Of a DNA stretch of 64,000 nt, positions 1 to 64,000 are shown piece by piece. A model generated the notes under the pieces. It saw only the letters and a list, made by a program, of their open reading frames with translations, was not told the DNA's origin and ran no database searches. Location of the stretch: positions 124,001 through 188,000 of the forward strand of contig JACPUR010000041.1 of NCBI GenBank assembly GCA_016192135.1, written 5' to 3'. Positions within the stretch are counted from its first letter, which is position 1. Each line of letters starts with the position of its first letter. This DNA comes from Candidatus Tectomicrobia bacterium (GTDB lineage Bacteria; UBA8248). The position numbers were made by a program, and so were the translations under genes.

Positions 1-380
1 GGCGTCGCGTAGAGGGCGTACACGAAGGTGTCCACCGCGTACTCGAAGTTCTTCGAGCGGCCCATGAGCACCCCGATCACGATGCCCGTGGGGATGGCCA
101 TGGCCAGCCCCGCGCCCAGGATCTGGGAGCTCTCGTAGGCGGCCGTCAGCATCTCGCCGCTGAACAAGAGGGCGAAGAACGCGCTCACGATGGCGCTCGG
201 GTAGCTGAACACGGAGGGCCGGATGACGCCGGTCCAGCCGAGCGCCTCCCAGCCCCCGACCACCGCGAGCAGCGAGAGTGCCCGGATGTAGATGCGGGGC
301 TCCTGGATCCACAGCCCGGTGGATTCCGCCTCGGCCTCCTTCGCCTTCGCCGCCGCGAGGGGCTTCGTCTCGGTCGTCAT
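1..380 (-). CDS. ABC transporter permease, SsuC/TauC-like (partial, N-terminal part)
   Basis: The gene starts with ATG at 380 and runs off the left edge, so only about 126 N-terminal residues are visible. A hydrophilic, Ala/Lys/Glu-rich N-terminus of about 30 residues is followed by a hydrophobic helix around AVVGGWEALGW. Next comes a stretch typical of binding-protein-dependent permeases of the nitrate/sulfonate/taurine family (SYPSAIVSAF, then GAGLAMAIPTGIVIGVLMGR). The start codon overlaps the stop of the upstream ATPase gene by 4 bp (ATGA), so the two are translationally coupled parts of one importer. The substrate cannot be told, and no binding protein is adjacent inside the window. Confidence 0.85.
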   Translation of the reverse strand, partial: MTTETKPLAAAKAKEAEAESTGLWIQEPRIYIRALSLLAVVGGWEALGWTGVIRPSVFSYPSAIVSAFFALLFSGEMLTAAYESSQILGAGLAMAIPTGIVIGVLMGRSKNFEYAVDTFVYALYAT

Positions 381-1309
381 GGCTTGGCCTCCATCCGGAG
401 GGCCACCCCGTCGGGGAGCGGCCCGGGGTCCGCGTCTGGGCGCCGCAGGGCCTCCCACAGGTAGTGGCGCAGGGCCTGGAACCGGTCGCTCGCGCGCAGC
501 GATTCGATCTCCCTGCCCCGGCCGAACCCGGTCTCCAGCTCGAAGCGGATGCGCCCCGGCCGCGGGCTCATCACCACCACACGGTCCCCCAGCAGGAGCG
601 CCTCGTCGATGCTGTGCGTGATGAAGAGCATGGACTTGGGCTCCACGTCGATGATCCGGAGAAGCTCCTCCTGGAGCTGTTCGCGCGTCAGGGCGTCCAG
701 GGCGCCGAAGGGCTCGTCCAGCAGGAGCACCGCCGCCTGGGTGGCCAGCGCGCGCGCCAGGCCGGCCCGCTGCTGCATCCCGCCGGAGAGCTCCGAGGGG
801 TAGTGCTCCTCGAAGCCCTCCAGCCCCACCAGGCCGATGTAGCGGCGGACGAGCCGGTCCGTCTCCCCGGCCGGGCGGCCCTGGATGCGCAGGCCGTAGG
901 AGATGTTCTGGTACAGGCGCTTCCAGGGGAAAAGTCCGAAATGCTGGAACACCATGGCCATCTCAGGCCGAGGGGCGGTCACGCGCTCGGAGCGGAAGAT
1001 GACCTCCCCCTCCTCGTGCGGGATCAGCCCGTTCACGATGCGCAGAAGGGTGGTCTTGCCGCACCCGCTGGGGCCCAGGATGGTCACGATCTCCTGGTGG
1101 CCCACGTCGAGATCGATGCCGTCGAGGACGTGCAGGCTGCCGTAGCGCTTGTGAAGACCCCGCAGGGAGAGGCTCACCCCGCGATCCCCCGCGGCTGGCG
1201 TCCGGTTCAAGAGATTCTCCGAAGCGGTGGCCAAGCCGGGCGGGAGGCGAGGCGAGGCGGGACCGCGAAACCATTGAACAACCGCCGCGGCGGGAGTATT
1301 CCGGCTCAA
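377..1309 (-). CDS. ABC transporter ATP-binding protein, nitrate/sulfonate/bicarbonate type
   Basis: This 310-residue protein is the ATPase of an importer whose permease follows with a 4-bp overlap. Visible motifs are Walker A GPSGCGKTT (about 79-87), Q-loop VFQHFGLFPWK (about 120-130), signature LSGGMQQ (174-180), Walker B VLLLDEP (194-200) and the switch His in FITHSIDEA (232). This arrangement is typical of SsuB/TauB/NrtD-like ATPases. The first about 45 residues are a low-complexity extension not needed for the fold, so the real start may be downstream, near the segment beginning VSLSLRGLHKRYG. The substrate is unknown. Confidence 0.9.
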   Translation of the reverse strand: MSRNTPAAAVVQWFRGPASPRLPPGLATASENLLNRTPAAGDRGVSLSLRGLHKRYGSLHVLDGIDLDVGHQEIVTILGPSGCGKTTLLRIVNGLIPHEEGEVIFRSERVTAPRPEMAMVFQHFGLFPWKRLYQNISYGLRIQGRPAGETDRLVRRYIGLVGLEGFEEHYPSELSGGMQQRAGLARALATQAAVLLLDEPFGALDALTREQLQEELLRIIDVEPKSMLFITHSIDEALLLGDRVVVMSPRPGRIRFELETGFGRGREIESLRASDRFQALRHYLWEALRRPDADPGPLPDGVALRMEAKP

Positions 1310-1548
1310 GCCCTTCCGGAGCCGCGGTCGTCACGGGACGAAGGCTTCATTATTCACCCGCCCCCGCCCGAAGGCAACCCCTGGATCAGGGGGTCTCGCG
1401 AAACGTCCCGCGGCCCTCCGCATCCTTTCCGCAGAGACGAACCCCGCCTTGGCGGGGCCAGGCCAGGGAGAAAGGGCCATGACGCGCACCGCCCCTGCAG
1501 ACATCTAACGGCAAGGCCGGGGCGAGGGGAAATTTCCGGCGGCTCCTC
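1310..1548. other. Intergenic region with a strong short hairpin
   Basis: About 240 bp between the RidA-like gene and the ABC ATPase gene, both on the minus strand. A perfect hairpin CCCCGCC-TT-GGCGGGG lies near 1441-1457 and may end the RidA-like transcript, although no clear T-run follows it. No convincing ORF or promoter was seen. Confidence 0.4.
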
Positions 1549-1941
1549 CTACTCCTCCCCCACCACCGCGACCGCCTGGATCTCGATCATCATGTCGGGG
1601 TGTGCGAAGCCCGCGACGGTGATGAGGGCGCTCGCCGGGAACCCTCCCGGGAAATACTGCTTGCGCAGCTCGACGAAGCGGTCGCCGTGCCTCACGTCGA
1701 GGATGAAAACCGTCATCGTCACGATGTCCTGGAGCTTGCCGCCCGCCCGCTCGAGGGTCTTCCCGATGGCGCGGAAGGTGGCGTGGGCCTGGGCCTCGAA
1801 GTTCCCGGCGAGGGATTTGCCGTCCTCGTCCGCCCGCGCCCCCACCCCCGCCAGCCAGACGGCCTTCCCCCCGCGCGTGACGACGGCGGGCGAGAAGGCG
1901 CGGTTCTCCTGCCAGGTCCCCTTCAGGTATTCGCGGGCCAT
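1549..1941 (-). CDS. RidA/YjgF/UK114 family protein lacking the catalytic Arg
   Basis: The 130-residue length, the central segment DIVTMTVFILDV and the C-terminal IEIQAVAVV place this in the Rid (YjgF/YER057c/UK114) family of small trimeric proteins. Canonical RidA hydrolyses reactive imines/enamines using an Arg in a PARS-type motif near residue 104. Here the motif reads PASA (102-105), so the Arg is absent and imine deaminase activity is not expected. It resembles the Rid subfamilies of unknown function. The ATG at 1941 is preceded by an AAGGAGGGACG-type Shine-Dalgarno region. It is a single gene, with low-GC sequence directly upstream. Confidence 0.88.
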   Translation of the reverse strand: MAREYLKGTWQENRAFSPAVVTRGGKAVWLAGVGARADEDGKSLAGNFEAQAHATFRAIGKTLERAGGKLQDIVTMTVFILDVRHGDRFVELRKQYFPGGFPASALITVAGFAHPDMMIEIQAVAVVGEE

Positions 1942-2046
1942 GCGTCGTCCCTCCTTGTGGGTCCGTTTCCAGCTTGCCTTTGGGTTGTTTGCAGTCTCAC
2001 GAAGTTAATTTTTGTTATTTGCGTATTTCCAGGCTATAAGTAGAAC

Positions 2047-2075
2047 TTGATTAACAATCAATCATGTTTTACATT
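2047..2075 (+). promoter_or_regulatory. Candidate sigma70 promoter for the 65-residue orphan gene
   Basis: TTGATT (2047-2052), a 17-bp spacer and TACATT (2070-2075) lie in unusually AT-rich DNA, about 25 bp upstream of a good Shine-Dalgarno/ATG pair. This is a match by eye and untested. Confidence 0.35.
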
Positions 2076-2101
2076 TGAAAGGTAGCAAGGAGGGAAATAT
2101 C

Positions 2102-2299
2102 ATGGGAAGTAACCAGATTCCAAAGGCTTCTGCTGAAGCTAGACTCGTCGAGTTTCTGCGGGAGAACCTTTCATACGCAGAAAAACTTGAAGAGGCGTAT
2201 CTCCACGTAAAGGCCGGCGAACGTATCGAAGACGTGATCAAGATTTTTCCCGAATGTGCAGAGGATCTACGGAGAAAGACGCAATCCTTAGCGTCGTAA
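2102..2299 (+). CDS. Hypothetical protein, 65 residues
   Basis: A small soluble, acidic and probably helical protein (MGSNQIPKASAEARL at the start) that I do not recognise. The ATG at 2102 was chosen because AAGGAGGG lies 7 nt upstream (2087-2094); a longer TTG start at 2075 would place that site inside the coding sequence. It has no transmembrane segment or Cys pair. Its codon use is AT-rich compared with every neighbour, and its 3' end overlaps by 12 bp the convergent orphan gene on the minus strand. Both genes sit in a low-GC islet of about 700 bp, which suggests recent acquisition. Confidence 0.6.
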   Translation: MGSNQIPKASAEARLVEFLRENLSYAEKLEEAYLHVKAGERIEDVIKIFPECAEDLRRKTQSLAS

Positions 2300-2593
2300 G
2301 CCTCTTCGATTCATCGCCCAATTTTTTAGCTCATTCGTGCTCCAAGGTGGGTCAACCACCCCGTTGATCGCTTCAATCCATTTTTGCGCGCGCTCGTCAA
2401 AATCCTTCTCTGAATTGCAATCATCAAAGATCATATCCACAAACTGACCTATGGTGAGCACTTTGGTGCGAATGGCGGTTTTGGCCGCCATGCGGCGGAT
2501 TGCTGGATCGTCAAAGTGCCTGAGGCCTTCAAGATCAGGCGGTATGCCTTCAGGCATCTTCCACTCCAGCAAAACAAATGGTTGGCAAATCAT
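2288..2593 (-). CDS. Hypothetical protein, about 101 residues
   Basis: An unrecognised small protein with a hydrophobic N-terminus (MICQPFVLLEWKMPEG) and a charged remainder that includes FDERAQKWIEAINGV. The ATG at 2593 has no clear ribosome-binding site, so the start is uncertain. Base composition is distinctly AT-richer than the flanking operons, like that of its convergent partner at 2102-2299. It could be a cargo gene of a small acquired islet. No toxin, antitoxin or DNA-binding motif could be identified with confidence. Confidence 0.5.
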   Translation of the reverse strand: MICQPFVLLEWKMPEGIPPDLEGLRHFDDPAIRRMAAKTAIRTKVLTIGQFVDMIFDDCNSEKDFDERAQKWIEAINGVVDPPWSTNELKNWAMNRRGLRR

Positions 2594-2710
2594 TTTTGGG
2601 GCTCTAGTTGTTTATGCAACCACATTTTCAAAAGCCGTGAAATTAGGGACGCTACCGTAAATCATTCTCTCTCAGCCTCGGCTTGATTCTCGGAAATTTC
2701 GTTCCTGCGA

Positions 2711-3925
2711 TCACTTCTTCCCCCGGGGCAGCATCGCCGAGACCGCCACTCCCGCCCACACGGCAATGGTGAAGAAAACGTAGCTCGCGCCCAGGCCATA
2801 GTGCTCGGCCAGCCAGCCCCCGGCCAGGGGCGCGATGAAAGACAGCCCTTCGACGGCGTAGATGACGCCCACCGAGGTGGCCAGCACGTCCTGGTCGCAG
2901 TAGTCCGCCGTCGCCGTCAGCACGATGGGAGCCACGAAGCTGACCAGCCCCAAGAGCGCCGCCAGGGCGATGAGGGCGGTCTCCCACGGGGCGAAGGGCA
3001 TGGCGAGGCCGATCGCCCCAGTGAGCGCCAGGGGGATCACCAGGGCCGAGCGCGCCCCGAAGCGGTCGTAGAGGTAGCCCATCACCGGCTTGGTCACGGC
3101 GCCCATCCCGAAGTAGAGCGAGACCGCGAAGCCGATGGTCGGGGTGCTCATCCCCGCCGCCTGAGCCCCCAGGAGGGGCAGGAAGCCGATCATCCCCTTC
3201 GTCCCCATGCTCCGCAGGCTGTAGAGCATCGCGAGGAGGATGACGCTGCGGTTGGAGATCACCCGGCGGGTCAGCGCCCAGGTGCCCTCCCGCCCGCCTC
3301 CGGCGCCGCCCGGGCCCCTCGGGCGCGGGCGGTCCGGGAACCGCGCCCCCACGAGGGGGAGCAGCGCCAGGGCCGGGAGGGCGAAGGCCGCGACCGCCGC
3401 CCGCCAGCCCGCGAAGGTGGCCAGCGTCGCCAGCCCCACGGGCATGATCCCGGTCCCCACGTTGCCGCCCAGGCTCTGGTAGGAGAGCGCGAAGGCCCGG
3501 CTCGACGCGAAGCGCTCGGCGGTGAGGGCCGTGCCGCAGGGGTGGTAGACGGTGTTCCCCGCCCCCGCGACGAAGGCGAGGGCGAGCAGCGAATGGTAGG
3601 AGCTGGTCCACCCCATCGCCACGAAGGCGGCGGTGGCGACTCCCATCCCGGCGATCAGGACGGTCTTCTTCCGCCCGGTGGCGTCGGCCAGGAGCGAGAG
3701 CGGGTACTGGAAGAGCAGCACGGCCAGGCTGAACGCGCTCAGGAGCCCCCCCGCCTCGATCGGCGAAAGGCGCAGGTCCGCCACGATGAGGGCGAGGACG
3801 GGCACCAGCATGTTGTTGAAGCCGTCGCTCAGGCCGTGGGTGATGCTGATGACGCCGAGGTCGAGGTAGTCGCCGCGCCGCCAGGGGACCCGGGCCATGC
3901 TCCCCGCCCCCGGCGCGCGGCTCAC
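2711..3925 (-). CDS. Major facilitator superfamily transporter
   Basis: A 404-residue inner-membrane protein with about 12 hydrophobic helices. The family hallmark loop between TM2 and TM3 reads ADATGRKKT, and a symmetric loop in the second half reads YLYDRFGARS. It resembles the MFS branch containing fosmidomycin-resistance-type exporters, but the substrate is unknown. The GTG at 3925 overlaps the stop of the upstream P1 peptidase gene (GTGA). An ATG nine codons later (3898) with a G-rich stretch before it is an alternative start. It is the last gene of the overlapping operon that begins with mtaB. Confidence 0.88.
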   Translation of the reverse strand: MSRAPGAGSMARVPWRRGDYLDLGVISITHGLSDGFNNMLVPVLALIVADLRLSPIEAGGLLSAFSLAVLLFQYPLSLLADATGRKKTVLIAGMGVATAAFVAMGWTSSYHSLLALAFVAGAGNTVYHPCGTALTAERFASSRAFALSYQSLGGNVGTGIMPVGLATLATFAGWRAAVAAFALPALALLPLVGARFPDRPRPRGPGGAGGGREGTWALTRRVISNRSVILLAMLYSLRSMGTKGMIGFLPLLGAQAAGMSTPTIGFAVSLYFGMGAVTKPVMGYLYDRFGARSALVIPLALTGAIGLAMPFAPWETALIALAALLGLVSFVAPIVLTATADYCDQDVLATSVGVIYAVEGLSFIAPLAGGWLAEHYGLGASYVFFTIAVWAGVAVSAMLPRGKK

Positions 3926-4908
3926 CGCAGGTCCCGCCAGGCGGGGACCTGCCCGAAGCCGTCCGCCTCCCTCACCGCCCGGCAGATGGCGCGGGAGACG
4001 GCCGCCGCCGCCGCCGCGCCCACGTCGTCTAGGTTGGCGGAGCGATCGCCTTGGGAGAGGGCGAAGACCATGTCCCCGTCCACGGTGGTGTAGGAGGGCC
4101 GCACGGCGCGGATGAGGCCGTTCGCCGCCATCTGGGCGAGCTTGTGGGCCTCGGGCTTGGTGAGCCGCACGTCGGTGGCCACGACGGCCAGGGTGGTGTT
4201 CTCCCCCGGGGAGGCGAACCCCCGGGCGGGCCGGCCCCGCTCCCGGAGATAGGCTTCGGTGTCGATGAGGCCCTCGGCGGGAGGGAGGGCGCGCGGGCCC
4301 GCGAGGATCTCCCCGGTGTCGGGGTCATGGACCCCGCCGAAGGCGTTCACCACCGCCAGGGCCCCCACCCGGCCGCCACCGGGGAGCGGGAGGCTCGCCG
4401 TGCCGAGGCCGCCCTTCATCGCTTGGCCGAAGCCGAGGAGTTTCCCGACCGTCGCGCCAGTGCCCGCGCCCACGCTCCCCTGGAGGCCCTCGCCCTCCCG
4501 GGCGGCCTCGCAGGCCTCCCGGCCCATGCGGGGGCCGGGGCGGACCCGGCCGTCCCCGAGCCTCAGGTCGAAGAGCACTCCCGCCGCCACGGTGGGCACG
4601 GTGTAGCCCGCCGCCGGGAACCCCCGCCCCTGCGCCTCGAGGAACTCGGCCACTCCGTCGGCCGAGGCCAGCCCGAAGGCGCTGCCGCCGGTCAGGAGGA
4701 CGGCGTCCACGTTCCCCACCAGGTGCTCGGCCCGGAGGGCGTCCACGTGGCGGGTGGCGGTGGCGGTGCCCCGCAGGTCGCAGGCTCCGACCGTCCCGGG
4801 TGGGCAGAGCACGACGCTCACGCCGGTGAGGGCGCGGATATCCTGCGCGTGGCCCAGCCGGAAGCCGGGCACGTCGGTGATGCAGCCGCTGAGGCCTTGG
4901 GGCGCCAG
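3922..4908 (-). CDS. P1 family peptidase (DmpA/NylC-like), probable CTG start
   Basis: The protein belongs to the self-cleaving P1/DmpA-NylC hydrolase family. Evidence is GGSAFGLASADGV, the autoproteolysis site GENTTL with Asn-Thr (the Thr becomes the N-terminal nucleophile) and the C-terminal GDMVFALSQG. Family members start with ITDVPGxRVGH. Here that motif (CITDVPGFRLGH) begins upstream of the first standard start (GTG at 4872), and no in-frame ATG, GTG or TTG precedes it. A CTG at 4908 follows AGGGGAGG by 7 nt and would give a complete N-terminus of about 328 residues in total, so I propose CTG initiation. The gene follows Sec-DsbA by 31 nt. The physiological amide or peptide substrate is unknown. 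Confidence 0.82.
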   Translation of the reverse strand: MAPQGLSGCITDVPGFRLGHAQDIRALTGVSVVLCPPGTVGACDLRGTATATRHVDALRAEHLVGNVDAVLLTGGSAFGLASADGVAEFLEAQGRGFPAAGYTVPTVAAGVLFDLRLGDGRVRPGPRMGREACEAAREGEGLQGSVGAGTGATVGKLLGFGQAMKGGLGTASLPLPGGGRVGALAVVNAFGGVHDPDTGEILAGPRALPPAEGLIDTEAYLRERGRPARGFASPGENTTLAVVATDVRLTKPEAHKLAQMAANGLIRAVRPSYTTVDGDMVFALSQGDRSANLDDVGAAAAAAVSRAICRAVREADGFGQVPAWRDLR

Positions 4909-4939
4909 GGCGGAGCCTCCCCTCGAGCGGAAGGAATCG

Positions 4940-5590
4940 TCAGAGGACCGGAAGCTCCCCTGATCCCCGGCCCGGAAGCTCGCCGGTCTTGAGGATGCTG
5001 TCGATGACGTAGCGGTACTGCTCGGGGGGCACGGCGCCCACGAGCACCGCCTGATCGTTCACCACGACGGAGGGGATGCCCGAGATGCCCTGCTGCACCG
5101 CCTGCGTGTACTCGTCGAAGGCCTGCCGGCGGTAGGTGCCGCTCTCCAGGGCGTCGCGGACGAGGTCGGCGTCCACCCCGCTCTTTTCGGCCACGTCGAG
5201 GATGACGGCCTTGTCCGAGATGTTGCGGTTCTCGGTGAAAAACGCGCGCAGAAGGCTCAGGTGGAAGCGCTCCCACGCCTCCGGGCCCTGGTTGCGCACG
5301 GCGATGCCGGCCTCGGCCGAGGGGAGTGAGCAGTTCGGGAAAGGATCACCGCTCTCCCAGAGGTGGAAATCGCCCGAGTCGGGGCCGGCGCCCGCGCGCG
5401 TCCAGCCGGCGCGCCGGTAGTCGTTGAAGACGGCGGAGGGGTCGGGCTCGGGCCGGAGCATGAACACCCGGTACTGGATGTCCACCTTGTCGCCGTACTC
5501 TTCCTTGATCTTCTTCAGGCGCACGGCCGAATTGAAGCACCAGGGTCAGAGGAAATCGCTGTACACCGTGAACCGCACCGGCCCGCTCAT
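4940..5590 (-). CDS. DsbA/FrnE-like thiol oxidoreductase, selenoprotein (UPWC active site)
   Basis: Read from ATG 5590, the frame meets one TGA at 5548-5546 (codon 15) in the sequence SDF-L-U-PWC, exactly where thioredoxin-fold DsbA/FrnE proteins carry the first Cys of CPWC. Downstream the frame stays open to 4940. It shows the helical insertion and a cis-Pro loop, SGIPSVVVN, as in the family. With Sec at residue 15 and Cys at 18 the protein is 216 residues long and complete. No signal peptide is present, so it is probably cytoplasmic. GGAGGTG precedes the ATG, which overlaps the SAM-hydrolase stop (ATGA). A nonsense mutation is the alternative, but the placement at the catalytic Cys and the intact remainder argue for Sec. 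Confidence 0.9.
5513..5537 (-). promoter_or_regulatory. Candidate bacterial SECIS hairpin of the DsbA-like gene
   Basis: Downstream of the UGA on the minus strand, CTTCA pairs with TGAAG and inside it GGC pairs with GCC around a CGTGC loop. The loop starts 20 nt after the UGA and has G as its second base. Position fits bacterial SECIS elements, but the stem is interrupted by a 4-nt bulge, so it is only moderately convincing. Confidence 0.45.
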
Positions 5591-6510
5591 AGCCCACCTC
5601 CGATGGATGGCGCGTCCGCCCCCCCCGCCCGCTCGAAGCGGACATGGACGGGCACTCCCTTGCCGGCCCCGAGCTCCCGGGCGGCGTTCCCCTCCGGAAT
5701 GAAAATCTCCATGCGCGACCAGCTGTTGAGCTGCGCCCCGACCTCGCCGGGGCGGACGGCGCCGTAGAACTCGCTCATCCCGCGGATGCGCTTCCCGCAC
5801 GCCTCGATGACGGGGATGAGATTCTCGTCCGCCTCGCCCGCCCGGCTCTCCCCCTCCCAGAAGGCGACGGTGTCGATATTCGTGATCAGGTTGCCGAACC
5901 GGTCCACGTAGATGACCTCGCCCCGGATGCAGCCGTCCTCCCCCACCTGGGGCTTGGCGTTGGCGAGCCGGATGGGATCGCCGATCAGCGGCCCGAAGTT
6001 CTCGGCCGGCTCGCCCAGGGAGAGGTGGCCCGCCACGGGGGCATAGACGTCGCGCCCGTGGAAGGTGGAGCTCACCTTCTCCAGGAAGAACTCCACCGTC
6101 CGCAGATGGCGCACCCAGCGGAAGGTGGGATCGTCGAAGATGTGGGTGAAGCAGCCGTTGTCCGGGCCGACGAAGAGATAGTGGTCCGTGGCGGCGATGA
6201 TGCTGCGCCGGTCGCCGCCCACCCCTGGGTCCACCACGGCGACGTGGATGGTCCCGTTGGGAAAGTAGTGATAGGAGGTCGCCAGCACGAGGGCGCCGGC
6301 GGAGACATCGAAGGGAGGGATGGAATGGCTGATATCCACGATCTGGACGTCGGGGTTCGTGGCCAGGATCACGCCCTTCATCACCCCGACGTAGTGATCC
6401 TCCAAGCCGAAATCCGTCACCAGGGTGATCACCGGCCGGGGAGGCGCCTCGTCGTGGATCTCCGGGCCGCCTTCCTCGAAGGAATCGGGCCGGTCTTGGA
6501 TGTCGCTCAT
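5587..6510 (-). CDS. SAM hydrolase/halogenase-family protein (DUF62)
   Basis: A 307-residue protein of the S-adenosyl-L-methionine hydroxide adenosyltransferase/chlorinase family. Signature segments are LVTDFGLEDHYVG near residue 30, VDPGVGG, GPDNG, FHGRDVYAPVAGHL and IYVDRFGNLITNI. Most bacterial members hydrolyse SAM to adenosine and methionine rather than halogenate. The first about 25 residues are an extra acidic tail. ATG 6510 overlaps the stop of the mtaB-like gene, and its own stop overlaps the start of the Sec-DsbA gene, so the three are translationally coupled. The link between SAM hydrolysis and the mtaB-like radical-SAM gene is only positional. Confidence 0.9.
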   Translation of the reverse strand: MSDIQDRPDSFEEGGPEIHDEAPPRPVITLVTDFGLEDHYVGVMKGVILATNPDVQIVDISHSIPPFDVSAGALVLATSYHYFPNGTIHVAVVDPGVGGDRRSIIAATDHYLFVGPDNGCFTHIFDDPTFRWVRHLRTVEFFLEKVSSTFHGRDVYAPVAGHLSLGEPAENFGPLIGDPIRLANAKPQVGEDGCIRGEVIYVDRFGNLITNIDTVAFWEGESRAGEADENLIPVIEACGKRIRGMSEFYGAVRPGEVGAQLNSWSRMEIFIPEGNAARELGAGKGVPVHVRFERAGGADAPSIGGGL

Positions 6511-7931
6511 GTCAGGGGTACCCCCCATAGGCATTCCGCGCGGGCGGCACGGCCCCGCGGCTCCCGCCCCGCCGGGAGAGGCTCGAGGCGGACCGGCACG
6601 ATCCGGCCCCGCCACGCGTCCGGCCCCTCCAGCGCCACCCGGAGGTAGTTGTCGGCGAGGCCGGTGAGCAGGCCGTCCGGCCGGCGGGCGCGCTCCACGA
6701 GCACCTCCGCCCGCGACCCGGCCTGCCCGGCGGCGAAGGCCGCCCACTTGCGGCGCCCCAGCTCCTGGAGCGCCCGGGCACGGCGGCGCAGCTCGTCCGG
6801 CGGCAGACGGCCCTCCAAGGAGGCGGCCCGCGTGCCCTCGCGGGCAGAGTACGGGAAGACATGGAGATAGGCGAGAGGCGCCTCGCGCACCCATTCGAGG
6901 GTCCGCTCGAAGGCTTGGGCGCTCTCCCCCGGGAAGCCCGCGATGAAATCCGCCCCCAGGCAGGTGCCCGGGACCGCATCCGCCAGGAGCCGGAAGCGCC
7001 GGGCGCAGGCCCCGGCGCGGTAGTTGCGGCCCATGGCGGCGAGGACGCCGTCGTCCCCGCTCTGGACGGGGATGTGGAAATGGCGGCAGAGGCAGGCGCC
7101 CGGCGCGGCGCCGGGGGCGTTCCGGCCGGCCGCGCGGATGAGCTCCCGGGTGAGCTCCCCGGGTTCGATCGAGGAGAGGCGCAGCCGCGCCACGGCCTCC
7201 ACGCGGAGGAGCCGCTCGGCCAGGCGGCTGAGGGTCGAGGGGGGCGTGAGGTCGCGCCCGTAGGCGCCGAGGTGCACCCCGGTCAGGACGAGCTCCCGGT
7301 GGCCCGCTCCGGCCAGGCGGCCGGCCTGCTCCGCGCAAGCCTCCGGAGGGAGGGAGCGGCTGCGGCCCCGAGCCAGGGTGGTCGCGCAGAACGTGCAGGA
7401 GAAGTCGCAGCCATCCTGCACCTTAAGAAAGCCGCGCGTCCGCTCCCGGAAGGCGGGGACGAACGAGGCGTCGAGGAGCGGCGCCTCCTCCGGCGCCCCG
7501 GCCCGCACCTCGGGAAGCCCCCCTTCTCCCCTCGCCAGCGGGAGGGAAAGGTGCTCGTCGAGGCGCATTTTCTCGGCGTTCCCGAGAAGGAGGTCGGCTT
7601 CCGGGATGCGCATCCTCTCCCGCCCGGCCTGGACGGAGCAGCCCGCCAGGACGACCCGGCCGCGGGGGGCGCGGCGGCGGGCGGAGCGGGCGAGGCGCTG
7701 GCCCTCCCGATCGGCCCCGGACGTCACCGTGCAGGTGTTCACCACGTACACGTCGGCCTCCTCCTCGAAGGAAACCAGATCGTAGCCCGCGCTCGCGCAC
7801 CGGTGACGCATGGCGTCGCCCTCGGCCTGGTTCAGCTTGCAGCCCAGGCTGAGGAGGGCCAGGCGGGGGCGGCGGGAGGAAAAGCTGGCCTGCGAGCCGA
7901 TGATCCACCTCCGGGAATGCAAAGGATTCAA
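6507..7931 (-). CDS. mtaB: tRNA t6A37 methylthiotransferase MtaB-like, radical SAM
   Basis: The family puts a methylthio group on N6-threonylcarbamoyladenosine 37 of tRNA. The N-terminal cluster cysteines are visible at about 31 (GCKLNQAEGD), 67 (NTCTVT) and 98 (AGCSVQ), and the radical-SAM CxxxCxxC at 175/179/182 (CDFSCTFC). Other family segments are VLTGVHLGAYGRD, FHIPVQSGDD and ADFIAGFPGE. About 474 residues is slightly long. The only standard start is TTG at 7931 without a Shine-Dalgarno; GGAGGTGG lies 24 nt further into the frame before ATC codons, so the true start is unsettled. It heads the five-gene overlapping operon. Confidence 0.87.
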   Translation of the reverse strand: MNPLHSRRWIIGSQASFSSRRPRLALLSLGCKLNQAEGDAMRHRCASAGYDLVSFEEEADVYVVNTCTVTSGADREGQRLARSARRRAPRGRVVLAGCSVQAGRERMRIPEADLLLGNAEKMRLDEHLSLPLARGEGGLPEVRAGAPEEAPLLDASFVPAFRERTRGFLKVQDGCDFSCTFCATTLARGRSRSLPPEACAEQAGRLAGAGHRELVLTGVHLGAYGRDLTPPSTLSRLAERLLRVEAVARLRLSSIEPGELTRELIRAAGRNAPGAAPGACLCRHFHIPVQSGDDGVLAAMGRNYRAGACARRFRLLADAVPGTCLGADFIAGFPGESAQAFERTLEWVREAPLAYLHVFPYSAREGTRAASLEGRLPPDELRRRARALQELGRRKWAAFAAGQAGSRAEVLVERARRPDGLLTGLADNYLRVALEGPDAWRGRIVPVRLEPLPAGREPRGRAARAECLWGVPLT

Positions 7932-8000
7932 GGCGAGAGGAAACCCGGAAAGTCCTTAAATCTTATGGCTCCTTCCCCCGCGGCGCAAGGGCCGCCGCGC

Positions 8001-8029
8001 TTGACCAACCCCCAGCGGATTGATAGGGT
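8001..8029 (+). promoter_or_regulatory. Weak candidate promoter for the CO-dehydrogenase-like operon
   Basis: TTGACC, a 17-bp spacer and TAGGGT lie about 190 bp upstream of the first gene, in the intergenic region between the divergent mtaB-like gene and this operon. The -35 is good and the -10 poor. This is found by eye only. Confidence 0.25.
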
Positions 8030-8217
8030 AGCCGCGCCCGAGACAGAGAGGGGGAATCTCGCCCGTTTGCCCCTCTTCGGGGACGGTGCCATCCTCCCCT
8101 CGGCCTATCGAGGGCGTATCCTCATCCACGGCTGAGCGAACGTCGTCTGGATTCATCGGGGCGGATCGGCCGAACGTCGGACAGCGGCCTTACGGCCATT
8201 CAGGGGGACGGACGGGT

Positions 8218-9078
8218 ATGCGTGGCTTCGACTTCGCGGCTCCCACGACCATCCAGGGCATCCTCAAGGCGGCCAAGGGCAAGAAGTACAAGTTCATCGC
8301 CGGAGGGACGAACTTCCTGCCCGACCTCCGCCACGCCCACGACGGCCTCCCCCAACTCGTCATCGACATCTCCCGGGTGGACGCCCTCCGGGGCATCGCC
8401 CTGGCGAAGGGCGAGGTCCGGCTCGGCGCCCTGACCACCATGACCGACCTGCTTGAGAACAAGATCGTCGCCCGCGAGGCGCCCATCCTCCCCGCGATGG
8501 CGGCCAAGTTCGCCGGGCCCATCATCCGCAACCGCGCCAGCGTGGCGGGCAACCTCATCGACGGCGGCCCGGCGGCGGACGCGGCGCCCCCGCTCCTGGC
8601 CCTCAAGGCCGTCGTCCGGCTGGCGGGCCCGGCCGGCAAGCGCGCCGTGCCGCTCGATAAGTTCCTCACCGGCTACCGCAAGACCGCCATCAAGCCCGGC
8701 GAGATCATCACCGAGATCGCCTTCCCGGCCCCCGGGAAGAGCCACAAGTGGGGCTACTACAAGCTCGCCCGGCGGAACGCCATGGCCATCACCGTGGTGG
8801 GGACGGCCGTCGTGCTCAAGATGAAGGGGAACGTCTGCCAGGAGGCGGGCATCTCCCTGGGCTCGGTCAACCCCGCCCCCATCCGCTGCAACGCGGCCGA
8901 GAAGATACTGGAGGGCAAGCCCGTGGACCTTGCCCTCGCCCAGAAGGCCGCCGAGGCGTGCCGCGCGGCGTCCGCCCCGATCGACGACATCCGGGCCTCG
9001 GCCGAGTACCGCAAGCTCATGTGCGAGGTTCTGCCCCGCCGGCTCATCTGCCAGGCGCTCAACATCCCGCTGGACTGA
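8218..9078 (+). CDS. CO dehydrogenase/xanthine dehydrogenase-type FAD subunit (CoxM-like)
   Basis: This 286-residue medium subunit carries FAD and passes electrons from the iron-sulfur subunit in molybdenum hydroxylases. Family segments are FIAGGTNFLPDLR (FAD binding, about 26-38), FAGPIIRNRASVAGNLIDGGPAADAAPPLLAL and the C-terminal EYRKLMCEVLPRRL. ATG 8218 follows a GGGGGACGG-rich stretch. The iron-sulfur subunit gene follows after 43 bp, then MoxR- and CoxE-like maturation genes. The catalytic large subunit (CoxL), normally in the same cluster, is not here, so the substrate (CO or another) cannot be inferred. Confidence 0.9.
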   Translation: MRGFDFAAPTTIQGILKAAKGKKYKFIAGGTNFLPDLRHAHDGLPQLVIDISRVDALRGIALAKGEVRLGALTTMTDLLENKIVAREAPILPAMAAKFAGPIIRNRASVAGNLIDGGPAADAAPPLLALKAVVRLAGPAGKRAVPLDKFLTGYRKTAIKPGEIITEIAFPAPGKSHKWGYYKLARRNAMAITVVGTAVVLKMKGNVCQEAGISLGSVNPAPIRCNAAEKILEGKPVDLALAQKAAEACRAASAPIDDIRASAEYRKLMCEVLPRRLICQALNIPLD

Positions 9079-9121
9079 CCGCGCGCTCACCGCTCTCGCA
9101 TTCACGGGAGATACGATTTCC

Positions 9122-9706
9122 ATGGCCACCGCGACGAAGAAGAAAAAAGCATCAGGTAACGCCAAGGGGAAGACGGCCGCGCGCAAGGCGGCCCCGAGGG
9201 CCGCGGCCTACACGCCTCCGCCGAAGTTCCCGATCTCCTTCACCGTCAACGGGCAGGAGGTCCGCGCGGAGGCGCCGGCCCACACTTCGCTTCTCTACCT
9301 CCTCCGCGACCTGGGCTTCACCGAGGTGAAGAACGGCTGCGAGGCCGGCGACTGCGGGGCCTGCACCGTCCTCCTCGACGGCGTCGCCGTGAACGCCTGC
9401 TGCGCCCTGGGCGTGCAGGCGGACGGCCGCGAGATCACGACCGTCAAGGGAATCGGGACGGTGGACAACCTCCATCCGATCCAGAAGAAGTTCATCGAGC
9501 ACGGCGCCATCCAGTGCGGCTTCTGCACGCCCGGCATGATCGTGGCGGCCTACGAGCTGCTGGAGAAGAAGCCGCGCCCCACGCGCGAGGAGATCAAGGC
9601 GGGCATCGCCGGGAACCTGTGCCGCTGCACGGGCTACGTGAAAATCATCGACGCCATCGAGGCCGCCGGCGGCGAGATGGCTTCCGCCAAGGGAAGGAAA
9701 TCGTGA
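9122..9706 (+). CDS. Molybdenum hydroxylase [2Fe-2S] subunit (CoxS-like)
   Basis: The 194-residue small subunit has the two expected clusters. The ferredoxin-type domain carries Cys 73, 78, 81 and 93 (NGCEAGDCGACTV...NAC). The helical domain carries Cys 132, 135, 167 and 169 (QCGFC...CRC). A Lys/Ala-rich N-terminal extension of about 35 residues precedes the domain and is unusual; it could be a disordered tail rather than a Tat signal, since no RR-F-hydrophobic pattern follows. Its stop overlaps the GTG of the next gene. It should pair with the FAD subunit upstream and a large subunit encoded elsewhere. Confidence 0.93.
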   Translation: MATATKKKKASGNAKGKTAARKAAPRAAAYTPPPKFPISFTVNGQEVRAEAPAHTSLLYLLRDLGFTEVKNGCEAGDCGACTVLLDGVAVNACCALGVQADGREITTVKGIGTVDNLHPIQKKFIEHGAIQCGFCTPGMIVAAYELLEKKPRPTREEIKAGIAGNLCRCTGYVKIIDAIEAAGGEMASAKGRKS

Positions 9707-10644
9707 CCTCAAGCCAAGCGGGCACCTCCCGGCGCAAGAAGTCCGACGCGGATTTCTCCTCCGTCGAGTCGGTGCAGGAGACGCTCAGGAGCCAGGACTA
9801 CATCGCCGACCGCACCCTTGCCACCACGCTCTTCCTCGCCACGAAGCTGGAGAAGCCCCTCTTCCTCGAGGGAGAGGCCGGCGTCGGCAAGACGGAGCTG
9901 GCCAAGGTCCTCGCCAGCGCGCTCGACACCGAGCTCATCCGGCTGCAGTGCTACGAGGGCCTGGACTCGAACTCGGCGCTGTACGAATGGAACTACGCCA
10001 AGCAGCTCCTCCACATCAAGATGGAGGAGGGCCAGAGCGACACCAAGAAGGTCGAGCGCGACATCTTCAGCTCGGATTACCTGATCGAGCGGCCCCTGCT
10101 GCGCGCGCTCGTCCGCTCGAAGGACCGACCGGCCGTCCTCCTCATCGACAAGATCGACCGCTCGGACGAGGAGTTCGAGGCCTTCCTGCTCGAGATCCTC
10201 TCGGACTTCCAGATCACCATCCCCGAGATGGGCACCATCAAGGCGGGGCGGCGGCCGGTGGTCATCCTCACCTCGAACCGCACCCGCGAGATCCACGACG
10301 CCCTGAAGCGCCGCTGCCTTTACCTGTGGGTGGACTACCCCTCCTTCGAGAAGGAGGTGGAGATCATCCTCACCAAGGTGCCCGCCGCCCCCCGGCGGCT
10401 GGCCGAGCAGATCACGCGCTTCATGGGCCAGGCGCGGACCATGGACTTCTACAAGCGCCCGGGCGTCGCCGAGACGCTCGACTGGGCGCAGGCCCTCCTG
10501 GCCCTCCACCGCCAGGAGCTCGACCCGCAGTCCGTGCGCGAGACCATCGGCTGCATCCTGAAGTACCAGGACGACATCAAGCGGGTCGAAGAGGACGGCC
10601 TCGACCGCCTCGTCGCCACCGCCCACACCTCGCCCGAGGTGTGA
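9703..10644 (+). CDS. MoxR-family AAA+ ATPase (CoxD-like) with altered Walker B
   Basis: MoxR/CoxD ATPases act as chaperones in metal-cofactor insertion, in CO dehydrogenase clusters for the Mo-Cu site. The 313-residue protein has Walker A GEAGVGKT (57-64), the family segment SDFQITIPEMGTI and sensor/Arg-finger regions (LTSNRTREIHDALKRRC). Walker B, normally LLIDEIDR, reads LLIDKIDR: residue 150 is Lys instead of the Glu that activates water for ATP hydrolysis. The codon is AAG and one base change from GAG would restore it. GTG 9703 overlaps the CoxS-like stop (GTGA). ATP binding is likely retained and hydrolysis doubtful. Confidence 0.9.
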   Translation: MTSSQAGTSRRKKSDADFSSVESVQETLRSQDYIADRTLATTLFLATKLEKPLFLEGEAGVGKTELAKVLASALDTELIRLQCYEGLDSNSALYEWNYAKQLLHIKMEEGQSDTKKVERDIFSSDYLIERPLLRALVRSKDRPAVLLIDKIDRSDEEFEAFLLEILSDFQITIPEMGTIKAGRRPVVILTSNRTREIHDALKRRCLYLWVDYPSFEKEVEIILTKVPAAPRRLAEQITRFMGQARTMDFYKRPGVAETLDWAQALLALHRQELDPQSVRETIGCILKYQDDIKRVEEDGLDRLVATAHTSPEV

Positions 10645-10663
10645 GCGCGCGCGGAGCCTTGAG

Positions 10664-11920
10664 ATGGTGATGCGCCCCATCGTCGGCGGCACCCTCCCCC
10701 AGCGCCGCATCCGGGTGCCGGGCAAGGGCCTCCAGGGGGAAGTGGTCGGCTTCTGCCGCTCGCTGCGCCGGGCGGGGCTGAAGATCACCTCCGGCCGCAT
10801 CATCGACCTCTTCCGCAGCCTCGACGTCCTCGACATCACCGACCTCCAGAACCTCTATATCGCCGGCAAGTCGAATCTCGTGTGTAGCAAGGAAGAGGAG
10901 GCGCTCTACGACGCCATCTTCCGCCGGTACTGGTTCGACGAACGGGCGAACCGCTCCGAGGCGGACGACTCGGTGGACATGGAGGCCCCCTTCGGCGACG
11001 AGGGCGAGGAGGGCTCGGCGCAGGAGGGCGGCAAGCCCTCGGACGAGGGAGACAAGCAGGGAGACGGCAAGGACCAGCCGGGGCTCCCCTCGGACGAGGA
11101 GACCGACGCGGGCGCCGAGCCGGGCGACCCGAGCGATGAGGAGGAGGGCAGCCCCTCCTACAGCCCGGCCGAGATACTGGCGCAAAAGGACTTCTCCACC
11201 TTCGAGGCGGACCAAGTGGCCGAGCTGCGGCGCATCATCGCCAAGCTCGTCCCCAAGCTCGCCACCAAGATCAGCCGGCGCAAGCGGCCCGACATGCGCG
11301 CCCAGGAAGTGGACATGCGGCGGAGCGTCAAGCGGAGCATCCGCACCGGGGGCGAGGTGATGAACCTCTTCCGCCGCAAGCGGCGCATCCAGAAGACGCA
11401 GATCATCCTCCTCTGCGACGTCTCGGGCTCGATGGACAGCTACAGCCAGTTCCTCATCCAGTTCCTCTACAGCCTGCAGAACGAGATCAAGTCGCTGCGC
11501 ACCTTCGTGTTTAGCACGCGCCTGACCGACGCCACGCCCTACCTCCGCCACAAGGACGTGAGCCAGGCCCTGCGGCGCCTCGCCCAGGAGGTGCACGACT
11601 GGAGCGGCGGCACCCAGATCGGCAACTGCCTGCGGACGTTCAACTTCCACTACGGCCGCACCATCCTGAACAGCCGCACCATCGTCATCATCATCTCGGA
11701 CGGCTGGGACCGCGGCGACACCGAGGTGCTCTCCGAGGAGATGGAACGGCTCCGGCGCAAGTGCTACCGGCTGATCTGGCTCAACCCGCTGCTCGGGAGC
11801 CCCGGCTACCGGCCCATCGACCGCGGCATGCGGACCGCCCTGCCCTACTGCGATGAGTTCATGTCGGCGCACAACCTCGACAGCCTGGTCGAGATGACGG
11901 ACAAGATCGCCCGCATCTGA
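10664..11920 (+). CDS. VWA-domain protein, CoxE-like partner of the MoxR ATPase
   Basis: A 418-residue protein with a C-terminal von Willebrand factor A domain. The metal-ion-dependent adhesion site DVSGSMD gives the DxSxS residues 252, 254 and 256, followed by SGGTQIG and IIISDGWDRGD. Residues about 98-165 form a highly acidic, low-complexity linker. MoxR-VWA pairs work together, and CoxE is needed with CoxD for active CO dehydrogenase in characterised bacteria. It lies 19 bp behind the MoxR-like gene, so it is co-transcribed. ATG 10664 or GTG 10667 could initiate. Confidence 0.9.
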   Translation: MVMRPIVGGTLPQRRIRVPGKGLQGEVVGFCRSLRRAGLKITSGRIIDLFRSLDVLDITDLQNLYIAGKSNLVCSKEEEALYDAIFRRYWFDERANRSEADDSVDMEAPFGDEGEEGSAQEGGKPSDEGDKQGDGKDQPGLPSDEETDAGAEPGDPSDEEEGSPSYSPAEILAQKDFSTFEADQVAELRRIIAKLVPKLATKISRRKRPDMRAQEVDMRRSVKRSIRTGGEVMNLFRRKRRIQKTQIILLCDVSGSMDSYSQFLIQFLYSLQNEIKSLRTFVFSTRLTDATPYLRHKDVSQALRRLAQEVHDWSGGTQIGNCLRTFNFHYGRTILNSRTIVIIISDGWDRGDTEVLSEEMERLRRKCYRLIWLNPLLGSPGYRPIDRGMRTALPYCDEFMSAHNLDSLVEMTDKIARI

Positions 11921-12011
11921 GCCCCTTTCCCAAAAACGCTTCCCAGGCTATATACTCCCGCCCGTCGCGGGTCCCCGGCCCGCGCATCCCGGACTGGCGG
12001 AGGCCGCGCGG

Positions 12012-12683
12012 ATGGCCAAGCTGTTGATTTTCACCGCCGACGACGGCTTCGCCGACGCCCTCGGCCGGTCGCTCCGGCGGGAAGGCCACTTCTGCAAGGT
12101 CGTCGAGGACGAGGTCGCGGCCCTCCAGGAGCTGCGCGCCCGGGGCCTCTCCCTCGTCCTGCTGGACGACGCCCCCGCCCTTCCCTCCGTCAAGGACCTG
12201 CGGGAGTGGACGCCCCTTCCCATCCTCCTCCTGGTGGACCCGAGCCGGCTCGCCCAGCTCCCGGCTCCTCTTGAGGCGGACGATATCCTCGTCAAGCCCG
12301 TCCGCGAGGAGGAGATTCTCTTCCGCGTCCGCAATCTGTGCGATCAGCGCCCCGCCTCCGCGGCGGGAGCCGATGCCGGGGGCACCGTGCGCGCGCAGGG
12401 CCTCGCGCTGGACGAGGAACGCTACGAGATCCGCCTCGACGGCAACCTCATCGACCTCACCTACCGTGAGTTCGAGCTCCTCAAGCACCTGATGAACAAT
12501 CCCGGCCGCGTCTTCGACCGGGAGCAGCTCCTGAACCTCGTGTGGGGCGTGGACTACATCGGCGGGCCCAGGACGGTGGATGTCCACATCCGGCGCATCC
12601 GGGCCAAGATCGAGGTCGGGGGGCGCACCTTCATCACCACCATACGGGGCGTGGGCTACAAGTTCACCGGAGATGGTGGGTAG
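12012..12683 (+). CDS. OmpR/PhoB-type response regulator, divergent receiver, no partner kinase
   Basis: The 223-residue protein has a receiver-like N-terminal domain (acidic pair D10-D11, candidate phospho-Asp in LLDDAP at about 52-53, Lys 95 in LVKP) and a clear C-terminal winged helix (about 130-220, with LTYREFELLKHL and IRGVGYKF). The receiver is weakly conserved around the phosphorylation loop and lacks the usual Thr/Ser context, so it may work without phosphorylation. No histidine kinase is adjacent. The genes that follow are for ammonium transport and glutamine synthetase, which makes nitrogen control possible but unproven. Confidence 0.88.
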   Translation: MAKLLIFTADDGFADALGRSLRREGHFCKVVEDEVAALQELRARGLSLVLLDDAPALPSVKDLREWTPLPILLLVDPSRLAQLPAPLEADDILVKPVREEEILFRVRNLCDQRPASAAGADAGGTVRAQGLALDEERYEIRLDGNLIDLTYREFELLKHLMNNPGRVFDREQLLNLVWGVDYIGGPRTVDVHIRRIRAKIEVGGRTFITTIRGVGYKFTGDGG

Positions 12684-12991
12684 CGCGAAATCTCACAACT
12701 TTACTTGTCCCTGCGGCCGCCCCCGCGCGCCTGTGGGGGTGGGCAGGGGCGGTTCGCGGACCGCCCCCTGCGGAAATATGCGGTGTCTTCCGGGTCGCGG
12801 CGCAAGGGCCGGGTATGGCCCCGGCGGCGAGGATTTCTCCCCCCCTTCTCCTCTCCCCCACGCCTCCGTTTTTAATCCTGCCGAAATGCTCGCGTAATTT
12901 GCCCGAAACATCCTCCCCCTAGCATCCCTCGCGGCGGTCGGGGCGGAGACCCAGCATTCCACAGCCTGCCGACTTCATCGGAGGGAGCACA
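12684..12991. other. Intergenic region upstream of the ammonium transporter gene
   Basis: About 308 bp. It holds one interspersed palindromic repeat (12743-12771) and C/T-rich sequence. No sigma54 GG-N10-GC type promoter could be identified confidently before the ammonium transporter gene. No ORF is supported, and none of the short open frames shows family similarity. Confidence 0.5.
12743..12771. repeat. Interspersed palindromic repeat, variant copy
   Basis: GGGGCGGTTCGCG-GACCGCCCC core flanked by GCA/TGC. It is nearly identical to the perfect palindromes at 15894-15921 and 18963-18990, so it is a diverged member of the same REP-like family. Confidence 0.7.
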
Positions 12992-14407
12992 ATGCGCAGA
13001 TTTTCATGGGGAGCCCTGCAACTCGCCGCGGTGGGGGCCGGTGTGGGCCTGGCCGGAGCGGCCTGGGCCCAAGACGCGGCGGCCCTCAAGAAGACCCTTG
13101 ACGCGCTCCAGGCCTCGGCGGGCGACCTGAGGGTCGCGGTCGACACCGTCTGGGTTCTGGTCACGGCGTTCTTGGTCTTCTGGATGAACGCCGGATTCGC
13201 GATGGTGGAAACCGGGCTTTGCCGCGCGAAGAACGCCGTGGCGGTCCTCTACAAGAACTTCGCCGTCTTTGCCGCTTCCTCGCTGGCCTTCTGGGCCGTC
13301 GGCTTCGCCGTCATGTTCGGCGACGGCACTCCGATCTTCGGCCTCTCGGGCTGGTTCCTCGGAGGGGCCGACAACAGCCCCGCGATGGGCGAGGCGTATA
13401 AGGGCATCTTCGCCTCCCTGAACTGGACGGGCGTACCTCTCTACGCCAAGTTCTTCTTCCAGCTCGTCTTCGCCGGCACCGCCGCCACCATCGTTTCCGG
13501 CTGCGTGGCCGAGCGCATCCATTTCGCGGCCTTCATGCTTTTCTCGTTCCTCCTCGTGGCCATCGTCTACCCCGTCGGGGGGCACTGGATCTGGGGCGGG
13601 GGCTGGCTGGGCACCATGGGCATGCTGGACTTCGCGGGCTCGACCGTCGTGCACTCGATCGGCGGCTGGGCCGGGCTCGCGGGAATCATCGTGCTCGGCC
13701 CGCGCATGGGGAAGTACGGCCCCGGCGGCAAGATCAACCCCATCCCCGGCCACCAGATGGGCTACGTCGCCCTGGGCGGCCTCATCCTCTGGCTCGGCTG
13801 GTTCGGCTTCAACCCGGGCAGCACCATGGCCGCCGTTCCGGCCGACATCGCCCGCATCGCCCTGACGACGAACATGGCGGCGGCGACCGCGATCATCACC
13901 TCGAGCATCACCTCCCGCTATGCGTTCGGCAAGGCCGATTTCTCGATGTGCGTGAACGGCGCCCTGGCCGGCCTGGTGGCCATCACCGCCCCCTGCGCCT
14001 TTGTGACTCCCGTGGCCTCGGTCGTCATCGGCGCCATCGCGGGCGTGCTGGTCTGCTTCGCGGTGCCCTTCTTCGACAAGATCAAGATCGACGACCCGGT
14101 CGGCGCCCTCTCGGTCCACCTGGTCTGCGGCATCTTTGGGACCCTGGCGGTGGGCATCTGGGCGAACCCCGAATTCGCCCCCGGCAAGGCGGCGGGCCTC
14201 CTGTGGGGCGGCGGGCTCACCCTCCTCATCAAGCAGATCACGGGCGTGGTGGCCGTCGGCGTCTTCGCGTTTCTCCTGAGCCTGATTCTGTGGTATATCG
14301 TGCGGGCCGTGACCGGGCTGCGCGTGGAGCCGGAAGCCGAGCTGAGCGGCCTCGACCTCGCCGAGCACGGCATGGAGGCCTATCCGGCCGAACAACTGGT
14401 GCGGTAA
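12992..14407 (+). CDS. amtB: Ammonium transporter (Amt family)
   Basis: A 471-residue membrane channel for NH4+/NH3. An N-terminal signal-like segment ends near AGAAWAQDAAA and about 11 membrane helices follow, with Amt signatures DTVWVLVTAFLVFWMNAGFA, FAGTAATIVSG and DFAGSTVVHSIGG; the His in the last segment belongs to the conserved pore. The C-terminal cytoplasmic tail is present (RVEPEAELSGLDLAEHG). ATG 12992 follows GGAGGGAG. Amt genes usually accompany a PII (glnK) gene, but none is seen here; glutamine synthetase follows instead, consistent with ammonium assimilation. Confidence 0.95.
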   Translation: MRRFSWGALQLAAVGAGVGLAGAAWAQDAAALKKTLDALQASAGDLRVAVDTVWVLVTAFLVFWMNAGFAMVETGLCRAKNAVAVLYKNFAVFAASSLAFWAVGFAVMFGDGTPIFGLSGWFLGGADNSPAMGEAYKGIFASLNWTGVPLYAKFFFQLVFAGTAATIVSGCVAERIHFAAFMLFSFLLVAIVYPVGGHWIWGGGWLGTMGMLDFAGSTVVHSIGGWAGLAGIIVLGPRMGKYGPGGKINPIPGHQMGYVALGGLILWLGWFGFNPGSTMAAVPADIARIALTTNMAAATAIITSSITSRYAFGKADFSMCVNGALAGLVAITAPCAFVTPVASVVIGAIAGVLVCFAVPFFDKIKIDDPVGALSVHLVCGIFGTLAVGIWANPEFAPGKAAGLLWGGGLTLLIKQITGVVAVGVFAFLLSLILWYIVRAVTGLRVEPEAELSGLDLAEHGMEAYPAEQLVR

Positions 14408-14524
14408 TCCGGGGCGGACGCTTCAAGCGGCGGACGCCGTGCCGAGCCGAGGGGGTTCCCGAGAGGGGCCCCCTCGCTTGGCGCTTTCGGGGAACTCCGG
14501 ACCGCCCCCGCGGCGGAGAGCATC

Positions 14525-15871
14525 GTGACCGACGGCCTGCAGGACCGGGACAAGGAGTTCGTCCTCAACCAAGCGCGCGAGCTCGACGTGCGCTTCATCC
14601 GCATGTGGTTCACCGACATCCTGGGCTTCCTCAAGAGCTTCGCCATCACCATCGAGGAGCTCGAGACGGCGCTGTACGAGGGCCACCTCTTCGACGGCTC
14701 CGCCATCGAGGGCTTCGCCCGGATCGAGGAAAGCGACATGTTCGCCGTCCCCGATCCCACCACCTTCTGCGTCCTTCCCTGGCGCCCCCGCGACGGAGGC
14801 GCCGTGGCCCGCATGTTCTGCCACATCAACCTGCCCGACGGCACGCCCTACCCCGGGGAGCCCCGCTACGTCCTGCGGCGCACGCTGGAGGGCGCCGCCG
14901 CCAAGGGCTACACCTTCTACGTGGGGCTCGAGTTCGAGCATTACTATTTCCAGTCCAGCGAGACGCCCCTCAAGAAGCTCGACCGGGGCACCTACTTCGA
15001 TCTCACGCCTCTCGACGTTGCCAGCGACATGCGCCGCGACACCGTCCTCACCCTCGAGGCCATGGGCATCGGCGTCGAGTACAGCCATCACGAGGCGGGG
15101 CCGAGCCAGCACGAGATCGACCTCCGCTACGGCGACGCCCTCACCATGGCGGACAACGCCATGACCTACCGCCTCGTCGTGAAGGAGGTGGCGATCCGCC
15201 ACGGCGTCTACGCGACCTTCATGCCCAAGCCCCTCCCCGACGCGAACGGGAGCGGCATGCACACCCACCTCTCCCTCTTCCAGGGGCGGGAGAACCTCTT
15301 CTACGACGCCAAGAAAAAGGACGGCCTCTCGGACCAGTGCCTCTCCTTCATCGCCGGCATGCTGAAGCACGTGCCCGAGATCACCCTGGTGCTCAACCAG
15401 TGGGTGAACAGCTACAAGCGCCTCGTGCCCGGCTACGAGGCCCCGGTCTACCTCTCGTGGGCCCACAAGAACCGCAGCGACCTCATCCGCATCCCCAGCA
15501 ACCGCAAGGGCCGAACCCAGGACACCCGCCTCGAGCTGCGCTCGCCCGACCCGGCCTGCAACCCCTACCTGGCCTTCGCCTGCATTCTCGCGGCCGGCAT
15601 GGAGGGGATCGAGATGGGCTACCCGCCGGTGCCCCCGGTGGAGGAGAACGTCTTCAAGCTGAGCCCCTCCGAGCGGGAGAGGCGGGGCATCCAGGCGCTG
15701 CCGGGGGATCTGAACGAGGCCATCAAGCTGGCCGAGCGGAGCGAGCTGCTGCGCCGGGTCTTCGGCGAGCCGCTCTTCGGCAAGTTCATCGAGAACAAGA
15801 AGCTCGAGTGGGAGCGCTACCGCGCCCACGTCACGGACTACGAGCTGGGCGCCTACCTGCCGCTGCTGTGA
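14525..15871 (+). CDS. glnA: Glutamine synthetase type I (short form, no adenylylation site)
   Basis: The 448-residue protein condenses glutamate and ammonia with ATP. Visible family parts are FDGSAIEGFARIEESDM, the active-site segments EFEHYYF and SHHEAGPSQHEID, the glutamate/metal-binding NGSGMHTHLSL, and NPYLAFACILAAGMEG. The C-terminal Tyr region (NLYDLPPEE) that is adenylylated in GSI-beta enzymes is absent, so it resembles GSI-alpha forms regulated by feedback or protein partners. GTG 14525 starts the frame 117 bp after the ammonium transporter gene, so the two are probably one operon. Confidence 0.93.
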   Translation: MTDGLQDRDKEFVLNQARELDVRFIRMWFTDILGFLKSFAITIEELETALYEGHLFDGSAIEGFARIEESDMFAVPDPTTFCVLPWRPRDGGAVARMFCHINLPDGTPYPGEPRYVLRRTLEGAAAKGYTFYVGLEFEHYYFQSSETPLKKLDRGTYFDLTPLDVASDMRRDTVLTLEAMGIGVEYSHHEAGPSQHEIDLRYGDALTMADNAMTYRLVVKEVAIRHGVYATFMPKPLPDANGSGMHTHLSLFQGRENLFYDAKKKDGLSDQCLSFIAGMLKHVPEITLVLNQWVNSYKRLVPGYEAPVYLSWAHKNRSDLIRIPSNRKGRTQDTRLELRSPDPACNPYLAFACILAAGMEGIEMGYPPVPPVEENVFKLSPSERERRGIQALPGDLNEAIKLAERSELLRRVFGEPLFGKFIENKKLEWERYRAHVTDYELGAYLPLL

Positions 15872-15893
15872 CAACGGCTGGGCACCAGCACCC

Positions 15894-15921
15894 GTAGGGG
15901 CGGTTCGCGAACCGCCCCTAC
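15894..15921. repeat. Interspersed 28-bp palindromic repeat
   Basis: A perfect palindrome with arms GTAGGGGCGGTTCG and CGAACCGCCCCTAC, lying between the convergent ends of the glutamine synthetase and phosphofructokinase genes. An identical copy is at 18963-18990. It could form a stable hairpin in transcripts from either strand. Confidence 0.85.
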
Positions 15922-15952
15922 AAAAACCGCCCCTGCCACCAGTGGCAGCCCC

Positions 15953-16993
15953 CTACCCGAAGAAGAGCTGGGCGGCCTGGTAGAAGTCCTCTCTCAGCTC
16001 GTTCACCCGCCCCTTCACCTCCCGCAGCGGGATGGTGACGATGTCGAGCCCGCGCAGCGCCACCATCACCCCCCAGACGCCCTCGTGGGCGAGCTCGGCG
16101 GCCCGCACCCCCAGGCGCGTGGCGAGCACCCGGTCGAAGGGTACGGGCGACCCCCCCCGCTGGATGTGCCCGAGGATGACAGCGCGCGTCTCCTTGCCCA
16201 TGCGGGAGTTGATCTCTTGCGCAAGCCATTCGCCGACGCCGCCGAGCTGGACGTGGCCGAACTCGTCCACCTCCTTGGAGCGCGTGACGAACTTGTCGAA
16301 GCCCTTGGGCTTGGCCCCCTCCGCCACCACGACGCAGGCGAAGAAGCGCCCCCGCTCGAAGCGCCTCTGGAGCACCGACACCACCTCGTCGAGGTCGAAG
16401 GGCTTCTCGGGGACGAGGATGAGGTCGGCCCCGCCCGCCAGCCCGGCGTAGGTGGCCAGCCAGCCGGAGTGCCGCCCCATCACCTCGAGGACGATGATCC
16501 GGTCGTGGGCCTCGGCGGTGGTGCGGAGGCGGTCCATGGCGTCCACGATGACGCTCGCCGCGGTGTGGAAACCGAAGGAGTAATCCGTGCGGCCGATGTC
16601 GTTGTCGATGGTCTTGGGGACGCTGATGACCTTCAGGCCCATCTGGCGGACGGCCTCGGCCACGCTCAGGGTGTCGTCGCCCCCGATGGCGATGAGGCCG
16701 TCGAGCCCGGCCTCGTGCCAGGTCTGGCTGAGCCGGGCCATGAGCCCGGGATCCCGGGCCGGGTTGGCCCGAGAGCTGCCCAGGATGGTGCCGCCGATGG
16801 AGTGGATGCCCGCCACCATCTGGGGGGTGACCTCGCAGAAGTCGCCGTCGATGAAGCCCTTCCATCCCCGCCGGACCCCGATGGTCCGGGTGCCCCGGTT
16901 GACGTTCACGACGGTCACGGCCCGGATGACGCAGTTGAGGCCGGGGCAGTCGCCCCCACCGGTGAGGATTCCCAGCTTCATTTCCTGTGGCAT
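15953..16993 (-). CDS. 6-phosphofructokinase, pyrophosphate-dependent type by motif
   Basis: Phosphofructokinase family, about 346 residues, phosphorylating fructose 6-phosphate. Counted from the TTG at 17026, GGDD at 115-118 (ATP enzymes have GGDGS) and PKTIDND at 137-143 (ATP enzymes have PGTIDND) are the two classical markers of PPi-dependent enzymes. EVMGRHSGWLA and LGHIQRGG are substrate-binding segments. ATG 16993 was preferred because AGGTG lies 9 nt upstream; ATG 16981 would give the typical MKLGILTGGGDCPG start. A PPi enzyme is reversible and can serve glycolysis or gluconeogenesis. Confidence 0.9.
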   Translation of the reverse strand: MPQEMKLGILTGGGDCPGLNCVIRAVTVVNVNRGTRTIGVRRGWKGFIDGDFCEVTPQMVAGIHSIGGTILGSSRANPARDPGLMARLSQTWHEAGLDGLIAIGGDDTLSVAEAVRQMGLKVISVPKTIDNDIGRTDYSFGFHTAASVIVDAMDRLRTTAEAHDRIIVLEVMGRHSGWLATYAGLAGGADLILVPEKPFDLDEVVSVLQRRFERGRFFACVVVAEGAKPKGFDKFVTRSKEVDEFGHVQLGGVGEWLAQEINSRMGKETRAVILGHIQRGGSPVPFDRVLATRLGVRAAELAHEGVWGVMVALRGLDIVTIPLREVKGRVNELREDFYQAAQLFFG

Positions 16994-17090
16994 GGGGGTG
17001 GACACCTGAGTCGGCGGCGTGTTCAAGGTCCTGCTCCGGGGCTGTCCCTCCGGCCTCTCCCTCCATCCTCCGCCTAAAGGGGGGGCGGGT

Positions 17091-17426
17091 TCAACTGCCC
17101 CCTCCGCAGGCCGCCGCCACCCAGTCGAGGTAACTTTCCCGCCCCCGGTCGAGGGGCAAGGAGATCGTCTCGGGCACCGAGTAGCTGTGCAGCTCCCCCA
17201 CCCGCTCGGTGAGGGCCTCCTGGCGGGCGGCCGTGGTCTTGATGAAGAGGAGGCATTCGGGCTCGTCCTGCACCTCGCCCTTCCAGCGGTAGATGCTCCG
17301 GATGCGCGGCACGATGTTCGCGCAGGCCGCCAAGCCCTCTTTCACCAGGGCCCGGGCAATCCGGGCCCCCTCCTCCTCCGTCCCCGCCGTCACCAGCACC
17401 AGCCTGAACCCGGCACCTTCCCTCAT
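17091..17426 (-). CDS. cutA: CutA-family divalent-cation tolerance protein
   Basis: At 111 residues it has the size of CutA1 trimers. Family segments are LVTAGTEEEGARIARALVKEGLAACANI, YRWKGEVQDEPECLLFIKT and the C-terminal HSYSVPETISLPLDRG. CutA was named from E. coli copper tolerance, but its molecular role is unresolved. ATG 17426 follows GGGAGGGG by 6 nt. It stands about 100 bp upstream of, and on the same strand as, the phosphofructokinase gene and may be co-transcribed with it. Confidence 0.92.
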   Translation of the reverse strand: MREGAGFRLVLVTAGTEEEGARIARALVKEGLAACANIVPRIRSIYRWKGEVQDEPECLLFIKTTAARQEALTERVGELHSYSVPETISLPLDRGRESYLDWVAAACGGGS

Positions 17427-17531
17427 TTCGTACCCCTCCCAATAATGGGGTCAACACCCGATTGTCCCCGCATTTCCCGGCGGGCAAAATTTTTAGACAC
17501 TTTCACCGCCCTCCCGCCGGGGGGCGCCGGA

Positions 17532-17930
17532 ATGAACCTTCACGAGGAGAGCCAGCGTATCATGCCCACCCCCCAACACGAGCCCCGTTCCCCTTCCGCG
17601 GCCTCCCCCGCCCGGGCGGAGGCGAAAGGCCGGCCGAAGGCACACGCCCCCCTCCGGCCCCGCAACTCCTGGCCGGAGAACGACCACGTCCGCGCCTCCC
17701 GCCGCCCCCTCCACGACGAGGAGCCCGAGGAGGGCGACGAAGACCTCGAGGAAAAGGACGAGTGGGAGGAAGACCCGGACGAGGAAGAAGAGGGCGAAGA
17801 GACGGAGGAGGACTACGAGCACTACCTGCCCCCCTCCCTCCGCAGCCGCAGGGAAGAGGTGACGCGGCCCATCAAGGCCAAGCTCCGCAAGCGCCCGTTC
17901 CAGAGGGGGCGGAGAAGCCTCGAGGACTAG
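17532..17930 (+). CDS. Hypothetical acidic low-complexity protein
   Basis: An open frame of about 132 residues whose middle is a run of Glu and Asp and whose C-terminus is basic (KAKLRKRPFQRGRR). No family is recognised. ATG 17532 has no strong ribosome-binding site; ATG 17562 follows GAGGAG by 12 nt. The stop overlaps the convergent MeaB-like gene's stop by 4 bp, a packing seen for real gene pairs elsewhere in the window. The low complexity means it could also be a chance frame in GC-rich DNA. Confidence 0.35.
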   Translation: MNLHEESQRIMPTPQHEPRSPSAASPARAEAKGRPKAHAPLRPRNSWPENDHVRASRRPLHDEEPEEGDEDLEEKDEWEEDPDEEEEGEETEEDYEHYLPPSLRSRREEVTRPIKAKLRKRPFQRGRRSLED

Positions 17931-18898
17931 CCCTTCCCCAGGATGCCGAGCGCCACCGAGTAAGGGTCCTCCCTCCGGCCGGCGATGGCGTCCAGCAGCT
18001 CCTCGAAGCGCGCGGTCCCGCCGGCCGCTCCCAGCACCCGCTCCGCCGCCAGGTCGCGGAGCACCTCGGTCAAGAGGTGCCGCGCCTGCTCCCGGCGGAG
18101 CCGAGCCCCCTCGGCCGGGTGCTTTTCCAGGAAGGCGCAGCGGGCGTCGATGGCCCGCGCCAGCTCCTCGATTCCCTCGCCCTCGGCCGCCTCCGTCTTG
18201 AGGACCGGGGGCCGCCAGCCCTCCCCGGCGCCCGGGTGCCCGGCCGGGGACTGGCGCAAGTCGAGCATCTCCTCGATCTCCCGCACCGTCCGGTCCGAGC
18301 CCTCCCGCCTGGCCTTGTTCACCGCGAAAACGTCGCCGATCTCCATGATGCCCGCCTTGGCCGCCTGGACGTCGTCCCCGCCCCCCGGCGCCTGGACCAG
18401 CACCACCGCATGGGCGATGCGCACCACGTCCACCTCCCCCTGGCCCACCCCGACCGTCTCGACGAAGACCATCCCGCAGCCCATGGCGTCCAGCACGAGC
18501 GCCGCCTCCCCCGTGGCCCGGGCGAGCCCGCCCAGGTGGCCCCGGGCGGCCATGCTGCGGATGAAGACCCCGGCGTCGGTGTAGTGGCGGCTCATCCGGA
18601 TGCGGTCCCCCAGGATGGCCCCCCCGGTGAAGGGGCTCGAAGGGTCCACCGCCACCACCCCCACCTTCACGCCCCGGGCGCGGTAGGCCGCCACGAGCTG
18701 GTCCACGAGGGTGCTCTTCCCCGTCCCCGGGGGGCCCGTCACCCCGACGATCCGGGCCTTGCCGCCGAGCGGATAGAGGGCCTGGAGGAGGGGCCGGACG
18801 GAGGGGTCGCCGTCCTCGATGCGGGTGATGAGCCGGGCCGCCGCGCGGATGTCGCCCGCCAGGATGGGAGCAATCTCATCGGCGGTGGAAATAGGCAT
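17927..18898 (-). CDS. MeaB/ArgK-family P-loop GTPase with altered G4 motif
   Basis: A 323-residue G protein of the SIMIBI class. MeaB guards adenosylcobalamin loading of methylmalonyl-CoA mutase. Walker A is GPPGTGKST (55-63), the base-II region AVDPSSPFTGGAILGDRIRM is typical, and VETVGVGQGE is the G3 region. The guanine-specificity motif NKAD reads NKAR (194-197): Asp is replaced by Arg, which is unusual. No mutase gene is nearby. The ATG at 18898 is in AT-rich sequence. Confidence 0.88.
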   Translation of the reverse strand: MPISTADEIAPILAGDIRAAARLITRIEDGDPSVRPLLQALYPLGGKARIVGVTGPPGTGKSTLVDQLVAAYRARGVKVGVVAVDPSSPFTGGAILGDRIRMSRHYTDAGVFIRSMAARGHLGGLARATGEAALVLDAMGCGMVFVETVGVGQGEVDVVRIAHAVVLVQAPGGGDDVQAAKAGIMEIGDVFAVNKARREGSDRTVREIEEMLDLRQSPAGHPGAGEGWRPPVLKTEAAEGEGIEELARAIDARCAFLEKHPAEGARLRREQARHLLTEVLRDLAAERVLGAAGGTARFEELLDAIAGRREDPYSVALGILGKG

Positions 18899-18962
18899 GA
18901 AAACAAATCCTTAACGTAATATTTCAACAAATTACATGAACAGATTCGGCGCCCCGATTTTC

Positions 18963-18990
18963 GTAGGGGCGGTTCGCGAACCGCCCCTAC
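18963..18990. repeat. Interspersed 28-bp palindromic repeat, second copy
   Basis: Identical to the palindrome at 15894-15921, here upstream of the MeaB-like gene. The two copies are about 3 kb apart and flank genes rather than interrupt them. Confidence 0.85.
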
Positions 18991-19061
18991 AACGTGCATC
19001 CTTCCCCTCACCCTGCCCTCCCCCTCTGGGGGAGGGAAAAACATCGCGGCCGGTGCGCCTC

Positions 19062-19091
19062 CGTAGGGGCGAGGCATGCCTCGCCCCTACG
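19062..19091. repeat. 30-bp perfect palindrome related to the REP-like family
   Basis: Arms CGTAGGGGCGAGGCA and TGCCTCGCCCCTACG. It shares the CGTAGGGGCG outer arm with the other repeats but has a different centre, so it is a second subtype. It lies 72 bp from the first subtype in the same intergenic stretch, next to a run of 14 C. Confidence 0.8.
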
Positions 19092-19122
19092 AATCGCCGT
19101 TCCGGGTGGCGCCCCCCCCCCC

Positions 19123-20115
19123 CTACATCCCCTTCAGCGCGGGGAGGACCTCCTCGCCCAGGAGCCCAAGGCGCTCCGGGTGCTCCTCCAGGTCCGGCAC
19201 CGTGAGAAGAAGGTGCCGCACCCCCGCCTTCACGTAGGCCGCGAGCCGCTTCACGCACTCCTCCGGGGGGCCGTAGATGGCTCCCGTCTCGGGGATGACT
19301 TTCAGCTTCTCCCGCGCAGCCCGGGCCTTGGCGCGGTCCTTTTCAGGAATCACCATCACCATGAGGGAGGCCCGGAGCTTCTCCGGGTCGCGGCCCGCTT
19401 TCTTGCACTCCGCCTCGAGGATGGGGCGGCGCTCCAGGAAGCGCTCGGGCGGCCACCAGCGGCAGTTGTAGCCGTCCGCCTGGCGCGCCGCCACCCCCAG
19501 AAGCTTCGCCCCCTCCCCCCCGGTGAAGATGGGGGGCATGGGCTTCTGGAGGGGCTTCGGGTCGCAGACCGCCCCGGCGATCTGGTAGTAGCCCCCCTCG
19601 TAAGCGGGGTTCGGCTGGCTCCACATGGCCCGGATGAGCTGGATGGCCTCCTCCAGCATGGCGATGCGCACCGAGGCCTTGGGGAAGGGGTAGCCGAAGG
19701 CGGTGTACTCCGTCCCCACCCACCCCGCGCCCAGCCCCAGCTCCACCCGGCCCCCGCTCACCGCGTCGAGCGAGGCCGCGATCTTGGCCAGGAGCGCCGG
19801 CGGCCGGTAATGCACGCAGGAGACCAGCGTCCCCAGCCGGATGGTCTTCGTCGCCCCCGCCAGGGCCGTCAGCGCCGTCCAGGCCTCCAGCATGGGGCGC
19901 GAGGGCGGGCCCTCCCCCCCCGCCTGGGAGCCGAAGCCCGACTGCGCCCCGTAGGCGTTCGGGTCCAGGGAGATGAAGTGGTCGCAGTGCCACAGCGAGC
20001 CGAAGCCCAGCCGCTCGGCCTCCCGCGCGATTTCCTTCATCTTGCCGAAATCCTCGATGAACAGGCCCCTCAGCGTCAGGGCCAGGATGAGGCCTACCTC
20101 CACCGGCTGCGGCAT
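19123..20115 (-). CDS. LLM-class (luciferase-like) flavin/F420-dependent oxidoreductase
   Basis: A 330-residue TIM-barrel oxidoreductase of the bacterial luciferase/F420 superfamily. Signatures are EAERLGFGSLWHCDHF, TKTIRLGTLVSCVHYRPPALLAKIAASLD, GGRVELGLGAGW and the C-terminal GPPEECVKRLAAYVKAGVRHLLL. It carries out flavin- or F420-dependent redox chemistry on an unknown substrate. The ATG at 20115 follows AGGAGG. It is a single gene flanked by repeats on both sides. Confidence 0.9.
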   Translation of the reverse strand: MPQPVEVGLILALTLRGLFIEDFGKMKEIAREAERLGFGSLWHCDHFISLDPNAYGAQSGFGSQAGGEGPPSRPMLEAWTALTALAGATKTIRLGTLVSCVHYRPPALLAKIAASLDAVSGGRVELGLGAGWVGTEYTAFGYPFPKASVRIAMLEEAIQLIRAMWSQPNPAYEGGYYQIAGAVCDPKPLQKPMPPIFTGGEGAKLLGVAARQADGYNCRWWPPERFLERRPILEAECKKAGRDPEKLRASLMVMVIPEKDRAKARAAREKLKVIPETGAIYGPPEECVKRLAAYVKAGVRHLLLTVPDLEEHPERLGLLGEEVLPALKGM

Positions 20116-20211
20116 GGAACCTCCTCAAAAAGAGGGGAAAAAGGGCACGAGGGGGATGATAGCGCAGATGGGAGGGAGTGTGGGATGGGGGAAGCCGATG
20201 GTTGGAGAGAC

Positions 20212-20293
20212 GTCATTCTGAGGGAGCGCAGCGATCGAAGAATCTGCTTTTGCTTCAAGAAGAAGCGGAATTTTTCGCTGCGCTCAGAATGAC
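20212..20293. repeat. MITE-like imperfect palindrome, about 80 bp
   Basis: The left arm starts GTCATTCTGAGGGAGCGCAG and the right arm ends CTGCGCTCAGAATGAC. The arms pair with a 4-nt loss on the right, around an AT-rich centre. No ORF is inside. The form fits a non-autonomous miniature element or an extragenic palindrome. Confidence 0.7.
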
Positions 20294-20385
20294 CTCGGAA
20301 GCGATACCTTGCCCCCCGCCTCCCCTCCCGGCTACCATCTCCCATCGGTCTGAAATCCGTTCCGCCGCCGTCGGGGGAGGAGCCC

Positions 20386-20889
20386 ATGGACAAGAGCCTC
20401 GAAGCGTTCGCGGCGGAGTGCCGCGCCATCCTGAAAAACGATTCGGGCCAGGGCGGGCTCGACCGGGTGTGCAAGCGCCTGGAGGGGCTGCTGAAGGATG
20501 AATCGTTCGTGCGGGAGCACTTCGGGCCCGGGAAGGACGCCCCCCGGCGGGTGCTCTACGAGGACCCGGAGCTGGGCTTCTGCGTCCTCGCCCACGCCTA
20601 CAAGGGAGGCACCGGGAGCGGCCCCCACGACCACGGGCCCTCCTGGGCCATCTACGGCCAGGTGGAGGGAGTCACGCGGATGACGGAGTACCGCAAGGTG
20701 GCCGAGCCCTCGGACGGGCGGCCGGGCAAGGCGGCGCCGGTCAAGAGCTACGACCTCGCGCCGGGCATGGCCGTGGCCTACGCGCCGGGGCAGCTCCACT
20801 CGCCCCACCGGGAGAAGGACGCGCGCCTCATCCGCATGGAAGGCATGAACATGGAGCGGGTCAAGCGGGACGCCTACGAGGTGGCGTGA
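20386..20889 (+). CDS. Cupin-fold protein, cysteine-dioxygenase-like
   Basis: A 167-residue protein with a metal-binding cupin pattern. HDHG gives His 81 and 83 in PHDHGPSWAIYGQVEG, and a second motif near residue 138 has QLHSPH. The overall look resembles small thiol or 3-mercaptopropionate dioxygenase-type cupins, but substrate residues cannot be assigned by eye. ATG 20386 follows GGGGAGGAGCCC. It converges with the PH-domain gene, their stops 13 bp apart. The function is an inference from the fold only. Confidence 0.72.
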   Translation: MDKSLEAFAAECRAILKNDSGQGGLDRVCKRLEGLLKDESFVREHFGPGKDAPRRVLYEDPELGFCVLAHAYKGGTGSGPHDHGPSWAIYGQVEGVTRMTEYRKVAEPSDGRPGKAAPVKSYDLAPGMAVAYAPGQLHSPHREKDARLIRMEGMNMERVKRDAYEVA

Positions 20890-20901
20890 GGGGAGGCGCC
20901 C

Positions 20902-21390
20902 TCACCTCCCCTGGATGGAGTTCCGGAACTGGACGGGGCGGTCGATACGGCGCACCTCGATGTCCCCCATGCCCCGGCCCCGCACGGTCACGTCCCCGTA
21001 GCCGAGGATGCGCCCCAGGACGCCCTGGGAGAGCACGACGCTCTCCACGGCCCCCCGGTCGATCTCCTCGGTCACCCGGGAGACGATGCCCTGCCGGTGG
21101 ACGACGCGCCGGTCGGTGACCACGATCTCGTTCCGCAGCCGGTCGATGAAGACCCGGAGCGCGGCCACGAGGCCAATCGGGACGATGAGCACCAGGTTCA
21201 GCGCGAGCCCGGAGAGCACCGGCACCTCGGGGACACCCAAGGCCCGCGCGAAGCCGGTCCGCAGGAAAATCCAGACCCCCAGGTAGACGATCTCGGCCGC
21301 CGCGAGCCCGGCCAGGACGGGCTTGTATGACATGCGCCCCTGCGCCAGGACCTCCTCCCCTTCCTGGAGCGTCTCCTTCATGTAGGACAT
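20902..21390 (-). CDS. Membrane protein with bacterial PH (YdbS/YdbT-like) domain
   Basis: A 162-residue protein. Two hydrophobic helices (about 25-45 and 60-80) precede a bacterial PH domain marked by NEIVVTDRRVVHRQGIVSRVTEEIDR and the closing LGYGDVTVRGRG. Such proteins are membrane-anchored and of unknown function. The ATG at 21390 is preceded by GGGGAGAG. It is a lone gene, convergent with the cupin gene. Confidence 0.85.
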   Translation of the reverse strand: MSYMKETLQEGEEVLAQGRMSYKPVLAGLAAAEIVYLGVWIFLRTGFARALGVPEVPVLSGLALNLVLIVPIGLVAALRVFIDRLRNEIVVTDRRVVHRQGIVSRVTEEIDRGAVESVVLSQGVLGRILGYGDVTVRGRGMGDIEVRRIDRPVQFRNSIQGR

Positions 21391-21660
21391 TGGGGCTCTC
21401 CCCGGCTCTCAGGCGGACCTCCCTCCCAAGCATAGGCGGAGGCGGCTCCGGGGGGAAACCTCGTTTTTCCCGCATCCCCCGAACAAAAAACGGCCGAAAC
21501 CTTTCGGCGCGAGGAAGCTCCTTTCGGACTGCACGAAAGCTCTTTTTTTTGGCTTTTGTTCGGCGGGCTTCTTCCCGGTGGCCCGCCGGCCCTCCGCGCA
21601 CCCATATTCTTAGTTAGCCGCATGTCGCCGAGTTTCCTGCGCGCGCAGGGAGGAGTGGCC
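21391..21660. other. Intergenic region with two hairpins before the stress-protein genes
   Basis: Two small hairpins were seen: GCCGAAA-CC-TTTCGGC near 21491-21506, and CTTTCG-7-CGAAAG followed by CTCTTTTTTTT near 21527-21552. The latter resembles an intrinsic terminator on the plus strand with no plus-strand gene before it, so a short leader or small RNA is possible. Confidence 0.35.
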
Positions 21661-22197
21661 ATGAACATCTATCAGCCGAAGAGAATCCTGATACCCGCCG
21701 ATTTCTCCGACTACACCCCCGGCGTGCTCCGGGCGGCGGCGGAGATCGCCCGCCGGTGGGGCGCCGAGATGCACGTGCTCCACATCGCCAAGGAAAGCGA
21801 CCACGTGCCTCGCGCCATGGGCGTCTATGACGGCCCCAGGGGCGGCTACGCCATGGGCATCGCCGACCGCAGCAAGCTGCTCGAGGACGCCCGCCTTCAC
21901 CTGCAGTCCCGGCTCGAGCAGCTCCTGCAGCAGGCCGGCGCCGCGGGGCCGAAGGCCCACGCGGAGGTGATGTGGGGGGAGCCGGAGGAGGAGATTCTCC
22001 GGACGGCCGAGCACGGCGGCCACGACCTCATCATCATGGCCACCCACGGCCGCAGAGGCCTGAGCCGCATGTTCCTGGGCAGCGTGACCGAGGACGTCAT
22101 CCGCCGCGCCCCCTGCCCTGTGCTGGTCATGCGCGATAAGGTGGCGCAGGAGGCCGGCGAGGCGGTGCTGGCTGGGGATGGCCGGGCCGCGAAATAG
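21661..22197 (+). CDS. Universal stress protein, copy 1
   Basis: A 178-residue single-domain UspA-family protein. It begins with the typical KRILIPADFSDYTPGVLRAA strand-helix and ends with the ATP-binding signature G-2-G-9-GS in THGRRGLSRMFLGSVTEDVIRRAPCPVLV. The family binds ATP and modulates stress survival. ATG 21661 follows AGGGAGGAGTGGCC. It is the first of three tandem paralogues, all on the plus strand and separated by 180-190 bp. Confidence 0.92.
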   Translation: MNIYQPKRILIPADFSDYTPGVLRAAAEIARRWGAEMHVLHIAKESDHVPRAMGVYDGPRGGYAMGIADRSKLLEDARLHLQSRLEQLLQQAGAAGPKAHAEVMWGEPEEEILRTAEHGGHDLIIMATHGRRGLSRMFLGSVTEDVIRRAPCPVLVMRDKVAQEAGEAVLAGDGRAAK

Positions 22198-22380
22198 GCA
22201 AGGAATCCCCCGCAAGAACTTTTTCCTCCTCCGCCCATCGGGCGCGGGGGCCCGTTCCCCCTTTGCGCCTGATGGGCGGATGGCCTTCGATTGCAGGTGC
22301 GCACCTACTTGCGTGCTTCTCCCCCCGAAGCCGACATTGCATGAGCCGCCCCGCGTGACGCAGTGGCATGAGAGGGCGGC

Positions 22381-23028
22381 ATGAACCGGGCCAGAAAGAT
22401 TCTCGTCCCGGTCGAGATGTCGGACCGGGCCGTCGGCCTCATCCGTGCTGCCTCCCGCCTGGCCAAGCGGTGGGAGGCCGAGATGGTCGTGCTGAACGTG
22501 GGGAAGGCGCCCCACGCCGTGCCCGACCGCGCCGCGGGATACGAGGGCTACCGCAATCTCCCGTTCATCCGCGGCCCTTACTCGCTCGGGAGGCTCCTCT
22601 CCGTCCGGAGCCGGGGGCCCATCCCCGGATATCCAGAGAGCCCCTCCGCCGCCCCGGTCCCGGAAGACATCCGCGCCCCGGACGCACTGAAGTATCCCGC
22701 CGAGCCGGCGCGCGCCCGGGAGGACGCTCGGCTGCAGATCGTGGCGCGCCTCGAGGAGATCATGCGGCGGGGGGAGGCGGGGCCGGAGGCTCAGGCTGAA
22801 GTGGTGTGGGGCGACCCGGCGGAGGAGATCGTCCGGGCGGCGGAGGGCGGCGACTACGGGCTCATCATCATGGCCACGCGCGGCCGGAGGGGGCTGAGCC
22901 GCGTACTTCGCGGAAGCGTGACGGAGGAGGTCATCCGCCGCGCGCCGTGCGCCGTGATGGCCATCCGCGAGGAGATTCTCGGGGTGGAGGGGACGGCCAG
23001 GGACGAGGGGCGCTCCGCGCCCCGCTAG
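22381..23028 (+). CDS. Universal stress protein, copy 2
   Basis: A 215-residue UspA-family protein with the signature TRGRRGLSRVLRGSVTEEVIRRAPCAVM near the C-terminus. It differs from its neighbours by an insertion of about 35 residues in the middle, rich in Pro and Arg, and by weaker conservation. ATG 22381 overlaps the ATG of a short upstream sequence and has a weak ribosome-binding site. It probably arose by duplication of a neighbouring paralogue. Confidence 0.9.
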   Translation: MNRARKILVPVEMSDRAVGLIRAASRLAKRWEAEMVVLNVGKAPHAVPDRAAGYEGYRNLPFIRGPYSLGRLLSVRSRGPIPGYPESPSAAPVPEDIRAPDALKYPAEPARAREDARLQIVARLEEIMRRGEAGPEAQAEVVWGDPAEEIVRAAEGGDYGLIIMATRGRRGLSRVLRGSVTEEVIRRAPCAVMAIREEILGVEGTARDEGRSAPR

Positions 23029-23218
23029 GACATCGGCCCGGCGTCCGCCTTTTTTGGAAGGCGGCCAATCCGCCCCACAAATACCGCAAATTCATTAATT
23101 TCCCGGCGGATTTCGGGGAAATCCTTGGAAGATGTAATCGTAGCTTACCCGATTGGCTATGACGGCCAGGAGGATAAGATTGACATGAGCGTTGCCAGTC
23201 CCTCTCGGAGACGGCGGC

Positions 23219-23761
23219 ATGAAAATCTATGATCCGAAGAAGATCTTGGTTCCGGTGGATTTTTCCGAACACACCATGGGCGTCCTCCAGGCGGCCATCG
23301 AGATCGCCGAGCGGTGGGACGCCCGGACGACCGTCTTCCATGTCGCCCGCGAGACGGATTTCCTCCTGCCCGCGGTCCCCCACGGAGCCGCCGCGCCTTT
23401 CGACGATCCCACGACCCCCTTCGTCCATTTTCCCGACCGGAAGAAAATCCTAGACGATGCCCGCTTGCAGCTCGAGGCACGAATCGAGGACCTCGTGGAG
23501 AAGGCCAATGGCGGCTCCAAGGTCGAGGCGAAGGTGGTCTGGGACGAGACGCTGCGGGGCATCCTCCGCGCGGCGGAAAAGGACGATTACGATCTGATTA
23601 TCATGGCCACCCACGGCCGCGGCGGGTTGAGCCGCTTCTTCCTCGGCAGCATCACTGATCAGGTGATCCGCCGGGCTCCCTGCCCTGTCCTGGCCGTCCG
23701 CGCCAAGGTGGCCCAGGAGCGGCTGGTCCTGGCGGAGATCGGAGAAGAGTCGATGAATTAA
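23219..23761 (+). CDS. Universal stress protein, copy 3
   Basis: A 180-residue UspA-family protein, closest to copy 1 (both start with MxIYxPKxIL and end their signature with LGS). The ATP motif is THGRGGLSRFFLGSITDQVIRRAPCPVLAV. It is transcribed with or after the other two. The neighbouring gene downstream is a GNAT-like protein separated by 258 bp. Confidence 0.92.
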   Translation: MKIYDPKKILVPVDFSEHTMGVLQAAIEIAERWDARTTVFHVARETDFLLPAVPHGAAAPFDDPTTPFVHFPDRKKILDDARLQLEARIEDLVEKANGGSKVEAKVVWDETLRGILRAAEKDDYDLIIMATHGRGGLSRFFLGSITDQVIRRAPCPVLAVRAKVAQERLVLAEIGEESMN

Positions 23762-24019
23762 CCGAGAATGCCTCTCCCGCCGCGGCTTTCCCCCCGCACC
23801 AGGATCATGCGGTAACCTCCTTTCCGCCCTCCGTCCCCCCTTCCCTCCCTGGGGCGGAGTGCGTGAATGCCGGATGGCCCTCTCCACCAATCACATGAAC
23901 TGAATATCAAGCAATCCAGAATGCCATTTCAGGCGATGGCCCGGGAGGAGGAGCGTCTGAAATCGTGCATGATTTACCTTGCGTTTACCTTTATGAATCT
24001 TTCGCCGAAGGGGAAAAAG

Positions 24020-24766
24020 ATGGTTCGAAGCGCCTCGGGCGTCCGCGATCTGGTGCGAATCAGCGTTTGCCGCCACGGCCTCTCCGGCACCCTCCGGCGC
24101 GCCATGGCGGCCTCGGGAAGGATGGCGTGCCGCCTGCCGTATCTGCGCGAGTGCCATGTTTGGTACAGGCTTGATCTTGAACGCGGGTGGAAGCGGGGAG
24201 ATCTGCCGCCGGGCTTCGAGATCGTCCGCGGAGGAGTGGGCGAACTGCCCCTGGTTGAGAAGCTGGGGAACGTGGGCTATGTCGAAGCGCGGCGGAGGCT
24301 CGATGGCGACGCCGACCTTTGGCTCGTCCGGCATGGCGCGAACCCCGTCTTCGCCGGCTGGATTTTCCGCCGCCGGACGCCCGCAGTGGCGGCTCCCGAA
24401 GGCTGGCTCGATCTTCCCGAGGGCATCGTCTGCCTGGAGGATTTGGTGACCGCCCCGCCGTACCGGGGGCGCGGCTTCGCCCCGATATCGTATTCGGCGA
24501 TAGCGGACAGCCTTGCGCGCGAGGGCGTCAAGGCCATCGTCGTCAAAATCGAGGAGACGAACCACCCGTCCCGCCGCTCCGTTGAAAAGGCGGGTTTCCG
24601 GCCCGTGGCCACGATGACCCTGGTGCGGATCGGCGGGATGCGACATGTGACGATGGAGCTGAAAGACGGCGAGGATGCATCTCCCTTCCTCCCCCTTCTC
24701 CCGGCGAGCGAACCCAGCCTGATGGAATGGATCTTCGGCGCCCTCGCGCCCGGGCCCATCTACTGA
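24020..24766 (+). CDS. GNAT-like N-acyltransferase domain protein
   Basis: The C-terminal half resembles GNAT motif A: CLEDLVTAPPYRGRGFAPISY followed by NHPSRRSVEKAGFRPV, the acetyl-CoA pyrophosphate loop and the following helix. The N-terminal 60 residues are Arg-rich and unmatched. ATG 24020 was chosen because AAGGGG stands about 6 nt upstream; longer in-frame starts lack a site. Of about 248 residues, the last about 35 are hydrophobic. The substrate is unknown. Confidence 0.7.
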   Translation: MVRSASGVRDLVRISVCRHGLSGTLRRAMAASGRMACRLPYLRECHVWYRLDLERGWKRGDLPPGFEIVRGGVGELPLVEKLGNVGYVEARRRLDGDADLWLVRHGANPVFAGWIFRRRTPAVAAPEGWLDLPEGIVCLEDLVTAPPYRGRGFAPISYSAIADSLAREGVKAIVVKIEETNHPSRRSVEKAGFRPVATMTLVRIGGMRHVTMELKDGEDASPFLPLLPASEPSLMEWIFGALAPGPIY

Positions 24767-24892
24767 CCGGAGCCGCGCGGCTGGGAATTTTCCGCCCGCC
24801 TCCATGTTCGATGACTTGAAAGAGGGCGTCTCGCGGCGCTAAGCTTCTGCCCGCCGGACAGGTCAAGCCGTACCCAAACTCAATGGGCGGGA

Positions 24893-25765
24893 ATGATGGA
24901 GCAAACCTCCTCTTCAAGCATAGATGCCCGCGATCTCCAGGAAATGGCCCTCCCCGTCCTCGTCTTCGGCGGTCCTTACGGCAACTATCAGGCGGTTTCG
25001 CGGCTGAAGGAAACGGCCGATGCGCTGGGAATACCGGGCTCCCGGACGATCTGCACGGGAGACACGGTGGCCTACTGCGCCCAGCCGAACGAGACTGTCG
25101 CGGCCATCCGGGAGTGGGGGACTCATGTCATCTCGGGCAACGTCGAAATCCAGCTCGCCGCCGAAAAAGATGACTGCGGATGCAACTTCCAGAAGGGGTC
25201 GGTCTGCGATTCTCTTTCGCAGCATTGGTACGCATACGTTCGTTCCCGTCTCCGGAAAGAGCACATCCATTGGATGGGCGCCCTGCCCCGGTCTCTCGAA
25301 TTCACGTCCAAGGGCCGCCGCTTCGCCGTGGTGCACGGGACACGCTCCGAAACGGCCCGGTACGTCTTCCGTTCCACCGAATGGGACGTGAAACACCGGG
25401 AGATCGAGTTGGCGGGTGCGGACGTCGTCATCGGCGGGCATTGCGGACTTCCGTTCATCCATGCGGAAAACGGCAAGGTGTGGGCGAACGCGGGAGCGAT
25501 CGGGATGCCCGCGAACGACGGGACCCCGCGCGTGTGGGCGCTCCTCGTCTCGGCCGCCGGCGGCGAACTGCGGCTCAGGACCTTCCCGGTGGACTATGAT
25601 TTCCAGGAGGCGTCCGGAAGGATGACCGGGGAGGGATTGCCCAAAAGCTACGCCGAAACCCTCATCTCCGGCCTGTGGCCCGGTTGTGAGATTCTTCCGC
25701 CTGAAGAGACTGGCCGGCGGGGGATTCCTCTCGAACCGGCCGATGTCACCCTCTCCATCGCCTAG
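24893..25765 (+). CDS. Metallophosphoesterase-like protein with altered metal motif
   Basis: A calcineurin-like fold is suggested by the order VLVFGGPYGNYQA (in place of the usual SDIHGN), TGDTVAYCAQPNE (GDxV motif), ISGNVE (GNHE-like), VVHGT and GGHCGLPFI then WANAGAIG. The first Asp and His of SDxHGN are missing and the Glu of GNHE is displaced, so one metal site is probably changed. A cluster CGCNFQKGSVCDS with three Cys lies in the middle. It is 290 residues long. The stop overlaps the convergent symporter gene's stop. Confidence 0.75.
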   Translation: MMEQTSSSSIDARDLQEMALPVLVFGGPYGNYQAVSRLKETADALGIPGSRTICTGDTVAYCAQPNETVAAIREWGTHVISGNVEIQLAAEKDDCGCNFQKGSVCDSLSQHWYAYVRSRLRKEHIHWMGALPRSLEFTSKGRRFAVVHGTRSETARYVFRSTEWDVKHREIELAGADVVIGGHCGLPFIHAENGKVWANAGAIGMPANDGTPRVWALLVSAAGGELRLRTFPVDYDFQEASGRMTGEGLPKSYAETLISGLWPGCEILPPEETGRRGIPLEPADVTLSIA

Positions 25766-27153
25766 ACGCCCTGTGAAGCCGGTAAGCCCCGCGGAACGGC
25801 CTTCACTTCCTGGGATGGCTTCAGGGCAGCCATGAGGAGGTAGCCCGCGAAGCAGAGCCCCACCCCTACGAGATTCACCCAGAGCAGCGGCCCGTATTTC
25901 CCCGGGCCGATCCGGTAGGGCACGAGCCCCAGGGCCAGCGACAGTCCCATCGCTAGACCAGTGCCGACGCTCACGTAGTAGGACCAAGGCCCCGGCCGCT
26001 TCCAGCCGGCCAGAAGAAAGACAGGGGTGAAGCCGATCACCATCGTGCCGCTCACGGTCGTCGCGCTGAGAATCGACGGCCCCGCGTGGACCATGGCGTT
26101 CCCGACGATGCCCAGCGCGACCATCGCCCAGCGGGCGAGGCATATCCTGTCCAAGCGCGTGCCGGGAAACAAATCGACCGAGATGAGCTTTCCGCTGGAA
26201 GCGAAGGCGGAATCCATCGTGGACGTGGCGCTCGTGATCATCATGAGGTTCATGATGATCATGACCGGAAGCCCGAGCGCCGCCGCGGTGGCGAGCGTGG
26301 AGTTGCCCCCGATTCCCGCGGCCCTGTTGTAAATCCCGACGAAGCTGAACAGCAAGATGAAAAGGACGCCGAAAAATCCGGCCAGGGCAAAGGCCTTGAG
26401 CATCACCTTCCGGTCCGTGATGAACGCCCGGTCAGTCATGACCGGGTCATGGAACGGGTAACTCCACACCTGGAGCAGGGCCACCAGAATCAGGTCCACC
26501 CCGCCCGAGAGCGTCCACGTGCCGCTGGCAGCCATCTCTCTCACGCGCCCTTGCGGCAGGATCACCGCCATGATGATCACGAGGATGGCCGCGGCGAGCA
26601 TCATTTGCACCACGTCCGTGACGATGCTGCTCCTCACGCCTCCCTTCAGGACATACAGCAGGACCAGCCCCGTCGCGGCCCAGGTGGCGGCGAAGTAACC
26701 CGGGCTCCCGTGCGGCCCGAAGTACTGCGCCACGACGATGGTGTTGCTCCATATCTCGTTCCAGAGGCGGATACCGATGATGAGCGAGAAGAGCCAGATC
26801 GCCTCCCGCCCGAACCGGTCCTCGAGGAAATCGTGGATGCTCCGGTACCCCTGTCCGCGCAGGCGGTAGAGCAACACCCCCGCGACCGGGAAGGCGAGCC
26901 AATAGGCCGCGTAGGCGACCCCGCCCGGCAGGCCGTAGGCCTGGCCGAGGTCCGCCGCGTTCTGAACGGACTTCGCGAAGATCCACCCGATCAGCACGCT
27001 CGAGGTGAGGAACAGGATGCTCGTCTCCCGGCTGTCCCGAGTCCTGCCTTGGAAGAATTGCTCCTCGCGGTTCCATCCCCTGGCCGTGGGCGAAATGACG
27101 AACATCGCCAGCCCGTAAACAAACAACACGACCCAATTCAAAAACGCGACCAT
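25762..27153 (-). CDS. Sodium:solute symporter (SSF family)
   Basis: A 463-residue membrane protein with about 12-13 helices and SSF traits. Among them are SRETSILFLTSSVLIGWIFAKS in helix 2, RGQGYRSIHDFLEDRFG after helix 3, and the SSxTSTMDSAFASSGKL segment near helix 8-9 (here ITSATSTMDSAF) that provides sodium-site Ser/Thr. The substrate is not predictable. The ATG at 27153 follows GGAGGTGAA. It is a lone gene, facing the DUF3179 gene across a 305-bp divergent intergenic region. Confidence 0.88.
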   Translation of the reverse strand: MVAFLNWVVLFVYGLAMFVISPTARGWNREEQFFQGRTRDSRETSILFLTSSVLIGWIFAKSVQNAADLGQAYGLPGGVAYAAYWLAFPVAGVLLYRLRGQGYRSIHDFLEDRFGREAIWLFSLIIGIRLWNEIWSNTIVVAQYFGPHGSPGYFAATWAATGLVLLYVLKGGVRSSIVTDVVQMMLAAAILVIIMAVILPQGRVREMAASGTWTLSGGVDLILVALLQVWSYPFHDPVMTDRAFITDRKVMLKAFALAGFFGVLFILLFSFVGIYNRAAGIGGNSTLATAAALGLPVMIIMNLMMITSATSTMDSAFASSGKLISVDLFPGTRLDRICLARWAMVALGIVGNAMVHAGPSILSATTVSGTMVIGFTPVFLLAGWKRPGPWSYYVSVGTGLAMGLSLALGLVPYRIGPGKYGPLLWVNLVGVGLCFAGYLLMAALKPSQEVKAVPRGLPASQGV

Positions 27154-27458
27154 TTCACCTCCGCCGCCAGCTCAAAACCCCCACGGAACGGCCGCCGGGC
27201 TCCTCCCCGGGAAGCCGCCCCCCACGGGGGCCACCTCTAAGGCAAATATCTGAATCTCCTTTGCGGACCGGTGATTTTCCGGCCATTGGGTCCCTTTTCG
27301 TGCTCGTCCCTGGGCATAACATTTCGCTTCCCAAATCATTCCCCCGGCCTGGAGCGGGGATATTCGGCAAGATGGCGGGGGAATGTTTCGAAATCAACCG
27401 CTGTTCAAGGAATTGAGGCGTTGAACCCAAAATTTCCGCTGGATGAGAGGATTATCCC
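27154..27458. other. Divergent intergenic region between symporter and DUF3179 genes
   Basis: 305 bp of moderate GC with no open frame of interest. It must hold the promoters of both divergent genes, but no strong -35/-10 pair could be picked by eye. GAGAGGA lies 7 nt before the ATG at 27459. Confidence 0.4.
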
Positions 27459-28508
27459 ATGTTTCTTCGTCTTGCCGCATGGTCACTGCTCGCGGGGACG
27501 CTGGCCGCAATTGGAGGGGCGCAAGCCGCCTGGGCCTCGCCGGCGGAGGAGATCGTCACGGTCCTCCCCCGGGACGCCATCCCCTCCATCGATGCGCCGC
27601 GTTTCGTCCCCGCCCGCGAAGCCCAGAAGTTCATGGCGGCCGGCGAGATGGTGATCGGCCTCGAGATGGAGGGCGAGGCCCGGGCCTACTCCGTCCCCCT
27701 GCTCAGCACCCACGAGATCGTGAACGACAGGCTCCGGGGCCGCGACATCGCGGTCACGTGGTGACCGCTCTGTTATACGGCCATCGTGTATGACCGGACC
27801 CTGGACGATAGGAAGCTGACCTTCGGCGTCTCCGGCAAGCTCTGGAAGAACGTCCTCGTCATGTACGACCGGCAGACGGGCTCCCTGTGGAGCCATCTGA
27901 CGGGCGAGGCGGTTGTGGGGCCGCTCACCGGGCAGCGCCTGAAGACCTATCCAGCCGCGATGATGACTTGGTCGGAATGGCGGAGCCTTCACCCCCAAAC
28001 CCTCGTTCTGGAGAAGCCGGCCGGCGGCCGCGGGATGCGCGACCCCTACGAGGACTACTACTACAGCGCGCGCACGGGAATCATCCCCGAGAAGCACCGC
28101 GACAGCCGTCTCCATCCCAAGACCTGGATCGTCGGCCTCGTCCTCGACGGGCGGGCCAAGGCCTATCCTTTCCCGGCGCTGGACCGGACCGGGGTGCTGA
28201 ACGACCGCTTCGGGGGGCGGGAGCTGGCGGTGACCTATTGCAAGGAGGCCCGCTCCGGAGCGGTCTTCGACCGCCACCTGGAGGAGAAGACCCTCACCTT
28301 CGGGCCGGACCCGGCGGAAGAGGCCTCCTGCCGCTTCATGCGAGACAAGGAAACCGGCTCCCGCTGGCAGCGCCTGACGGGCGCGGCCGTCGAGGGTCCC
28401 ATGAAGGGCAGGCGCCTCGCCCAGCTGACCAGCACCCAGTCGTTCTGGTTCGGATGGAAGGACTATTATCCCAAGAGCGAGGTGTTCTCCGCCGAGAGCT
28501 CCAAATAG
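27459..28508 (+). CDS. DUF3179 secreted protein, selenoprotein (UPLC motif)
   Basis: ATG 27459 opens a frame that meets TGA at 27762-27764 (codon 102) and then stays open to 28508. DUF3179 proteins carry a VTYCPLCGTA-type motif. Here the reading is VTW-U-PLCYTAIVYDR, so Sec replaces the first Cys of the pair. With Sec it is a complete 349-residue protein; a signal peptide at 1-26 (LLAGTLAAIGGAQAAWA) sends it to the periplasm. A second repeat of the domain has VTYCKEARSGAVFDR with a Cys. A well-formed SECIS-like hairpin follows the UGA. The function of DUF3179 is unknown; a redox role is inferred from the selenol/thiol pair. Confidence 0.92.
27772..27794 (+). promoter_or_regulatory. Candidate bacterial SECIS element of the DUF3179 gene
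   Basis: GTTATACG (27772-27779) pairs with TGTATGAC (27787-27794), eight base pairs including two G-U. The apical loop GCCATCG (27780-27786) starts with G, 15 nt after the UGA. This closely fits the bacterial SECIS pattern of a short stem with a G at the start of the loop. Confidence 0.7.
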
Positions 28509-28592
28509 GAGCGCGATCCCGGACGTAAACGCTGGCGCTCATCCACGGCCGGCGACCCCACTCCACACGATCCGCCACACCGGCGGAAATCA

Positions 28593-28630
28593 TAAAAAAA
28601 AGAAGCCCGGGGGGCCTGAGCCCCCCGGGC
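28593..28630 (-). terminator. Intrinsic terminator of the porin gene
   Basis: GCCCGGGGGG (28605-28614) pairs perfectly with CCCCCCGGGC (28621-28630) around a 6-nt loop. On the minus strand the stem is followed by a run of T (A-tract 28593-28601), about 20 bp past the porin stop. Read from the plus strand it may also end the DUF3179 transcript. Confidence 0.85.
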
Positions 28631-28650
28631 CGTATTACGTGTTCTTTCGC

Positions 28651-30060
28651 CTACCAGGTGTGGCGCAGCTCATAGACGAGGCCCCACGAGTCGTCCTTGT
28701 CCGGGCCGCCTCGCGTCTGGCCGTAGTCGCCCGCGACGACGTAGGAGGCCCACGTCTGCAGGTAGAGCTGCTTGTAGATGTCCCACTTGAACCCGACCTC
28801 GATCGCCGTGCCGAAGTCCTTGTCACTGACGAAGTTCGTACCCGCAACACTCGTCGCCCTCTCCGCCGAGCGGATGAAGGCAACCCGCCCATCGAGCCTG
28901 AGGACCGGGGTCGCCTGATAGAGCACGCGAACCTCGGGCATGATCAGCCCGTTCGGCACCCTCGGGTCGCCGCTGGCGATGCCGGGGGTGTTGGGGGCGA
29001 CGCCGACGCCCGTCCGGGTCGAGAGGTTGTTGGTCACGCCGCCGCCCGCGGTGCGGGCCGGGTAGATGGAGGTTTCGCGGCCGGTGAAGATGCTCGGCCC
29101 CTCGAGCCAGCCCGAGGAGGCCGGGAAGACGAAACGGCTCAGCTCGCGGTCCGGCTGCTGTGCGGTGCTGCCCGAGCCGGAGACGATCGTATCGTCGTCC
29201 CCCGACAAATAGGTGAAGTTGAACCCGACCTTCGCCTTGCCGAAGGTCAGCCAGCTGCGAAGCAGCAAGCCGTACGCCTCGATGTCGATGTCGCGGGCCC
29301 CCGCGGCGCGTGCGGCCGAGGTGGGTTGGGCCGCGTCGCCCGTCTCATAGATGCCCGTGATGTCGACGTCCAGGATGCCAATCTTGGCTTGGCCGTGCAG
29401 GGCAAGATAGTACATCTCGTAACCGGTGGTGGCGGTCGCGTTATTCGCGTTCTGGCGCGAGAGGCCGACCCAGGGGGTGATGGCGATCTGGGGGGCCGCC
29501 TGCCACTTGAGCGCGATGTAGTAGTTGTCGGCGTCGCTGGCCGCCTGGAAACCCTCGTTGATCTTGGTGGTGAAGGCGCTCAGGCTCACGGGGCCGAAGA
29601 GCCGGCCGTAGAGCGCGATGCCGTCCTGCCGGTGGATGCCCGGAGAGTCGAAGATCTCGGTGTCCGGCGAGGTGTAGTCGGTGCGGCCGATCCGCGTCCG
29701 AAGCGTGGTGCCCGGCACGGCGAAGTCGATCACCCACCGGTTGATGCCCACATTTTCGTCGGCGTTGTTGCCGCCGAAGATATTGTTGGCGCCGCCTTGA
29801 GATCCGTCGTTGTAGTCGAGCTCGTAGATGGCGAAGATTCTCCCGCCCTCGGAGGTGGCGGTGAAGCGGGGGCGGATGGTGGTGTCGTAGGCCTGGATGC
29901 CATCGTGGGTATTCTCGTTGCGGTCCAGGTCCTCCGTGGTGATACCCCGGATCCGGAAGAGACCCGTGTACTTGAAGTCGGCGGCCCCGGCCTGCGGAGC
30001 CAGCAGCAGGGCGGCGAGCATTGCCCCGGCGAGACTTGCGGCGATTCGACGCATTTGCAT
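28651..30060 (-). CDS. Outer-membrane beta-barrel porin
   Basis: ATG 30060 (AGGAGG 8 nt upstream) begins a 469-residue protein with a signal peptide MQMRRIAASLAGAMLAALLL...QAGAADF. The mature part is Gly/Asn/Tyr-rich with alternating strands, as in alginate/phosphate-type porins, and ends in ...YELRHTW, a C-terminal aromatic residue typical of BAM substrates. This implies a Gram-negative envelope. It is preceded by a structured leader (30148-30375) and ends at a strong terminator. The solute is unknown. Confidence 0.85.
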   Translation of the reverse strand: MQMRRIAASLAGAMLAALLLAPQAGAADFKYTGLFRIRGITTEDLDRNENTHDGIQAYDTTIRPRFTATSEGGRIFAIYELDYNDGSQGGANNIFGGNNADENVGINRWVIDFAVPGTTLRTRIGRTDYTSPDTEIFDSPGIHRQDGIALYGRLFGPVSLSAFTTKINEGFQAASDADNYYIALKWQAAPQIAITPWVGLSRQNANNATATTGYEMYYLALHGQAKIGILDVDITGIYETGDAAQPTSAARAAGARDIDIEAYGLLLRSWLTFGKAKVGFNFTYLSGDDDTIVSGSGSTAQQPDRELSRFVFPASSGWLEGPSIFTGRETSIYPARTAGGGVTNNLSTRTGVGVAPNTPGIASGDPRVPNGLIMPEVRVLYQATPVLRLDGRVAFIRSAERATSVAGTNFVSDKDFGTAIEVGFKWDIYKQLYLQTWASYVVAGDYGQTRGGPDKDDSWGLVYELRHTW

Positions 30061-30147
30061 GGATGTTGCCTCCTGTATTTCCGCTTGAATTTCGGGAATT
30101 GCCCTAGTGGCCCGTGCGGCGCCGCTCCGCTTCCCGGTTTCGAGGAC

Positions 30148-30375
30148 AAAAAAACCGCGCGGGACGGCAACCCCACACGGCTCACCCATGCCAGCCTTGC
30201 CTTTCACTCCGTTTCTAGCGATAGAGTTTCTCTGTCATTCACCCTCCTCTGGTTGACGGACAAAAGGCAAGGCCGTGCGGAGGTGTGGCCCCACACGGCC
30301 TTGCCCATGCCCTGGGGATCGGCGCGCCACCGATCCCCTATTGAATTTTGGGGAAAGCCGCCATGCGGCTTTCCC
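30148..30375 (-). ncRNA. Structured RNA-like module A upstream of the porin gene
   Basis: Read on the minus strand it forms, in order: an 11-bp hairpin with GGGAAAGCCGC arm (30351-30375); a 9-bp hairpin GGGGATCGG/CCGATCCCC (30314-30338); a 17-bp hairpin with CCGTGTGGGG-6-CTCCGCACGG core, then TTTTG (30266-30305); and a terminator-like hairpin followed by seven T (30148-30180). A second copy at 30742-30974 keeps all four hairpins with paired base changes, which indicates selection on structure. The seven-T tract after the last hairpin sets the strand. I do not recognise the family; a 5' UTR regulator of the porin gene or an independent RNA are both possible. Confidence 0.65.
30215..30238 (-). 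CDS. Possible 7-residue leader peptide inside RNA module A
   Basis: On the minus strand AGAGGAGGGTGA is followed directly by ATG and seven codons (MTEKLYR) before TAG. It lies between the two terminator-like hairpins, where attenuation leader peptides are found. The second RNA module keeps the AGAGGAGG but not a clear ORF, so this may be chance. Confidence 0.25.
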   Translation of the reverse strand: MTEKLYR

Positions 30376-30519
30376 TGAAAATCACGGTTACGCACGGGAA
30401 ACGCGGCGGTGAACAAAATATTCCCATAGGGAACGCGGCAAAATCCTTCGGACAGGCGAACTCTCACGAAAAAGGGTCACGGGAAAACACGGGGGGCGGG
30501 AGAATGCGCGAAGACTGCA

Positions 30520-30663
30520 TCAGGAGCCTCCGCCTCCGGGATCGAGGAAAACCCAAGGATTTCTTCGCTCGGGATTGCGCACCAGCCCGCCCCACCTGAC
30601 AGACAGGAAGGCGGCCAAAAAAACGGCGAAGGCGCTCCCGAGAATCAACAGAGCCAGCCACAT
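30520..30663 (-). CDS. Small single-span membrane protein, 47 residues
   Basis: ATG 30663 with GGAGGAGG 8 nt upstream gives a 47-residue protein: one hydrophobic helix (MWLALLILGSAFAVFLAAFL) and a polar Arg/Asn/Pro-rich C-terminal tail ending in GGGGS. The good ribosome-binding site and helix support it. It lies between the two RNA modules, on the same strand, so module B is its 5' leader. No family is recognised. Confidence 0.55.
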   Translation of the reverse strand: MWLALLILGSAFAVFLAAFLSVRWGGLVRNPERRNPWVFLDPGGGGS

Positions 30664-31204
30664 CCCCTTTTCCTCCTCCGGCAGCAACCCGTACAGGCTG
30701 AAATCGCCCTGAGAGCCGGCTGCAAGGCGCTCTTTTGCCCTAAAAAAATCCGTGCGGAGCAGAAGCCCCACACGGCTCACCCTCGATATCATCCTTAATT
30801 TCCCCAAGATCCACGCGTCTTTGCTTACGCGGAAACCGACACCTCCTCTCTAGCGGGCAAAAGGAAAGGCCGTGCGGAGGTGTGGCCCCACACGGCCTTT
30901 CCTATGCCCTAGGGGGCCGGTGCGCTACCGGCCCCTTATTCAATTTTCAAGGAAGCCAGAGCTCGGGGCTTCCTAGGAACTCACAACGGCATCCCTGGAA
31001 CATTGGAAGTAAAAAAATATTCCAGCAAAACCTCCATAGGCCGCCAGCCCCATGAGAACTTTCCTGTACCCAGGAAGGTTGCATCGACGGGGGATGGACG
31101 GGAATCGCTCGTAAGATATCGATGTTCATCACTATATGAACCGCGGCGGACGCCCCTAGGGAACAGAAGGGATCGCCGGACAACTTTCAAGAGGAGACAC
31201 AAAC
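30664..31204. other. Region holding RNA module B and an AT-rich stretch
   Basis: About 540 bp without a convincing ORF of normal size. It contains RNA module B (30742-30974) and, from about 30985 to 31204, AT-richer DNA that should carry the promoter of the plus-strand secreted-protein gene and that of the minus-strand RNA. No clear promoter pair could be picked. Confidence 0.55.
30742..30974 (-). ncRNA. Structured RNA-like module B upstream of the 47-residue protein gene
   Basis: Same hairpin order as module A. Stem III pairs AGGAAGCC (30950-30957) with GGCTTCCT (30967-30974). Stem II pairs GGGGCCGGT (30913-30921) with ACCGGCCCC (30927-30935). Stem I is 17 bp over 30863-30902, then TTTTG. 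A terminal hairpin CCGTGTGGGG-CTTCTG-CTCCGCACGG (30750-30775) is followed by seven T. Stem I changes GGCAAGG/CCTTGCC of module A to GGAAAGG/CCTTTCC, a compensatory pair, while the loop CCACAC and the preceding AGGGCAT stay constant. Confidence 0.65.
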
Positions 31205-31468
31205 ATGCGGAAAAGATTATTCAGCCTCGCGGTGGTGATGCTAGCTCTCTCTCCGGCCATCACTTTCGGAGCCGCCGGTCCGGAGCGGACAGGCTGCTGG
31301 GAGAGGATTCGTGAGGCGAAAGCGAGCCTGAGCGGCATCGCCGGCGAATCGGAACGGAAAGCAGCGGTCAATGCCATCGTCCAGGCGGAGGTTGCGCGGA
31401 GCCGGCACGATTATAAGGCCTGCCTTGATCTGGCCAATTCGGTCATCCAAAGGGGAGAACGAGGCTAG
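31205..31468 (+). CDS. Small secreted protein of unknown function
   Basis: An 87-residue protein with a signal peptide (RKRLFSLAVVMLALSPAITFGAA) and a short helical mature part containing two Cys (TGCWERIREA and YKACLDLANS) that could form a disulfide. ATG 31205 follows AGAGGAGACAC. No family recognised. Convergent with the Sec-deiodinase-like gene; a perfect 11-bp hairpin lies between them. Confidence 0.7.
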   Translation: MRKRLFSLAVVMLALSPAITFGAAGPERTGCWERIREAKASLSGIAGESERKAAVNAIVQAEVARSRHDYKACLDLANSVIQRGERG

Positions 31469-31538
31469 CCATAAAGCTGCCGCCGCCGACTGTGCGTTTC
31501 GTCAGGTCCGCACGGCGGGGAATATCCGGAGCCCTTTG

Positions 31539-31567
31539 GGGGCGCCTCCATGAAAAGGAGGCGCCCC
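31539..31567. terminator. Hairpin between convergent genes
   Basis: GGGGCGCCTCC (31539-31549) pairs perfectly with GGAGGCGCCCC (31557-31567) across a 7-nt loop, just past the ends of the secreted-protein gene and the deiodinase-like gene. There is no strong T-run on either side, so it may be a Rho-assisted or 3'-stabilising hairpin. Confidence 0.5.
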
Positions 31568-31574
31568 TGCGGGT

Positions 31575-32267
31575 TCAGATCTGCGTCCCGGCGTGGGCGG
31601 TGAAGATGGTGGGTTCCATCTTGGGCTTTCCGGCGAAGGCGGGATCCTGGTTCACCAAGCAGGCAAGATACTCGTCCACCGCTTCCGCGTCGGACCAAGT
31701 GGCCTTATAGGCGACCCGGCCGTCCTTCCCGACGACATAGACGAAGTTGGGCAGGTTCCCGAGCATCCCGTGGACCTTCTGGTCCATCTCGTCCACCAGG
31801 ACGGCGGTCTGCATTTTCTTGATGCGGGCCAGCTCGCGGGCGTAGCCCAGCTTGTGCTCGTAGCTCTCGTGGTTCCGGATATCGGGGAAGCCGCGCTCGC
31901 CCGCGTGAGGCTCCCGCACGTAGAGGTTGAACACCATCACGTCCCGGTCCGCGTATTTCTCCTGGATTCGCTCGTAGAACGGCACCTGCCGCCGGTAGGG
32001 CGGTCAGGTGATGGCCCCGGTCGTGATGACGAGGTATTTCTTCCCCAGGTAATCCGCCATCCGGTGCGTGTTGCCGTGGATGTCCCTCAGTGCGAAGTCG
32101 GGGAAGCGCTCCCCCGGCGGGAAGACGGAGGGAAATTTTTCATAGAACTCCTTCACCCGCTTGCTCCTCACCAGCTTGATCGTCTTGATCAGGTTCAGGT
32201 ACCGCCACGACCAGAAGCCGAACATGGGGCCGGGCGGTTTTCTCAGGAACTCGTTGGCTGGACGCAT
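31575..32267 (-). CDS. Iodothyronine-deiodinase-like selenoprotein (TUPPY motif)
   Basis: ATG 32267 (GGGAGGATC before it) opens a frame with TGA at 32006-32004 (codon 88) and then stays open to 31575, giving 230 residues. Around the TGA the reading is TTGAIT-U-PPYRRQVPFYERI, closely like the GSCTUPPF active site of vertebrate deiodinases. It is followed by YVREPHAGE at the place of the deiodinase IYIEEAH motif, and by a thioredoxin-like C-terminal half (LPNFVYVVGKDGRVAYK). Family knowledge: Sec is the catalytic residue. The bacterial substrate is unknown and unlikely to be thyroid hormone; a peroxide- or thiol-linked reductase is equally possible. Confidence 0.92.
31980..31994 (-). promoter_or_regulatory. 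Weak SECIS-like hairpin of the deiodinase-like gene
   Basis: On the minus strand CGGC and GCCG pair around the loop GGCAGGT, which begins 13 nt after the UGA with G at positions one and two. The stem is only 4 bp; an alternative CCGCC/GGCGG stem begins directly at the UGA. Both are tentative. Confidence 0.35.
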
Positions 32268-32356
32268 GATCCTCCCTTCTCCGCCGCTTTGGCGGACGTT
32301 CAGATATTCATTATAGCAAAATGAGAGAAAGAATTATTCCCCCGCCTGCGCCGTTT

Positions 32357-33418
32357 TCAGAACCCCATCCCGGCCAAGCCTTCCATCACCTCGCGCACCA
32401 GGCCCGGCGCGGCCGGGAGGGTTTCCTCCTCTTCCGGGGCCGGGGAGGCCGAGAGGCCCTTCCGGCCTTGCCGCTCCTTCTCGCGAGCCCAGGCCTCGCG
32501 GTCCGCCTGCCCGGCGGAGGGGCGGCCCCCGGCGCGGCGCCGGCGCACGTCCACGGCCCAGGGGAGACCCGCCGGGGTTTTCCCGGCGAGGGAGCGCAGA
32601 TCGCCAACCCCCTCCTCCGGCGGCAGGTGGTCGAGCGCCCCCCGCGCGCCGTGGAAGGTGCCACCCCTCATCCAGGGCCCGAGGCGTTCGAGGATGGTGG
32701 ATTCCTGGGCGAGACCGAGCTGGGCGTGAGCCGAGGCGTGCCCCGCGTTGTGCCACCAGCCGAGGGGGGCCCCGGCGAATTCCTCCAGAAGCTCCCGCGC
32801 TTCCCGATACGTGGGATAGCCCCTCACGTCCCAGGCGGTTTCCAGGCACAGCGCAAGGCCCTGGCGCTCGGCGGGCTTGAAGAGCTTTTCCAGGCTCCAG
32901 CGGGCGGCGCCGGCGATCTTCCCCGCCCGGGCGGCGCGATCGGCCAGAATCGCCTTCCCCCGCTCGATGCCCTCCTCGCTCTCCGGGAGCCGCTCCCGCC
33001 GGAAGAGATCGGCCAGCTCCGGCATGGGGTCATCCATCTCGACCCGGCCGAGGCGGAGCACCCACAGGCGGCACTCCAGGCGCTCGGCCAAAGGAAGGCA
33101 ATCGAGGTGGGCGCGCAGGGCCGTCTGGCGCGCCTCCTTGTCCAGGGAGGCGAGCGGATACCCTTCTGGCGGGGCGGCAGGGGCGCCGGGCAGGCGGAAG
33201 GCGGGCGGGTGCATCGCCCAGGCCAGAAAAGAGCCGCCGGGGGGCCTGAGGGCGTTCTCGATCCCGGGCCAGGCCCAGGCGGGAATCTCGCGGTCGAGCA
33301 GGAGTGCCCCGGCCTGCGCCTCCGAGAGCGCGCGGAGCCAGTCCGATGCCGGCGCGCCCGCCGCGGCGGGCTTCGGGGGGAACAGGGGACGGAGGAAGCC
33401 GGTGTGGAGGATTAGCAC
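32357..33418 (-). CDS. Probable TIM-barrel protein, sugar-phosphate-isomerase-like
   Basis: The GTG at 33418 (overlapping the YkgJ-like stop) gives a 353-residue protein. Segments that look like a divalent-metal TIM barrel are ALCLETAWDVRGYPTYREARELLEEFAGAPLGWWHNAGHASAHAQLG and TFHGARGALDHLPPEEG. The order Glu...Trp-His-Asn...His resembles xylose-isomerase-type (AP_endonuc_2) enzymes but is weak. It is probably co-translated with the Cys-cluster protein upstream. The assignment is tentative. Confidence 0.6.
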   Translation of the reverse strand: MLILHTGFLRPLFPPKPAAAGAPASDWLRALSEAQAGALLLDREIPAWAWPGIENALRPPGGSFLAWAMHPPAFRLPGAPAAPPEGYPLASLDKEARQTALRAHLDCLPLAERLECRLWVLRLGRVEMDDPMPELADLFRRERLPESEEGIERGKAILADRAARAGKIAGAARWSLEKLFKPAERQGLALCLETAWDVRGYPTYREARELLEEFAGAPLGWWHNAGHASAHAQLGLAQESTILERLGPWMRGGTFHGARGALDHLPPEEGVGDLRSLAGKTPAGLPWAVDVRRRRAGGRPSAGQADREAWAREKERQGRKGLSASPAPEEEETLPAAPGLVREVMEGLAGMGF

Positions 33419-33837
33419 TCGTCGAGGGTCTTGTTCACTTCGATGGGGCCCCGGTAGCCCGGCAGGCCCTGCACGTAGGGGCAGTCCTCGGGCAGGCCGC
33501 CCATCTCGATAATCTCGGGACCGATGGGCATGCAGAGAGGCTCGCGCTCGAAGCGGTCCGGATAGCAGGTGCAGCGGTTGTTCCCGGTGTCCAGGAAGCC
33601 GCAGGGGCTCTTGAGAAGGAGCAGGCGCTTGCCCTTCCATACCTTGTCGTAACAGCACTTGCCGCAGTGGGTGCACAGGGCCTCCCACTCCGGCGTGCCG
33701 GGAGGAGGGAGGTTCTTCTCCATCCACCGGTGGATGCGCTCGAGTTCCGCCTCCTTCCGCGTCTTGTGGAGCTTGAGGGGGACGCTCGATCCCGGAAGGC
33801 TCCGGCCGTTCGTCCTCGCCTTCGCGCCGGACGCCAT
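33412..33837 (-). CDS. YkgJ-like Cys-cluster protein
   Basis: A 141-residue protein whose core has the YkgJ-family pattern: CTHCGKCCYDK near residue 70, then SPCGFLDTGNNRCTCY, and CMPIGPE and DCPYVQGLPGY further on, so about eight Cys that could bind Zn or a cluster. ATG 33837 starts it, 11 bp downstream of the crotonase stop, with GAGAG upstream. The next gene overlaps its stop. It probably belongs to the crotonase operon. Function unknown. Confidence 0.78.
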   Translation of the reverse strand: MASGAKARTNGRSLPGSSVPLKLHKTRKEAELERIHRWMEKNLPPPGTPEWEALCTHCGKCCYDKVWKGKRLLLLKSPCGFLDTGNNRCTCYPDRFEREPLCMPIGPEIIEMGGLPEDCPYVQGLPGYRGPIEVNKTLDEC

Positions 33838-33847
33838 TCCTTTCTCT

Positions 33848-34630
33848 CTAGCGGTCCTCGAAGCGGGCATTCCGTTTCTCCAAAAAGGCCCGGAGGCCCT
33901 CCTTGGCGTCGTGGCGGGTAAAGCAAAGGCCGAAGAGATCGCTCTCGAGCGCGAGGCCCGCTTCCATCCCCCCCTCCAGCCCGCCGTGGACGGCACGAAG
34001 GATGAGCTCCACCGCCGGAGCGCTCTTCTGGGCGATCTTCCGCGCCAGGGCACGCACCTCGTCCATCAGCTTGTCATCCGGGACCACCTTGTTCACGAGG
34101 CCGATGCGCAGGGCCTCCTCGGCCGGAATCATGTCCCCCGTCAGGATGATCTCGAGCGCCCGGCCCAGCCCCGCGAGCCGGGCGAGGCGCTGGGTGGCCC
34201 CGTAGCCCGGCATGATGCCCAAGTTAATCTCGGGCTGCCCGAAGCGGGCACTGGCCGCGGCATAGCGGATGGTGCAGGCCAGGGCCACCTCGCAGCCCCC
34301 ACCCAGGGCGAAGCCGTTCACGGCGGCGATGGAGGGCTTCCCCAAGGTCTCCAGGCGCCGGAGCACCCCCTGGCCCTTCTGGGAGAGAGCGCGCCCGCCC
34401 GGGACATCCTGCTGGGCGAGGAGGCGGATGTCCGCCCCCGCGACGAAGGCCTTGGTCCCGGCCCCGGTCAGAATGAGCGCCTTCACCTTCGGGTCGGCGC
34501 CCGCCTGGGCGACGGCCTTCCCCAGCTCCTCCACCGCCTGGGCGTTCAAGGCGTTCAGGACCTCGGGCCGGCTGAAGGTCAGGGTGGCTACCCCGCCCTC
34601 GACCTCGTAGAGAATGCACTCGAAGCTCAT
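33848..34630 (-). CDS. Enoyl-CoA hydratase/crotonase family protein
   Basis: A 260-residue crotonase fold. Oxyanion-hole segments are FVAGADIRLL (about 62-71) and NGFALGGGCEVALAC; both catalytic acids of hydratases are present, Glu 114 and Glu 134 (GQPEINLGIMPGYG). It most likely hydrates short-chain enoyl-CoA. It follows the thiolase gene on the same strand with a 122-bp AT-rich gap and can pair with it in acyl-CoA metabolism. Confidence 0.92.
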   Translation of the reverse strand: MSFECILYEVEGGVATLTFSRPEVLNALNAQAVEELGKAVAQAGADPKVKALILTGAGTKAFVAGADIRLLAQQDVPGGRALSQKGQGVLRRLETLGKPSIAAVNGFALGGGCEVALACTIRYAAASARFGQPEINLGIMPGYGATQRLARLAGLGRALEIILTGDMIPAEEALRIGLVNKVVPDDKLMDEVRALARKIAQKSAPAVELILRAVHGGLEGGMEAGLALESDLFGLCFTRHDAKEGLRAFLEKRNARFEDR

Positions 34631-34752
34631 CGGCGATCCTCAACCTTTACTTTAAGTTTCAGATTCCGCCCCGGAGGCCAAGAGAAAGAAATGCCCATTA
34701 CGCAATGGGTTAATCAGGAAAATGTCAGATGGAACAATAATCGCATTTTCCG

Positions 34753-35943
34753 CTAGTTTTTGAGGGCCTCGACGATGATCGAGAGTCCCATCCCGCCCCC
34801 GATGCAGGCCCCGGCCAAGCCGTACCGGGCCTTCCGGCGGCGGAGCTCATGGAGCAGCGTCAGGGTCAGCCGCGCTCCGCTCGCCCCGACCGGGTGGCCG
34901 ATGGCGATGGCCCCGCCGTTCACGTTGGTCTTGGAGCGATCGAGACCCAGCTCCTTCTCCACGGCCAGATACTGGGCCGAGAAGGCCTCGTTGATCTCGA
35001 CCAGGTCCATGTCCTGGAGCGTGAGGCCCGCCTTACGAAGCGCGATGCGGCTGCTCTCGGCCGGTCCGATGCCCATGATCTCGGGCTGGCAGCCCGAGAC
35101 GCCCCATGCGACGAGCCGCCCGATGGGCTTCAAGCCCCGCTTCTCGGCCGCTCCCCGGGAGGCGACCACGAGCGCGGCGGCGCCGTCGTTAATCCCGCTC
35201 GCGTTCCCGGCGGTCACGACGCCCCCCTCCTTGAAGACGGGGCGGAGCTTGGCGAGGGACTCCTCCGTGCTGTCCGCCCGGATGTGCTCGTCCCGCTCGA
35301 AGAGGACGGCCTTGCGCTTCTGCTTCACCTCGACCGGGAAGCACTCCTCCGCAAGCCGTCCGCTCTCCCAGGCCTCCATGGCCCGCTTCTGGCTGAGGGC
35401 GGCGAAGGCGTCGATGGCCTCCCGGTGGAGGTCATACTTTTCCGCCAGGTTTTCCGCCGTGATTCCCATGGGCACGTTGGCGCGACGGTCGGTGAGGGCG
35501 TTGTAGAGGCCGTCCTCCATCGGGGCCTGAAAGAGCCCGATGCCCGTCCGGCTGTTGCGGATGAGGTGCGGGGTCAGGCTCATGTTCTCGGTCCCCACGG
35601 CCAGGACGAACTGGGCGTCCCCCGTCAGGATCTCCTTTGCCCCGCTCACCACCGCCTGGAAGCCCGAGGCGCACATCCGGTTCACGCAGTAGCCGGGCTT
35701 CTCGACCGGGACGCCCGCCGAAAGGGCCACGTGGCGACCGATGTAGATCCCGTCCGCCGCCGACTGGATGACGTTCCCCACGATGGTGTGGTCGATCATC
35801 CCGGGCTCGACGCCCGCGCGCTTCATGGCCTCCCGGCCGGCGAGCGCCCCCAGCTCGGTGGCCGTCAGCTCGCGCAGGGTGCCCAGGAAGGTGCCGAACG
35901 GGGTCCGCGCCCCGCCCAGGAAGACGATCTCGTCGGAAGGCAT
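34753..35943 (-). CDS. Thiolase (acetyl-CoA acetyltransferase-like)
   Basis: A 396-residue thiolase with the acyl-accepting Cys 91 in VNRMCASGFQAV, the His of IGHPVGASGAR (about 350) and the second Cys in GACIGGGMG (about 380). The length and these triad residues fit biosynthetic or degradative acetyl-CoA acetyltransferases. The ATG at 35943 has GAGGGAATT upstream. It is probably co-transcribed with the crotonase and the small Cys protein downstream. Confidence 0.93.
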   Translation of the reverse strand: MPSDEIVFLGGARTPFGTFLGTLRELTATELGALAGREAMKRAGVEPGMIDHTIVGNVIQSAADGIYIGRHVALSAGVPVEKPGYCVNRMCASGFQAVVSGAKEILTGDAQFVLAVGTENMSLTPHLIRNSRTGIGLFQAPMEDGLYNALTDRRANVPMGITAENLAEKYDLHREAIDAFAALSQKRAMEAWESGRLAEECFPVEVKQKRKAVLFERDEHIRADSTEESLAKLRPVFKEGGVVTAGNASGINDGAAALVVASRGAAEKRGLKPIGRLVAWGVSGCQPEIMGIGPAESSRIALRKAGLTLQDMDLVEINEAFSAQYLAVEKELGLDRSKTNVNGGAIAIGHPVGASGARLTLTLLHELRRRKARYGLAGACIGGGMGLSIIVEALKN

Positions 35944-36057
35944 GGCAAATTCCCTCTATTCCGGGTCGTGAGAAAGGGTTGGAGACGCTCTGCTAAGAAA
36001 AGACGATACCTTCGCCCCGGGCGGGCCGCAAGCGCCGCCTCATCCGGCGGACATCCC

Positions 36058-37092
36058 TCACATGAAGGACAGGGGCGTCTTCATATCCCCCCGCAAGCGC
36101 CGGGCAGCGTCCTTGGCGTAGTAGGTGAGGATGAGGTCGGCCCCCGCGCGCCGGATGGCGGTCAGCGTCTCCATGAAGGCCCGCTCGGGGTCCAGCCAGC
36201 CGTTCCGGCAGGCGGCCACGAGCATGGCGTACTCGCCCGAGACGTTGTAAGCGGCCAAGGGGAGGTCCACGCGGTCCCGGGCCCGGGCAAGCACGTCGAG
36301 ATAGACCAGCGCCGGCTTCACCATGACGATGTCGGCGCCTTCGGCGATGTCGAGGTCGATCTCGCGCTGGGCCTCGCGCCCGTTCGCGGGGTCCATCTGA
36401 TAGGAGCTGCGGTCCCCGAAGGCGGGGGCGCTCTCGGCCGCCACCCGGAAGGGCCCGTAGAAGGCGCTCGCGAACTTGGCCGAGTAAGCCATGACGGGGG
36501 TCTGGGTGAAGCCCGCCCGGTCGAGGGCCCGGCGGATGGCCCCCACGCGGCCGTCCATCATGTCCGAGGGGGCTATCATGTCGGCCCCCGCCTGGGCGTG
36601 GCTCACCGCGGTGCGCTCGAGGAGCTCGAGGGTCGGGTCGTTCAGCACCCTCCCTTCCTCCACCACGCCGCAGTGGCCGTGGTCCATGTACTCGCACAGG
36701 CACACATCGGTGATGACGCAGAGATCGGGCAGGGCGTCCTTCACCGCGCGCACCGCCTGCTGGATCACCCCCTTCTCGGCGTAGGCCTCCGAGGCCGCGT
36801 CGTCCTTGTGGGCGGGGATGCCGAAGAGGATGATCCCCGGGATGCCGAGCGAGGCCACTTCGCGGCACTCCTCCACCAGCTTGTCCACTGAGAGCTGGTA
36901 CTGCCCCGGCATGGAGGATATCTCCTGCTTCACCCCCCGGCCCTCGACCACGAACATGGGATAGACCAGGTTGTCCGCCGAGAGGCGCGTCTCGCGCACC
37001 ATCCGGCGCAGGGTGGCCGTCTCCCGGGTACGCCGGGTGCGGCCGGTCACGTCCTCGCGCACCTGGGCCAGCAGCACGTTGCCTGGCTTCAT
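36058..37092 (-). CDS. hemB: Delta-aminolevulinic acid dehydratase (porphobilinogen synthase)
   Basis: A 344-residue enzyme that condenses two 5-aminolevulinates. Visible active-site parts are [22 protein letters not shown], the Cys-rich metal segment [15 protein letters not shown] (three Cys, zinc type), the Schiff-base Lys segments [16 protein letters not shown] and [10 protein letters not shown], and [12 protein letters not shown] 37092 follows GGAGGCAGGGAA. It is the last gene of the heme operon hemA-hemC-hemD-hemB. Confidence 0.96.
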
Positions 37093-37148
37093 TTCCCTGC
37101 CTCCTTCAAAGGGCTCCGAGGGCCTGGCCCCATTTTACTCGATTTCCG

Positions 37149-37973
37149 CTACCTGGCGGTGCCCCCCGCGTAGAAGGCGGCGATGGCCCCGGCCAGCCCG
37201 GGCGTCGTGGACTCCCCAGCCTCCACCTCGGGATCGAGGCCCAACTCCCGTGCCGTCCCGGTCGTGACGGGGCCGATGGAGGCGACCTTGAAGCGCCCCC
37301 GGTGCTCGCGCAGGAAGGCGCTCCCGAGGGCCCGGGCGAAGCTCCAGACGGTGGAGGAGCTGGTGAAGGCCACCATGTCGATCCGGCCCCCGGCCAGCTC
37401 GCGGCGCAGGGATTCGGAGGCCTCGGGGGGCGCCGGGAGAGTCCGGTAGGCGTGGACCACGTCCACTTCTGCCCCCCGCTCCCTGAGGGTGTCGGGAAGA
37501 ATCTCGCGCGCCTCGGCCGCCCGGGGGATGAGGACGCGCTTCCCGCGCATGTCCTCCCCGTTCAGGAGCGCCAGGATGCCCTCGGCCACGAACTGGGCGG
37601 GCATGGCGTCCGCCCGGCGGCAGAGGGAGGCCTCCACCGCCTTCGCCGTGGCGGGCCCTATGGCCATGATGCGGCTTCGGGAGGGCACGGCGCCCGCGTC
37701 CTTCCCCGCCGCGGCGAGGCGCTCCGCGAAATAGATCACACCATTGGCGCTCGTGAAGATGACCCAGTGGTAGCAATTCAGGCGGCCGATGGCGGCGTCC
37801 AGGGGCGCCCAGTCCTCGGGCGGGCCGATCTCGACCAGGGGCGCGACCACCGGCTCGGCCCCCATCTCTTCCAGGAGGGAGGCGAAGGAGCCCGCCTGCC
37901 CGGCGGGCCGGGTGACGACGATGCGCCGCCCCGCGAGGGGCCGCTTGCCGGCCTCAGGCAACGCGGATTTCAT
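37149..37973 (-). CDS. hemD: Uroporphyrinogen-III synthase
   Basis: A 274-residue, weakly conserved family member. Evidence is VVTRPAGQAGSFASLLEEMGAEPVVAPLVEI, HWVIFTSANGV and VDMVAFTSSSTVWSF near the end. Its place directly after hemC, with a 20-bp overlap, strongly supports the call. It inverts ring D and cyclises hydroxymethylbilane to uroporphyrinogen III. ATG 37973. Confidence 0.9.
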   Translation of the reverse strand: MKSALPEAGKRPLAGRRIVVTRPAGQAGSFASLLEEMGAEPVVAPLVEIGPPEDWAPLDAAIGRLNCYHWVIFTSANGVIYFAERLAAAGKDAGAVPSRSRIMAIGPATAKAVEASLCRRADAMPAQFVAEGILALLNGEDMRGKRVLIPRAAEAREILPDTLRERGAEVDVVHAYRTLPAPPEASESLRRELAGGRIDMVAFTSSSTVWSFARALGSAFLREHRGRFKVASIGPVTTGTARELGLDPEVEAGESTTPGLAGAIAAFYAGGTAR

Positions 37974-38889
37974 CGAGAATCTCCCGGCCCCCGGAGGCCA
38001 CGATTCGGCGCGCCACCTCGTCGCCGAGAGCGACGGCCTCCTCCGGGCCGCCCTCGCCTTCGGCCTCGGCGATGCGCGTGCCGTCCAGGCTCGCGACCAG
38101 AGCCCGGAGGTGCAGCCGGCCCCGGCGGGGCTCGGCGAAGGCGGCGAGGGGCACCTTGCAGCCTCCCTCCAGACGGGCCATGACCGCCCGCTCGGCCTCG
38201 ACGGCTTGGCGCGTTGGGAGGTGCTCCAGGGGGGCGAGGAGGCCCAGGGTTCGGGCGTCGCCCTCCCGGGCCTCGATCCCGAGCGCCCCCTGCGCGACGG
38301 CCGGGAGCATGAGCTCGGGTGCGAGCACCTCGGTGGCCCGGTCCCCCCGGCCCAGCCGGTTCAGGCCTGCGGCGGCCAGGATGGCGGCGTCCACCACCCC
38401 CTGCTCCACCTTGCGGAGGCGGGTGTCCACGTTGCCGCGCATGTCGAGGATCTGGAGGTCCTTCCGGTAGCGGAGGAGCTGCGCCCTGCGCCGGAGGCTG
38501 CTCGTGCCGACCTTGCTGCCGGGGGCGAGGTTTCGTATGGACTCTCCGCCGCGCGAGATCAGCACGTCCCAGGGCTCCTCCCGCTCGGGGACCACGCCCA
38601 GGACGAGCCCCGGCGGAAGCTCGCTGGGCAGATCCTTCAGGCTATGGACGGCGAGGTCGATGCGCCCGTCGAGGAGGGCCTCCTCGATCTCCTTCACGAA
38701 GAGCCCTTTCCCGCCCACCTGGTAGAGGGGGGAATCCAGCACCTCGTCTCCCTTGGTGCGGATGATGATCTCCTCGACCTCCAAGCCGGGGTGAAGCTCC
38801 CGCAGGCGGGCGGCCATCTGGCGGGCCTGGGCGAGGGCCAGGGTGCTGCCCCGCGTCCCCAGGCGGAGGGAAGACAAACGCGCCGTCAC
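37954..38889 (-). CDS. hemC: Porphobilinogen deaminase (hydroxymethylbilane synthase)
   Basis: A 311-residue enzyme. RLGTRGSTLALAQARQMAARL at the N-terminus, DLAVHSLKDLPSELP with the conserved Asp and Lys, and GTSSLRRRAQLLRYRKDL are family hallmarks. Cys 244 in LEGGCKVPLAAF carries the dipyrromethane cofactor. Its start overlaps the hemA stop by 4 bp and its end overlaps hemD, so heme genes are translationally coupled. Confidence 0.96.
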   Translation of the reverse strand: MTARLSSLRLGTRGSTLALAQARQMAARLRELHPGLEVEEIIIRTKGDEVLDSPLYQVGGKGLFVKEIEEALLDGRIDLAVHSLKDLPSELPPGLVLGVVPEREEPWDVLISRGGESIRNLAPGSKVGTSSLRRRAQLLRYRKDLQILDMRGNVDTRLRKVEQGVVDAAILAAAGLNRLGRGDRATEVLAPELMLPAVAQGALGIEAREGDARTLGLLAPLEHLPTRQAVEAERAVMARLEGGCKVPLAAFAEPRRGRLHLRALVASLDGTRIAEAEGEGGPEEAVALGDEVARRIVASGGREILDEIRVA

Positions 38890-40193
38890 GCCTCGTCGTC
38901 CTTGCCGGGAGGAGGAAGTTCCGGCTCCTCGACCCTTACGCCGAAGAGGCGCCGGATGAGCTCGACCGTTTTCTCGTCCACCGGCCCGGCGGACAGCTCC
39001 CGCAAGTGGGCGAAGGGATGGTGGAGGAGCTTGTTCACGATGGCCCGGGTCATGGCGTCCAGGGCCTGGCGCTGCTTCTCGTCCAGCGCGGGCAGCCGGC
39101 CCAGGGTCTTGGCCAGCTCCCCCTCGCGGAAGGCCTCGGCCTGGACGCGGATGGCGGCGAAGGTGCAGGAGAGCTCCTCCGCCTTCCGGCGCCGGAGGAA
39201 GGCGTTGAGCTCGTCCTCCACGATGAGGCGGGCCTGCTCGGCCTCCGCCTCGCGGCCCTTCATGTTCGCCGAAACCACCGCCTGCAGGTCGTCGATGTCG
39301 TAGACGTAGACGTTCTCGAGGTCGTTCACCTGCGGTTCCACGTCGCGCGGGACGGCGATGTCGATGAGGAACATGGGCCGGTCCTTCCGCCGATCGAGCA
39401 CCGCGGCCACCCGCTCGCGATCGAGGACGGCGTGCGGGGCGCCCGTCGAGGCGACGACGATGTCGGCGGAGGCGAGCTCCTCGGTCAGGTTCCGGTAGTC
39501 CACCGCCCGTCCGCCGAGGGACTGCGCGAGCTCCTGGGCGCGGGCGAAGGTGCGGTTGGCGACGAGGATGGAAGCGGCGCCTTGGGCCGAGAGGTGGCGC
39601 GCGGCCAGCTCGGCCATCTCCCCCGCGCCGATGACGAGCACGGTGCGGCCCTCCAGTGCGCCGAAGATTTTCTTCGCCAAGTCCACGGCCACCGAGCTGA
39701 CCGAAACCGGCGACTCTCCGATGGCCGTGCGCTCGCGCACCCTCTTTGCCACCTGGAAGGCGCGCGAGAAGAGGCTGGCGAGGTTCTTGCCGGCGTGGCC
39801 GCTCTCCTGGGCGAGGCGGTAGGCCTCCTTCACCTGCCCCAGGATCTGGGGCTCGCCCACCACCATGGAATCCAGGCTGGAGGCGACGAGGAAAAGATGC
39901 CGCATGGCCTCCTCGTCGCGCAGGACGTAGAGATGGCTCCCGAGGATGTCGGCGCCGATGTCGCGCGTCTCGGCGAGGAAGCTGCGGATGGCGCCCACCC
40001 CATCCTCGAAGCTGTCGGCGCAGCTATAGACCTCGACGCGGTTGCACGTGGAGAGGATGAGGCGCTCCTGGAGGCTGTTGTAGCCGGCCAGGTGGTCGAG
40101 CCACTGAGGCACGGCCTCCGGGGCGAAGAAGAACCGCTCGCGCACCTCCAGGGGAGTGCGGTGGTGGCTCACGCCGGCCAGGATGATAGGCAT
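38886..40193 (-). CDS. hemA: Glutamyl-tRNA reductase
   Basis: ATG 40193 gives a 435-residue enzyme, first of the C5 route from glutamyl-tRNA. The start begins MPIILAGVSHHRTPLEVRE and the nucleophile is Cys 50 in LSTCNRVEVYS, then an NADPH domain (VLVIGAGEMAELAARHL) and a C-terminal dimerisation helix region. A longer frame upstream of 40193 is a shadow in the CcsA-like gene. It heads the heme operon, 11 bp after the CcsA-like gene. Confidence 0.96.
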   Translation of the reverse strand: MPIILAGVSHHRTPLEVRERFFFAPEAVPQWLDHLAGYNSLQERLILSTCNRVEVYSCADSFEDGVGAIRSFLAETRDIGADILGSHLYVLRDEEAMRHLFLVASSLDSMVVGEPQILGQVKEAYRLAQESGHAGKNLASLFSRAFQVAKRVRERTAIGESPVSVSSVAVDLAKKIFGALEGRTVLVIGAGEMAELAARHLSAQGAASILVANRTFARAQELAQSLGGRAVDYRNLTEELASADIVVASTGAPHAVLDRERVAAVLDRRKDRPMFLIDIAVPRDVEPQVNDLENVYVYDIDDLQAVVSANMKGREAEAEQARLIVEDELNAFLRRRKAEELSCTFAAIRVQAEAFREGELAKTLGRLPALDEKQRQALDAMTRAIVNKLLHHPFAHLRELSAGPVDEKTVELIRRLFGVRVEEPELPPPGKDDEA

Positions 40194-40204
40194 CGGGCGA
40201 GCCC

Positions 40205-40972
40205 TCAGAGGTGGATGACGATGGCGAGCACCACGGCTACGAAGGCTCCCATCGAGAAAAAGGCGGAGCGCTTGCCCTTCCAGCTCCGGGTCATGCGGCA
40301 CACGAGCAGCAGGCCGTACCCGAGCCAGATGAGGACGAGCGGCCAGGTCTTCAGCGGGTCGAACGCCCAGAAGGCGTCGTGCTTGGACTGCGCCCACATC
40401 GAGCCCAGCAGCAGGCTCGCGGTCAGGAAGGTGAAGCCGAAATAGAGAATCTTGTGGTTGAGGTCGTCCAGCACATCGAGGGGGGGGAGCCGGTGGAGCC
40501 ACGCTCCCGGCCGCCGCGACTTCAGCTGGCGGGCCTGGACGACGTACATCAAGGCGGAGGCGAACAGCAAAAAGAAGCAGCACGCGCTCAGCAGGGCCAG
40601 GAAGGCGTGGCTCTTGAGGAGGAAGCCCTGCATCTCGAGAGAGCCCGTCCCCGAAACCTCCCACAGGGCGGCGGAGTAGCCGGCCAGCACGAAGACGGCC
40701 GGCACGGCGAACCCGCCCAAGGCCATCTCCCGGTAGCGGGCGTACACAAAGAGGTAGAGCAGCGCGAGGAACCAGGCGGCGGCGTTCAGCCATACCCACA
40801 GGCCCCGCGATTGCCCGGCCATCCCGCTGTAGCCCAGCATCACAGTGTGGAAGACGAAGCCGATGAGCAGGGGACCGACGGCGGCCCAGCCGGGCAGTTT
40901 GCCCGCCGTGAGAAGGTTGTACAGGTGGGCGATTGCGGAAATCAGGTAGGCAATGACCGAAACTTCAATCAC
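40205..40972 (-). CDS. CcsA/HemX-type cytochrome c assembly membrane protein
   Basis: A 255-residue protein of about 7-8 helices with the CcsA/HemX family pattern. Conserved histidines are in LKSHAFLALLSACCFF and LNHKILYFGFTFL, with a nearby aromatic/WAQSKHDAFWAFDPLKTW segment that resembles the WWD-type heme-handling region. A position upstream of hemA is common for HemX homologues. It may act in cytochrome c biogenesis or control of glutamyl-tRNA reductase. The ATG is at 40972. Confidence 0.82.
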   Translation of the reverse strand: MIEVSVIAYLISAIAHLYNLLTAGKLPGWAAVGPLLIGFVFHTVMLGYSGMAGQSRGLWVWLNAAAWFLALLYLFVYARYREMALGGFAVPAVFVLAGYSAALWEVSGTGSLEMQGFLLKSHAFLALLSACCFFLLFASALMYVVQARQLKSRRPGAWLHRLPPLDVLDDLNHKILYFGFTFLTASLLLGSMWAQSKHDAFWAFDPLKTWPLVLIWLGYGLLLVCRMTRSWKGKRSAFFSMGAFVAVVLAIVIHL

Positions 40973-41279
40973 CGGCCGCGGCTCTCCGGGCGCCCCGCCG
41001 GGCGCCGCTCTTGCTGCGAAGGGATATGGCTGTCAAAAAAATCAGCATCCACCATCCGAACCCCGACTTCCCTGCACTGCGCCTGAATCTTAACAATTTC
41101 TATCTTGCCTTGCCGCCACCGCCTGCAAAATACTCCGGCCCGGGTCTTATTTCAAGGAACGATTGGATGAGCGGCGGATTGATCTTATTGATTTCAGAGG
41201 GTATTTAAGACCCGATGCATGCGGGACCGCCTTGGCACGCGAAGGGCGGGACCCGTATACTGAAGCGAAGGCTCGCCCC
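40973..41279. other. Divergent intergenic region between the CcsA-like gene and pyrD
   Basis: 307 bp, moderately AT-rich, with a good promoter for pyrD at its right end (41232-41261). The opposite strand should hold the promoter of the heme operon, but no -10/-35 pair was clear. No supported ORF. Confidence 0.5.
41232..41261 (+). promoter_or_regulatory. Candidate sigma70 promoter of pyrD
   Basis: TTGGCA (41232-41237), an 18-bp spacer and TATACT (41256-41261), 19 bp before the ATG at 41280. The leader would be only about 12 nt. Confidence 0.5.
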
Positions 41280-42239
41280 ATGGTGAGGTTTTCCAGCTTG
41301 AAACCGCTTCCCCCCATCCACCCGCCGCTGGTCAATGCGAGCGGCATTTTGAGCTATCCCGAGGTGTTTCGGGCGTTCGAGAAGGCCGGGGCCTGCCTCG
41401 GGGGCTACGTCACCAAGTCCGTCGGGCCGGTGGAGAAGGCGGGGAACGAGAACCCGGTCGTGGTGTACAGCGAGGAGAAGGATGCGCCGGTCCTCAATTC
41501 CCTGGCGCTTCCCACCCAGAGCCCCGATGACTGGGAGAAGGACCTCTCCACCCTGCGCCTGGAGCGCTCGCGCCTCATCGTCTCCATCTACGGAGGCACG
41601 CCCGAGGAGTTCGCTCAGGTGGCGGAGCGGATGGCGCCCTTCGCCGACGCCCTCGAGGTGAACCTCGGCTGCCCGAACAAGGTGCCCGGCGAGCGCACCA
41701 TCATGGAGAGTATCGGCCAGGTTCCCTCGCTCTCGGGGGAAGTGATCCGTCTCGTGCGGGCCGCGTGCGAGAAGCCTATCGTCGCCAAGCTCTCCCCCAA
41801 CAGCGACTATCTGGCCGTGGCCGAGGCCTGCCTCGCCGCCGGGGCGGACGCCCTCGGCTGCGGCAATACCCTGGGGCCCGGCCTCGCCATCGACCTCACC
41901 TCCCGCCAGCCCATCCTGGCGGGCACGACCGGAGGGGTGAGCGGCCCCGCCCTCAAGCCCATCAACCTGCGGATGACCTACGAGGCCTACGCGCGCTTCC
42001 AGTGCCCCATCATCGCCTACGGCGGCATCGCCGCCTGGCGGGACGCCGTCGAGTACACGATGGCGGGCGCCTGCGTGCTCGGCATCGGCACCGCGTTCCT
42101 GGGAAAGGGTACCCATGAATCCGCCGCGCTGACCCGCGCCATCTGGGAGGGCGTTCTGGCCTATCTGGACGGCCTTTCCTTCCCCGACCTGGTGGGCGCC
42201 GCCCACGGCCTTTCCGCCCCGGACCTCACCCATGCCTGA
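41280..42239 (+). CDS. pyrD: Dihydroorotate dehydrogenase, class 1 (PyrD)
   Basis: A 319-residue FMN barrel. Segments are HPPLVNASGILSYPEVFRAF, the FMN/substrate region NLGCPNKVPGERTIMES, VAKLSPNSDYLAVAEA, GNTLGPGLAI and GGVSGPALKPINLRM. It oxidises dihydroorotate to orotate. ATG 41280 was chosen over the longer frame because the promoter and family start agree. It overlaps the next gene by 8 bp, a PyrK-like electron-transfer subunit, so it is a class 1B NAD-linked pair. Confidence 0.93.
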   Translation: MVRFSSLKPLPPIHPPLVNASGILSYPEVFRAFEKAGACLGGYVTKSVGPVEKAGNENPVVVYSEEKDAPVLNSLALPTQSPDDWEKDLSTLRLERSRLIVSIYGGTPEEFAQVAERMAPFADALEVNLGCPNKVPGERTIMESIGQVPSLSGEVIRLVRAACEKPIVAKLSPNSDYLAVAEACLAAGADALGCGNTLGPGLAIDLTSRQPILAGTTGGVSGPALKPINLRMTYEAYARFQCPIIAYGGIAAWRDAVEYTMAGACVLGIGTAFLGKGTHESAALTRAIWEGVLAYLDGLSFPDLVGAAHGLSAPDLTHA

Positions 42240-42957
42240 GATGGTCCGCATCCTGGAGAACCGCCGGGAGAGCCCCTGGACCCGCACGCTCTTCTTCGAC
42301 AAGGAGATCCCCTGCGCGCCCGGCCAGTTCATGATGGTCTGGCTGCCCCGGGTGGGGGAGAAGCCCTTCACCCTTTCCTATCCCAACGCGATCACGGTGA
42401 AGCGGGCGGGCGTTTTCACCGAACGCCTGACAGCCCTTGAGCCAGGGGATTCGGTGGGCCTCCGAGGGCCCCTCGGGAAGGGCTACCCTCCCCTGGAGCG
42501 CCCGGCCCTGATCGGGGGGGGCGTGGGAATTGCGGAACTGAGGCTCCTGGCTCTCGCCTGCGAGAAACCCACCTTCATCCTGGGCGGCCGCACGGCCGAG
42601 GAGATCCTTTTCCTTGAGGAGTTCCGCCGGCTGGGGCCCGTCCACGTCGCCACCGAGGACGGCTCGCTCGGCACCCGCGGCCTCGTCACCGCGCTCCTGC
42701 CCGTCGAGGCCTCCGCCTACGCCATCTGCGGCCCCGAGCGGATGATGGCCGCCTGCCTGGACCTCCTGCCCCCCGAACGGACCTACCTCGCGATCGAGCG
42801 CTACATGAAATGCGCCGTCGGTCTCTGCGGCCAGTGCACCTGTTCTGGCTGGCGGGTGTGCGTGGATGGCCCTGTATTTCCGGGCGCTTGGGTCCGGGAG
42901 ATGGAGGATTTCGGCCGCCGGAGGCGTGCCAAGAGCGGCCGCTGGGAAGCCATCTAG
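42232..42957 (+). CDS. pyrK: Dihydroorotate dehydrogenase electron-transfer subunit (PyrK-like)
   Basis: A 241-residue flavin/iron-sulfur protein of the ferredoxin-reductase type. The FAD part has GQFMMVWLPRVGEKPFTLSY, the NAD region GGGVGIAELRLLA, and the C-terminal [2Fe-2S] Cys set CAVGLCGQCTC...CVDGPVF gives four Cys. It passes electrons from PyrD to NAD+. The overlap with pyrD makes the pair an operon. Confidence 0.92.
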   Translation: MPEMVRILENRRESPWTRTLFFDKEIPCAPGQFMMVWLPRVGEKPFTLSYPNAITVKRAGVFTERLTALEPGDSVGLRGPLGKGYPPLERPALIGGGVGIAELRLLALACEKPTFILGGRTAEEILFLEEFRRLGPVHVATEDGSLGTRGLVTALLPVEASAYAICGPERMMAACLDLLPPERTYLAIERYMKCAVGLCGQCTCSGWRVCVDGPVFPGAWVREMEDFGRRRRAKSGRWEAI

Positions 42958-43159
42958 GGATTGGTCCGCTTTTATTTTTTCAGAATTTGTGGTAAGAATT
43001 AGGCTCAGTCGCAAATGCGGGGGAGGCTGACCGCCGGATGTGCGTGCCGGACCATCCCCTTCGCCGGAAACGTCCTCCCTTGGAGGTGATGAGTCGCCAC
43101 CTATCGGCTTCGCCCCGGGGATAGCGGGCGGAGCGGGCAATTTCAGGCCGGTGCCCATC

Positions 43160-46100
43160 ATGGGCTCGCCCCGCGCGGAAGAGGCGATCGTGATCTTCAA
43201 GAACCTCTTTGGAAAGCGCGAGGAAGAAGACCTCGTGGGCTACGAGGTCGAGGACAGCGGTCAGCCATCCTCCGAAATCAAGGGGCCCGATCAGCTGATC
43301 GTCCAGGCGATGAAGATCCGCGCCAAGGGTTTCGCGGACTTCAATAAGCGCAAGATCGCCACCATCCTCGCCAAGATCCGCGATCTGGACCAGGAAATCT
43401 TCCAGATACTCCCCGCCCTCGTCCACCTGAACGTGGAAGGGCTCCCCGGCTTCGTCCCTGAGGATGAGCGTCACCACGGCGGCATCGCCGACTACCAGAT
43501 CGGCGCCGAGGTCTTCCGGCTTCTTCAGCGGCACTTCCCCAGCTCCAAGCTGACCCCCCAGGCCGTTCGTCCCCGGCAGGCCAAGGAGCGGATCATCTAT
43601 TCGCTCGCCTCCATGGGCAGCCTTGCCACCATCGCCCACACGCCCAAGAGCGACTTCGACATCTGGGTGTGCGTGAACAAGCCCGAATTCACGCCTGAGG
43701 CCCTGGAGGCCCTCGCCTTCAGGCTGAAGGAGATCGAGGAGTGGGCCGAGAAGAAGAACCATTTCGAGTCCCACTTCTTCATCACCGACATCACAGAGGC
43801 ACGCAACAATCACTTCGGCGCGTCCGACTCCGAGAGCGCGGGCTCCGCACTGGGGAAGCTCCTCAAGGAGGAGTTCTTCCGCACGCACACCGTCCTCGCC
43901 GGGTATCCGCCCCTGTGGGTCCTCATGCCGCCCCAGGTCTCGGACGAGGAATACGAGCGGCTGCGCGATCTGGCCAAGAAGGATTACCAGCTCGAAACCC
44001 GGAAATACATCGATCTCGGCAATGCCCAGCGGATCTCGATGGAGGAAGCCTTCGGGGCGGCGCTGTGGCAGCTCAACAAGGCACTTGGCAGCCCGTTCAA
44101 GTCGGCCATGAAGATGGGGCTGATCGAGGACTACATGGACCCGGAGACGGATCCTGTCCTGCTGTGCGACCGCCTGAAGGAGGCTATCGGTGAGATCGCC
44201 TCCAAGCCCATGCAAAGGGGGGACTTGGACAGCCTCGGCGGCGACTGCCTGCTGGACGAACACCCGAAGCGCTTCGAACTGGACGGCTACCTCCTCATGT
44301 TCCACCGCATCCTCGGCTACTACCGAAGGAAGGGGAAAGAGGACCTCGAGGACATTCTGCGGAAATGCTTCTATCTCAAGGTCGGCGAGAAGATCGCCGG
44401 CGTCAACGACCCCGCCCGGGCCAAGTCGCCCAAGAAGGACATGCTCGGCATCCTGGTGGAGGGCTGGGGGTGGGAGAATGAGAAAATTCTCCACCTCAAC
44501 AAGTTCAAGGAGTGGCCTTTCGATCAGTCCGTCACGCTGGGCAAGGAAGTAAACAGCTTCATCATCGACTCCTACAAGCGGCTTTCCCAGGCCGGCGCCA
44601 CGTCCCAGGTGCAGATCAATCCCACCGACCTCACCGTCCTGGGCCGAAAGCTTTTCACCTTCTACTCCAAGAAAGAAAACAAGGTCGACTTCCTGCCGCG
44701 CATCTTCGACGACAGCCTGCATCAGGACCATCTCACGTTCGGCTTTTCGGCGGGTGCCCCGGGGACGTCCCCCACCTGGCGGGTGTACCGGGATGCCGTC
44801 TCCCCCACCGAACTCTCCAGCCCCACCTCCGCGGCGAAGCGCCTGCGTCAGTCGCAGAACCTCGCCTCGCTGCTGGCCTGGCTCGTGGTCAACGGGATAT
44901 GGACGCGCAGCACCCACGTGAGCCTGGCTTCGAAGGAAGCCCCCCTGACGGTGGCGGATCTCCAGGACATGCTGGGAGGGATGCGGGATTTCCTGCCCAG
45001 GATCGACGTGGGCCATCTCTCCAACACCCAGCTCCTCGGAGAGGCCCAGGTCGAGAAGGTCTTCGCCATCCTGAACCTCTGCGAGCCGAAACTGAGCGAG
45101 CGCATCGTACGCCTCAATGTGCTCTATGAGACGACATGGGGCGAGGTTTTCGGCGAGGCGCACGACCCGGCGGACATGACCTCCTCCCTCTGCATCTGCC
45201 TCCGGGCGCTTCCCCGCGAGGGAGTCAACTACCGGGAGGCTTTCAAGGTCCTGATTCCCTCCGGCAAGGCCGGTGTCTCCAACCGCGCCATGTTCGTGGA
45301 TTTCGAGCAGCTCGTGCACGAGGCGGCCGAGTTCTTCTACGGCACGCCGCTCCCGCCGCGGACGGTGCGCTCGTTCGTCTTCCAGAGCGAGAGAATGGTT
45401 TCCGTCGTCTCGTGGGGCGGCGGGAAGATCCACTCGGAGTTCTTCCCCACCTTCGACGATTTCTATCAGAAGCGGGAGACGGGGAAGTTTCAGGGCTTCG
45501 AGATGAAGGTGGCTTCCTCGCCGTCGAAACTCGTCCCCCAGCAGCTCATGGCGGCGAACCTGAAGCCCAATACGATTCAGATCATCGTCTGCGACGACGG
45601 CATCAAGGCCCGGCTCTACGTCTCGGACGAGATGGGCGGGACGATGTTCGTCGCCCTCAGCTCCAAATCGTGGCTTCCTTACGCCGTCAAGGCGGCGGCC
45701 TTCCTGCAGAACGCCGCCAAGCGCCTGGCTGGCGAACCGGCCCGGGCCGAGCTGCGACTCCCTCCTCCCGGCTTCGGCGTCTGCTACATCGGCCCCCGGG
45801 GAGCCAACCGGGAAGGCTACCGCGTGGAAGACATGACCCAGACGGTACTGGCCCAGGATACGAACCCCGCCGAGATCCGCTGCGTGGCCGAGGAAACCGC
45901 CGGCGGGAAGAAGGCCATCGTCATCCAGATGGAGGGCGCCGCTTTCTCGAGCTCGGACCACGGCGCCGACCTATTTCGCAATGCGGCCGCCTACATCTAC
46001 GAGGCCCGCGGCCGGAAATCGAAGAACTACATATTCGTCGGCGATTGCCTCCTTCCCGCCTCCTTCCGGGAAAGGTTCTGCCCCCAGGGGGCAAAGGGGA

Positions 46101-46165
46101 CGCACTATCTGGCCTACCGGAAATTCATCGAGGGCAAGCTGAACCAGGCGCTCCAGGCGCTCTAG
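43160..46165 (+). CDS. cyaA: Class I adenylate cyclase
   Basis: About 1001 residues. The nucleotidyltransferase-type catalytic core has SLASMGSLATIAHTPKSDFDIWVCVN, matching the class I pattern GSxxxxxxSDxDIW. The length and the large C-terminal part are also as in enterobacterial-type CyaA. It makes cAMP from ATP in the cytoplasm. The start is uncertain: ATG 43160 or GTG 43190, the latter with GGAAGAGG a few nt before. The candidate promoter lies in the 200 bp upstream. It is followed by two small uncharacterised genes on the same strand. Confidence 0.85.
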   Translation: MGSPRAEEAIVIFKNLFGKREEEDLVGYEVEDSGQPSSEIKGPDQLIVQAMKIRAKGFADFNKRKIATILAKIRDLDQEIFQILPALVHLNVEGLPGFVPEDERHHGGIADYQIGAEVFRLLQRHFPSSKLTPQAVRPRQAKERIIYSLASMGSLATIAHTPKSDFDIWVCVNKPEFTPEALEALAFRLKEIEEWAEKKNHFESHFFITDITEARNNHFGASDSESAGSALGKLLKEEFFRTHTVLAGYPPLWVLMPPQVSDEEYERLRDLAKKDYQLETRKYIDLGNAQRISMEEAFGAALWQLNKALGSPFKSAMKMGLIEDYMDPETDPVLLCDRLKEAIGEIASKPMQRGDLDSLGGDCLLDEHPKRFELDGYLLMFHRILGYYRRKGKEDLEDILRKCFYLKVGEKIAGVNDPARAKSPKKDMLGILVEGWGWENEKILHLNKFKEWPFDQSVTLGKEVNSFIIDSYKRLSQAGATSQVQINPTDLTVLGRKLFTFYSKKENKVDFLPRIFDDSLHQDHLTFGFSAGAPGTSPTWRVYRDAVSPTELSSPTSAAKRLRQSQNLASLLAWLVVNGIWTRSTHVSLASKEAPLTVADLQDMLGGMRDFLPRIDVGHLSNTQLLGEAQVEKVFAILNLCEPKLSERIVRLNVLYETTWGEVFGEAHDPADMTSSLCICLRALPREGVNYREAFKVLIPSGKAGVSNRAMFVDFEQLVHEAAEFFYGTPLPPRTVRSFVFQSERMVSVVSWGGGKIHSEFFPTFDDFYQKRETGKFQGFEMKVASSPSKLVPQQLMAANLKPNTIQIIVCDDGIKARLYVSDEMGGTMFVALSSKSWLPYAVKAAAFLQNAAKRLAGEPARAELRLPPPGFGVCYIGPRGANREGYRVEDMTQTVLAQDTNPAEIRCVAEETAGGKKAIVIQMEGAAFSSSDHGADLFRNAAAYIYEARGRKSKNYIFVGDCLLPASFRERFCPQGAKGTHYLAYRKFIEGKLNQALQAL

Positions 46166-46186
46166 CCGGCCTTGACTCGCATCTTC

Positions 46187-46215
46187 TTGACACCCCCCGG
46201 ATGGATCACTAACCT
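46187..46215 (+). promoter_or_regulatory. Candidate promoter between the cyclase and the 84-residue protein
   Basis: TTGACA (46187-46192), a 17-bp spacer and TAACCT (46210-46215). A transcript starting near 46222 would leave no leader for ATG 46224, which favours the TTG start at 46272 with AAGGAG. Confidence 0.45.
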
Positions 46216-46271
46216 GACCGCGGATGGATCGCGCGGGTGAGGTTCCGCTGCCTGGGCGGAAGGAGTTTTCC

Positions 46272-46526
46272 TTGGGTTTGAGCGACGTTCAGCGGCGCCG
46301 GCAGGAAGGCCGCTTGCTGGCCGAGAGGCTGAGCCAGATCCTGTCTGGCAGCATTCCCGGCATCGACCTGGACATCCGCTTCACCTATGTCGAGGACAGC
46401 TTCCGCCTGTGGTGGGGGGAGCGGGGTGACGAGGACTCCTCCGTCATCATCACCTTCGATCAGCTCCGCCTCATGAACGACGAGGAACTCCGCCAGATCA
46501 TCCGCCAGGCCGCGGCAGGCCGATGA
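46272..46526 (+). CDS. Hypothetical small acidic protein
   Basis: TTG 46272 (AAGGAG about 7 nt upstream) gives 84 residues; ATG 46224 gives 100 but has no ribosome-binding site. The protein is charged, with a segment DIRFTYVEDSFRLWWGERGDE, and has no membrane helix. No family recognised. It lies 106 bp behind the adenylate cyclase gene and directly before the membrane protein gene, and may be co-transcribed with both. Confidence 0.6.
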   Translation: MGLSDVQRRRQEGRLLAERLSQILSGSIPGIDLDIRFTYVEDSFRLWWGERGDEDSSVIITFDQLRLMNDEELRQIIRQAAAGR

Positions 46527-46556
46527 ACGCCTCACCGCAGCGTCCGGTTCCAATCC

Positions 46557-47429
46557 GTGGTGCGCGCCGCCGCGCCTATCCGAGCCGCCCGGGAGAACCC
46601 GCCTCCCGTGGATTCCCTTCTCCTCGGGCTTGATCGCCTCGGCGCGCACGATGCCCGCCTGATCGCCTGGGGCGTCCTCGCATTTGCCGCGATTCTGGCC
46701 CCCGTCCTGGCCTGGAAGCTTGCCCGCCAGCGGGCCGATCTGCGGGACATGGTCTCTGCCCTCCGCGAAGCGACCAAGGCGGGCGGCACCCTTCCTTATA
46801 TCGCCGGCGCCCGCACCGCCTCCGCCCGGGCCCTCCCCGCCGATCTGATGGCCTGGGCCCGCCGCCACTCGCATCAGATCCAATGGATGAGGGCCTGGAC
46901 CCAGAAGCAGGGCCAGGAATGGGATTCCCTGCATGAGCAGCTCTCTTGGCTCGCGCAGGAGCACGCCTCGGGTCCCGGGCCTGGGGGAATGGAGGACACG
47001 CTGGCCCGCGCGGCCGCGGCGATGGAGGAGGCGCTCCAGGCCGCCCTCGTCCTCACCCGCTCGCTGAAGGCGGGGCAGGAATCCGGCGCCGCCGCCGAGA
47101 CTCTCGATCTCCGGGATGCGTTAGGAAGGATGACCCGCTTCCTCGCGGAAGGGGCCCAGCTCCTGGACGGAGCGCAGCGGCGGCTCGCCACGGGGGAGGA
47201 TGGGGCCGAGTGGCCGTTGGAGAGGGCTTCCCTCATCCGCCGGATGCGGGCCCTCGCCTCCTCGGCGGCCGAAGAGCACCGGAAGATGGAGGGCGACCTC
47301 GCCAAGCTGTTGGAAGGCTTTCTTCCGGAAGAGGCCCCGCCCGGCGAGGAATCGGTTTCGGCCGTGCTTGATCCGCCCCCGTCAGAGCCTCATAAACCTA
47401 CTCAAGACAGGTTCGCCAACTCCTTGTAA
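46557..47429 (+). CDS. Hypothetical membrane protein with coiled-coil-like region
   Basis: A 290-residue protein with one clear hydrophobic helix (about 36-52, GVLAFAAILAPVLAW) and a long Ala/Leu/Gln/Arg-rich helical remainder that looks like a coiled coil; the C-terminus is acidic and Pro-rich. No family recognised. GTG 46557 and GTG 46608 are candidate starts. Its 3' end overlaps the convergent dehydrogenase gene by 28 bp. Its neighbours suggest a link to the adenylate cyclase locus. Confidence 0.5.
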   Translation: MVRAAAPIRAARENPPPVDSLLLGLDRLGAHDARLIAWGVLAFAAILAPVLAWKLARQRADLRDMVSALREATKAGGTLPYIAGARTASARALPADLMAWARRHSHQIQWMRAWTQKQGQEWDSLHEQLSWLAQEHASGPGPGGMEDTLARAAAAMEEALQAALVLTRSLKAGQESGAAAETLDLRDALGRMTRFLAEGAQLLDGAQRRLATGEDGAEWPLERASLIRRMRALASSAAEEHRKMEGDLAKLLEGFLPEEAPPGEESVSAVLDPPPSEPHKPTQDRFANSL

Positions 47430-48286
47430 ATGCGAAAGATGGAGCTTCCATCTTCCATCTCCCGGCCCTTGCTCCGCTGGGACATGTAGAGATGCTCCAG
47501 GAGCCCGATCAGGGGGGTCGGGGAGTTGGCATCCTTCGCCGAGCCGATGATGCAATCGATGTCCTTCATCACAATCGTGATGGGGCCCGAAGGGGGGAAG
47601 TTGCCTGCCAGCATGTCCTTCCCCCGCACCTGCAGCACGTTCGAGGCCGCCGCCCCGGAGCAGAGGGTGTCGAGCATGACGTCGGCGGGGAGGCCCGCCT
47701 TGAGGCCCAGGGTGAGCCCCTCGGCGGCACCCGCCATGTTGATGAACAGGACGAGGTTCACCACCAGCTTGAGCTGGGCGGCCATGCCGTTCCGCTCGCC
47801 CACGTAGACCGTCTTTTTCCCGATGGCGTCGAAGGCCGGCTTGACCTTCTCGAAGGCCGCCTTCGGGCCCGAGGACATGACCACCAGATCCTTCACCGCC
47901 GCCTGCTTCCCCACCCCGCTCACCGGGCAGTCGAGCCAAGCGACGCCTTTCCCCTGCGCCTTCTCGGCCATCGCCCGGGCGAACTTGGGCGGCACCGTGC
48001 TCATGTCGGCGATGACGGCCTCCCGGCCGATGCCCTCCAGCACCCCGCCCGGCCCCTCCACCGCCTTCTCGACGTAGGTATAGTTGGGCAGGGAGGTCAT
48101 CACCAGGTCCGCGCCCCGGGCCGCATCCGCCGGGGAGGCCGCGCGGCGGAGCTTCTTGCCCTGGAACTTTCCGTACATCGCCTCGGCGGGATCATAGCCC
48201 GCCACCTCATATCCCGCGTCCAGCAGATGGCCCGCGAAGGCCCCTCCCATCACGCCCAAGCCCACAACCCCGACCTTGATGCTCAC
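47402..48286 (-). CDS. NAD(P)-dependent beta-hydroxyacid dehydrogenase
   Basis: The GTG at 48286 (AGGAGG 9 nt upstream) gives 294 residues. The Rossmann motif VGVVGLGVMGGAFAGHL is N-terminal; the substrate signature DCPVSGVGKQAA and the catalytic Lys region GMAAQLKLVVNLVLF match the 3-hydroxyisobutyrate/6-phosphogluconate dehydrogenase family. The substrate is uncertain. It lies 92 bp downstream of the SDR gene on the same strand. Confidence 0.9.
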   Translation of the reverse strand: MSIKVGVVGLGVMGGAFAGHLLDAGYEVAGYDPAEAMYGKFQGKKLRRAASPADAARGADLVMTSLPNYTYVEKAVEGPGGVLEGIGREAVIADMSTVPPKFARAMAEKAQGKGVAWLDCPVSGVGKQAAVKDLVVMSSGPKAAFEKVKPAFDAIGKKTVYVGERNGMAAQLKLVVNLVLFINMAGAAEGLTLGLKAGLPADVMLDTLCSGAAASNVLQVRGKDMLAGNFPPSGPITIVMKDIDCIIGSAKDANSPTPLIGLLEHLYMSQRSKGREMEDGSSIFRIYKELANLS

Positions 48287-48377
48287 GGATGCGCTCCTCC
48301 TGGATAAGACGGAAGATTCCGGGCCGCCATGACGAACCGAATCTAGACCACGCGCTCCGCCGGGTAAAGGGCGTTCC

Positions 48378-49121
48378 TTAATGGACGATGTAGCCCCCGT
48401 CCACCACGAGGTTATGGCCGTGGACGTAATCCGCCTCGCCCGAGACAAGATACGCCACGGCGGAGGCAATCTCCTCCGGCGTCCCGAACCGCCCCGCCGG
48501 CACGTCCCGCAGGCGCTGCTCCAACTCCCCCGGCCGGCGGCCCGCCAGGAAGCCCTCGGTGCCGATGGGGCCCGGGCTCACCGCGTTCACCCGGATGCCC
48601 TCGGCCGCCAGCTCCAGGGCCATGGATCGCGTGAGCTGGATGAGGGCGGCCTTCGTCAGGTTATAGATGGCGCCGTAGCGGGAGGCGACCATGCCGAGCT
48701 GGCTCGCGATGTGAACGATGCAGCCTCCCCCCTGGGCGCGCATGAGGGGCAGCACGGCCTGGCTGGCGAAGAAGGGGCAGCGGAGATTGACCCCCACCAC
48801 GCGCTCGAATTCCTCTTGAGAGAAATCCCCGAAAGCCTGCCGCGCACGGATGCCGGCGTTGTTGACGAGGATGTCCACGCCCCCGAGAGCCTCCTTTGCG
48901 GCGGCCACCATGGCCTCGGGGGCTTCCTTTCGCGCGAGATCGAACATGCCCCAGGCCGAATCCGCCCCGGCCTCCGAGGCCGCCTCCTTCAACTCGGCCT
49001 CCGTCCCATCCGCCGCCAGGTACACCGCCGCCCCCTCCCGGGCCAGCCGGAGCGCGATGGCCCGCCCGATCCCCCGCGAGGCCCCCGTGACGATCGCCCG
49101 CCTGCCGTCGAGCCTTGCCAT
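48378..49121 (-). CDS. Short-chain dehydrogenase/reductase (SDR)
   Basis: A 247-residue classical SDR. TGASRGIG (12-19) binds the cofactor, NNAG follows at about 88, and catalytic residues are Ser in HIASQ and Tyr/Lys in YNLTK. A C-terminal PAGRFGTPEEIASAVAYLVSGEADYVHGHNL segment is typical of 3-oxoacyl-ACP-reductase-like SDRs. Probably co-transcribed with the beta-hydroxyacid dehydrogenase downstream. Substrate unknown. Confidence 0.92.
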   Translation of the reverse strand: MARLDGRRAIVTGASRGIGRAIALRLAREGAAVYLAADGTEAELKEAASEAGADSAWGMFDLARKEAPEAMVAAAKEALGGVDILVNNAGIRARQAFGDFSQEEFERVVGVNLRCPFFASQAVLPLMRAQGGGCIVHIASQLGMVASRYGAIYNLTKAALIQLTRSMALELAAEGIRVNAVSPGPIGTEGFLAGRRPGELEQRLRDVPAGRFGTPEEIASAVAYLVSGEADYVHGHNLVVDGGYIVH

Positions 49122-49189
49122 GCCGGTTTCTCCTCAGGTGAAGATGCGCTAAGATTGCCGGGCCGGACGCAAGCCAGGAGGGAGCGAAA

Positions 49190-49792
49190 ATGGCCAGGCC
49201 CGCCCGCCCCTTTGAAGGCATCCAGCACGTCGCCATCAAGGTGTCGGATATCGAACGCTCGCTCCGATTCTACACCGAGGTGCTGGGATTTTCGGTTTCG
49301 GAGATTCGCCAGCCGGGGGAGCACCCGGTCCTCCCCGATGTGGGGCTCTGCTTCATCCGGTGCACCGGCCTGCACCACGACATCAACCTCGTCTTCCGCC
49401 GCGGCAGGGACCCCGAGCTTGAGGCGCTTCCCAAGATCGACCAGGGGACCACGAAAGACCTGGGCATCCATCACTTCGCCCTCCGGGTCCGGGACAGGGC
49501 GGAGTTCAACGGCTGGGAGGCCTGGCTGCGGGAGAACGGCATCGCCATCGTGCGCGGCCCCGTGGTCCACAGCCCCACCCATCCCGAGGGGGACGGCACC
49601 TGGGGCGAGAACCGCGCCCTCTACTTCTGCGACCCCGACGGGCACCGCATCGAGATCTTCTGTGAGATGGCCGAAATGGATCCCCGCACCAACGGAATCG
49701 ACCCCCGCTGGTACGCCGAGCGCCTCCGCCAGGACGGCCAGGATCCCTCCCGGTTTCCGCCCGCTCCTCCCTTTCGGCCTGTCGCGCCCTGA
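49190..49792 (+). CDS. VOC-family (glyoxalase/extradiol-dioxygenase-like) protein
   Basis: A 200-residue protein with the VOC fold. Metal ligands are suggested by His 13 in IQHVAIKVSDIERSLRFYTEVLGF, His in GIHHFALRV and Glu in DGHRIEIFCE; the ALYFCDPDGHRIEIF segment is typical of extradiol dioxygenases. The last about 45 residues are a Pro/Arg-rich tail. It is divergent from the SDR gene. Function unassigned. Confidence 0.88.
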   Translation: MARPARPFEGIQHVAIKVSDIERSLRFYTEVLGFSVSEIRQPGEHPVLPDVGLCFIRCTGLHHDINLVFRRGRDPELEALPKIDQGTTKDLGIHHFALRVRDRAEFNGWEAWLRENGIAIVRGPVVHSPTHPEGDGTWGENRALYFCDPDGHRIEIFCEMAEMDPRTNGIDPRWYAERLRQDGQDPSRFPPAPPFRPVAP

Positions 49793-49849
49793 CACGCTTC
49801 CGTCCGGCTTCCGCCTCCGCATGGCGGAGGACAAAATGAGCCACCGCAC

Positions 49850-51619
49850 ATGACCTGGAAAAACCTCCAGATCCGGATCCTCGGCTGGCTGATGCACTTC
49901 GGCTTCGGCGCGGATGCGGTGTTCTACGTCCTTACCATCCTGGTGGGGCTCCTGGCCGGGCTGACGGCGGTCGGGTTCCATATGGCGATGGATCAAGTCC
50001 AGCTTCTCCTGCTCGGGGCCCGCAACGTCATCGAAATTACACGCCCCTGGTATCTTCTTCCCCTCATTCCGGCGGGCGGCGCGCTGATCGCGGCGATCCT
50101 GATGAAGCTGTTCGTGCCCGAGGCGCGCGGCAGCGGCATCCCCTACACCAAGATCGCCTACGTCGCCAACAACGGCTACATCCCCGCGCGGGTATGGATC
50201 GGCAAGTTTTTCATCGGCGCCTTGAACATCGGCTCGGGCTCCAGCCTGGGCCGCGAGGGCCCCACCGTCCAGATATGCGGCGGGCTGGCCAGCTCCATCG
50301 GCCGGCTGTTCTCCCTTCGCCGGGAGCGCATCCAGGCGCTGGTCCCGGTGGGGGCGGCGGCCGGCCTAGCGGCGGCCTTCAACACCCCCATCGCGGCCGT
50401 GACCTTCACGCTCGAGGAGATGGTGGGCGACCTGAACGCCCGCGTCCTGGGGTCCATCGTCCTGGCCTCGGTCTCGGCGGCCGTGGTGGAGCGCGCCCTC
50501 CTGGGAGGCGATCCCATCTTCATCGTGCCGATCTATTCGCTGGGAAGCCCCTGGGAGCTTTTTCTCTACGCAGTGGTCGGAATCGCCAGCGCCCTGGCGG
50601 GAGTCGCCTTCATGCGGACGCTCCTCTTCATCCGCGGCCAGTGGAAGAAGCTGGGCGGCGGCTGGCTCTCCGTCCTGGCCACCGCCCTGGGCGGGCTCGC
50701 CGTCGGGCTCATGGCGCTGGCCGTGCCCGAGGTGCTGGGCGCGGGCTACAGCGCGCTGAACAAGGCCCTGGCGGCCGGCTACGCGCCCGGGTTCCTGGCC
50801 ATGTTGCTCGTGTTCAAGCTGGTGTCGACCGCCGTATCCTACGGCACCGGGTCGGCGGGCGGAATCTTCTTTCCGGTCCTCTGCCTGGGCGCCGTCTCGG
50901 GAGGGCTTGTCGCCGAGACCGCGAACTTCCTCGTGCCGGGCCTCATCTCGCACCCGGGCAGCTTCGCGCTGGTGGGGATGGGGGCCTCCTTCGCCGCCGT
51001 CATCCGGACGCCGATGACGTCGGTGCTCATCATTTTCGAGCTCACCCAGGACTACAACACCATCCTCGCCCTGATGGTGGCGAACGCCGTCGCCTTCGGG
51101 CTGGCGAAGCGTCTCCACCCCCAGTCCATCTATCCCTCTCTTTCCCTGCAGGATGGGGTCGCCCTGCCCGACCATGAGACGGAGCACCTGCTCCACGAGA
51201 TCCACGTCGCCGATGCGATGGTGACCGACGTCTTCTCCCTGCCCTCCCGCATGACCGTCCGGGAGGCCATCGAGCGGACACGCGATCTCCCCTTCAGCGG
51301 GTACCCCGTGCTGGACGAGAAGGGCAAGCTCGCCGGCATGGTAAGCCAGTACGACTTCAACCAGGCCCGGGCCAAGCAGAGCCTCGATGTCCCGCTCGCC
51401 GCCGTCGCCACCCGCAACTACATCCTTCACGCCCATCCGGACCAGTCGCTCGATTCCGTCATGGCGAAGCTCGGCTCGCGGCGCATCTCGCGCCTGCCCG
51501 TCGTGAGCCGCGAGGACCCCACCCGGCTCCTGGGCATCATCACCGCCGAGGACGTCATCTCGGCGTTCGGCAAGACACGCCACGAGAGGATGGCGGGGGA
51601 GGAGAGCCAGCCTTCCTGA
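49850..51619 (+). CDS. ClC-family chloride channel/antiporter with CBS domains
   Basis: A 589-residue membrane protein with the ClC selectivity motifs GSGIP (94-98), GREGP (134-138, containing the gating Glu) and GSAGGIFFP in the second half. The C-terminal about 140 residues form two CBS domains (VADAMVTDVFSLPSRMT and LAAVATRNYILHAHPDQSL) that may sense adenine nucleotides. It exchanges or conducts Cl-. ATG 49850 is the chosen start. Confidence 0.93.
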   Translation: MTWKNLQIRILGWLMHFGFGADAVFYVLTILVGLLAGLTAVGFHMAMDQVQLLLLGARNVIEITRPWYLLPLIPAGGALIAAILMKLFVPEARGSGIPYTKIAYVANNGYIPARVWIGKFFIGALNIGSGSSLGREGPTVQICGGLASSIGRLFSLRRERIQALVPVGAAAGLAAAFNTPIAAVTFTLEEMVGDLNARVLGSIVLASVSAAVVERALLGGDPIFIVPIYSLGSPWELFLYAVVGIASALAGVAFMRTLLFIRGQWKKLGGGWLSVLATALGGLAVGLMALAVPEVLGAGYSALNKALAAGYAPGFLAMLLVFKLVSTAVSYGTGSAGGIFFPVLCLGAVSGGLVAETANFLVPGLISHPGSFALVGMGASFAAVIRTPMTSVLIIFELTQDYNTILALMVANAVAFGLAKRLHPQSIYPSLSLQDGVALPDHETEHLLHEIHVADAMVTDVFSLPSRMTVREAIERTRDLPFSGYPVLDEKGKLAGMVSQYDFNQARAKQSLDVPLAAVATRNYILHAHPDQSLDSVMAKLGSRRISRLPVVSREDPTRLLGIITAEDVISAFGKTRHERMAGEESQPS

Positions 51620-51662
51620 CCGATCCGGCGAAACCCGTATCCTGGACGAAGGGGATTTGAAG

Positions 51663-52679
51663 ATGCCGAATGGGCCTGTGAGCACCTGCATCGTCGGCCT
51701 GGGGTGGTGGGGGGGCGAGCACGCCAAGGCCGCCCGCCGGGTGGAGAACCTGCGGGTCACCGCTTGCTTCGCCCGGGATTCCGGCAAACGCGCGGCCTTC
51801 GCCCGTGAGCACGGCTGCCGCACGATGGAGAGCTGGGAGGCCGTCCTCCGCGATTCCGGGATCGAGGCCCTCATCCTCGCCACGCCGCACTCCACCCACG
51901 CCCGATTCGTCGAGGAGGCGGCCTCGGCCGGGAAGCACGTCCTCGTCGAGAAGCCCTTCGTCCTCCACGTCCCCGACGGGCAGCGCGCCATCGCCGCCTG
52001 CGAGCGCGCGGGCGTCCGCCTGGCGGTGGGCCACCAGCGCCGCTGCCAGCCCGCCCACCGCGAGCTCAAGCGCCTCATCGAGAGCGGAAAGCTCGGGCAG
52101 ATCGTCCAGATCGAAGGGAACTTCTCCTACGACTTCGGCTTCCGGCTCGACCTCGCAAGCTGGCGGGCCGACCCCGCCGAGAGCCCGGCCGGGAGCATGA
52201 CGGGGCTGGGCATCCACCACGCCGACACGCTCCAGTACCTCTTGGAGCCGGTGAAGCGCCTCTCCGCCCTGAGCCGATCCGTCCACCCCCGCACCCCCCT
52301 GGACGACGTGACGGGCGTCCTGCTCGAGTTCGAGAGCGGGCCGGTCGGCTACCTCGGCACCAACATGCTCACCCCCAAGGTCTTTTACATCCGTCTCCAC
52401 GGCACCGGGGGAAACGCCTGGGCCGAGAGCGAGGGGACGATCCTGACCCTGCATCTTAAGGACGCGAAGGAGCCCGAGGTCACGCGCTACCCGGTGGAGG
52501 GGGACCCGGTGACCCATCCGCTGGCCGAGGGGCAGGCCGAGTTCGCCGCCGCTATCCGGGAGAACCGAGCGCCCGAGGTGGACGGCGCGGCGGGGCTTCG
52601 GGCCAGCGCCATCCTCGAGGGAATCACCGTTTCCGCCCGGGAGAACCGGACAATCGACCTGGCCGAGCTCTACGAATGA
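51663..52679 (+). CDS. Gfo/Idh/MocA family oxidoreductase
   Basis: A 338-residue protein with Rossmann start VSTCIVGLGWWGGEHAKAA, the LVEKPFVLHVPDGQRAI segment with the conserved EKP, and the substrate-domain TGLGIHHADTLQYLLEP. It is probably an NAD(P)-dependent sugar or inositol-like dehydrogenase with unknown substrate. AAGGGG precedes ATG 51663. Its stop overlaps the start of the plsC-like gene by 4 bp. Confidence 0.9.
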   Translation: MPNGPVSTCIVGLGWWGGEHAKAARRVENLRVTACFARDSGKRAAFAREHGCRTMESWEAVLRDSGIEALILATPHSTHARFVEEAASAGKHVLVEKPFVLHVPDGQRAIAACERAGVRLAVGHQRRCQPAHRELKRLIESGKLGQIVQIEGNFSYDFGFRLDLASWRADPAESPAGSMTGLGIHHADTLQYLLEPVKRLSALSRSVHPRTPLDDVTGVLLEFESGPVGYLGTNMLTPKVFYIRLHGTGGNAWAESEGTILTLHLKDAKEPEVTRYPVEGDPVTHPLAEGQAEFAAAIRENRAPEVDGAAGLRASAILEGITVSARENRTIDLAELYE

Positions 52680-53356
52680 GCGGAGCGGCGGACGAAATGA
52701 CGGACAAGAGGGAAGAAGACCGGCTGCCCGCGGGGCACCAGCCGCGCTGGGCGAAGTTCCTGGTGCGGGGGCTCATCCGACTGGCGTACGGGGGGGCGGA
52801 GGTGGCCGGGCTGGAGCACGTCCCCCGACAGGGACCCCTCATCATCGCCCCCACCCACCGCAGCTATCTGGACCCGATCATCCTGAGCGCCTTCCTGCCC
52901 CGCGTCATCTACTGCATGGCGAAGCGGGAGCTGTTCGCGCACCCGCTCCTGGGCTTCCCCGTCCGCTTCTTCGGGTCGTTCCCCGTGGACCGGGGAGCCG
53001 CCCGCGGAAGCACCTTTCGTGTGGCGCTTCGGCTGCTCCGCCTGGGGGGGACCGTGGTCGTCTTCCCCGAGGGGGGCATCGTCGCCAAGATGGGGGAAGA
53101 ACTGAAGGCGGGAATGGGTGCCCTCGCCTCCATGAGCGGCGCCCCCGTGCTGCCCGTTTACCTGGCGGGATCGAATACCTTGTTCAGCTGGCGCGAGGCG
53201 ATTTCGGATTCCCCCCGGCTCGTCTTCCGGGTGGGCCCTCCCATCACCGTGCCGGAGCGGCGGGGCCGGGAGGGCCGGGAGGAGATGACCCGCCGGGTGA
53301 TGGCGGCCCTGGGCGGGCTGGAGCGTGCTTCGGGCGTGCAAACGCCGGAGCGTTGA
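52676..53356 (+). CDS. Lysophospholipid acyltransferase (PlsC/LPLAT family)
   Basis: A 226-residue peripheral membrane acyltransferase. The catalytic HX4D is His 61 to Asp 66 in PTHRSYLDPIIL; the later FPVDRGAARG and VVVFPEGG are the glycerophosphate-binding motifs of the family. It is expected to make phosphatidic acid from acyl-lysophosphatidate. ATG 52676 overlaps the oxidoreductase stop. Confidence 0.9.
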   Translation: MSGAADEMTDKREEDRLPAGHQPRWAKFLVRGLIRLAYGGAEVAGLEHVPRQGPLIIAPTHRSYLDPIILSAFLPRVIYCMAKRELFAHPLLGFPVRFFGSFPVDRGAARGSTFRVALRLLRLGGTVVVFPEGGIVAKMGEELKAGMGALASMSGAPVLPVYLAGSNTLFSWREAISDSPRLVFRVGPPITVPERRGREGREEMTRRVMAALGGLERASGVQTPER

Positions 53357-53424
53357 GGCGCGGCGGGGCGCATGCTACAAGGGCTTGACTTCATCCTTCC
53401 GCCGATATTTTAAAGGATCCCTCC

Positions 53425-54171
53425 ATGCCGATTCGCTTCGAGTTCAATGGGCGCAAGGTCATCCTCACCGGGGCGGCCGGGGACATGGGCCGGCGCATCC
53501 TCAGGGGCTTCCTCGAAGCCGGGGCCCGCGTCTACGCCACCGACCGGGAGGGTCCCCGCCTCGACGCCCTCGAGGGCCCCTCCGGCCAATCGAAGAAAGG
53601 CGCCTGCGACCTGACGAACGTGCCGGACATCCGGCGCGCGATGCGGGAGGCGCTGGGCTGGCTGGGCGGCCTGGACGTGCTGGTGAACGTCGCGGGCTAT
53701 ATGCCTATCCGCCCGCCCCTGGAGCTCAAGGAGAGCGACTGGGCGGCCATCCTGGGCGTCAACCTGCTCGCCCCCTACTACTGCATCCAGGAGACGGCCG
53801 AGGCGCTCAAGGCCTCGGGCTCGGGGCGCATCATCAGCTTCGCCTCGATCGCCGGGAAGATGGGTGGGATCGGCCCCAACCTCCCCTACGCGGCGGCCAA
53901 GGCGGGCCTCCTGGCCATGACCTACAACCTGGCGCGCGAGCTGGCCAAGACAGGCGTGACGGTCAACTGCATCCTCCCCGGCCCGGCCGACACCGGCCTC
54001 CATTTCGAGTCCCCGCCCGAGATGCTCGCCAAGGCGCGGCAGGCCCACCCCATGGGACGCCTCACCACGCCGGACGACGTCTGGCAGGCGGTCCTCTTCC
54101 TCGCCAGCGAGGAGGCGGCCCACATCAACGGCGAGGCCCTGGACGTGAACGGCGGATTCTGGACGGACTGA
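53425..54171 (+). CDS. Short-chain dehydrogenase/reductase (SDR)
   Basis: A 248-residue classical SDR with TGAAGDMG (15-22), a modified NVAG in VLVNVAGYM, catalytic Ser in ISFASIAG and Tyr/Lys in YAAAK. The C-terminal EEAAHINGEALDVNGGFW closing is typical. The cofactor motif has Met in place of Ile (GDMG). It sits 23 bp upstream of the Sec-sulfurtransferase and is probably co-transcribed with it. Substrate unknown. Confidence 0.92.
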   Translation: MPIRFEFNGRKVILTGAAGDMGRRILRGFLEAGARVYATDREGPRLDALEGPSGQSKKGACDLTNVPDIRRAMREALGWLGGLDVLVNVAGYMPIRPPLELKESDWAAILGVNLLAPYYCIQETAEALKASGSGRIISFASIAGKMGGIGPNLPYAAAKAGLLAMTYNLARELAKTGVTVNCILPGPADTGLHFESPPEMLAKARQAHPMGRLTTPDDVWQAVLFLASEEAAHINGEALDVNGGFWTD

Positions 54172-54194
54172 CCATTCTGCAGGAGAGAAACGCC

Positions 54195-55034
54195 ATGGCA
54201 ACCGACAATCCCAAAGGGTACGCGAACCCGGGCCTGCTCTGGACTCCCGCCCGGCTCCACGCGCGGCTCGGCGACCCGAACCTGCGCATCATCGACACGC
54301 GGCCCGGCGAGCGCTTCGCCATGGGCCACATCCCCGGCGCCCGGCACTTCGACGTGTACGGGATCAACTGCGACGACACGGACGAGGCGCCACTCCAGTC
54401 CTTCCTGCGGATGTGGGCTTTCCTGCTCGGGAACCGCGGCGTCTCCTTCGGCAACACCATCGTTTTCTATGACGACATCACCGGGAACACCTGCGTGCGG
54501 GGCTTCTGGTTCCTGGAGCTCTTCGGCCACCCGGACGTGCATGTCCTGGACGGGGGATACAAGGCCTGGGAGCGCGCGGGCCTCCCTACGGCGCGGGACG
54601 CCGAGGTGCCCCAGGCGGCCAGGTTCGAGTACACCCTGAACCGGCATTGCCTCGCGACCTATAAGGACGTGCTGGCGGCCATCGGGGACGGGAATCACCT
54701 GCTCCTCGACACCCGCTCCGAGGGCGAATGGCGGGGCACCTCCAAGCGCGCCGGCCGGGGAGGCGCCCTGCCCGGCGCGGTCTGGCAGGAGTGGGTCCAC
54801 CATCTCACGCCGGAGGGGGAGATGAAACCCGCCGCCGAGCTGCGGGCGCAGTTCGAGGCGATCGGGGTGACGCCCGAGAAGGAAGTCACCGCCTACTGAC
54901 AGACGGGCTACCGTGCGGCGCACGGTTACCTGGCCCTCCGGCTCCTGGGCTATACCCACGTTCGGAACTATGTGGGCTCCTGGAACGAGTGGGGGAACCG
55001 CCCGGACCTCCCCGTCGAGATCCTCGGGGCCTGA
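54195..55034 (+). CDS. Rhodanese-type sulfurtransferase, selenoprotein (Sec replaces catalytic Cys)
   Basis: ATG 54195 (AGGAGAG before it) gives a frame with TGA at 54897-54899 (codon 235), then open to 55034; 279 residues. The two tandem rhodanese domains are about 15-130 and 150-275. In the second the active-site CxxGxR loop is read as [21 protein letters not shown], with Sec at the persulfide-forming Cys and the downstream [10 protein letters not shown] conserved. The first domain has no catalytic Cys (FYDDITGN), as in other thiosulfate sulfurtransferases. Family knowledge: they transfer sulfane sulfur; with Sec a selenylsulfide could form. No signal peptide. A 7-bp hairpin follows the UGA. 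Confidence 0.93.
54910..54926 (+). promoter_or_regulatory. Candidate SECIS hairpin of the sulfurtransferase gene
   Basis: ACCGTGC (54910-54916) pairs perfectly with GCACGGT (54920-54926) around a GGC loop that starts 17 nt after the UGA with G first. The 7-bp stem, 3-nt loop and spacing fit the bacterial SECIS consensus well. Confidence 0.7.
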
Positions 55035-55060
55035 TACCCTTGACACGGCAAAAAGAATCC

Positions 55061-55089
55061 TCGACAAAAGTCCCGGCATTCCCTAGAAT
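55061..55089 (+). promoter_or_regulatory. Candidate promoter of the first substrate-binding protein gene
   Basis: TCGACA (55061-55066), a 17-bp spacer and TAGAAT (55084-55089), five of six consensus bases in each hexamer, with a leader of about 100 nt to the ATG at 55198. Confidence 0.6.
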
Positions 55090-55197
55090 TTCGCCACTGC
55101 TCATGTCTTTTAATCGCCTGCCCTCCCGTCCACCCGCTCCTCGGGTACGCGGGAGGCATTGCAGGTCCGTCATTAGGCGCCAGGGGGAGGATCTGGA

Positions 55198-56223
55198 ATG
55201 AAAAAACCCGGCATCGGTTTGTTGTCCCTTTCGGCCGGATTCGCGCTCGCGCTCGCCACGGCGGCCCAGGCGGCCCAGCCTAAGCTCAACGTGGGGGCCG
55301 TCAGCAACACGGGCGCCATGGTGGTCTTCGTCGCGGCGGACAAGGGCTTCTTCGCCAAGCACGGCCTGGATGGCAAGGCCATCGTGCGCAACACGGGCCC
55401 CGAGCTCAGCAAGGCCGTGGACACCGGCGAGGTCGACTACGGCGCCGCCAACATCGCCAACATCCCGGCCGCCCTGGAGCGCGGGCTCAACGTGAAGGCC
55501 GTGGTGGGCTACGTGGGTGGCTCCTATTCCAAATCGACGGACGATAACATGCTAGGCATCGTCGTCCGCCCCGACTCGGGCATCAATTCCATCGCCGACC
55601 TCAAGGGAAAGAAGGTGGGCACCACCTTCGGCTCGATCAACGACGTCTATCTCGTGCAGATGATCCGGAAGAACGGCCTGACGGAAGGGGCCGTCAACCG
55701 CGTCAACGCCTCCAATCCTTCGATGGCCGCGCTCTTCGACAGCGGCGGCATCCACGCGATGGCGGCTTGGGAGCCCTACGTCACCAACATGCTCAAGAAG
55801 GTGAAGGGAGCCAAGCTCATCAGCCGGGGCGGGGACCTCGTGTGCTTCTGCACCGCCTTGCACGGCAAACCGCAGACGGTCTACAAGGACCGGAGCGCCA
55901 CCCAGAAGTTCGTGGACGCGATGTCCGAGGCCGCGGCCTTCGTGCGCGACCCCAAGAACCTGAATGAGATTGGGCAGATCGGCTCGCGCTACATCCGCGG
56001 CATGGACGCCGACCTGATCAAGAGCACGCACAAGTTCTGGATCTACGACATGCGTCTGGGCAAGAACTCCCACAAGGCCTTCAACGAATCGGTGAAGATT
56101 CTGATCGATCAGAAGAAGATGAAGAAGCCCTTCGACCCGGCGAAATACTATGACACCAGTTTCATCGAGAACACGATGAAGCGCCACCCCGAGTGGTTCA
56201 AGGATCTCCCGGGGGAGTCCTAG
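55198..56223 (+). CDS. ABC substrate-binding protein, tandem paralogue 1
   Basis: A 341-residue periplasmic NMT1/SsuA-type binding protein. The signal peptide (KKPGIGLLSLSAGFALALA...AQA) is followed by the fold start NVGAVSNTGAMVVFVAADKGFFAKHGLDGK and SIADLKGKKVGTTFGS. All five paralogues share a Cys-x-Cys in VCFCTALHG and a C-terminal HPEWFKDLPGES. The ligand is unknown. It is the first of the array that ends in one ABC ATPase and two permeases, about 5 kb downstream. Confidence 0.9.
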   Translation: MKKPGIGLLSLSAGFALALATAAQAAQPKLNVGAVSNTGAMVVFVAADKGFFAKHGLDGKAIVRNTGPELSKAVDTGEVDYGAANIANIPAALERGLNVKAVVGYVGGSYSKSTDDNMLGIVVRPDSGINSIADLKGKKVGTTFGSINDVYLVQMIRKNGLTEGAVNRVNASNPSMAALFDSGGIHAMAAWEPYVTNMLKKVKGAKLISRGGDLVCFCTALHGKPQTVYKDRSATQKFVDAMSEAAAFVRDPKNLNEIGQIGSRYIRGMDADLIKSTHKFWIYDMRLGKNSHKAFNESVKILIDQKKMKKPFDPAKYYDTSFIENTMKRHPEWFKDLPGES

Positions 56224-56290
56224 GCCCGAAGCTTTGCCGGCCGGCCGGGGAGGCCCCGGCCGGCCGGTTCGTCCCAGGGCGCCCGCCCCG

Positions 56291-56677
56291 TCAGTCCACG
56301 AACACTTTCCCGCTCTGGTACGGCCCGCCGCACCCTCCGTAGCCGCCCACGCCGTGGATGGGCTCGGTGTCGGAAGTGTTGACCGTGGAGTGGATCTCCC
56401 CGCGGGGAATGGAGATGAAATCCCCCGGCACGGTTTCGAACGTCCGCCTCTCCTCCCCGATGTACCAGAGCGCCTTCGGCCCGGAGAGGTGATACCAGAT
56501 GAGGTCGCCGTTGGCATGGTAGTGGGGCCGGCTCTTCTTGGCCGGGGGGAAGATGGTGCGGTAGAGCGTGACGCTCTTCACGCCGCAGGTTTCCTCGGTC
56601 AGCCCGTAGTGCATCTCGAAGCCGGGCTCGTAGACCAAATCCGGGTCTTGGTTCGCATTCCTGACCACCACAGCCAT
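56291..56677 (-). CDS. Cupin-domain protein
   Basis: A 128-residue protein with a cupin core: PHYHANGDLIWYHLSGPKALWYIGEE (His-x-His and an acidic residue) then PGDFISIPRGEIHSTVN with the third His. It faces away from the rest of the binding-protein array and shares the promoter region with paralogue 2. ATG 56677 follows GGGAGAG. The role could be a ligand-related enzyme or an intracellular binding protein; not determined. Confidence 0.8.
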   Translation of the reverse strand: MAVVVRNANQDPDLVYEPGFEMHYGLTEETCGVKSVTLYRTIFPPAKKSRPHYHANGDLIWYHLSGPKALWYIGEERRTFETVPGDFISIPRGEIHSTVNTSDTEPIHGVGGYGGCGGPYQSGKVFVD

Positions 56678-56785
56678 CGTGCTCTCCCCTTTTGTTGATT
56701 CGGGCCGGCGCCCGCGTCGGAGGAGGGGCCTCCGCTCCCCAGGCCGGCGCGCCGCCCCCGGCATCTGCCGCCCCCGGTCCTTTCC

Positions 56786-56814
56786 ATTGTGAATCGCCCG
56801 GGCTTTCATTATAA
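56786..56814 (+). promoter_or_regulatory. Divergent promoter region: paralogue 2 and cupin gene
   Basis: On the plus strand TTGTGA (56786-56791), 17 bp and TATAAT (56809-56814), a perfect -10. On the minus strand a TATAAT overlaps it at 56812-56807, so one symmetric -10 could serve both directions; the minus -35 is weak. Leaders would be about 90 and 120 nt. Confidence 0.55.
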
Positions 56815-56910
56815 TACTTTTCACACGGATTGTTCGTTTCGAAGCCTCGTCGGCCGGAGCGCCATTGACGTATGGGAACGTATGCGGATTTCATTCTGAG
56901 GGGGACGGTC

Positions 56911-57936
56911 ATGCGGAAATTCCTATGTTTCGTCTGGATCGCGGCCGTGACGCTGGGATTCTCCGCCGCGCATGCGGCTCCCGAGCGCACCACCCTGAAT
57001 CTCGGGGCGGCGATCAACATCGGCAATCTGCCCTTCTATGCGGCGGTGGACAAGGGATTCCTCGCCAAGCACGGCATCGACCCCAAGCTCCAGCTCTACG
57101 CCTCGGGCGCCGAGATGAGCACGGCGCTGAACTCCGGCCAGCTCGACATTACAGTCGCCGCCATGTCCAACATTCCCGTGGCGCTCGAGCGCGGCCTGAA
57201 GGCCCGTGCCTTCGTCTCATTCACCGGCTCCGCGTACACCAACCCGGCCGACGATAATCTATTGGCCATCGTGGTCCGGCCCGACTCGGAGATCAAGACC
57301 TTGGCGGACCTCCGAGGGAAGAAGGTCGGCGTGACTTTCGGCGCCACCAACGACCTCTATCTCCAGGAGGTCCTGAAGAAGCACAACATTCCGCTGTCGG
57401 CCCTCAACCGGATCAATGTCCCCCTCGCCACTCCCGTGGGCTTGTTCGACACCGGCGGGGTCGCGGCCATGGTGATGTTCGAGCCCCAGAACACCATGAT
57501 GCTCGACAAGGTAAAGGGCGCCCGCATCCTCCTCCGGGGAGGCGGCTACGTCTGTTTCTGCTCCCAGGTTCACGGCCTGGAAGGACGGGTCTACAAGGAC
57601 CGCGCCCTTACCCAAAAGATCGCGGACGCCGTCGCGGAGACCGGCGCCTGGCTGCGGGACCCGAAGAACCTAGACGAGGTGGCGCAGATCGCCTCGCGCT
57701 ACATCCGAGGCCTCGACGCCACCATCGCGAAGCGGATCTTCAAGTACACCAGCTTCGACCCCCGCATCGGCAAGAACACCTACAAGGCGTTCAACATGTC
57801 CGTGCAGCAGTTGATCGCTCAGAAGAAGATGAAGGCGCCTTTCGACCCCATGAAGTACTACGACCCCACCTTCATCGATAACACCGTCAAGCGGCATCCG
57901 GAGTGGTTCAAGGATCTGCCCGCTGTTTCAGAGTGA
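56911..57936 (+). CDS. ABC substrate-binding protein, tandem paralogue 2
   Basis: A 341-residue protein of the same family: a signal peptide (MRKFLCFVWIAAVTLGFSAAHA), LGAAINIGNLPFYAAVDKGFLAKHG, then TFGATNDLYLQEVLKKHNIPLSALNRINV. The Cys-x-Cys motif reads VCFCSQVHG and the C-terminus HPEWFKDLPAVSE. ATG 56911 follows GAGGGGGACGG; a longer upstream frame lacks a signal peptide. It is more different from paralogue 1 than 3-5 are from each other by eye. Confidence 0.9.
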   Translation: MRKFLCFVWIAAVTLGFSAAHAAPERTTLNLGAAINIGNLPFYAAVDKGFLAKHGIDPKLQLYASGAEMSTALNSGQLDITVAAMSNIPVALERGLKARAFVSFTGSAYTNPADDNLLAIVVRPDSEIKTLADLRGKKVGVTFGATNDLYLQEVLKKHNIPLSALNRINVPLATPVGLFDTGGVAAMVMFEPQNTMMLDKVKGARILLRGGGYVCFCSQVHGLEGRVYKDRALTQKIADAVAETGAWLRDPKNLDEVAQIASRYIRGLDATIAKRIFKYTSFDPRIGKNTYKAFNMSVQQLIAQKKMKAPFDPMKYYDPTFIDNTVKRHPEWFKDLPAVSE

Positions 57937-58048
57937 CCACCGCGGGTCTTTCTTCAACGAGTGAGAGTGAGGTCGCGCAGGAAAGCTGATCAATCAAAGG
58001 CATGAGGCGCCATCATGCCGGGCGGCGGGACCACGGGGAGGAAAACCG

Positions 58049-59065
58049 ATGCGGAAGCTCTTGGGCGTGGCTGCGATTCTCTGGAGCGGAATCCTCTCGG
58101 CCGAAGCGGCCACCCCAATTGCCAAATACTCGATGGGCGCTGTCCCCAACACGGGCAACATGATCATGTTCGTCGCCCTGGACAAGGGTTTTTTCACCAA
58201 GCACGGCATCGATGCCAAAGTCATGCTCCGCGACACAGGCTTGGCGCTGAGCAAATCGCTGCAGGCGGGCGAACTCGACCTTTCCGTCGCCGCCATGGCG
58301 AACATCCCCGTGGCGCTCGAACGCGGCCTGAAAGCCCGGGCCGTCGTGGGCTACACGGGCGCGGCGTACACCCAGTCGGCTGACGACGGCATGCTGGCCA
58401 TTGTCGTCCGGCCCGGCTCGGGCATCAATTCCCTTGCGGACCTGAAAGGGAAGAAGGTCGGAGTCATCTTTGGAGCAATGAACGATTTTTATCTCCAGGA
58501 AGTCCTGAAGAAGCACAATATCCCCCTCTCGGTACTCGACCGCGTCAACGTCACAACCTCCAACGCGGTCTCCCTCTTCGACGTGGGCGGAGTAGGCGCC
58601 ATCGTGATGTTTGAGCCCTTCAACACCATGATGCTGGATAAGGTGAAGGGCTCCAAAGTGATTGTGCGCGGCGGCGGCCACGTCTGCTTCTGCTCGGCGC
58701 TGCACGGCCTGCCTGAACGGATCTACAAGGACCGGGGCGTTACCCAGCGGGTGGTGGACGCCACGTCCGAGGCCGCCTACTTCGTCCGGGACCCCAGAAA
58801 CCTCGACGAGATCAGCCAAATCGCCTCTCGTTACATTCGGGGACTCGATCCGGATATTGTCAAGCGGACCCACAAGTTCTGGGGCTTCGACACCCGCATC
58901 GGCAAGAACACCTACAAGGCGTTCAACGTCGCTGTGCAGCAGCTGATCGCCCAGAAAAAGATGAAGGCGCCATTCGATCCCGAAAAGTACTATGATACCA
59001 CCTTCATCCGCCGGACGATGGAGCGCCACCCCGAATGGTTCAAGGATCTTCCCGGCGGGTCCTAG
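58049..59065 (+). CDS. ABC substrate-binding protein, tandem paralogue 3
   Basis: A 338-residue paralogue: short signal peptide (MRKLLGVAAILWSGILSAEA), then the fold start MGAVPNTGNMIMFVALDKGFFTKHGID and KVGVIFGAMNDFYLQEVLKKHNIPLSVLDRVNV. Cys-x-Cys is VCFCSALHG and the end HPEWFKDLPGGS. GGGGAGG lies 7 nt before ATG 58049. The KKHNIPLS segment is shared with paralogue 2, which suggests a recent duplication of that pair. Confidence 0.9.
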   Translation: MRKLLGVAAILWSGILSAEAATPIAKYSMGAVPNTGNMIMFVALDKGFFTKHGIDAKVMLRDTGLALSKSLQAGELDLSVAAMANIPVALERGLKARAVVGYTGAAYTQSADDGMLAIVVRPGSGINSLADLKGKKVGVIFGAMNDFYLQEVLKKHNIPLSVLDRVNVTTSNAVSLFDVGGVGAIVMFEPFNTMMLDKVKGSKVIVRGGGHVCFCSALHGLPERIYKDRGVTQRVVDATSEAAYFVRDPRNLDEISQIASRYIRGLDPDIVKRTHKFWGFDTRIGKNTYKAFNVAVQQLIAQKKMKAPFDPEKYYDTTFIRRTMERHPEWFKDLPGGS

Positions 59066-59165
59066 GCCTGCCCTCGGCCAGGAATGTTTGTCCCGAAAGG
59101 AATTTTTGTTCGTCCGAAATGTTTACGTTCGAAAAGCCATTACTTCCTGTTTCAAGGGGAAAATA

Positions 59166-60185
59166 ATGCGGAAGGGCGTGAGGGCGATTCTTGCGGCATC
59201 GGTGCTCATTTTATCCGCGGCGGAGATATCGGACGCAGCCGGTGTGGTCCGAATCGGGGCCGCGAGCAACACCGGCAGCCTGGTCGCGTTCGTCGGGGTC
59301 GATAAGGGTTTCTTCGCCAAGCACGGGATCGACGGGAAGGTGGTGGTTCGCAACACGGGGCCGGAGCTCAGCAAATCCCTGAACGCGGGCGAGATCGACT
59401 TCGCCCCCACCGCCCTGGCAATCGTGCCCGTCGCCCTGGAGCGGGGCCTGAACGTGCGTTCAATCGTCGGCTTCGTGGGCTCCTCCTACATCAAGCCGAC
59501 CGACGACAATATGCTGGGCATCGTTGTCCAGCCCGGCTCGGCCATCAATTCCATCGCGGACCTCAAGGGTAAAAAGGTGGGCATCACCTTCGGCACCAGC
59601 GCCGATTTCTACTTTCAGGAGATCCTGAAGAAGAACAAACTCCCCCTGAGCGCCCTCACCCGCATGAACGTGCCGCCCCTCACCGCCCTCAGCTTGTTCG
59701 ACGGCGGGGGGGCCGAGGCGATGGTGATCTGGGAGCCCTACCTGACGAGCATCCTAGACAAAGTGAAGGGCTCCAAGATCATTCTGCGGGGTGGCGACCA
59801 CGTATGCTTCTGCGCCTCCATGCACGCCATCCCCAGCAATATCTATAAGGATCCGGATCTCACCCAGCGCGTCGTGCATGCCATGTCCGAGGCCGCCGCC
59901 TTCGTGCGAGATCCCAAGAATCTCGACGAAGTTGGGCGCATCGGCGCACGCTACGTCCGCGGCATGGACGCCGAGCTCATCAAACGCACTCACAAGTATT
60001 GGGTCTATGACATGCGGATCGGGAAGAACACCTTTGTGGCGTTCAATGCTTCGGTGAAGCAGTTGATCGCCCAGAAGAAGATGAAGAAGCCCTTCGACCC
60101 GGCGAGGTACTACGACATAACCTTCATCAAGAGGACGATGGAGCTTCACCCTGAATGGTTCAAGGATTTGCCCGGGGAGTCCTAG
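59166..60185 (+). CDS. ABC substrate-binding protein, tandem paralogue 4
   Basis: A 339-residue paralogue: MRKGVRAILAASVLILSAAEISDA signal peptide, GAASNTGSLVAFVGVDKGFFAKHGIDGK, then KVGITFGTSADFYFQEILKKNKLPLS. Cys-x-Cys VCFCASMHA; end HPEWFKDLPGES. ATG 59166 with AAGGGG upstream. Shares VRNTGPELSKSLNAGEIDFAP-type segments with paralogue 5, its nearest neighbour. Confidence 0.9.
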   Translation: MRKGVRAILAASVLILSAAEISDAAGVVRIGAASNTGSLVAFVGVDKGFFAKHGIDGKVVVRNTGPELSKSLNAGEIDFAPTALAIVPVALERGLNVRSIVGFVGSSYIKPTDDNMLGIVVQPGSAINSIADLKGKKVGITFGTSADFYFQEILKKNKLPLSALTRMNVPPLTALSLFDGGGAEAMVIWEPYLTSILDKVKGSKIILRGGDHVCFCASMHAIPSNIYKDPDLTQRVVHAMSEAAAFVRDPKNLDEVGRIGARYVRGMDAELIKRTHKYWVYDMRIGKNTFVAFNASVKQLIAQKKMKKPFDPARYYDITFIKRTMELHPEWFKDLPGES

Positions 60186-60229
60186 GCGCTTCGTGGAGCC
60201 GGCGTTTTTCAGCGGAAGAGGGAGGGTGC

Positions 60230-61249
60230 ATGTTGAAGGCCATCAAGGTGATTCTCGCAGCCGCGGCCTTGGCGGTGCTGGCGGCCGGGGAATCGGCCGC
60301 CGCCGACCTTGTCCGGATCGGAGCGGGAGGCAACACGGGCAACCTTATCATGTTTATCGGAGTGGACAAGGGCATCTTCACCAAGCACGGGATAAACGCA
60401 AGCTTGTTCGTCCGCAATACGGGCCCCGAGCTCAGCAAGTCGCTCCAGGCGGGCGAGATCGACTTCGCGCCCGCCGCCATGTCCAACCTCCCCGTCGCAC
60501 TGGAACGGGGGATGGACGTGCGCGCCTTTGTGAACATGCTGGGCTCCCCCTACAGCAAAGTGAACGATGACGCCACGGTAGGGATCGCCGCCCGGCCCGG
60601 GTCGGCCATCAACTCCGTCGCGGACCTCAAGGGCAAGCGCATCGGCGTCACTTTCGGCACGACGGCTGACGCCTACTTGCTCGTCCTCCTCAAGCAGAAC
60701 GGCATCGAGCCTTCAGCGCTCCAGCGCATCAACGTCTTGCCCGCCAATATCGTTTCGCTCTTCGACACGGGTGGAATAGAGGCCATGGTGGCGTGGGAAC
60801 ATTTTCTCACCGCGATGGTCGACAAGGTCAAGGGATCGAAGGTGATAGTGCGTGGCGGAGGTCATGTGTGCTTTTGTGCCACCATGCACGGCCCTCCTTC
60901 ACGGGTCTACGGCAATAAGGAGCTCGTCCAGCGCTTCGTGGACGCCGTCTCGGAATCCGCTCATTTCGTACGTGACCCCAAGAACCGGGATGAAGTGGCG
61001 GCCATCGGCGTACGCTATATCCGTGGGATGAGCCCCGATCTCATTAAGCGCACGCTCCCCCATTTCATTTATGATCCCCGCATCGGGCAGAATACTTTCC
61101 GCTCTTTCGAGCAAACGGTGAGGCTTCTCATATCCCAGAAGAAGATGAAGACGGCGTACGACCCAAAACGCTATTATGACACTTCGTTTATCGACAGCAC
61201 CGTGAAACGGCACCCCGAATGGTTCAAGGACCTTCCTCCGGGCTCCTAG
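60230..61249 (+). CDS. ABC substrate-binding protein, tandem paralogue 5
   Basis: A 339-residue paralogue: signal peptide (LKAIKVILAAAALAVLAAGESAA), GAGGNTGNLIMFIGVDKGIFTKHGINAS, then RIGVTFGTTADAYLLVLLKQNGIEPS. Cys-x-Cys VCFCATMHG; end HPEWFKDLPPGS. ATG 60230 follows GGGAGGGTGC. It is the closest binding protein to the ATPase and permease genes (117 bp), so it may be their usual partner. Confidence 0.9.
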   Translation: MLKAIKVILAAAALAVLAAGESAAADLVRIGAGGNTGNLIMFIGVDKGIFTKHGINASLFVRNTGPELSKSLQAGEIDFAPAAMSNLPVALERGMDVRAFVNMLGSPYSKVNDDATVGIAARPGSAINSVADLKGKRIGVTFGTTADAYLLVLLKQNGIEPSALQRINVLPANIVSLFDTGGIEAMVAWEHFLTAMVDKVKGSKVIVRGGGHVCFCATMHGPPSRVYGNKELVQRFVDAVSESAHFVRDPKNRDEVAAIGVRYIRGMSPDLIKRTLPHFIYDPRIGQNTFRSFEQTVRLLISQKKMKTAYDPKRYYDTSFIDSTVKRHPEWFKDLPPGS

Positions 61250-61366
61250 CGTGAATCGTTCTTTCCGGAGGGGGTTTGGAGGGATAATCTGTCCTTTCGC
61301 TGCGGAATATTATTCGCCGGGCTTCTTGTTCGGAGCGAAAGGATTTTCGCCGGGGGCAAGGGAAGG

Positions 61367-62155
61367 ATGCGTGAGAAGCTGATCGTCGAAGGCCTGAGCC
61401 ACCACTATCCGGACGAGTACACCGGGATGGACGTCCACGCCCTCGACAACGTGAGCTTTAAGGTTCATGAGGGCGAATTCGCCGCCGTCGTCGGGCCGAG
61501 CGGCTGCGGCAAGTCCACCCTTCTGAACATCCTCGCGGGCCTGCTCCCCCACAAGGTGGGGAGCGTGCGAGTGGACGGCACGGAAGTGAAGGGGCCGGGG
61601 CCGGACCGGGGGGTGGTCTTCCAGGAGCACGCCATCCTTCCCTGGCGGACGGTTTCGCGGAACATCGGGCACGGCTTGGAGATCCAGGGGGTGCCGGCCG
61701 CCGAGCGCAACCGCCGGGTGCAGGAATTCGTGGATATGGTCGGACTGACAGGCTTCGAGGGGCGCTACCCCCACGAGCTCTCGGGCGGCATGAAGCAGCG
61801 CGTCGCGCTCGCGCGCACGCTCTGCGCCAACCCCGTCGTCATGCTCATGGACGAGCCCTTCGCCGCCGTGGACGCCCAGACGCGGATCACCCTCCAGGAG
61901 GAGCTGAACCGCATCGCCATCGCCACCCGCAAGACCATCCTTTTCATCACCCACAACGTGGACGAGGCCGCCTTTCTCGGGGACCGCTGCTTTATCTTCA
62001 CCCGGCGGCCCGGCCGGCTGAAGGCCACCGTGAAGATCAATCTGCCCCGGGAGGCCCGCCAGTGGAAGAACGCGGCGGCCGACCCGACCTTCAACCGGGC
62101 GCGGGACGAGATTCTCGCAATGGTCCGCGAGGAGGTGCGCGATGGCGACGGCTAG
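61367..62155 (+). CDS. ABC transporter ATP-binding protein, nitrate/sulfonate type
   Basis: A 262-residue ATPase with Walker [10 protein letters not shown] (43-51), Q-loop [11 protein letters not shown], signature LSGGMKQR (138-145), Walker B VMLMDEP (158-164) and the His in [11 protein letters not shown]. It powers the importer whose five candidate binding proteins lie upstream. Its 3' end overlaps the first permease by 14 bp. ATG 61367. Confidence 0.95.
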
Positions 62156-62981
62156 CGCCCCGGCCGCCTCCTCCCGCCAGGGGCCGAGGACGCTCCGCTT
62201 CCCCCGCCTCCACCGCTTTTTACACAAGGGAGGCCTTGAGCTGGCCTGCGTCCTGCTGGGGGGGCTGGCCCTGTGGGCCCTGGTTTCCCACGTCATCCCC
62301 CGCCCCGATCGCTACCTCCCCTCCCCCGGGACGGTGGTCTACTCCTCCTTCGATATGCTGTGGAAGGGGCTGTTGCCTGAGTTCATCTGGAACACCATCT
62401 GGCGCCTCCTCATCGGAAGCGGCTTGGGCATCCTGGTCGGCATTCCGTTCGGCATCCTCCTGGGCCTGAACCGCATGGTGTCGGACATGTTCTACCCCAT
62501 CCTGAACTTCTTCCAATCCATCGCGGGCATCGCGCTCCTCCCCGTCGTGATGATCTGGTGGGGGAGCAGCGAGCAGACCGTCATTTTCGTCATCCTCTAC
62601 ACCTGCCTCTTCCCCATCGCGTTCAACGTCCTGGTCGGGGTGCGAAGCATCCCGCGCATCTATGTGAACGCCTTGCGCACCCTGGGAGCCTCCCGGCTGC
62701 GCATCGTCCGGGACGTCATCCTTCCTGGGGCGCTGCCGTCCATCGCGACGGGGCTCCGCCTCGGCATCGGCTTCGCTTGGCGGGCGGTGATCGCGGGCGA
62801 GATGCTGGCGGGACAGCAGGGGCTCGGCTGGATGATCTTCACGGCCCAGCAGGTGGACCTGACCGCGCAGGTCATCCTGGGGATGGCCATGATTGGCGTC
62901 CTGTGGATCGTGCTGGATCGTTACCTCCTCCGCCCCCTGGAGGTGGACACCATCCAGCGCTGGGGGCTCGTGCAGCGATGA
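62142..62981 (+). CDS. ABC transporter permease 1
   Basis: A 279-residue permease of the NrtB/SsuC/TauC type with six helices. The EAA-like loop reads [46 protein letters not shown], typical of the family. ATG 62142 overlaps the ATPase end by 14 bp, and its stop overlaps the next permease (ATGA). The pair probably forms the heterodimeric channel. Confidence 0.93.
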
Positions 62982-63838
62982 ATGCAGCCGCATCCGCACT
63001 CGCGCTGGAGAGAGTGGGCCTCGACCGGAGGCGCCTGCGCAGGATTGGCCTGGGCGCCATTCCGTTCTTCCTGCTCTTGAGCCTGTGGCAGCTCAATACC
63101 TACATGGGATGGCTGAAACCCATCTACATCCCTCCCCTCGGATCCGTGGTGAGCGCCATCTTCACCCTCCAGGAAGGATGCCCCGGCCTCTGGGCTGTCC
63201 TCACGATGAATGAGAGCTGTCTTTTCACGAGCCACGTCCTCTCCAGCATGGGCCGGGTGGGGCTGGGCCTGGCGGTAGGGGTGCCTCTCGGGATCGGCCT
63301 GGGCCTGCTGGCGGGAATGAGCCGCCGCCTTGGCAATGCGATGGAACCTCTGGGCGTCTTCGCCAACGCCATCTCCGGCATCGCCTGGGTGCCCCTCGCC
63401 ATCGTCTGGTTCGGCGTCGGCTGGATGACCACGCTTTTCATCCTCCTGAACACTGTGTTCTGGCTGGTCTTCTTCAATACGCTGCTCGGGGTGCGGGGCG
63501 TCCCGCGCACCTTCGAGAACAGCGTCCTCACCCTGGGGGGTGGCCGCCGCCACGTCATCTTCCAGGTCTACCTTCCGGGCGCCCTGCCCAGCATCGTGAC
63601 GGGCGTGCGCATGAGCATGGGATTTGGCTGGCGGGCCCTCATCGCCGCCGAGATGATCGGCGGCAACAAGGGGCTGGGCTTCATGATCTTCGTGTCGGCG
63701 GGGGAATATAAGGTGGAGGAGGTCTTCCTTGGCGTCCTTTTCATCGGGATCATCTGGATGATCACCGACAGGACCATTCTGGTGCCGCTAGAGAAATGGA
63801 CGATCGAGAGGTGGGGCCTGGTTTGGAGGCCGTCGTGA
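62978..63838 (+). CDS. ABC transporter permease 2
   Basis: A 286-residue permease, second channel subunit. The EAA loop reads [43 protein letters not shown]. An N-terminal Arg-rich stretch precedes the first helix. ATG 62978 overlaps the stop of permease 1. Its own stop overlaps the GTG of the next frame. Confidence 0.93.
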   Translation: MNAAASALALERVGLDRRRLRRIGLGAIPFFLLLSLWQLNTYMGWLKPIYIPPLGSVVSAIFTLQEGCPGLWAVLTMNESCLFTSHVLSSMGRVGLGLAVGVPLGIGLGLLAGMSRRLGNAMEPLGVFANAISGIAWVPLAIVWFGVGWMTTLFILLNTVFWLVFFNTLLGVRGVPRTFENSVLTLGGGRRHVIFQVYLPGALPSIVTGVRMSMGFGWRALIAAEMIGGNKGLGFMIFVSAGEYKVEEVFLGVLFIGIIWMITDRTILVPLEKWTIERWGLVWRPS

Positions 63839-64000
63839 CCGGAGCAGTGGCGGGAGGGGCGAGCCTGAGCGGGCTGCGGCGGCATCCCACGGTCCGCTTC
63901 CTGTTCGTGTGCCTCGTGATTATCGCTCTCTACGTGGGCTACGGTTACGCCACCGCCTCGGGGCGCCTGACCTCCCGCCTCGGCGAGCGCCTCGCCCGCA
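63835..64000 (+). CDS. Membrane protein, N-terminal fragment at the right edge
   Basis: GTG 63835 overlaps the permease stop (GTGA) and opens a frame that runs off the window. The 55 visible residues start with a Gly/Ala/Leu-rich stretch and then a hydrophobic helix (VRFLFVCLVIIALYVGYGYA) followed by RLTSRLGERLAR. It could be a third transporter component or another membrane protein; too little is visible. Confidence 0.6.
   Translation, partial: MTGAVAGGASLSGLRRHPTVRFLFVCLVIIALYVGYGYATASGRLTSRLGERLAR

Follow-up and report, generated by a model that had tools for sequence, protein, structure and literature searches.

An open reading frame in the 64-kb window (the whole stretch of DNA that was analysed) contains a single internal TGA codon, which raises the question of whether the frame yields a truncated protein or a full-length rhodanese-type sulfurtransferase with selenocysteine (Sec) at its catalytic position. 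Apart from this codon, the frame is open up to its natural stop, which is a TGA at 55032-55034 (Table 1). Two rhodanese domains were found in the translated product (Pfam Rhodanese PF00581, 117 bits in two stretches), with the catalytic residue in the second one, as in tandem-domain rhodaneses; this assignment agrees with the alignment to 1e0c and 1uar and with the fold match. The closest PDB relative by sequence was the Azotobacter vinelandii sulfurtransferase RhdA (1e0c, E=2.8e-47), and the internal TGA aligned to the catalytic Cys of this protein (UQTGYR versus CQTHHR); it was also aligned to 1uar. Modeling using AlphaFold with five sequences led to a model with a mean pLDDT of 85 and TM scores of 0.83-0.86 versus 1uar/1e0c. 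RhdA (PDB 1e0c, 1h4k, 1h4m) has the same fold and 34% identity in the structural alignment, but contains Cys instead of Sec and differs in the loop (QTHHR versus QTGYR). The 3-mercaptopyruvate sulfurtransferase SseA is also a homologue with the two-domain layout; however, the score against its equivalog model NF008557 was 125.1 bits, half of the curated cut-off of 250, and the protein is not an SseA equivalog. The preliminary description, made from the sequence alone, had placed the TGA at the persulfide Cys of the second rhodanese domain, with both flanks aligning to the family through to the natural stop, and both statements agree with the alignments to 1e0c and to the Cys-containing homologues.

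Table 1. Features of the predicted Sec-rhodanese locus (positions in the window)
Feature	Position	Strand	Evidence
SDR-family oxidoreductase, first gene of the conserved cluster	53425..54171	+	PF13561 1.6e-48; precedes the Sec-rhodanese gene in relatives
Predicted Sec-containing tandem-domain rhodanese (sulfurtransferase), 279 aa, Sec at residue 235	54195..55034	+	Pfam Rhodanese PF00581, structure matches
UGA codon, predicted selenocysteine, catalytic Cys position of rhodanese repeat 2	54897..54899	+	TGA in 16 family genomes; Cys in L009, L028-L034
Putative bacterial SECIS: 7-bp stem 54910-54916/54920-54926, GGC loop 54917-54919	54900..54926	+	Synonymous constraint; absent from Cys homologues; likeness to selD
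ABC substrate-binding protein (NMT1/SsuA-like), CFC its only Cys pair	55198..56223	+	PF09084 5.5e-25; TIGR01728 108 bits, below cut-off
Second substrate-binding paralogue	56872..57936	+	TIGR01728 79 bits; CFC in translated ORF
Third substrate-binding paralogue	58049..59065	+	TIGR01728 101 bits; CFC
Fourth substrate-binding paralogue	59166..60185	+	ORF 58992-60185, start placed at MRKG; CFC
Fifth substrate-binding paralogue	60230..61249	+	TIGR01728 112 bits; CFC
ABC transporter ATPase (taurine/sulfonate/Sao-like)	61367..62155	+	SaoA 235, taurine ATPase 233 bits (NCBIfam), both below cut-off; conserved in cluster
ABC transporter permease 1	62142..62981	+	NCBIfam SaoP 132 bits, below cut-off; conserved in cluster
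ABC transporter permease 2	62978..63838	+	TauC 117 bits, below cut-off; conserved in cluster

In order to evaluate the conservation of the internal TGA, 18 genomes of one Candidatus Tectomicrobia family were searched; a phylum-wide search gave the same 18. An orthologue with 74-100% identity and exactly one TGA was found in 16 of them, the source genome included. The TGA occupied the identical codon in all 16 orthologues, and each frame was open to a natural stop, which was variously TGA, TAA or TAG. Nonsynonymous divergence 3' of the TGA stays far under synonymous divergence. A nonsense mutation or a sequencing error, leaving a truncated pseudogene or a protein of the N-terminal domain, would account for the interruption of the frame by a TGA, but it agrees poorly with an identical codon in 16 separately assembled genomes, with coding constraint downstream and with retention of the catalytic half. 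Frame decay in relatives with the same TGA, named beforehand as evidence against Sec, was seen in none of these genomes; this explanation was rejected as extremely improbable, the TGA being kept in all 16.

Homologues with Cys at the aligned position, which the preliminary description had proposed to look for, were found. They include the orthologue-like L028 (70% identity), the paralogue L030 (61%) and more distant proteins (set L009, L028-L034). A conserved in-frame UGA at a position where homologues have Cys is the pattern of SelB-dependent bacterial selenoproteins. In the phylogenetic tree, rebuilt without the very distant L010, the 16 Sec sequences formed one side of a branch with a support of 100/97; with L010 included, the Sec/Cys split was blurred. 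A single Cys/Sec change would fit this branch. A Cys orthologue preceded by two tandem SDR genes was also observed (L062, genome G011) and offers a natural Sec/Cys comparison. The genome G011 contains SelB, tRNA-Sec and a TGA-containing SelD, so loss of the Sec machinery does not account for the Cys form.

The codons following the TGA contain an exact hairpin (ACCGTGC, loop GGC, GCACGGT), which begins 10 nt downstream of the TGA and whose loop starts 18 nt after it. The perfect 7-bp stem, the GGC loop and the SECIS spacing were all as first described, and a hairpin just 3' of the UGA, with G in a small apical loop, is what is expected of a bacterial selenoprotein. Taken alone, the hairpin is weak evidence for Sec. 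A comparable hairpin (a stem of at least 7 bp with G near the loop start, within about 30 nt of the TGA) was found for 9 of the 194 TGA codons located in open contexts of the window, namely this one and 8 others, and the hairpin as sole proof of Sec was rejected because of these 8.

The conservation, in contrast, goes beyond chance, both for the TGA in all 16 genomes and for the codons of the hairpin. Among columns with conserved residues, the pairwise codon difference was 0.040 in the nine codons after the TGA versus 0.392 in the other 123 columns, and the synonymous variability of codons +1 to +9 was about tenfold lower than in the rest of the gene. None of 300,000 permutations reached so low a value, and every one of the lowest-scoring stretches in the gene overlapped the hairpin site. 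An Arg codon CGT within the hairpin was invariant in 16/16 orthologues; across nine genes of the window, CGT accounts for ~5% of the codons used for Arg. Among synonymous sequences matched in codon usage, only 0.06% formed a stem of at least 7 bp, and the Cys homologues were without the hairpin. Since the hairpin is nearly invariant among the Sec orthologues, covariation could not be used. A search with the Rfam SECIS family (RF00031) gave no match here and none in the control genomes either, and is therefore uninformative. The selD genes of this family contain a hairpin with a 3-nt GGA (GGN) loop at +18 from the UGA in 6/6 inspected cases; the selD and Sec-rhodanese hairpins are thus alike in geometry (GGN loop, +18), although the protein families are unrelated. 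The synonymous constraint, the rarity of such a stem among synonymous sequences and the likeness to selD together make the hairpin evidence strong.

The genome from which the window was taken encodes SelA (540 bits), adjoining SelB (389 bits), and a tRNA-Sec (74.8 bits), all above cut-off. Of the four genes that the preliminary description had listed for a check, selA, selB and selC are therefore present and the absence of selB/selC, given there as a refuting condition, does not apply, while selD was not found in the source assembly, where the best match was a ThiL-like protein, though it occurs in both same-genus genomes. In both of these genomes selD contains a TGA, and a Sec-coded SelD was found in 14 of the 18 family genomes; in this lineage SelD, too, is a predicted Sec protein, with the motif KAGG-U-GSK (L069, L070, L074-L077). 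The gene located beside selD in one same-genus genome was also absent from the source assembly, which comprises 41 contigs and has an estimated completeness of 96.8%. These two observations make an assembly gap the likely cause of the missing selD, without proving it. Formate dehydrogenase was considered as an in-genome positive control, and no TGA form of it was found.

It is known that the Sec machinery can, in principle, place Cys at UGA; readthrough with Cys, Trp or another amino acid, or a reassignment of UGA in this organism, was considered. Several neighbouring genes, however, and the Sec-rhodanese gene itself end in an ordinary UGA stop, and reassignment was rejected on this ground; the presence of selA, selB and tRNA-Sec and the SECIS-like hairpin geometry, matching selD, also make this group of explanations very unlikely. 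The conserved UGA, the intact frame, the constrained hairpin and the Sec machinery, together with the Cys homologues, make it very probable that Sec is inserted in vivo at the UGA of residue 235, as was proposed at first. The overall best explanation of the locus, a Sec-decoded full-length tandem rhodanese, was given a probability of about 0.93, the decoding itself being slightly firmer.

The preliminary description had implied that such an enzyme would have a selenium-sulfane chemistry unlike that of known rhodaneses, and this overstated its novelty. Sec-containing COG2897 (SseA) rhodaneses were predicted among the Sargasso Sea selenoproteins in 2005 (3 sequences; PMC1088965), and Sec-containing cd01449 rhodaneses were predicted in the GOS data in 2008 (8 sequences; PMC2398784). 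Sec rhodaneses are given as predicted in reviews of 2022 and 2026, and the latter includes a 'Rhodanese-like domain-containing protein form 4' with a UxxG motif and does not mention Tectomicrobia (PMC13188914). Like these predicted COG2897/cd01449 proteins, the protein described here is of the tandem-domain type, with Sec in UxxG (here UQTG), a putative bacterial SECIS and widespread Cys homologues; unlike it, they are metagenomic or single listed sequences. UQTG corresponds to the UxxG of form 4 in a tandem-domain COG2897-type rhodanese, and the likeness to MCY3690685.1 is by motif only. Because Sec COG2897 rhodaneses had already been predicted and UQTG fits UxxG, the Tectomicrobia protein is a well-supported addition to the known predicted Sec rhodaneses and not an unprecedented enzyme. 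The new elements are the lineage, the conserved operon placement and a second, separate Sec rhodanese in the sister genus. Until now, Sec rhodaneses had been predicted from isolated sequences; in the present case the Sec form is kept throughout a clade that has near Cys orthologues and a conserved operon. What a sulfurtransferase gains from selenium can therefore be tested directly by comparing matched enzymes of the two kinds, and predicted selenoprotein use is documented in Candidatus Tectomicrobia.

Relatives share the order of genes around the Sec-rhodanese gene wherever their contigs are long enough: an SDR oxidoreductase gene comes first, followed by the genes for the Sec-rhodanese, a substrate-binding protein, the ABC ATPase and two permeases. 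The exception is G006, with no transporter part within the stretch read. The window contains five tandem NMT1/SsuA-like paralogues at 55198-61249, where relatives mostly show one, and a cupin-like ORF (56291-56824, minus strand) lies between the first and the second of them. The CFC motif of the binding proteins is conserved in relatives, and usually the mature protein has no Cys outside it; the pair could be a ligand site for a thiol-reactive compound or a metal. The best scores of the ATPase and permease 1 were against the Sao transporter families but lay far below the curated cut-offs (SaoA 235 versus 360 bits, SaoP 132 versus 295 bits), and taurine or nitrate transporter models scored about equally; the two proteins are therefore not assigned to Sao.

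The catalytic Cys of rhodaneses accepts sulfane sulfur as a persulfide and then passes it to an acceptor. In the proposed mechanism, the UGA would be decoded by SelB and Sec-tRNA(Sec) under the direction of the downstream hairpin, and Sec would sit in the active-site loop (UQTGYR) of the C-terminal domain in place of the Cys that forms the persulfide. It would most likely take sulfane sulfur from a small donor to form a selenenylsulfide (E-Se-S) intermediate, the sulfur of which would be handed to a thiol or another acceptor; compared with Cys, the chalcogen should be more acidic and more nucleophilic. The predicted protein is quite probably an active sulfurtransferase. Judging from the operon, the sulfur may come from an imported compound, and the clustered genes for an SDR dehydrogenase and an ABC importer of the sulfonate/taurine type point to uptake and breakdown of an organosulfur (or organoselenium) compound as the likely role, although the chance of a part in the metabolism of an imported sulfur compound is put somewhat below even.

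The protein could instead act mainly as a selenium carrier, donating to SelD, or as a redox or metal-binding protein. Bovine rhodanese and RhdA are described in PMC9369223 as binding selenium in vitro, with rhodanese and RhdA carrying it as perselenide. The CFC pair is kept in the clustered binding proteins, and the ATPase and one permease are weakly nearest to the metal-linked Sao transporter families (PMC13188914). Against this, the Cys orthologue L028 is located beside a similar SDR gene, which argues that selenium is not essential to the chemistry; the Sao matches are far under cut-off with taurine-type matches about as good, and no link to selD was seen. A carrier or metal-binding function is thus unlikely compared with sulfur transfer. 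A more specific and rather doubtful proposal within the sulfurtransferase reading is that the Sec-rhodanese may serve specifically as the catalyst of a pathway, not yet characterised, for the import and use of an organosulfur or organoselenium compound: the ABC transporter with CFC proteins would import the compound, the SDR enzyme would oxidise it and the Sec enzyme would remove its sulfur via the selenenylsulfide. We know of no earlier pathway built around a Sec sulfurtransferase, and this one, if true, would be the first.

A second, distinct tandem rhodanese with a TGA at the catalytic codon (VLY-U-RLSHRASLVWF) was observed in the sister genus g2 (L042-L046, L049). Its TGA is accompanied by a stable 9-bp hairpin with a GTC loop. 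Cys counterparts of this protein were found in the source genome and in G016 (L047 in the source genome, and L050); within this family, the protein apparently represents a Cys/Sec switch of its own.
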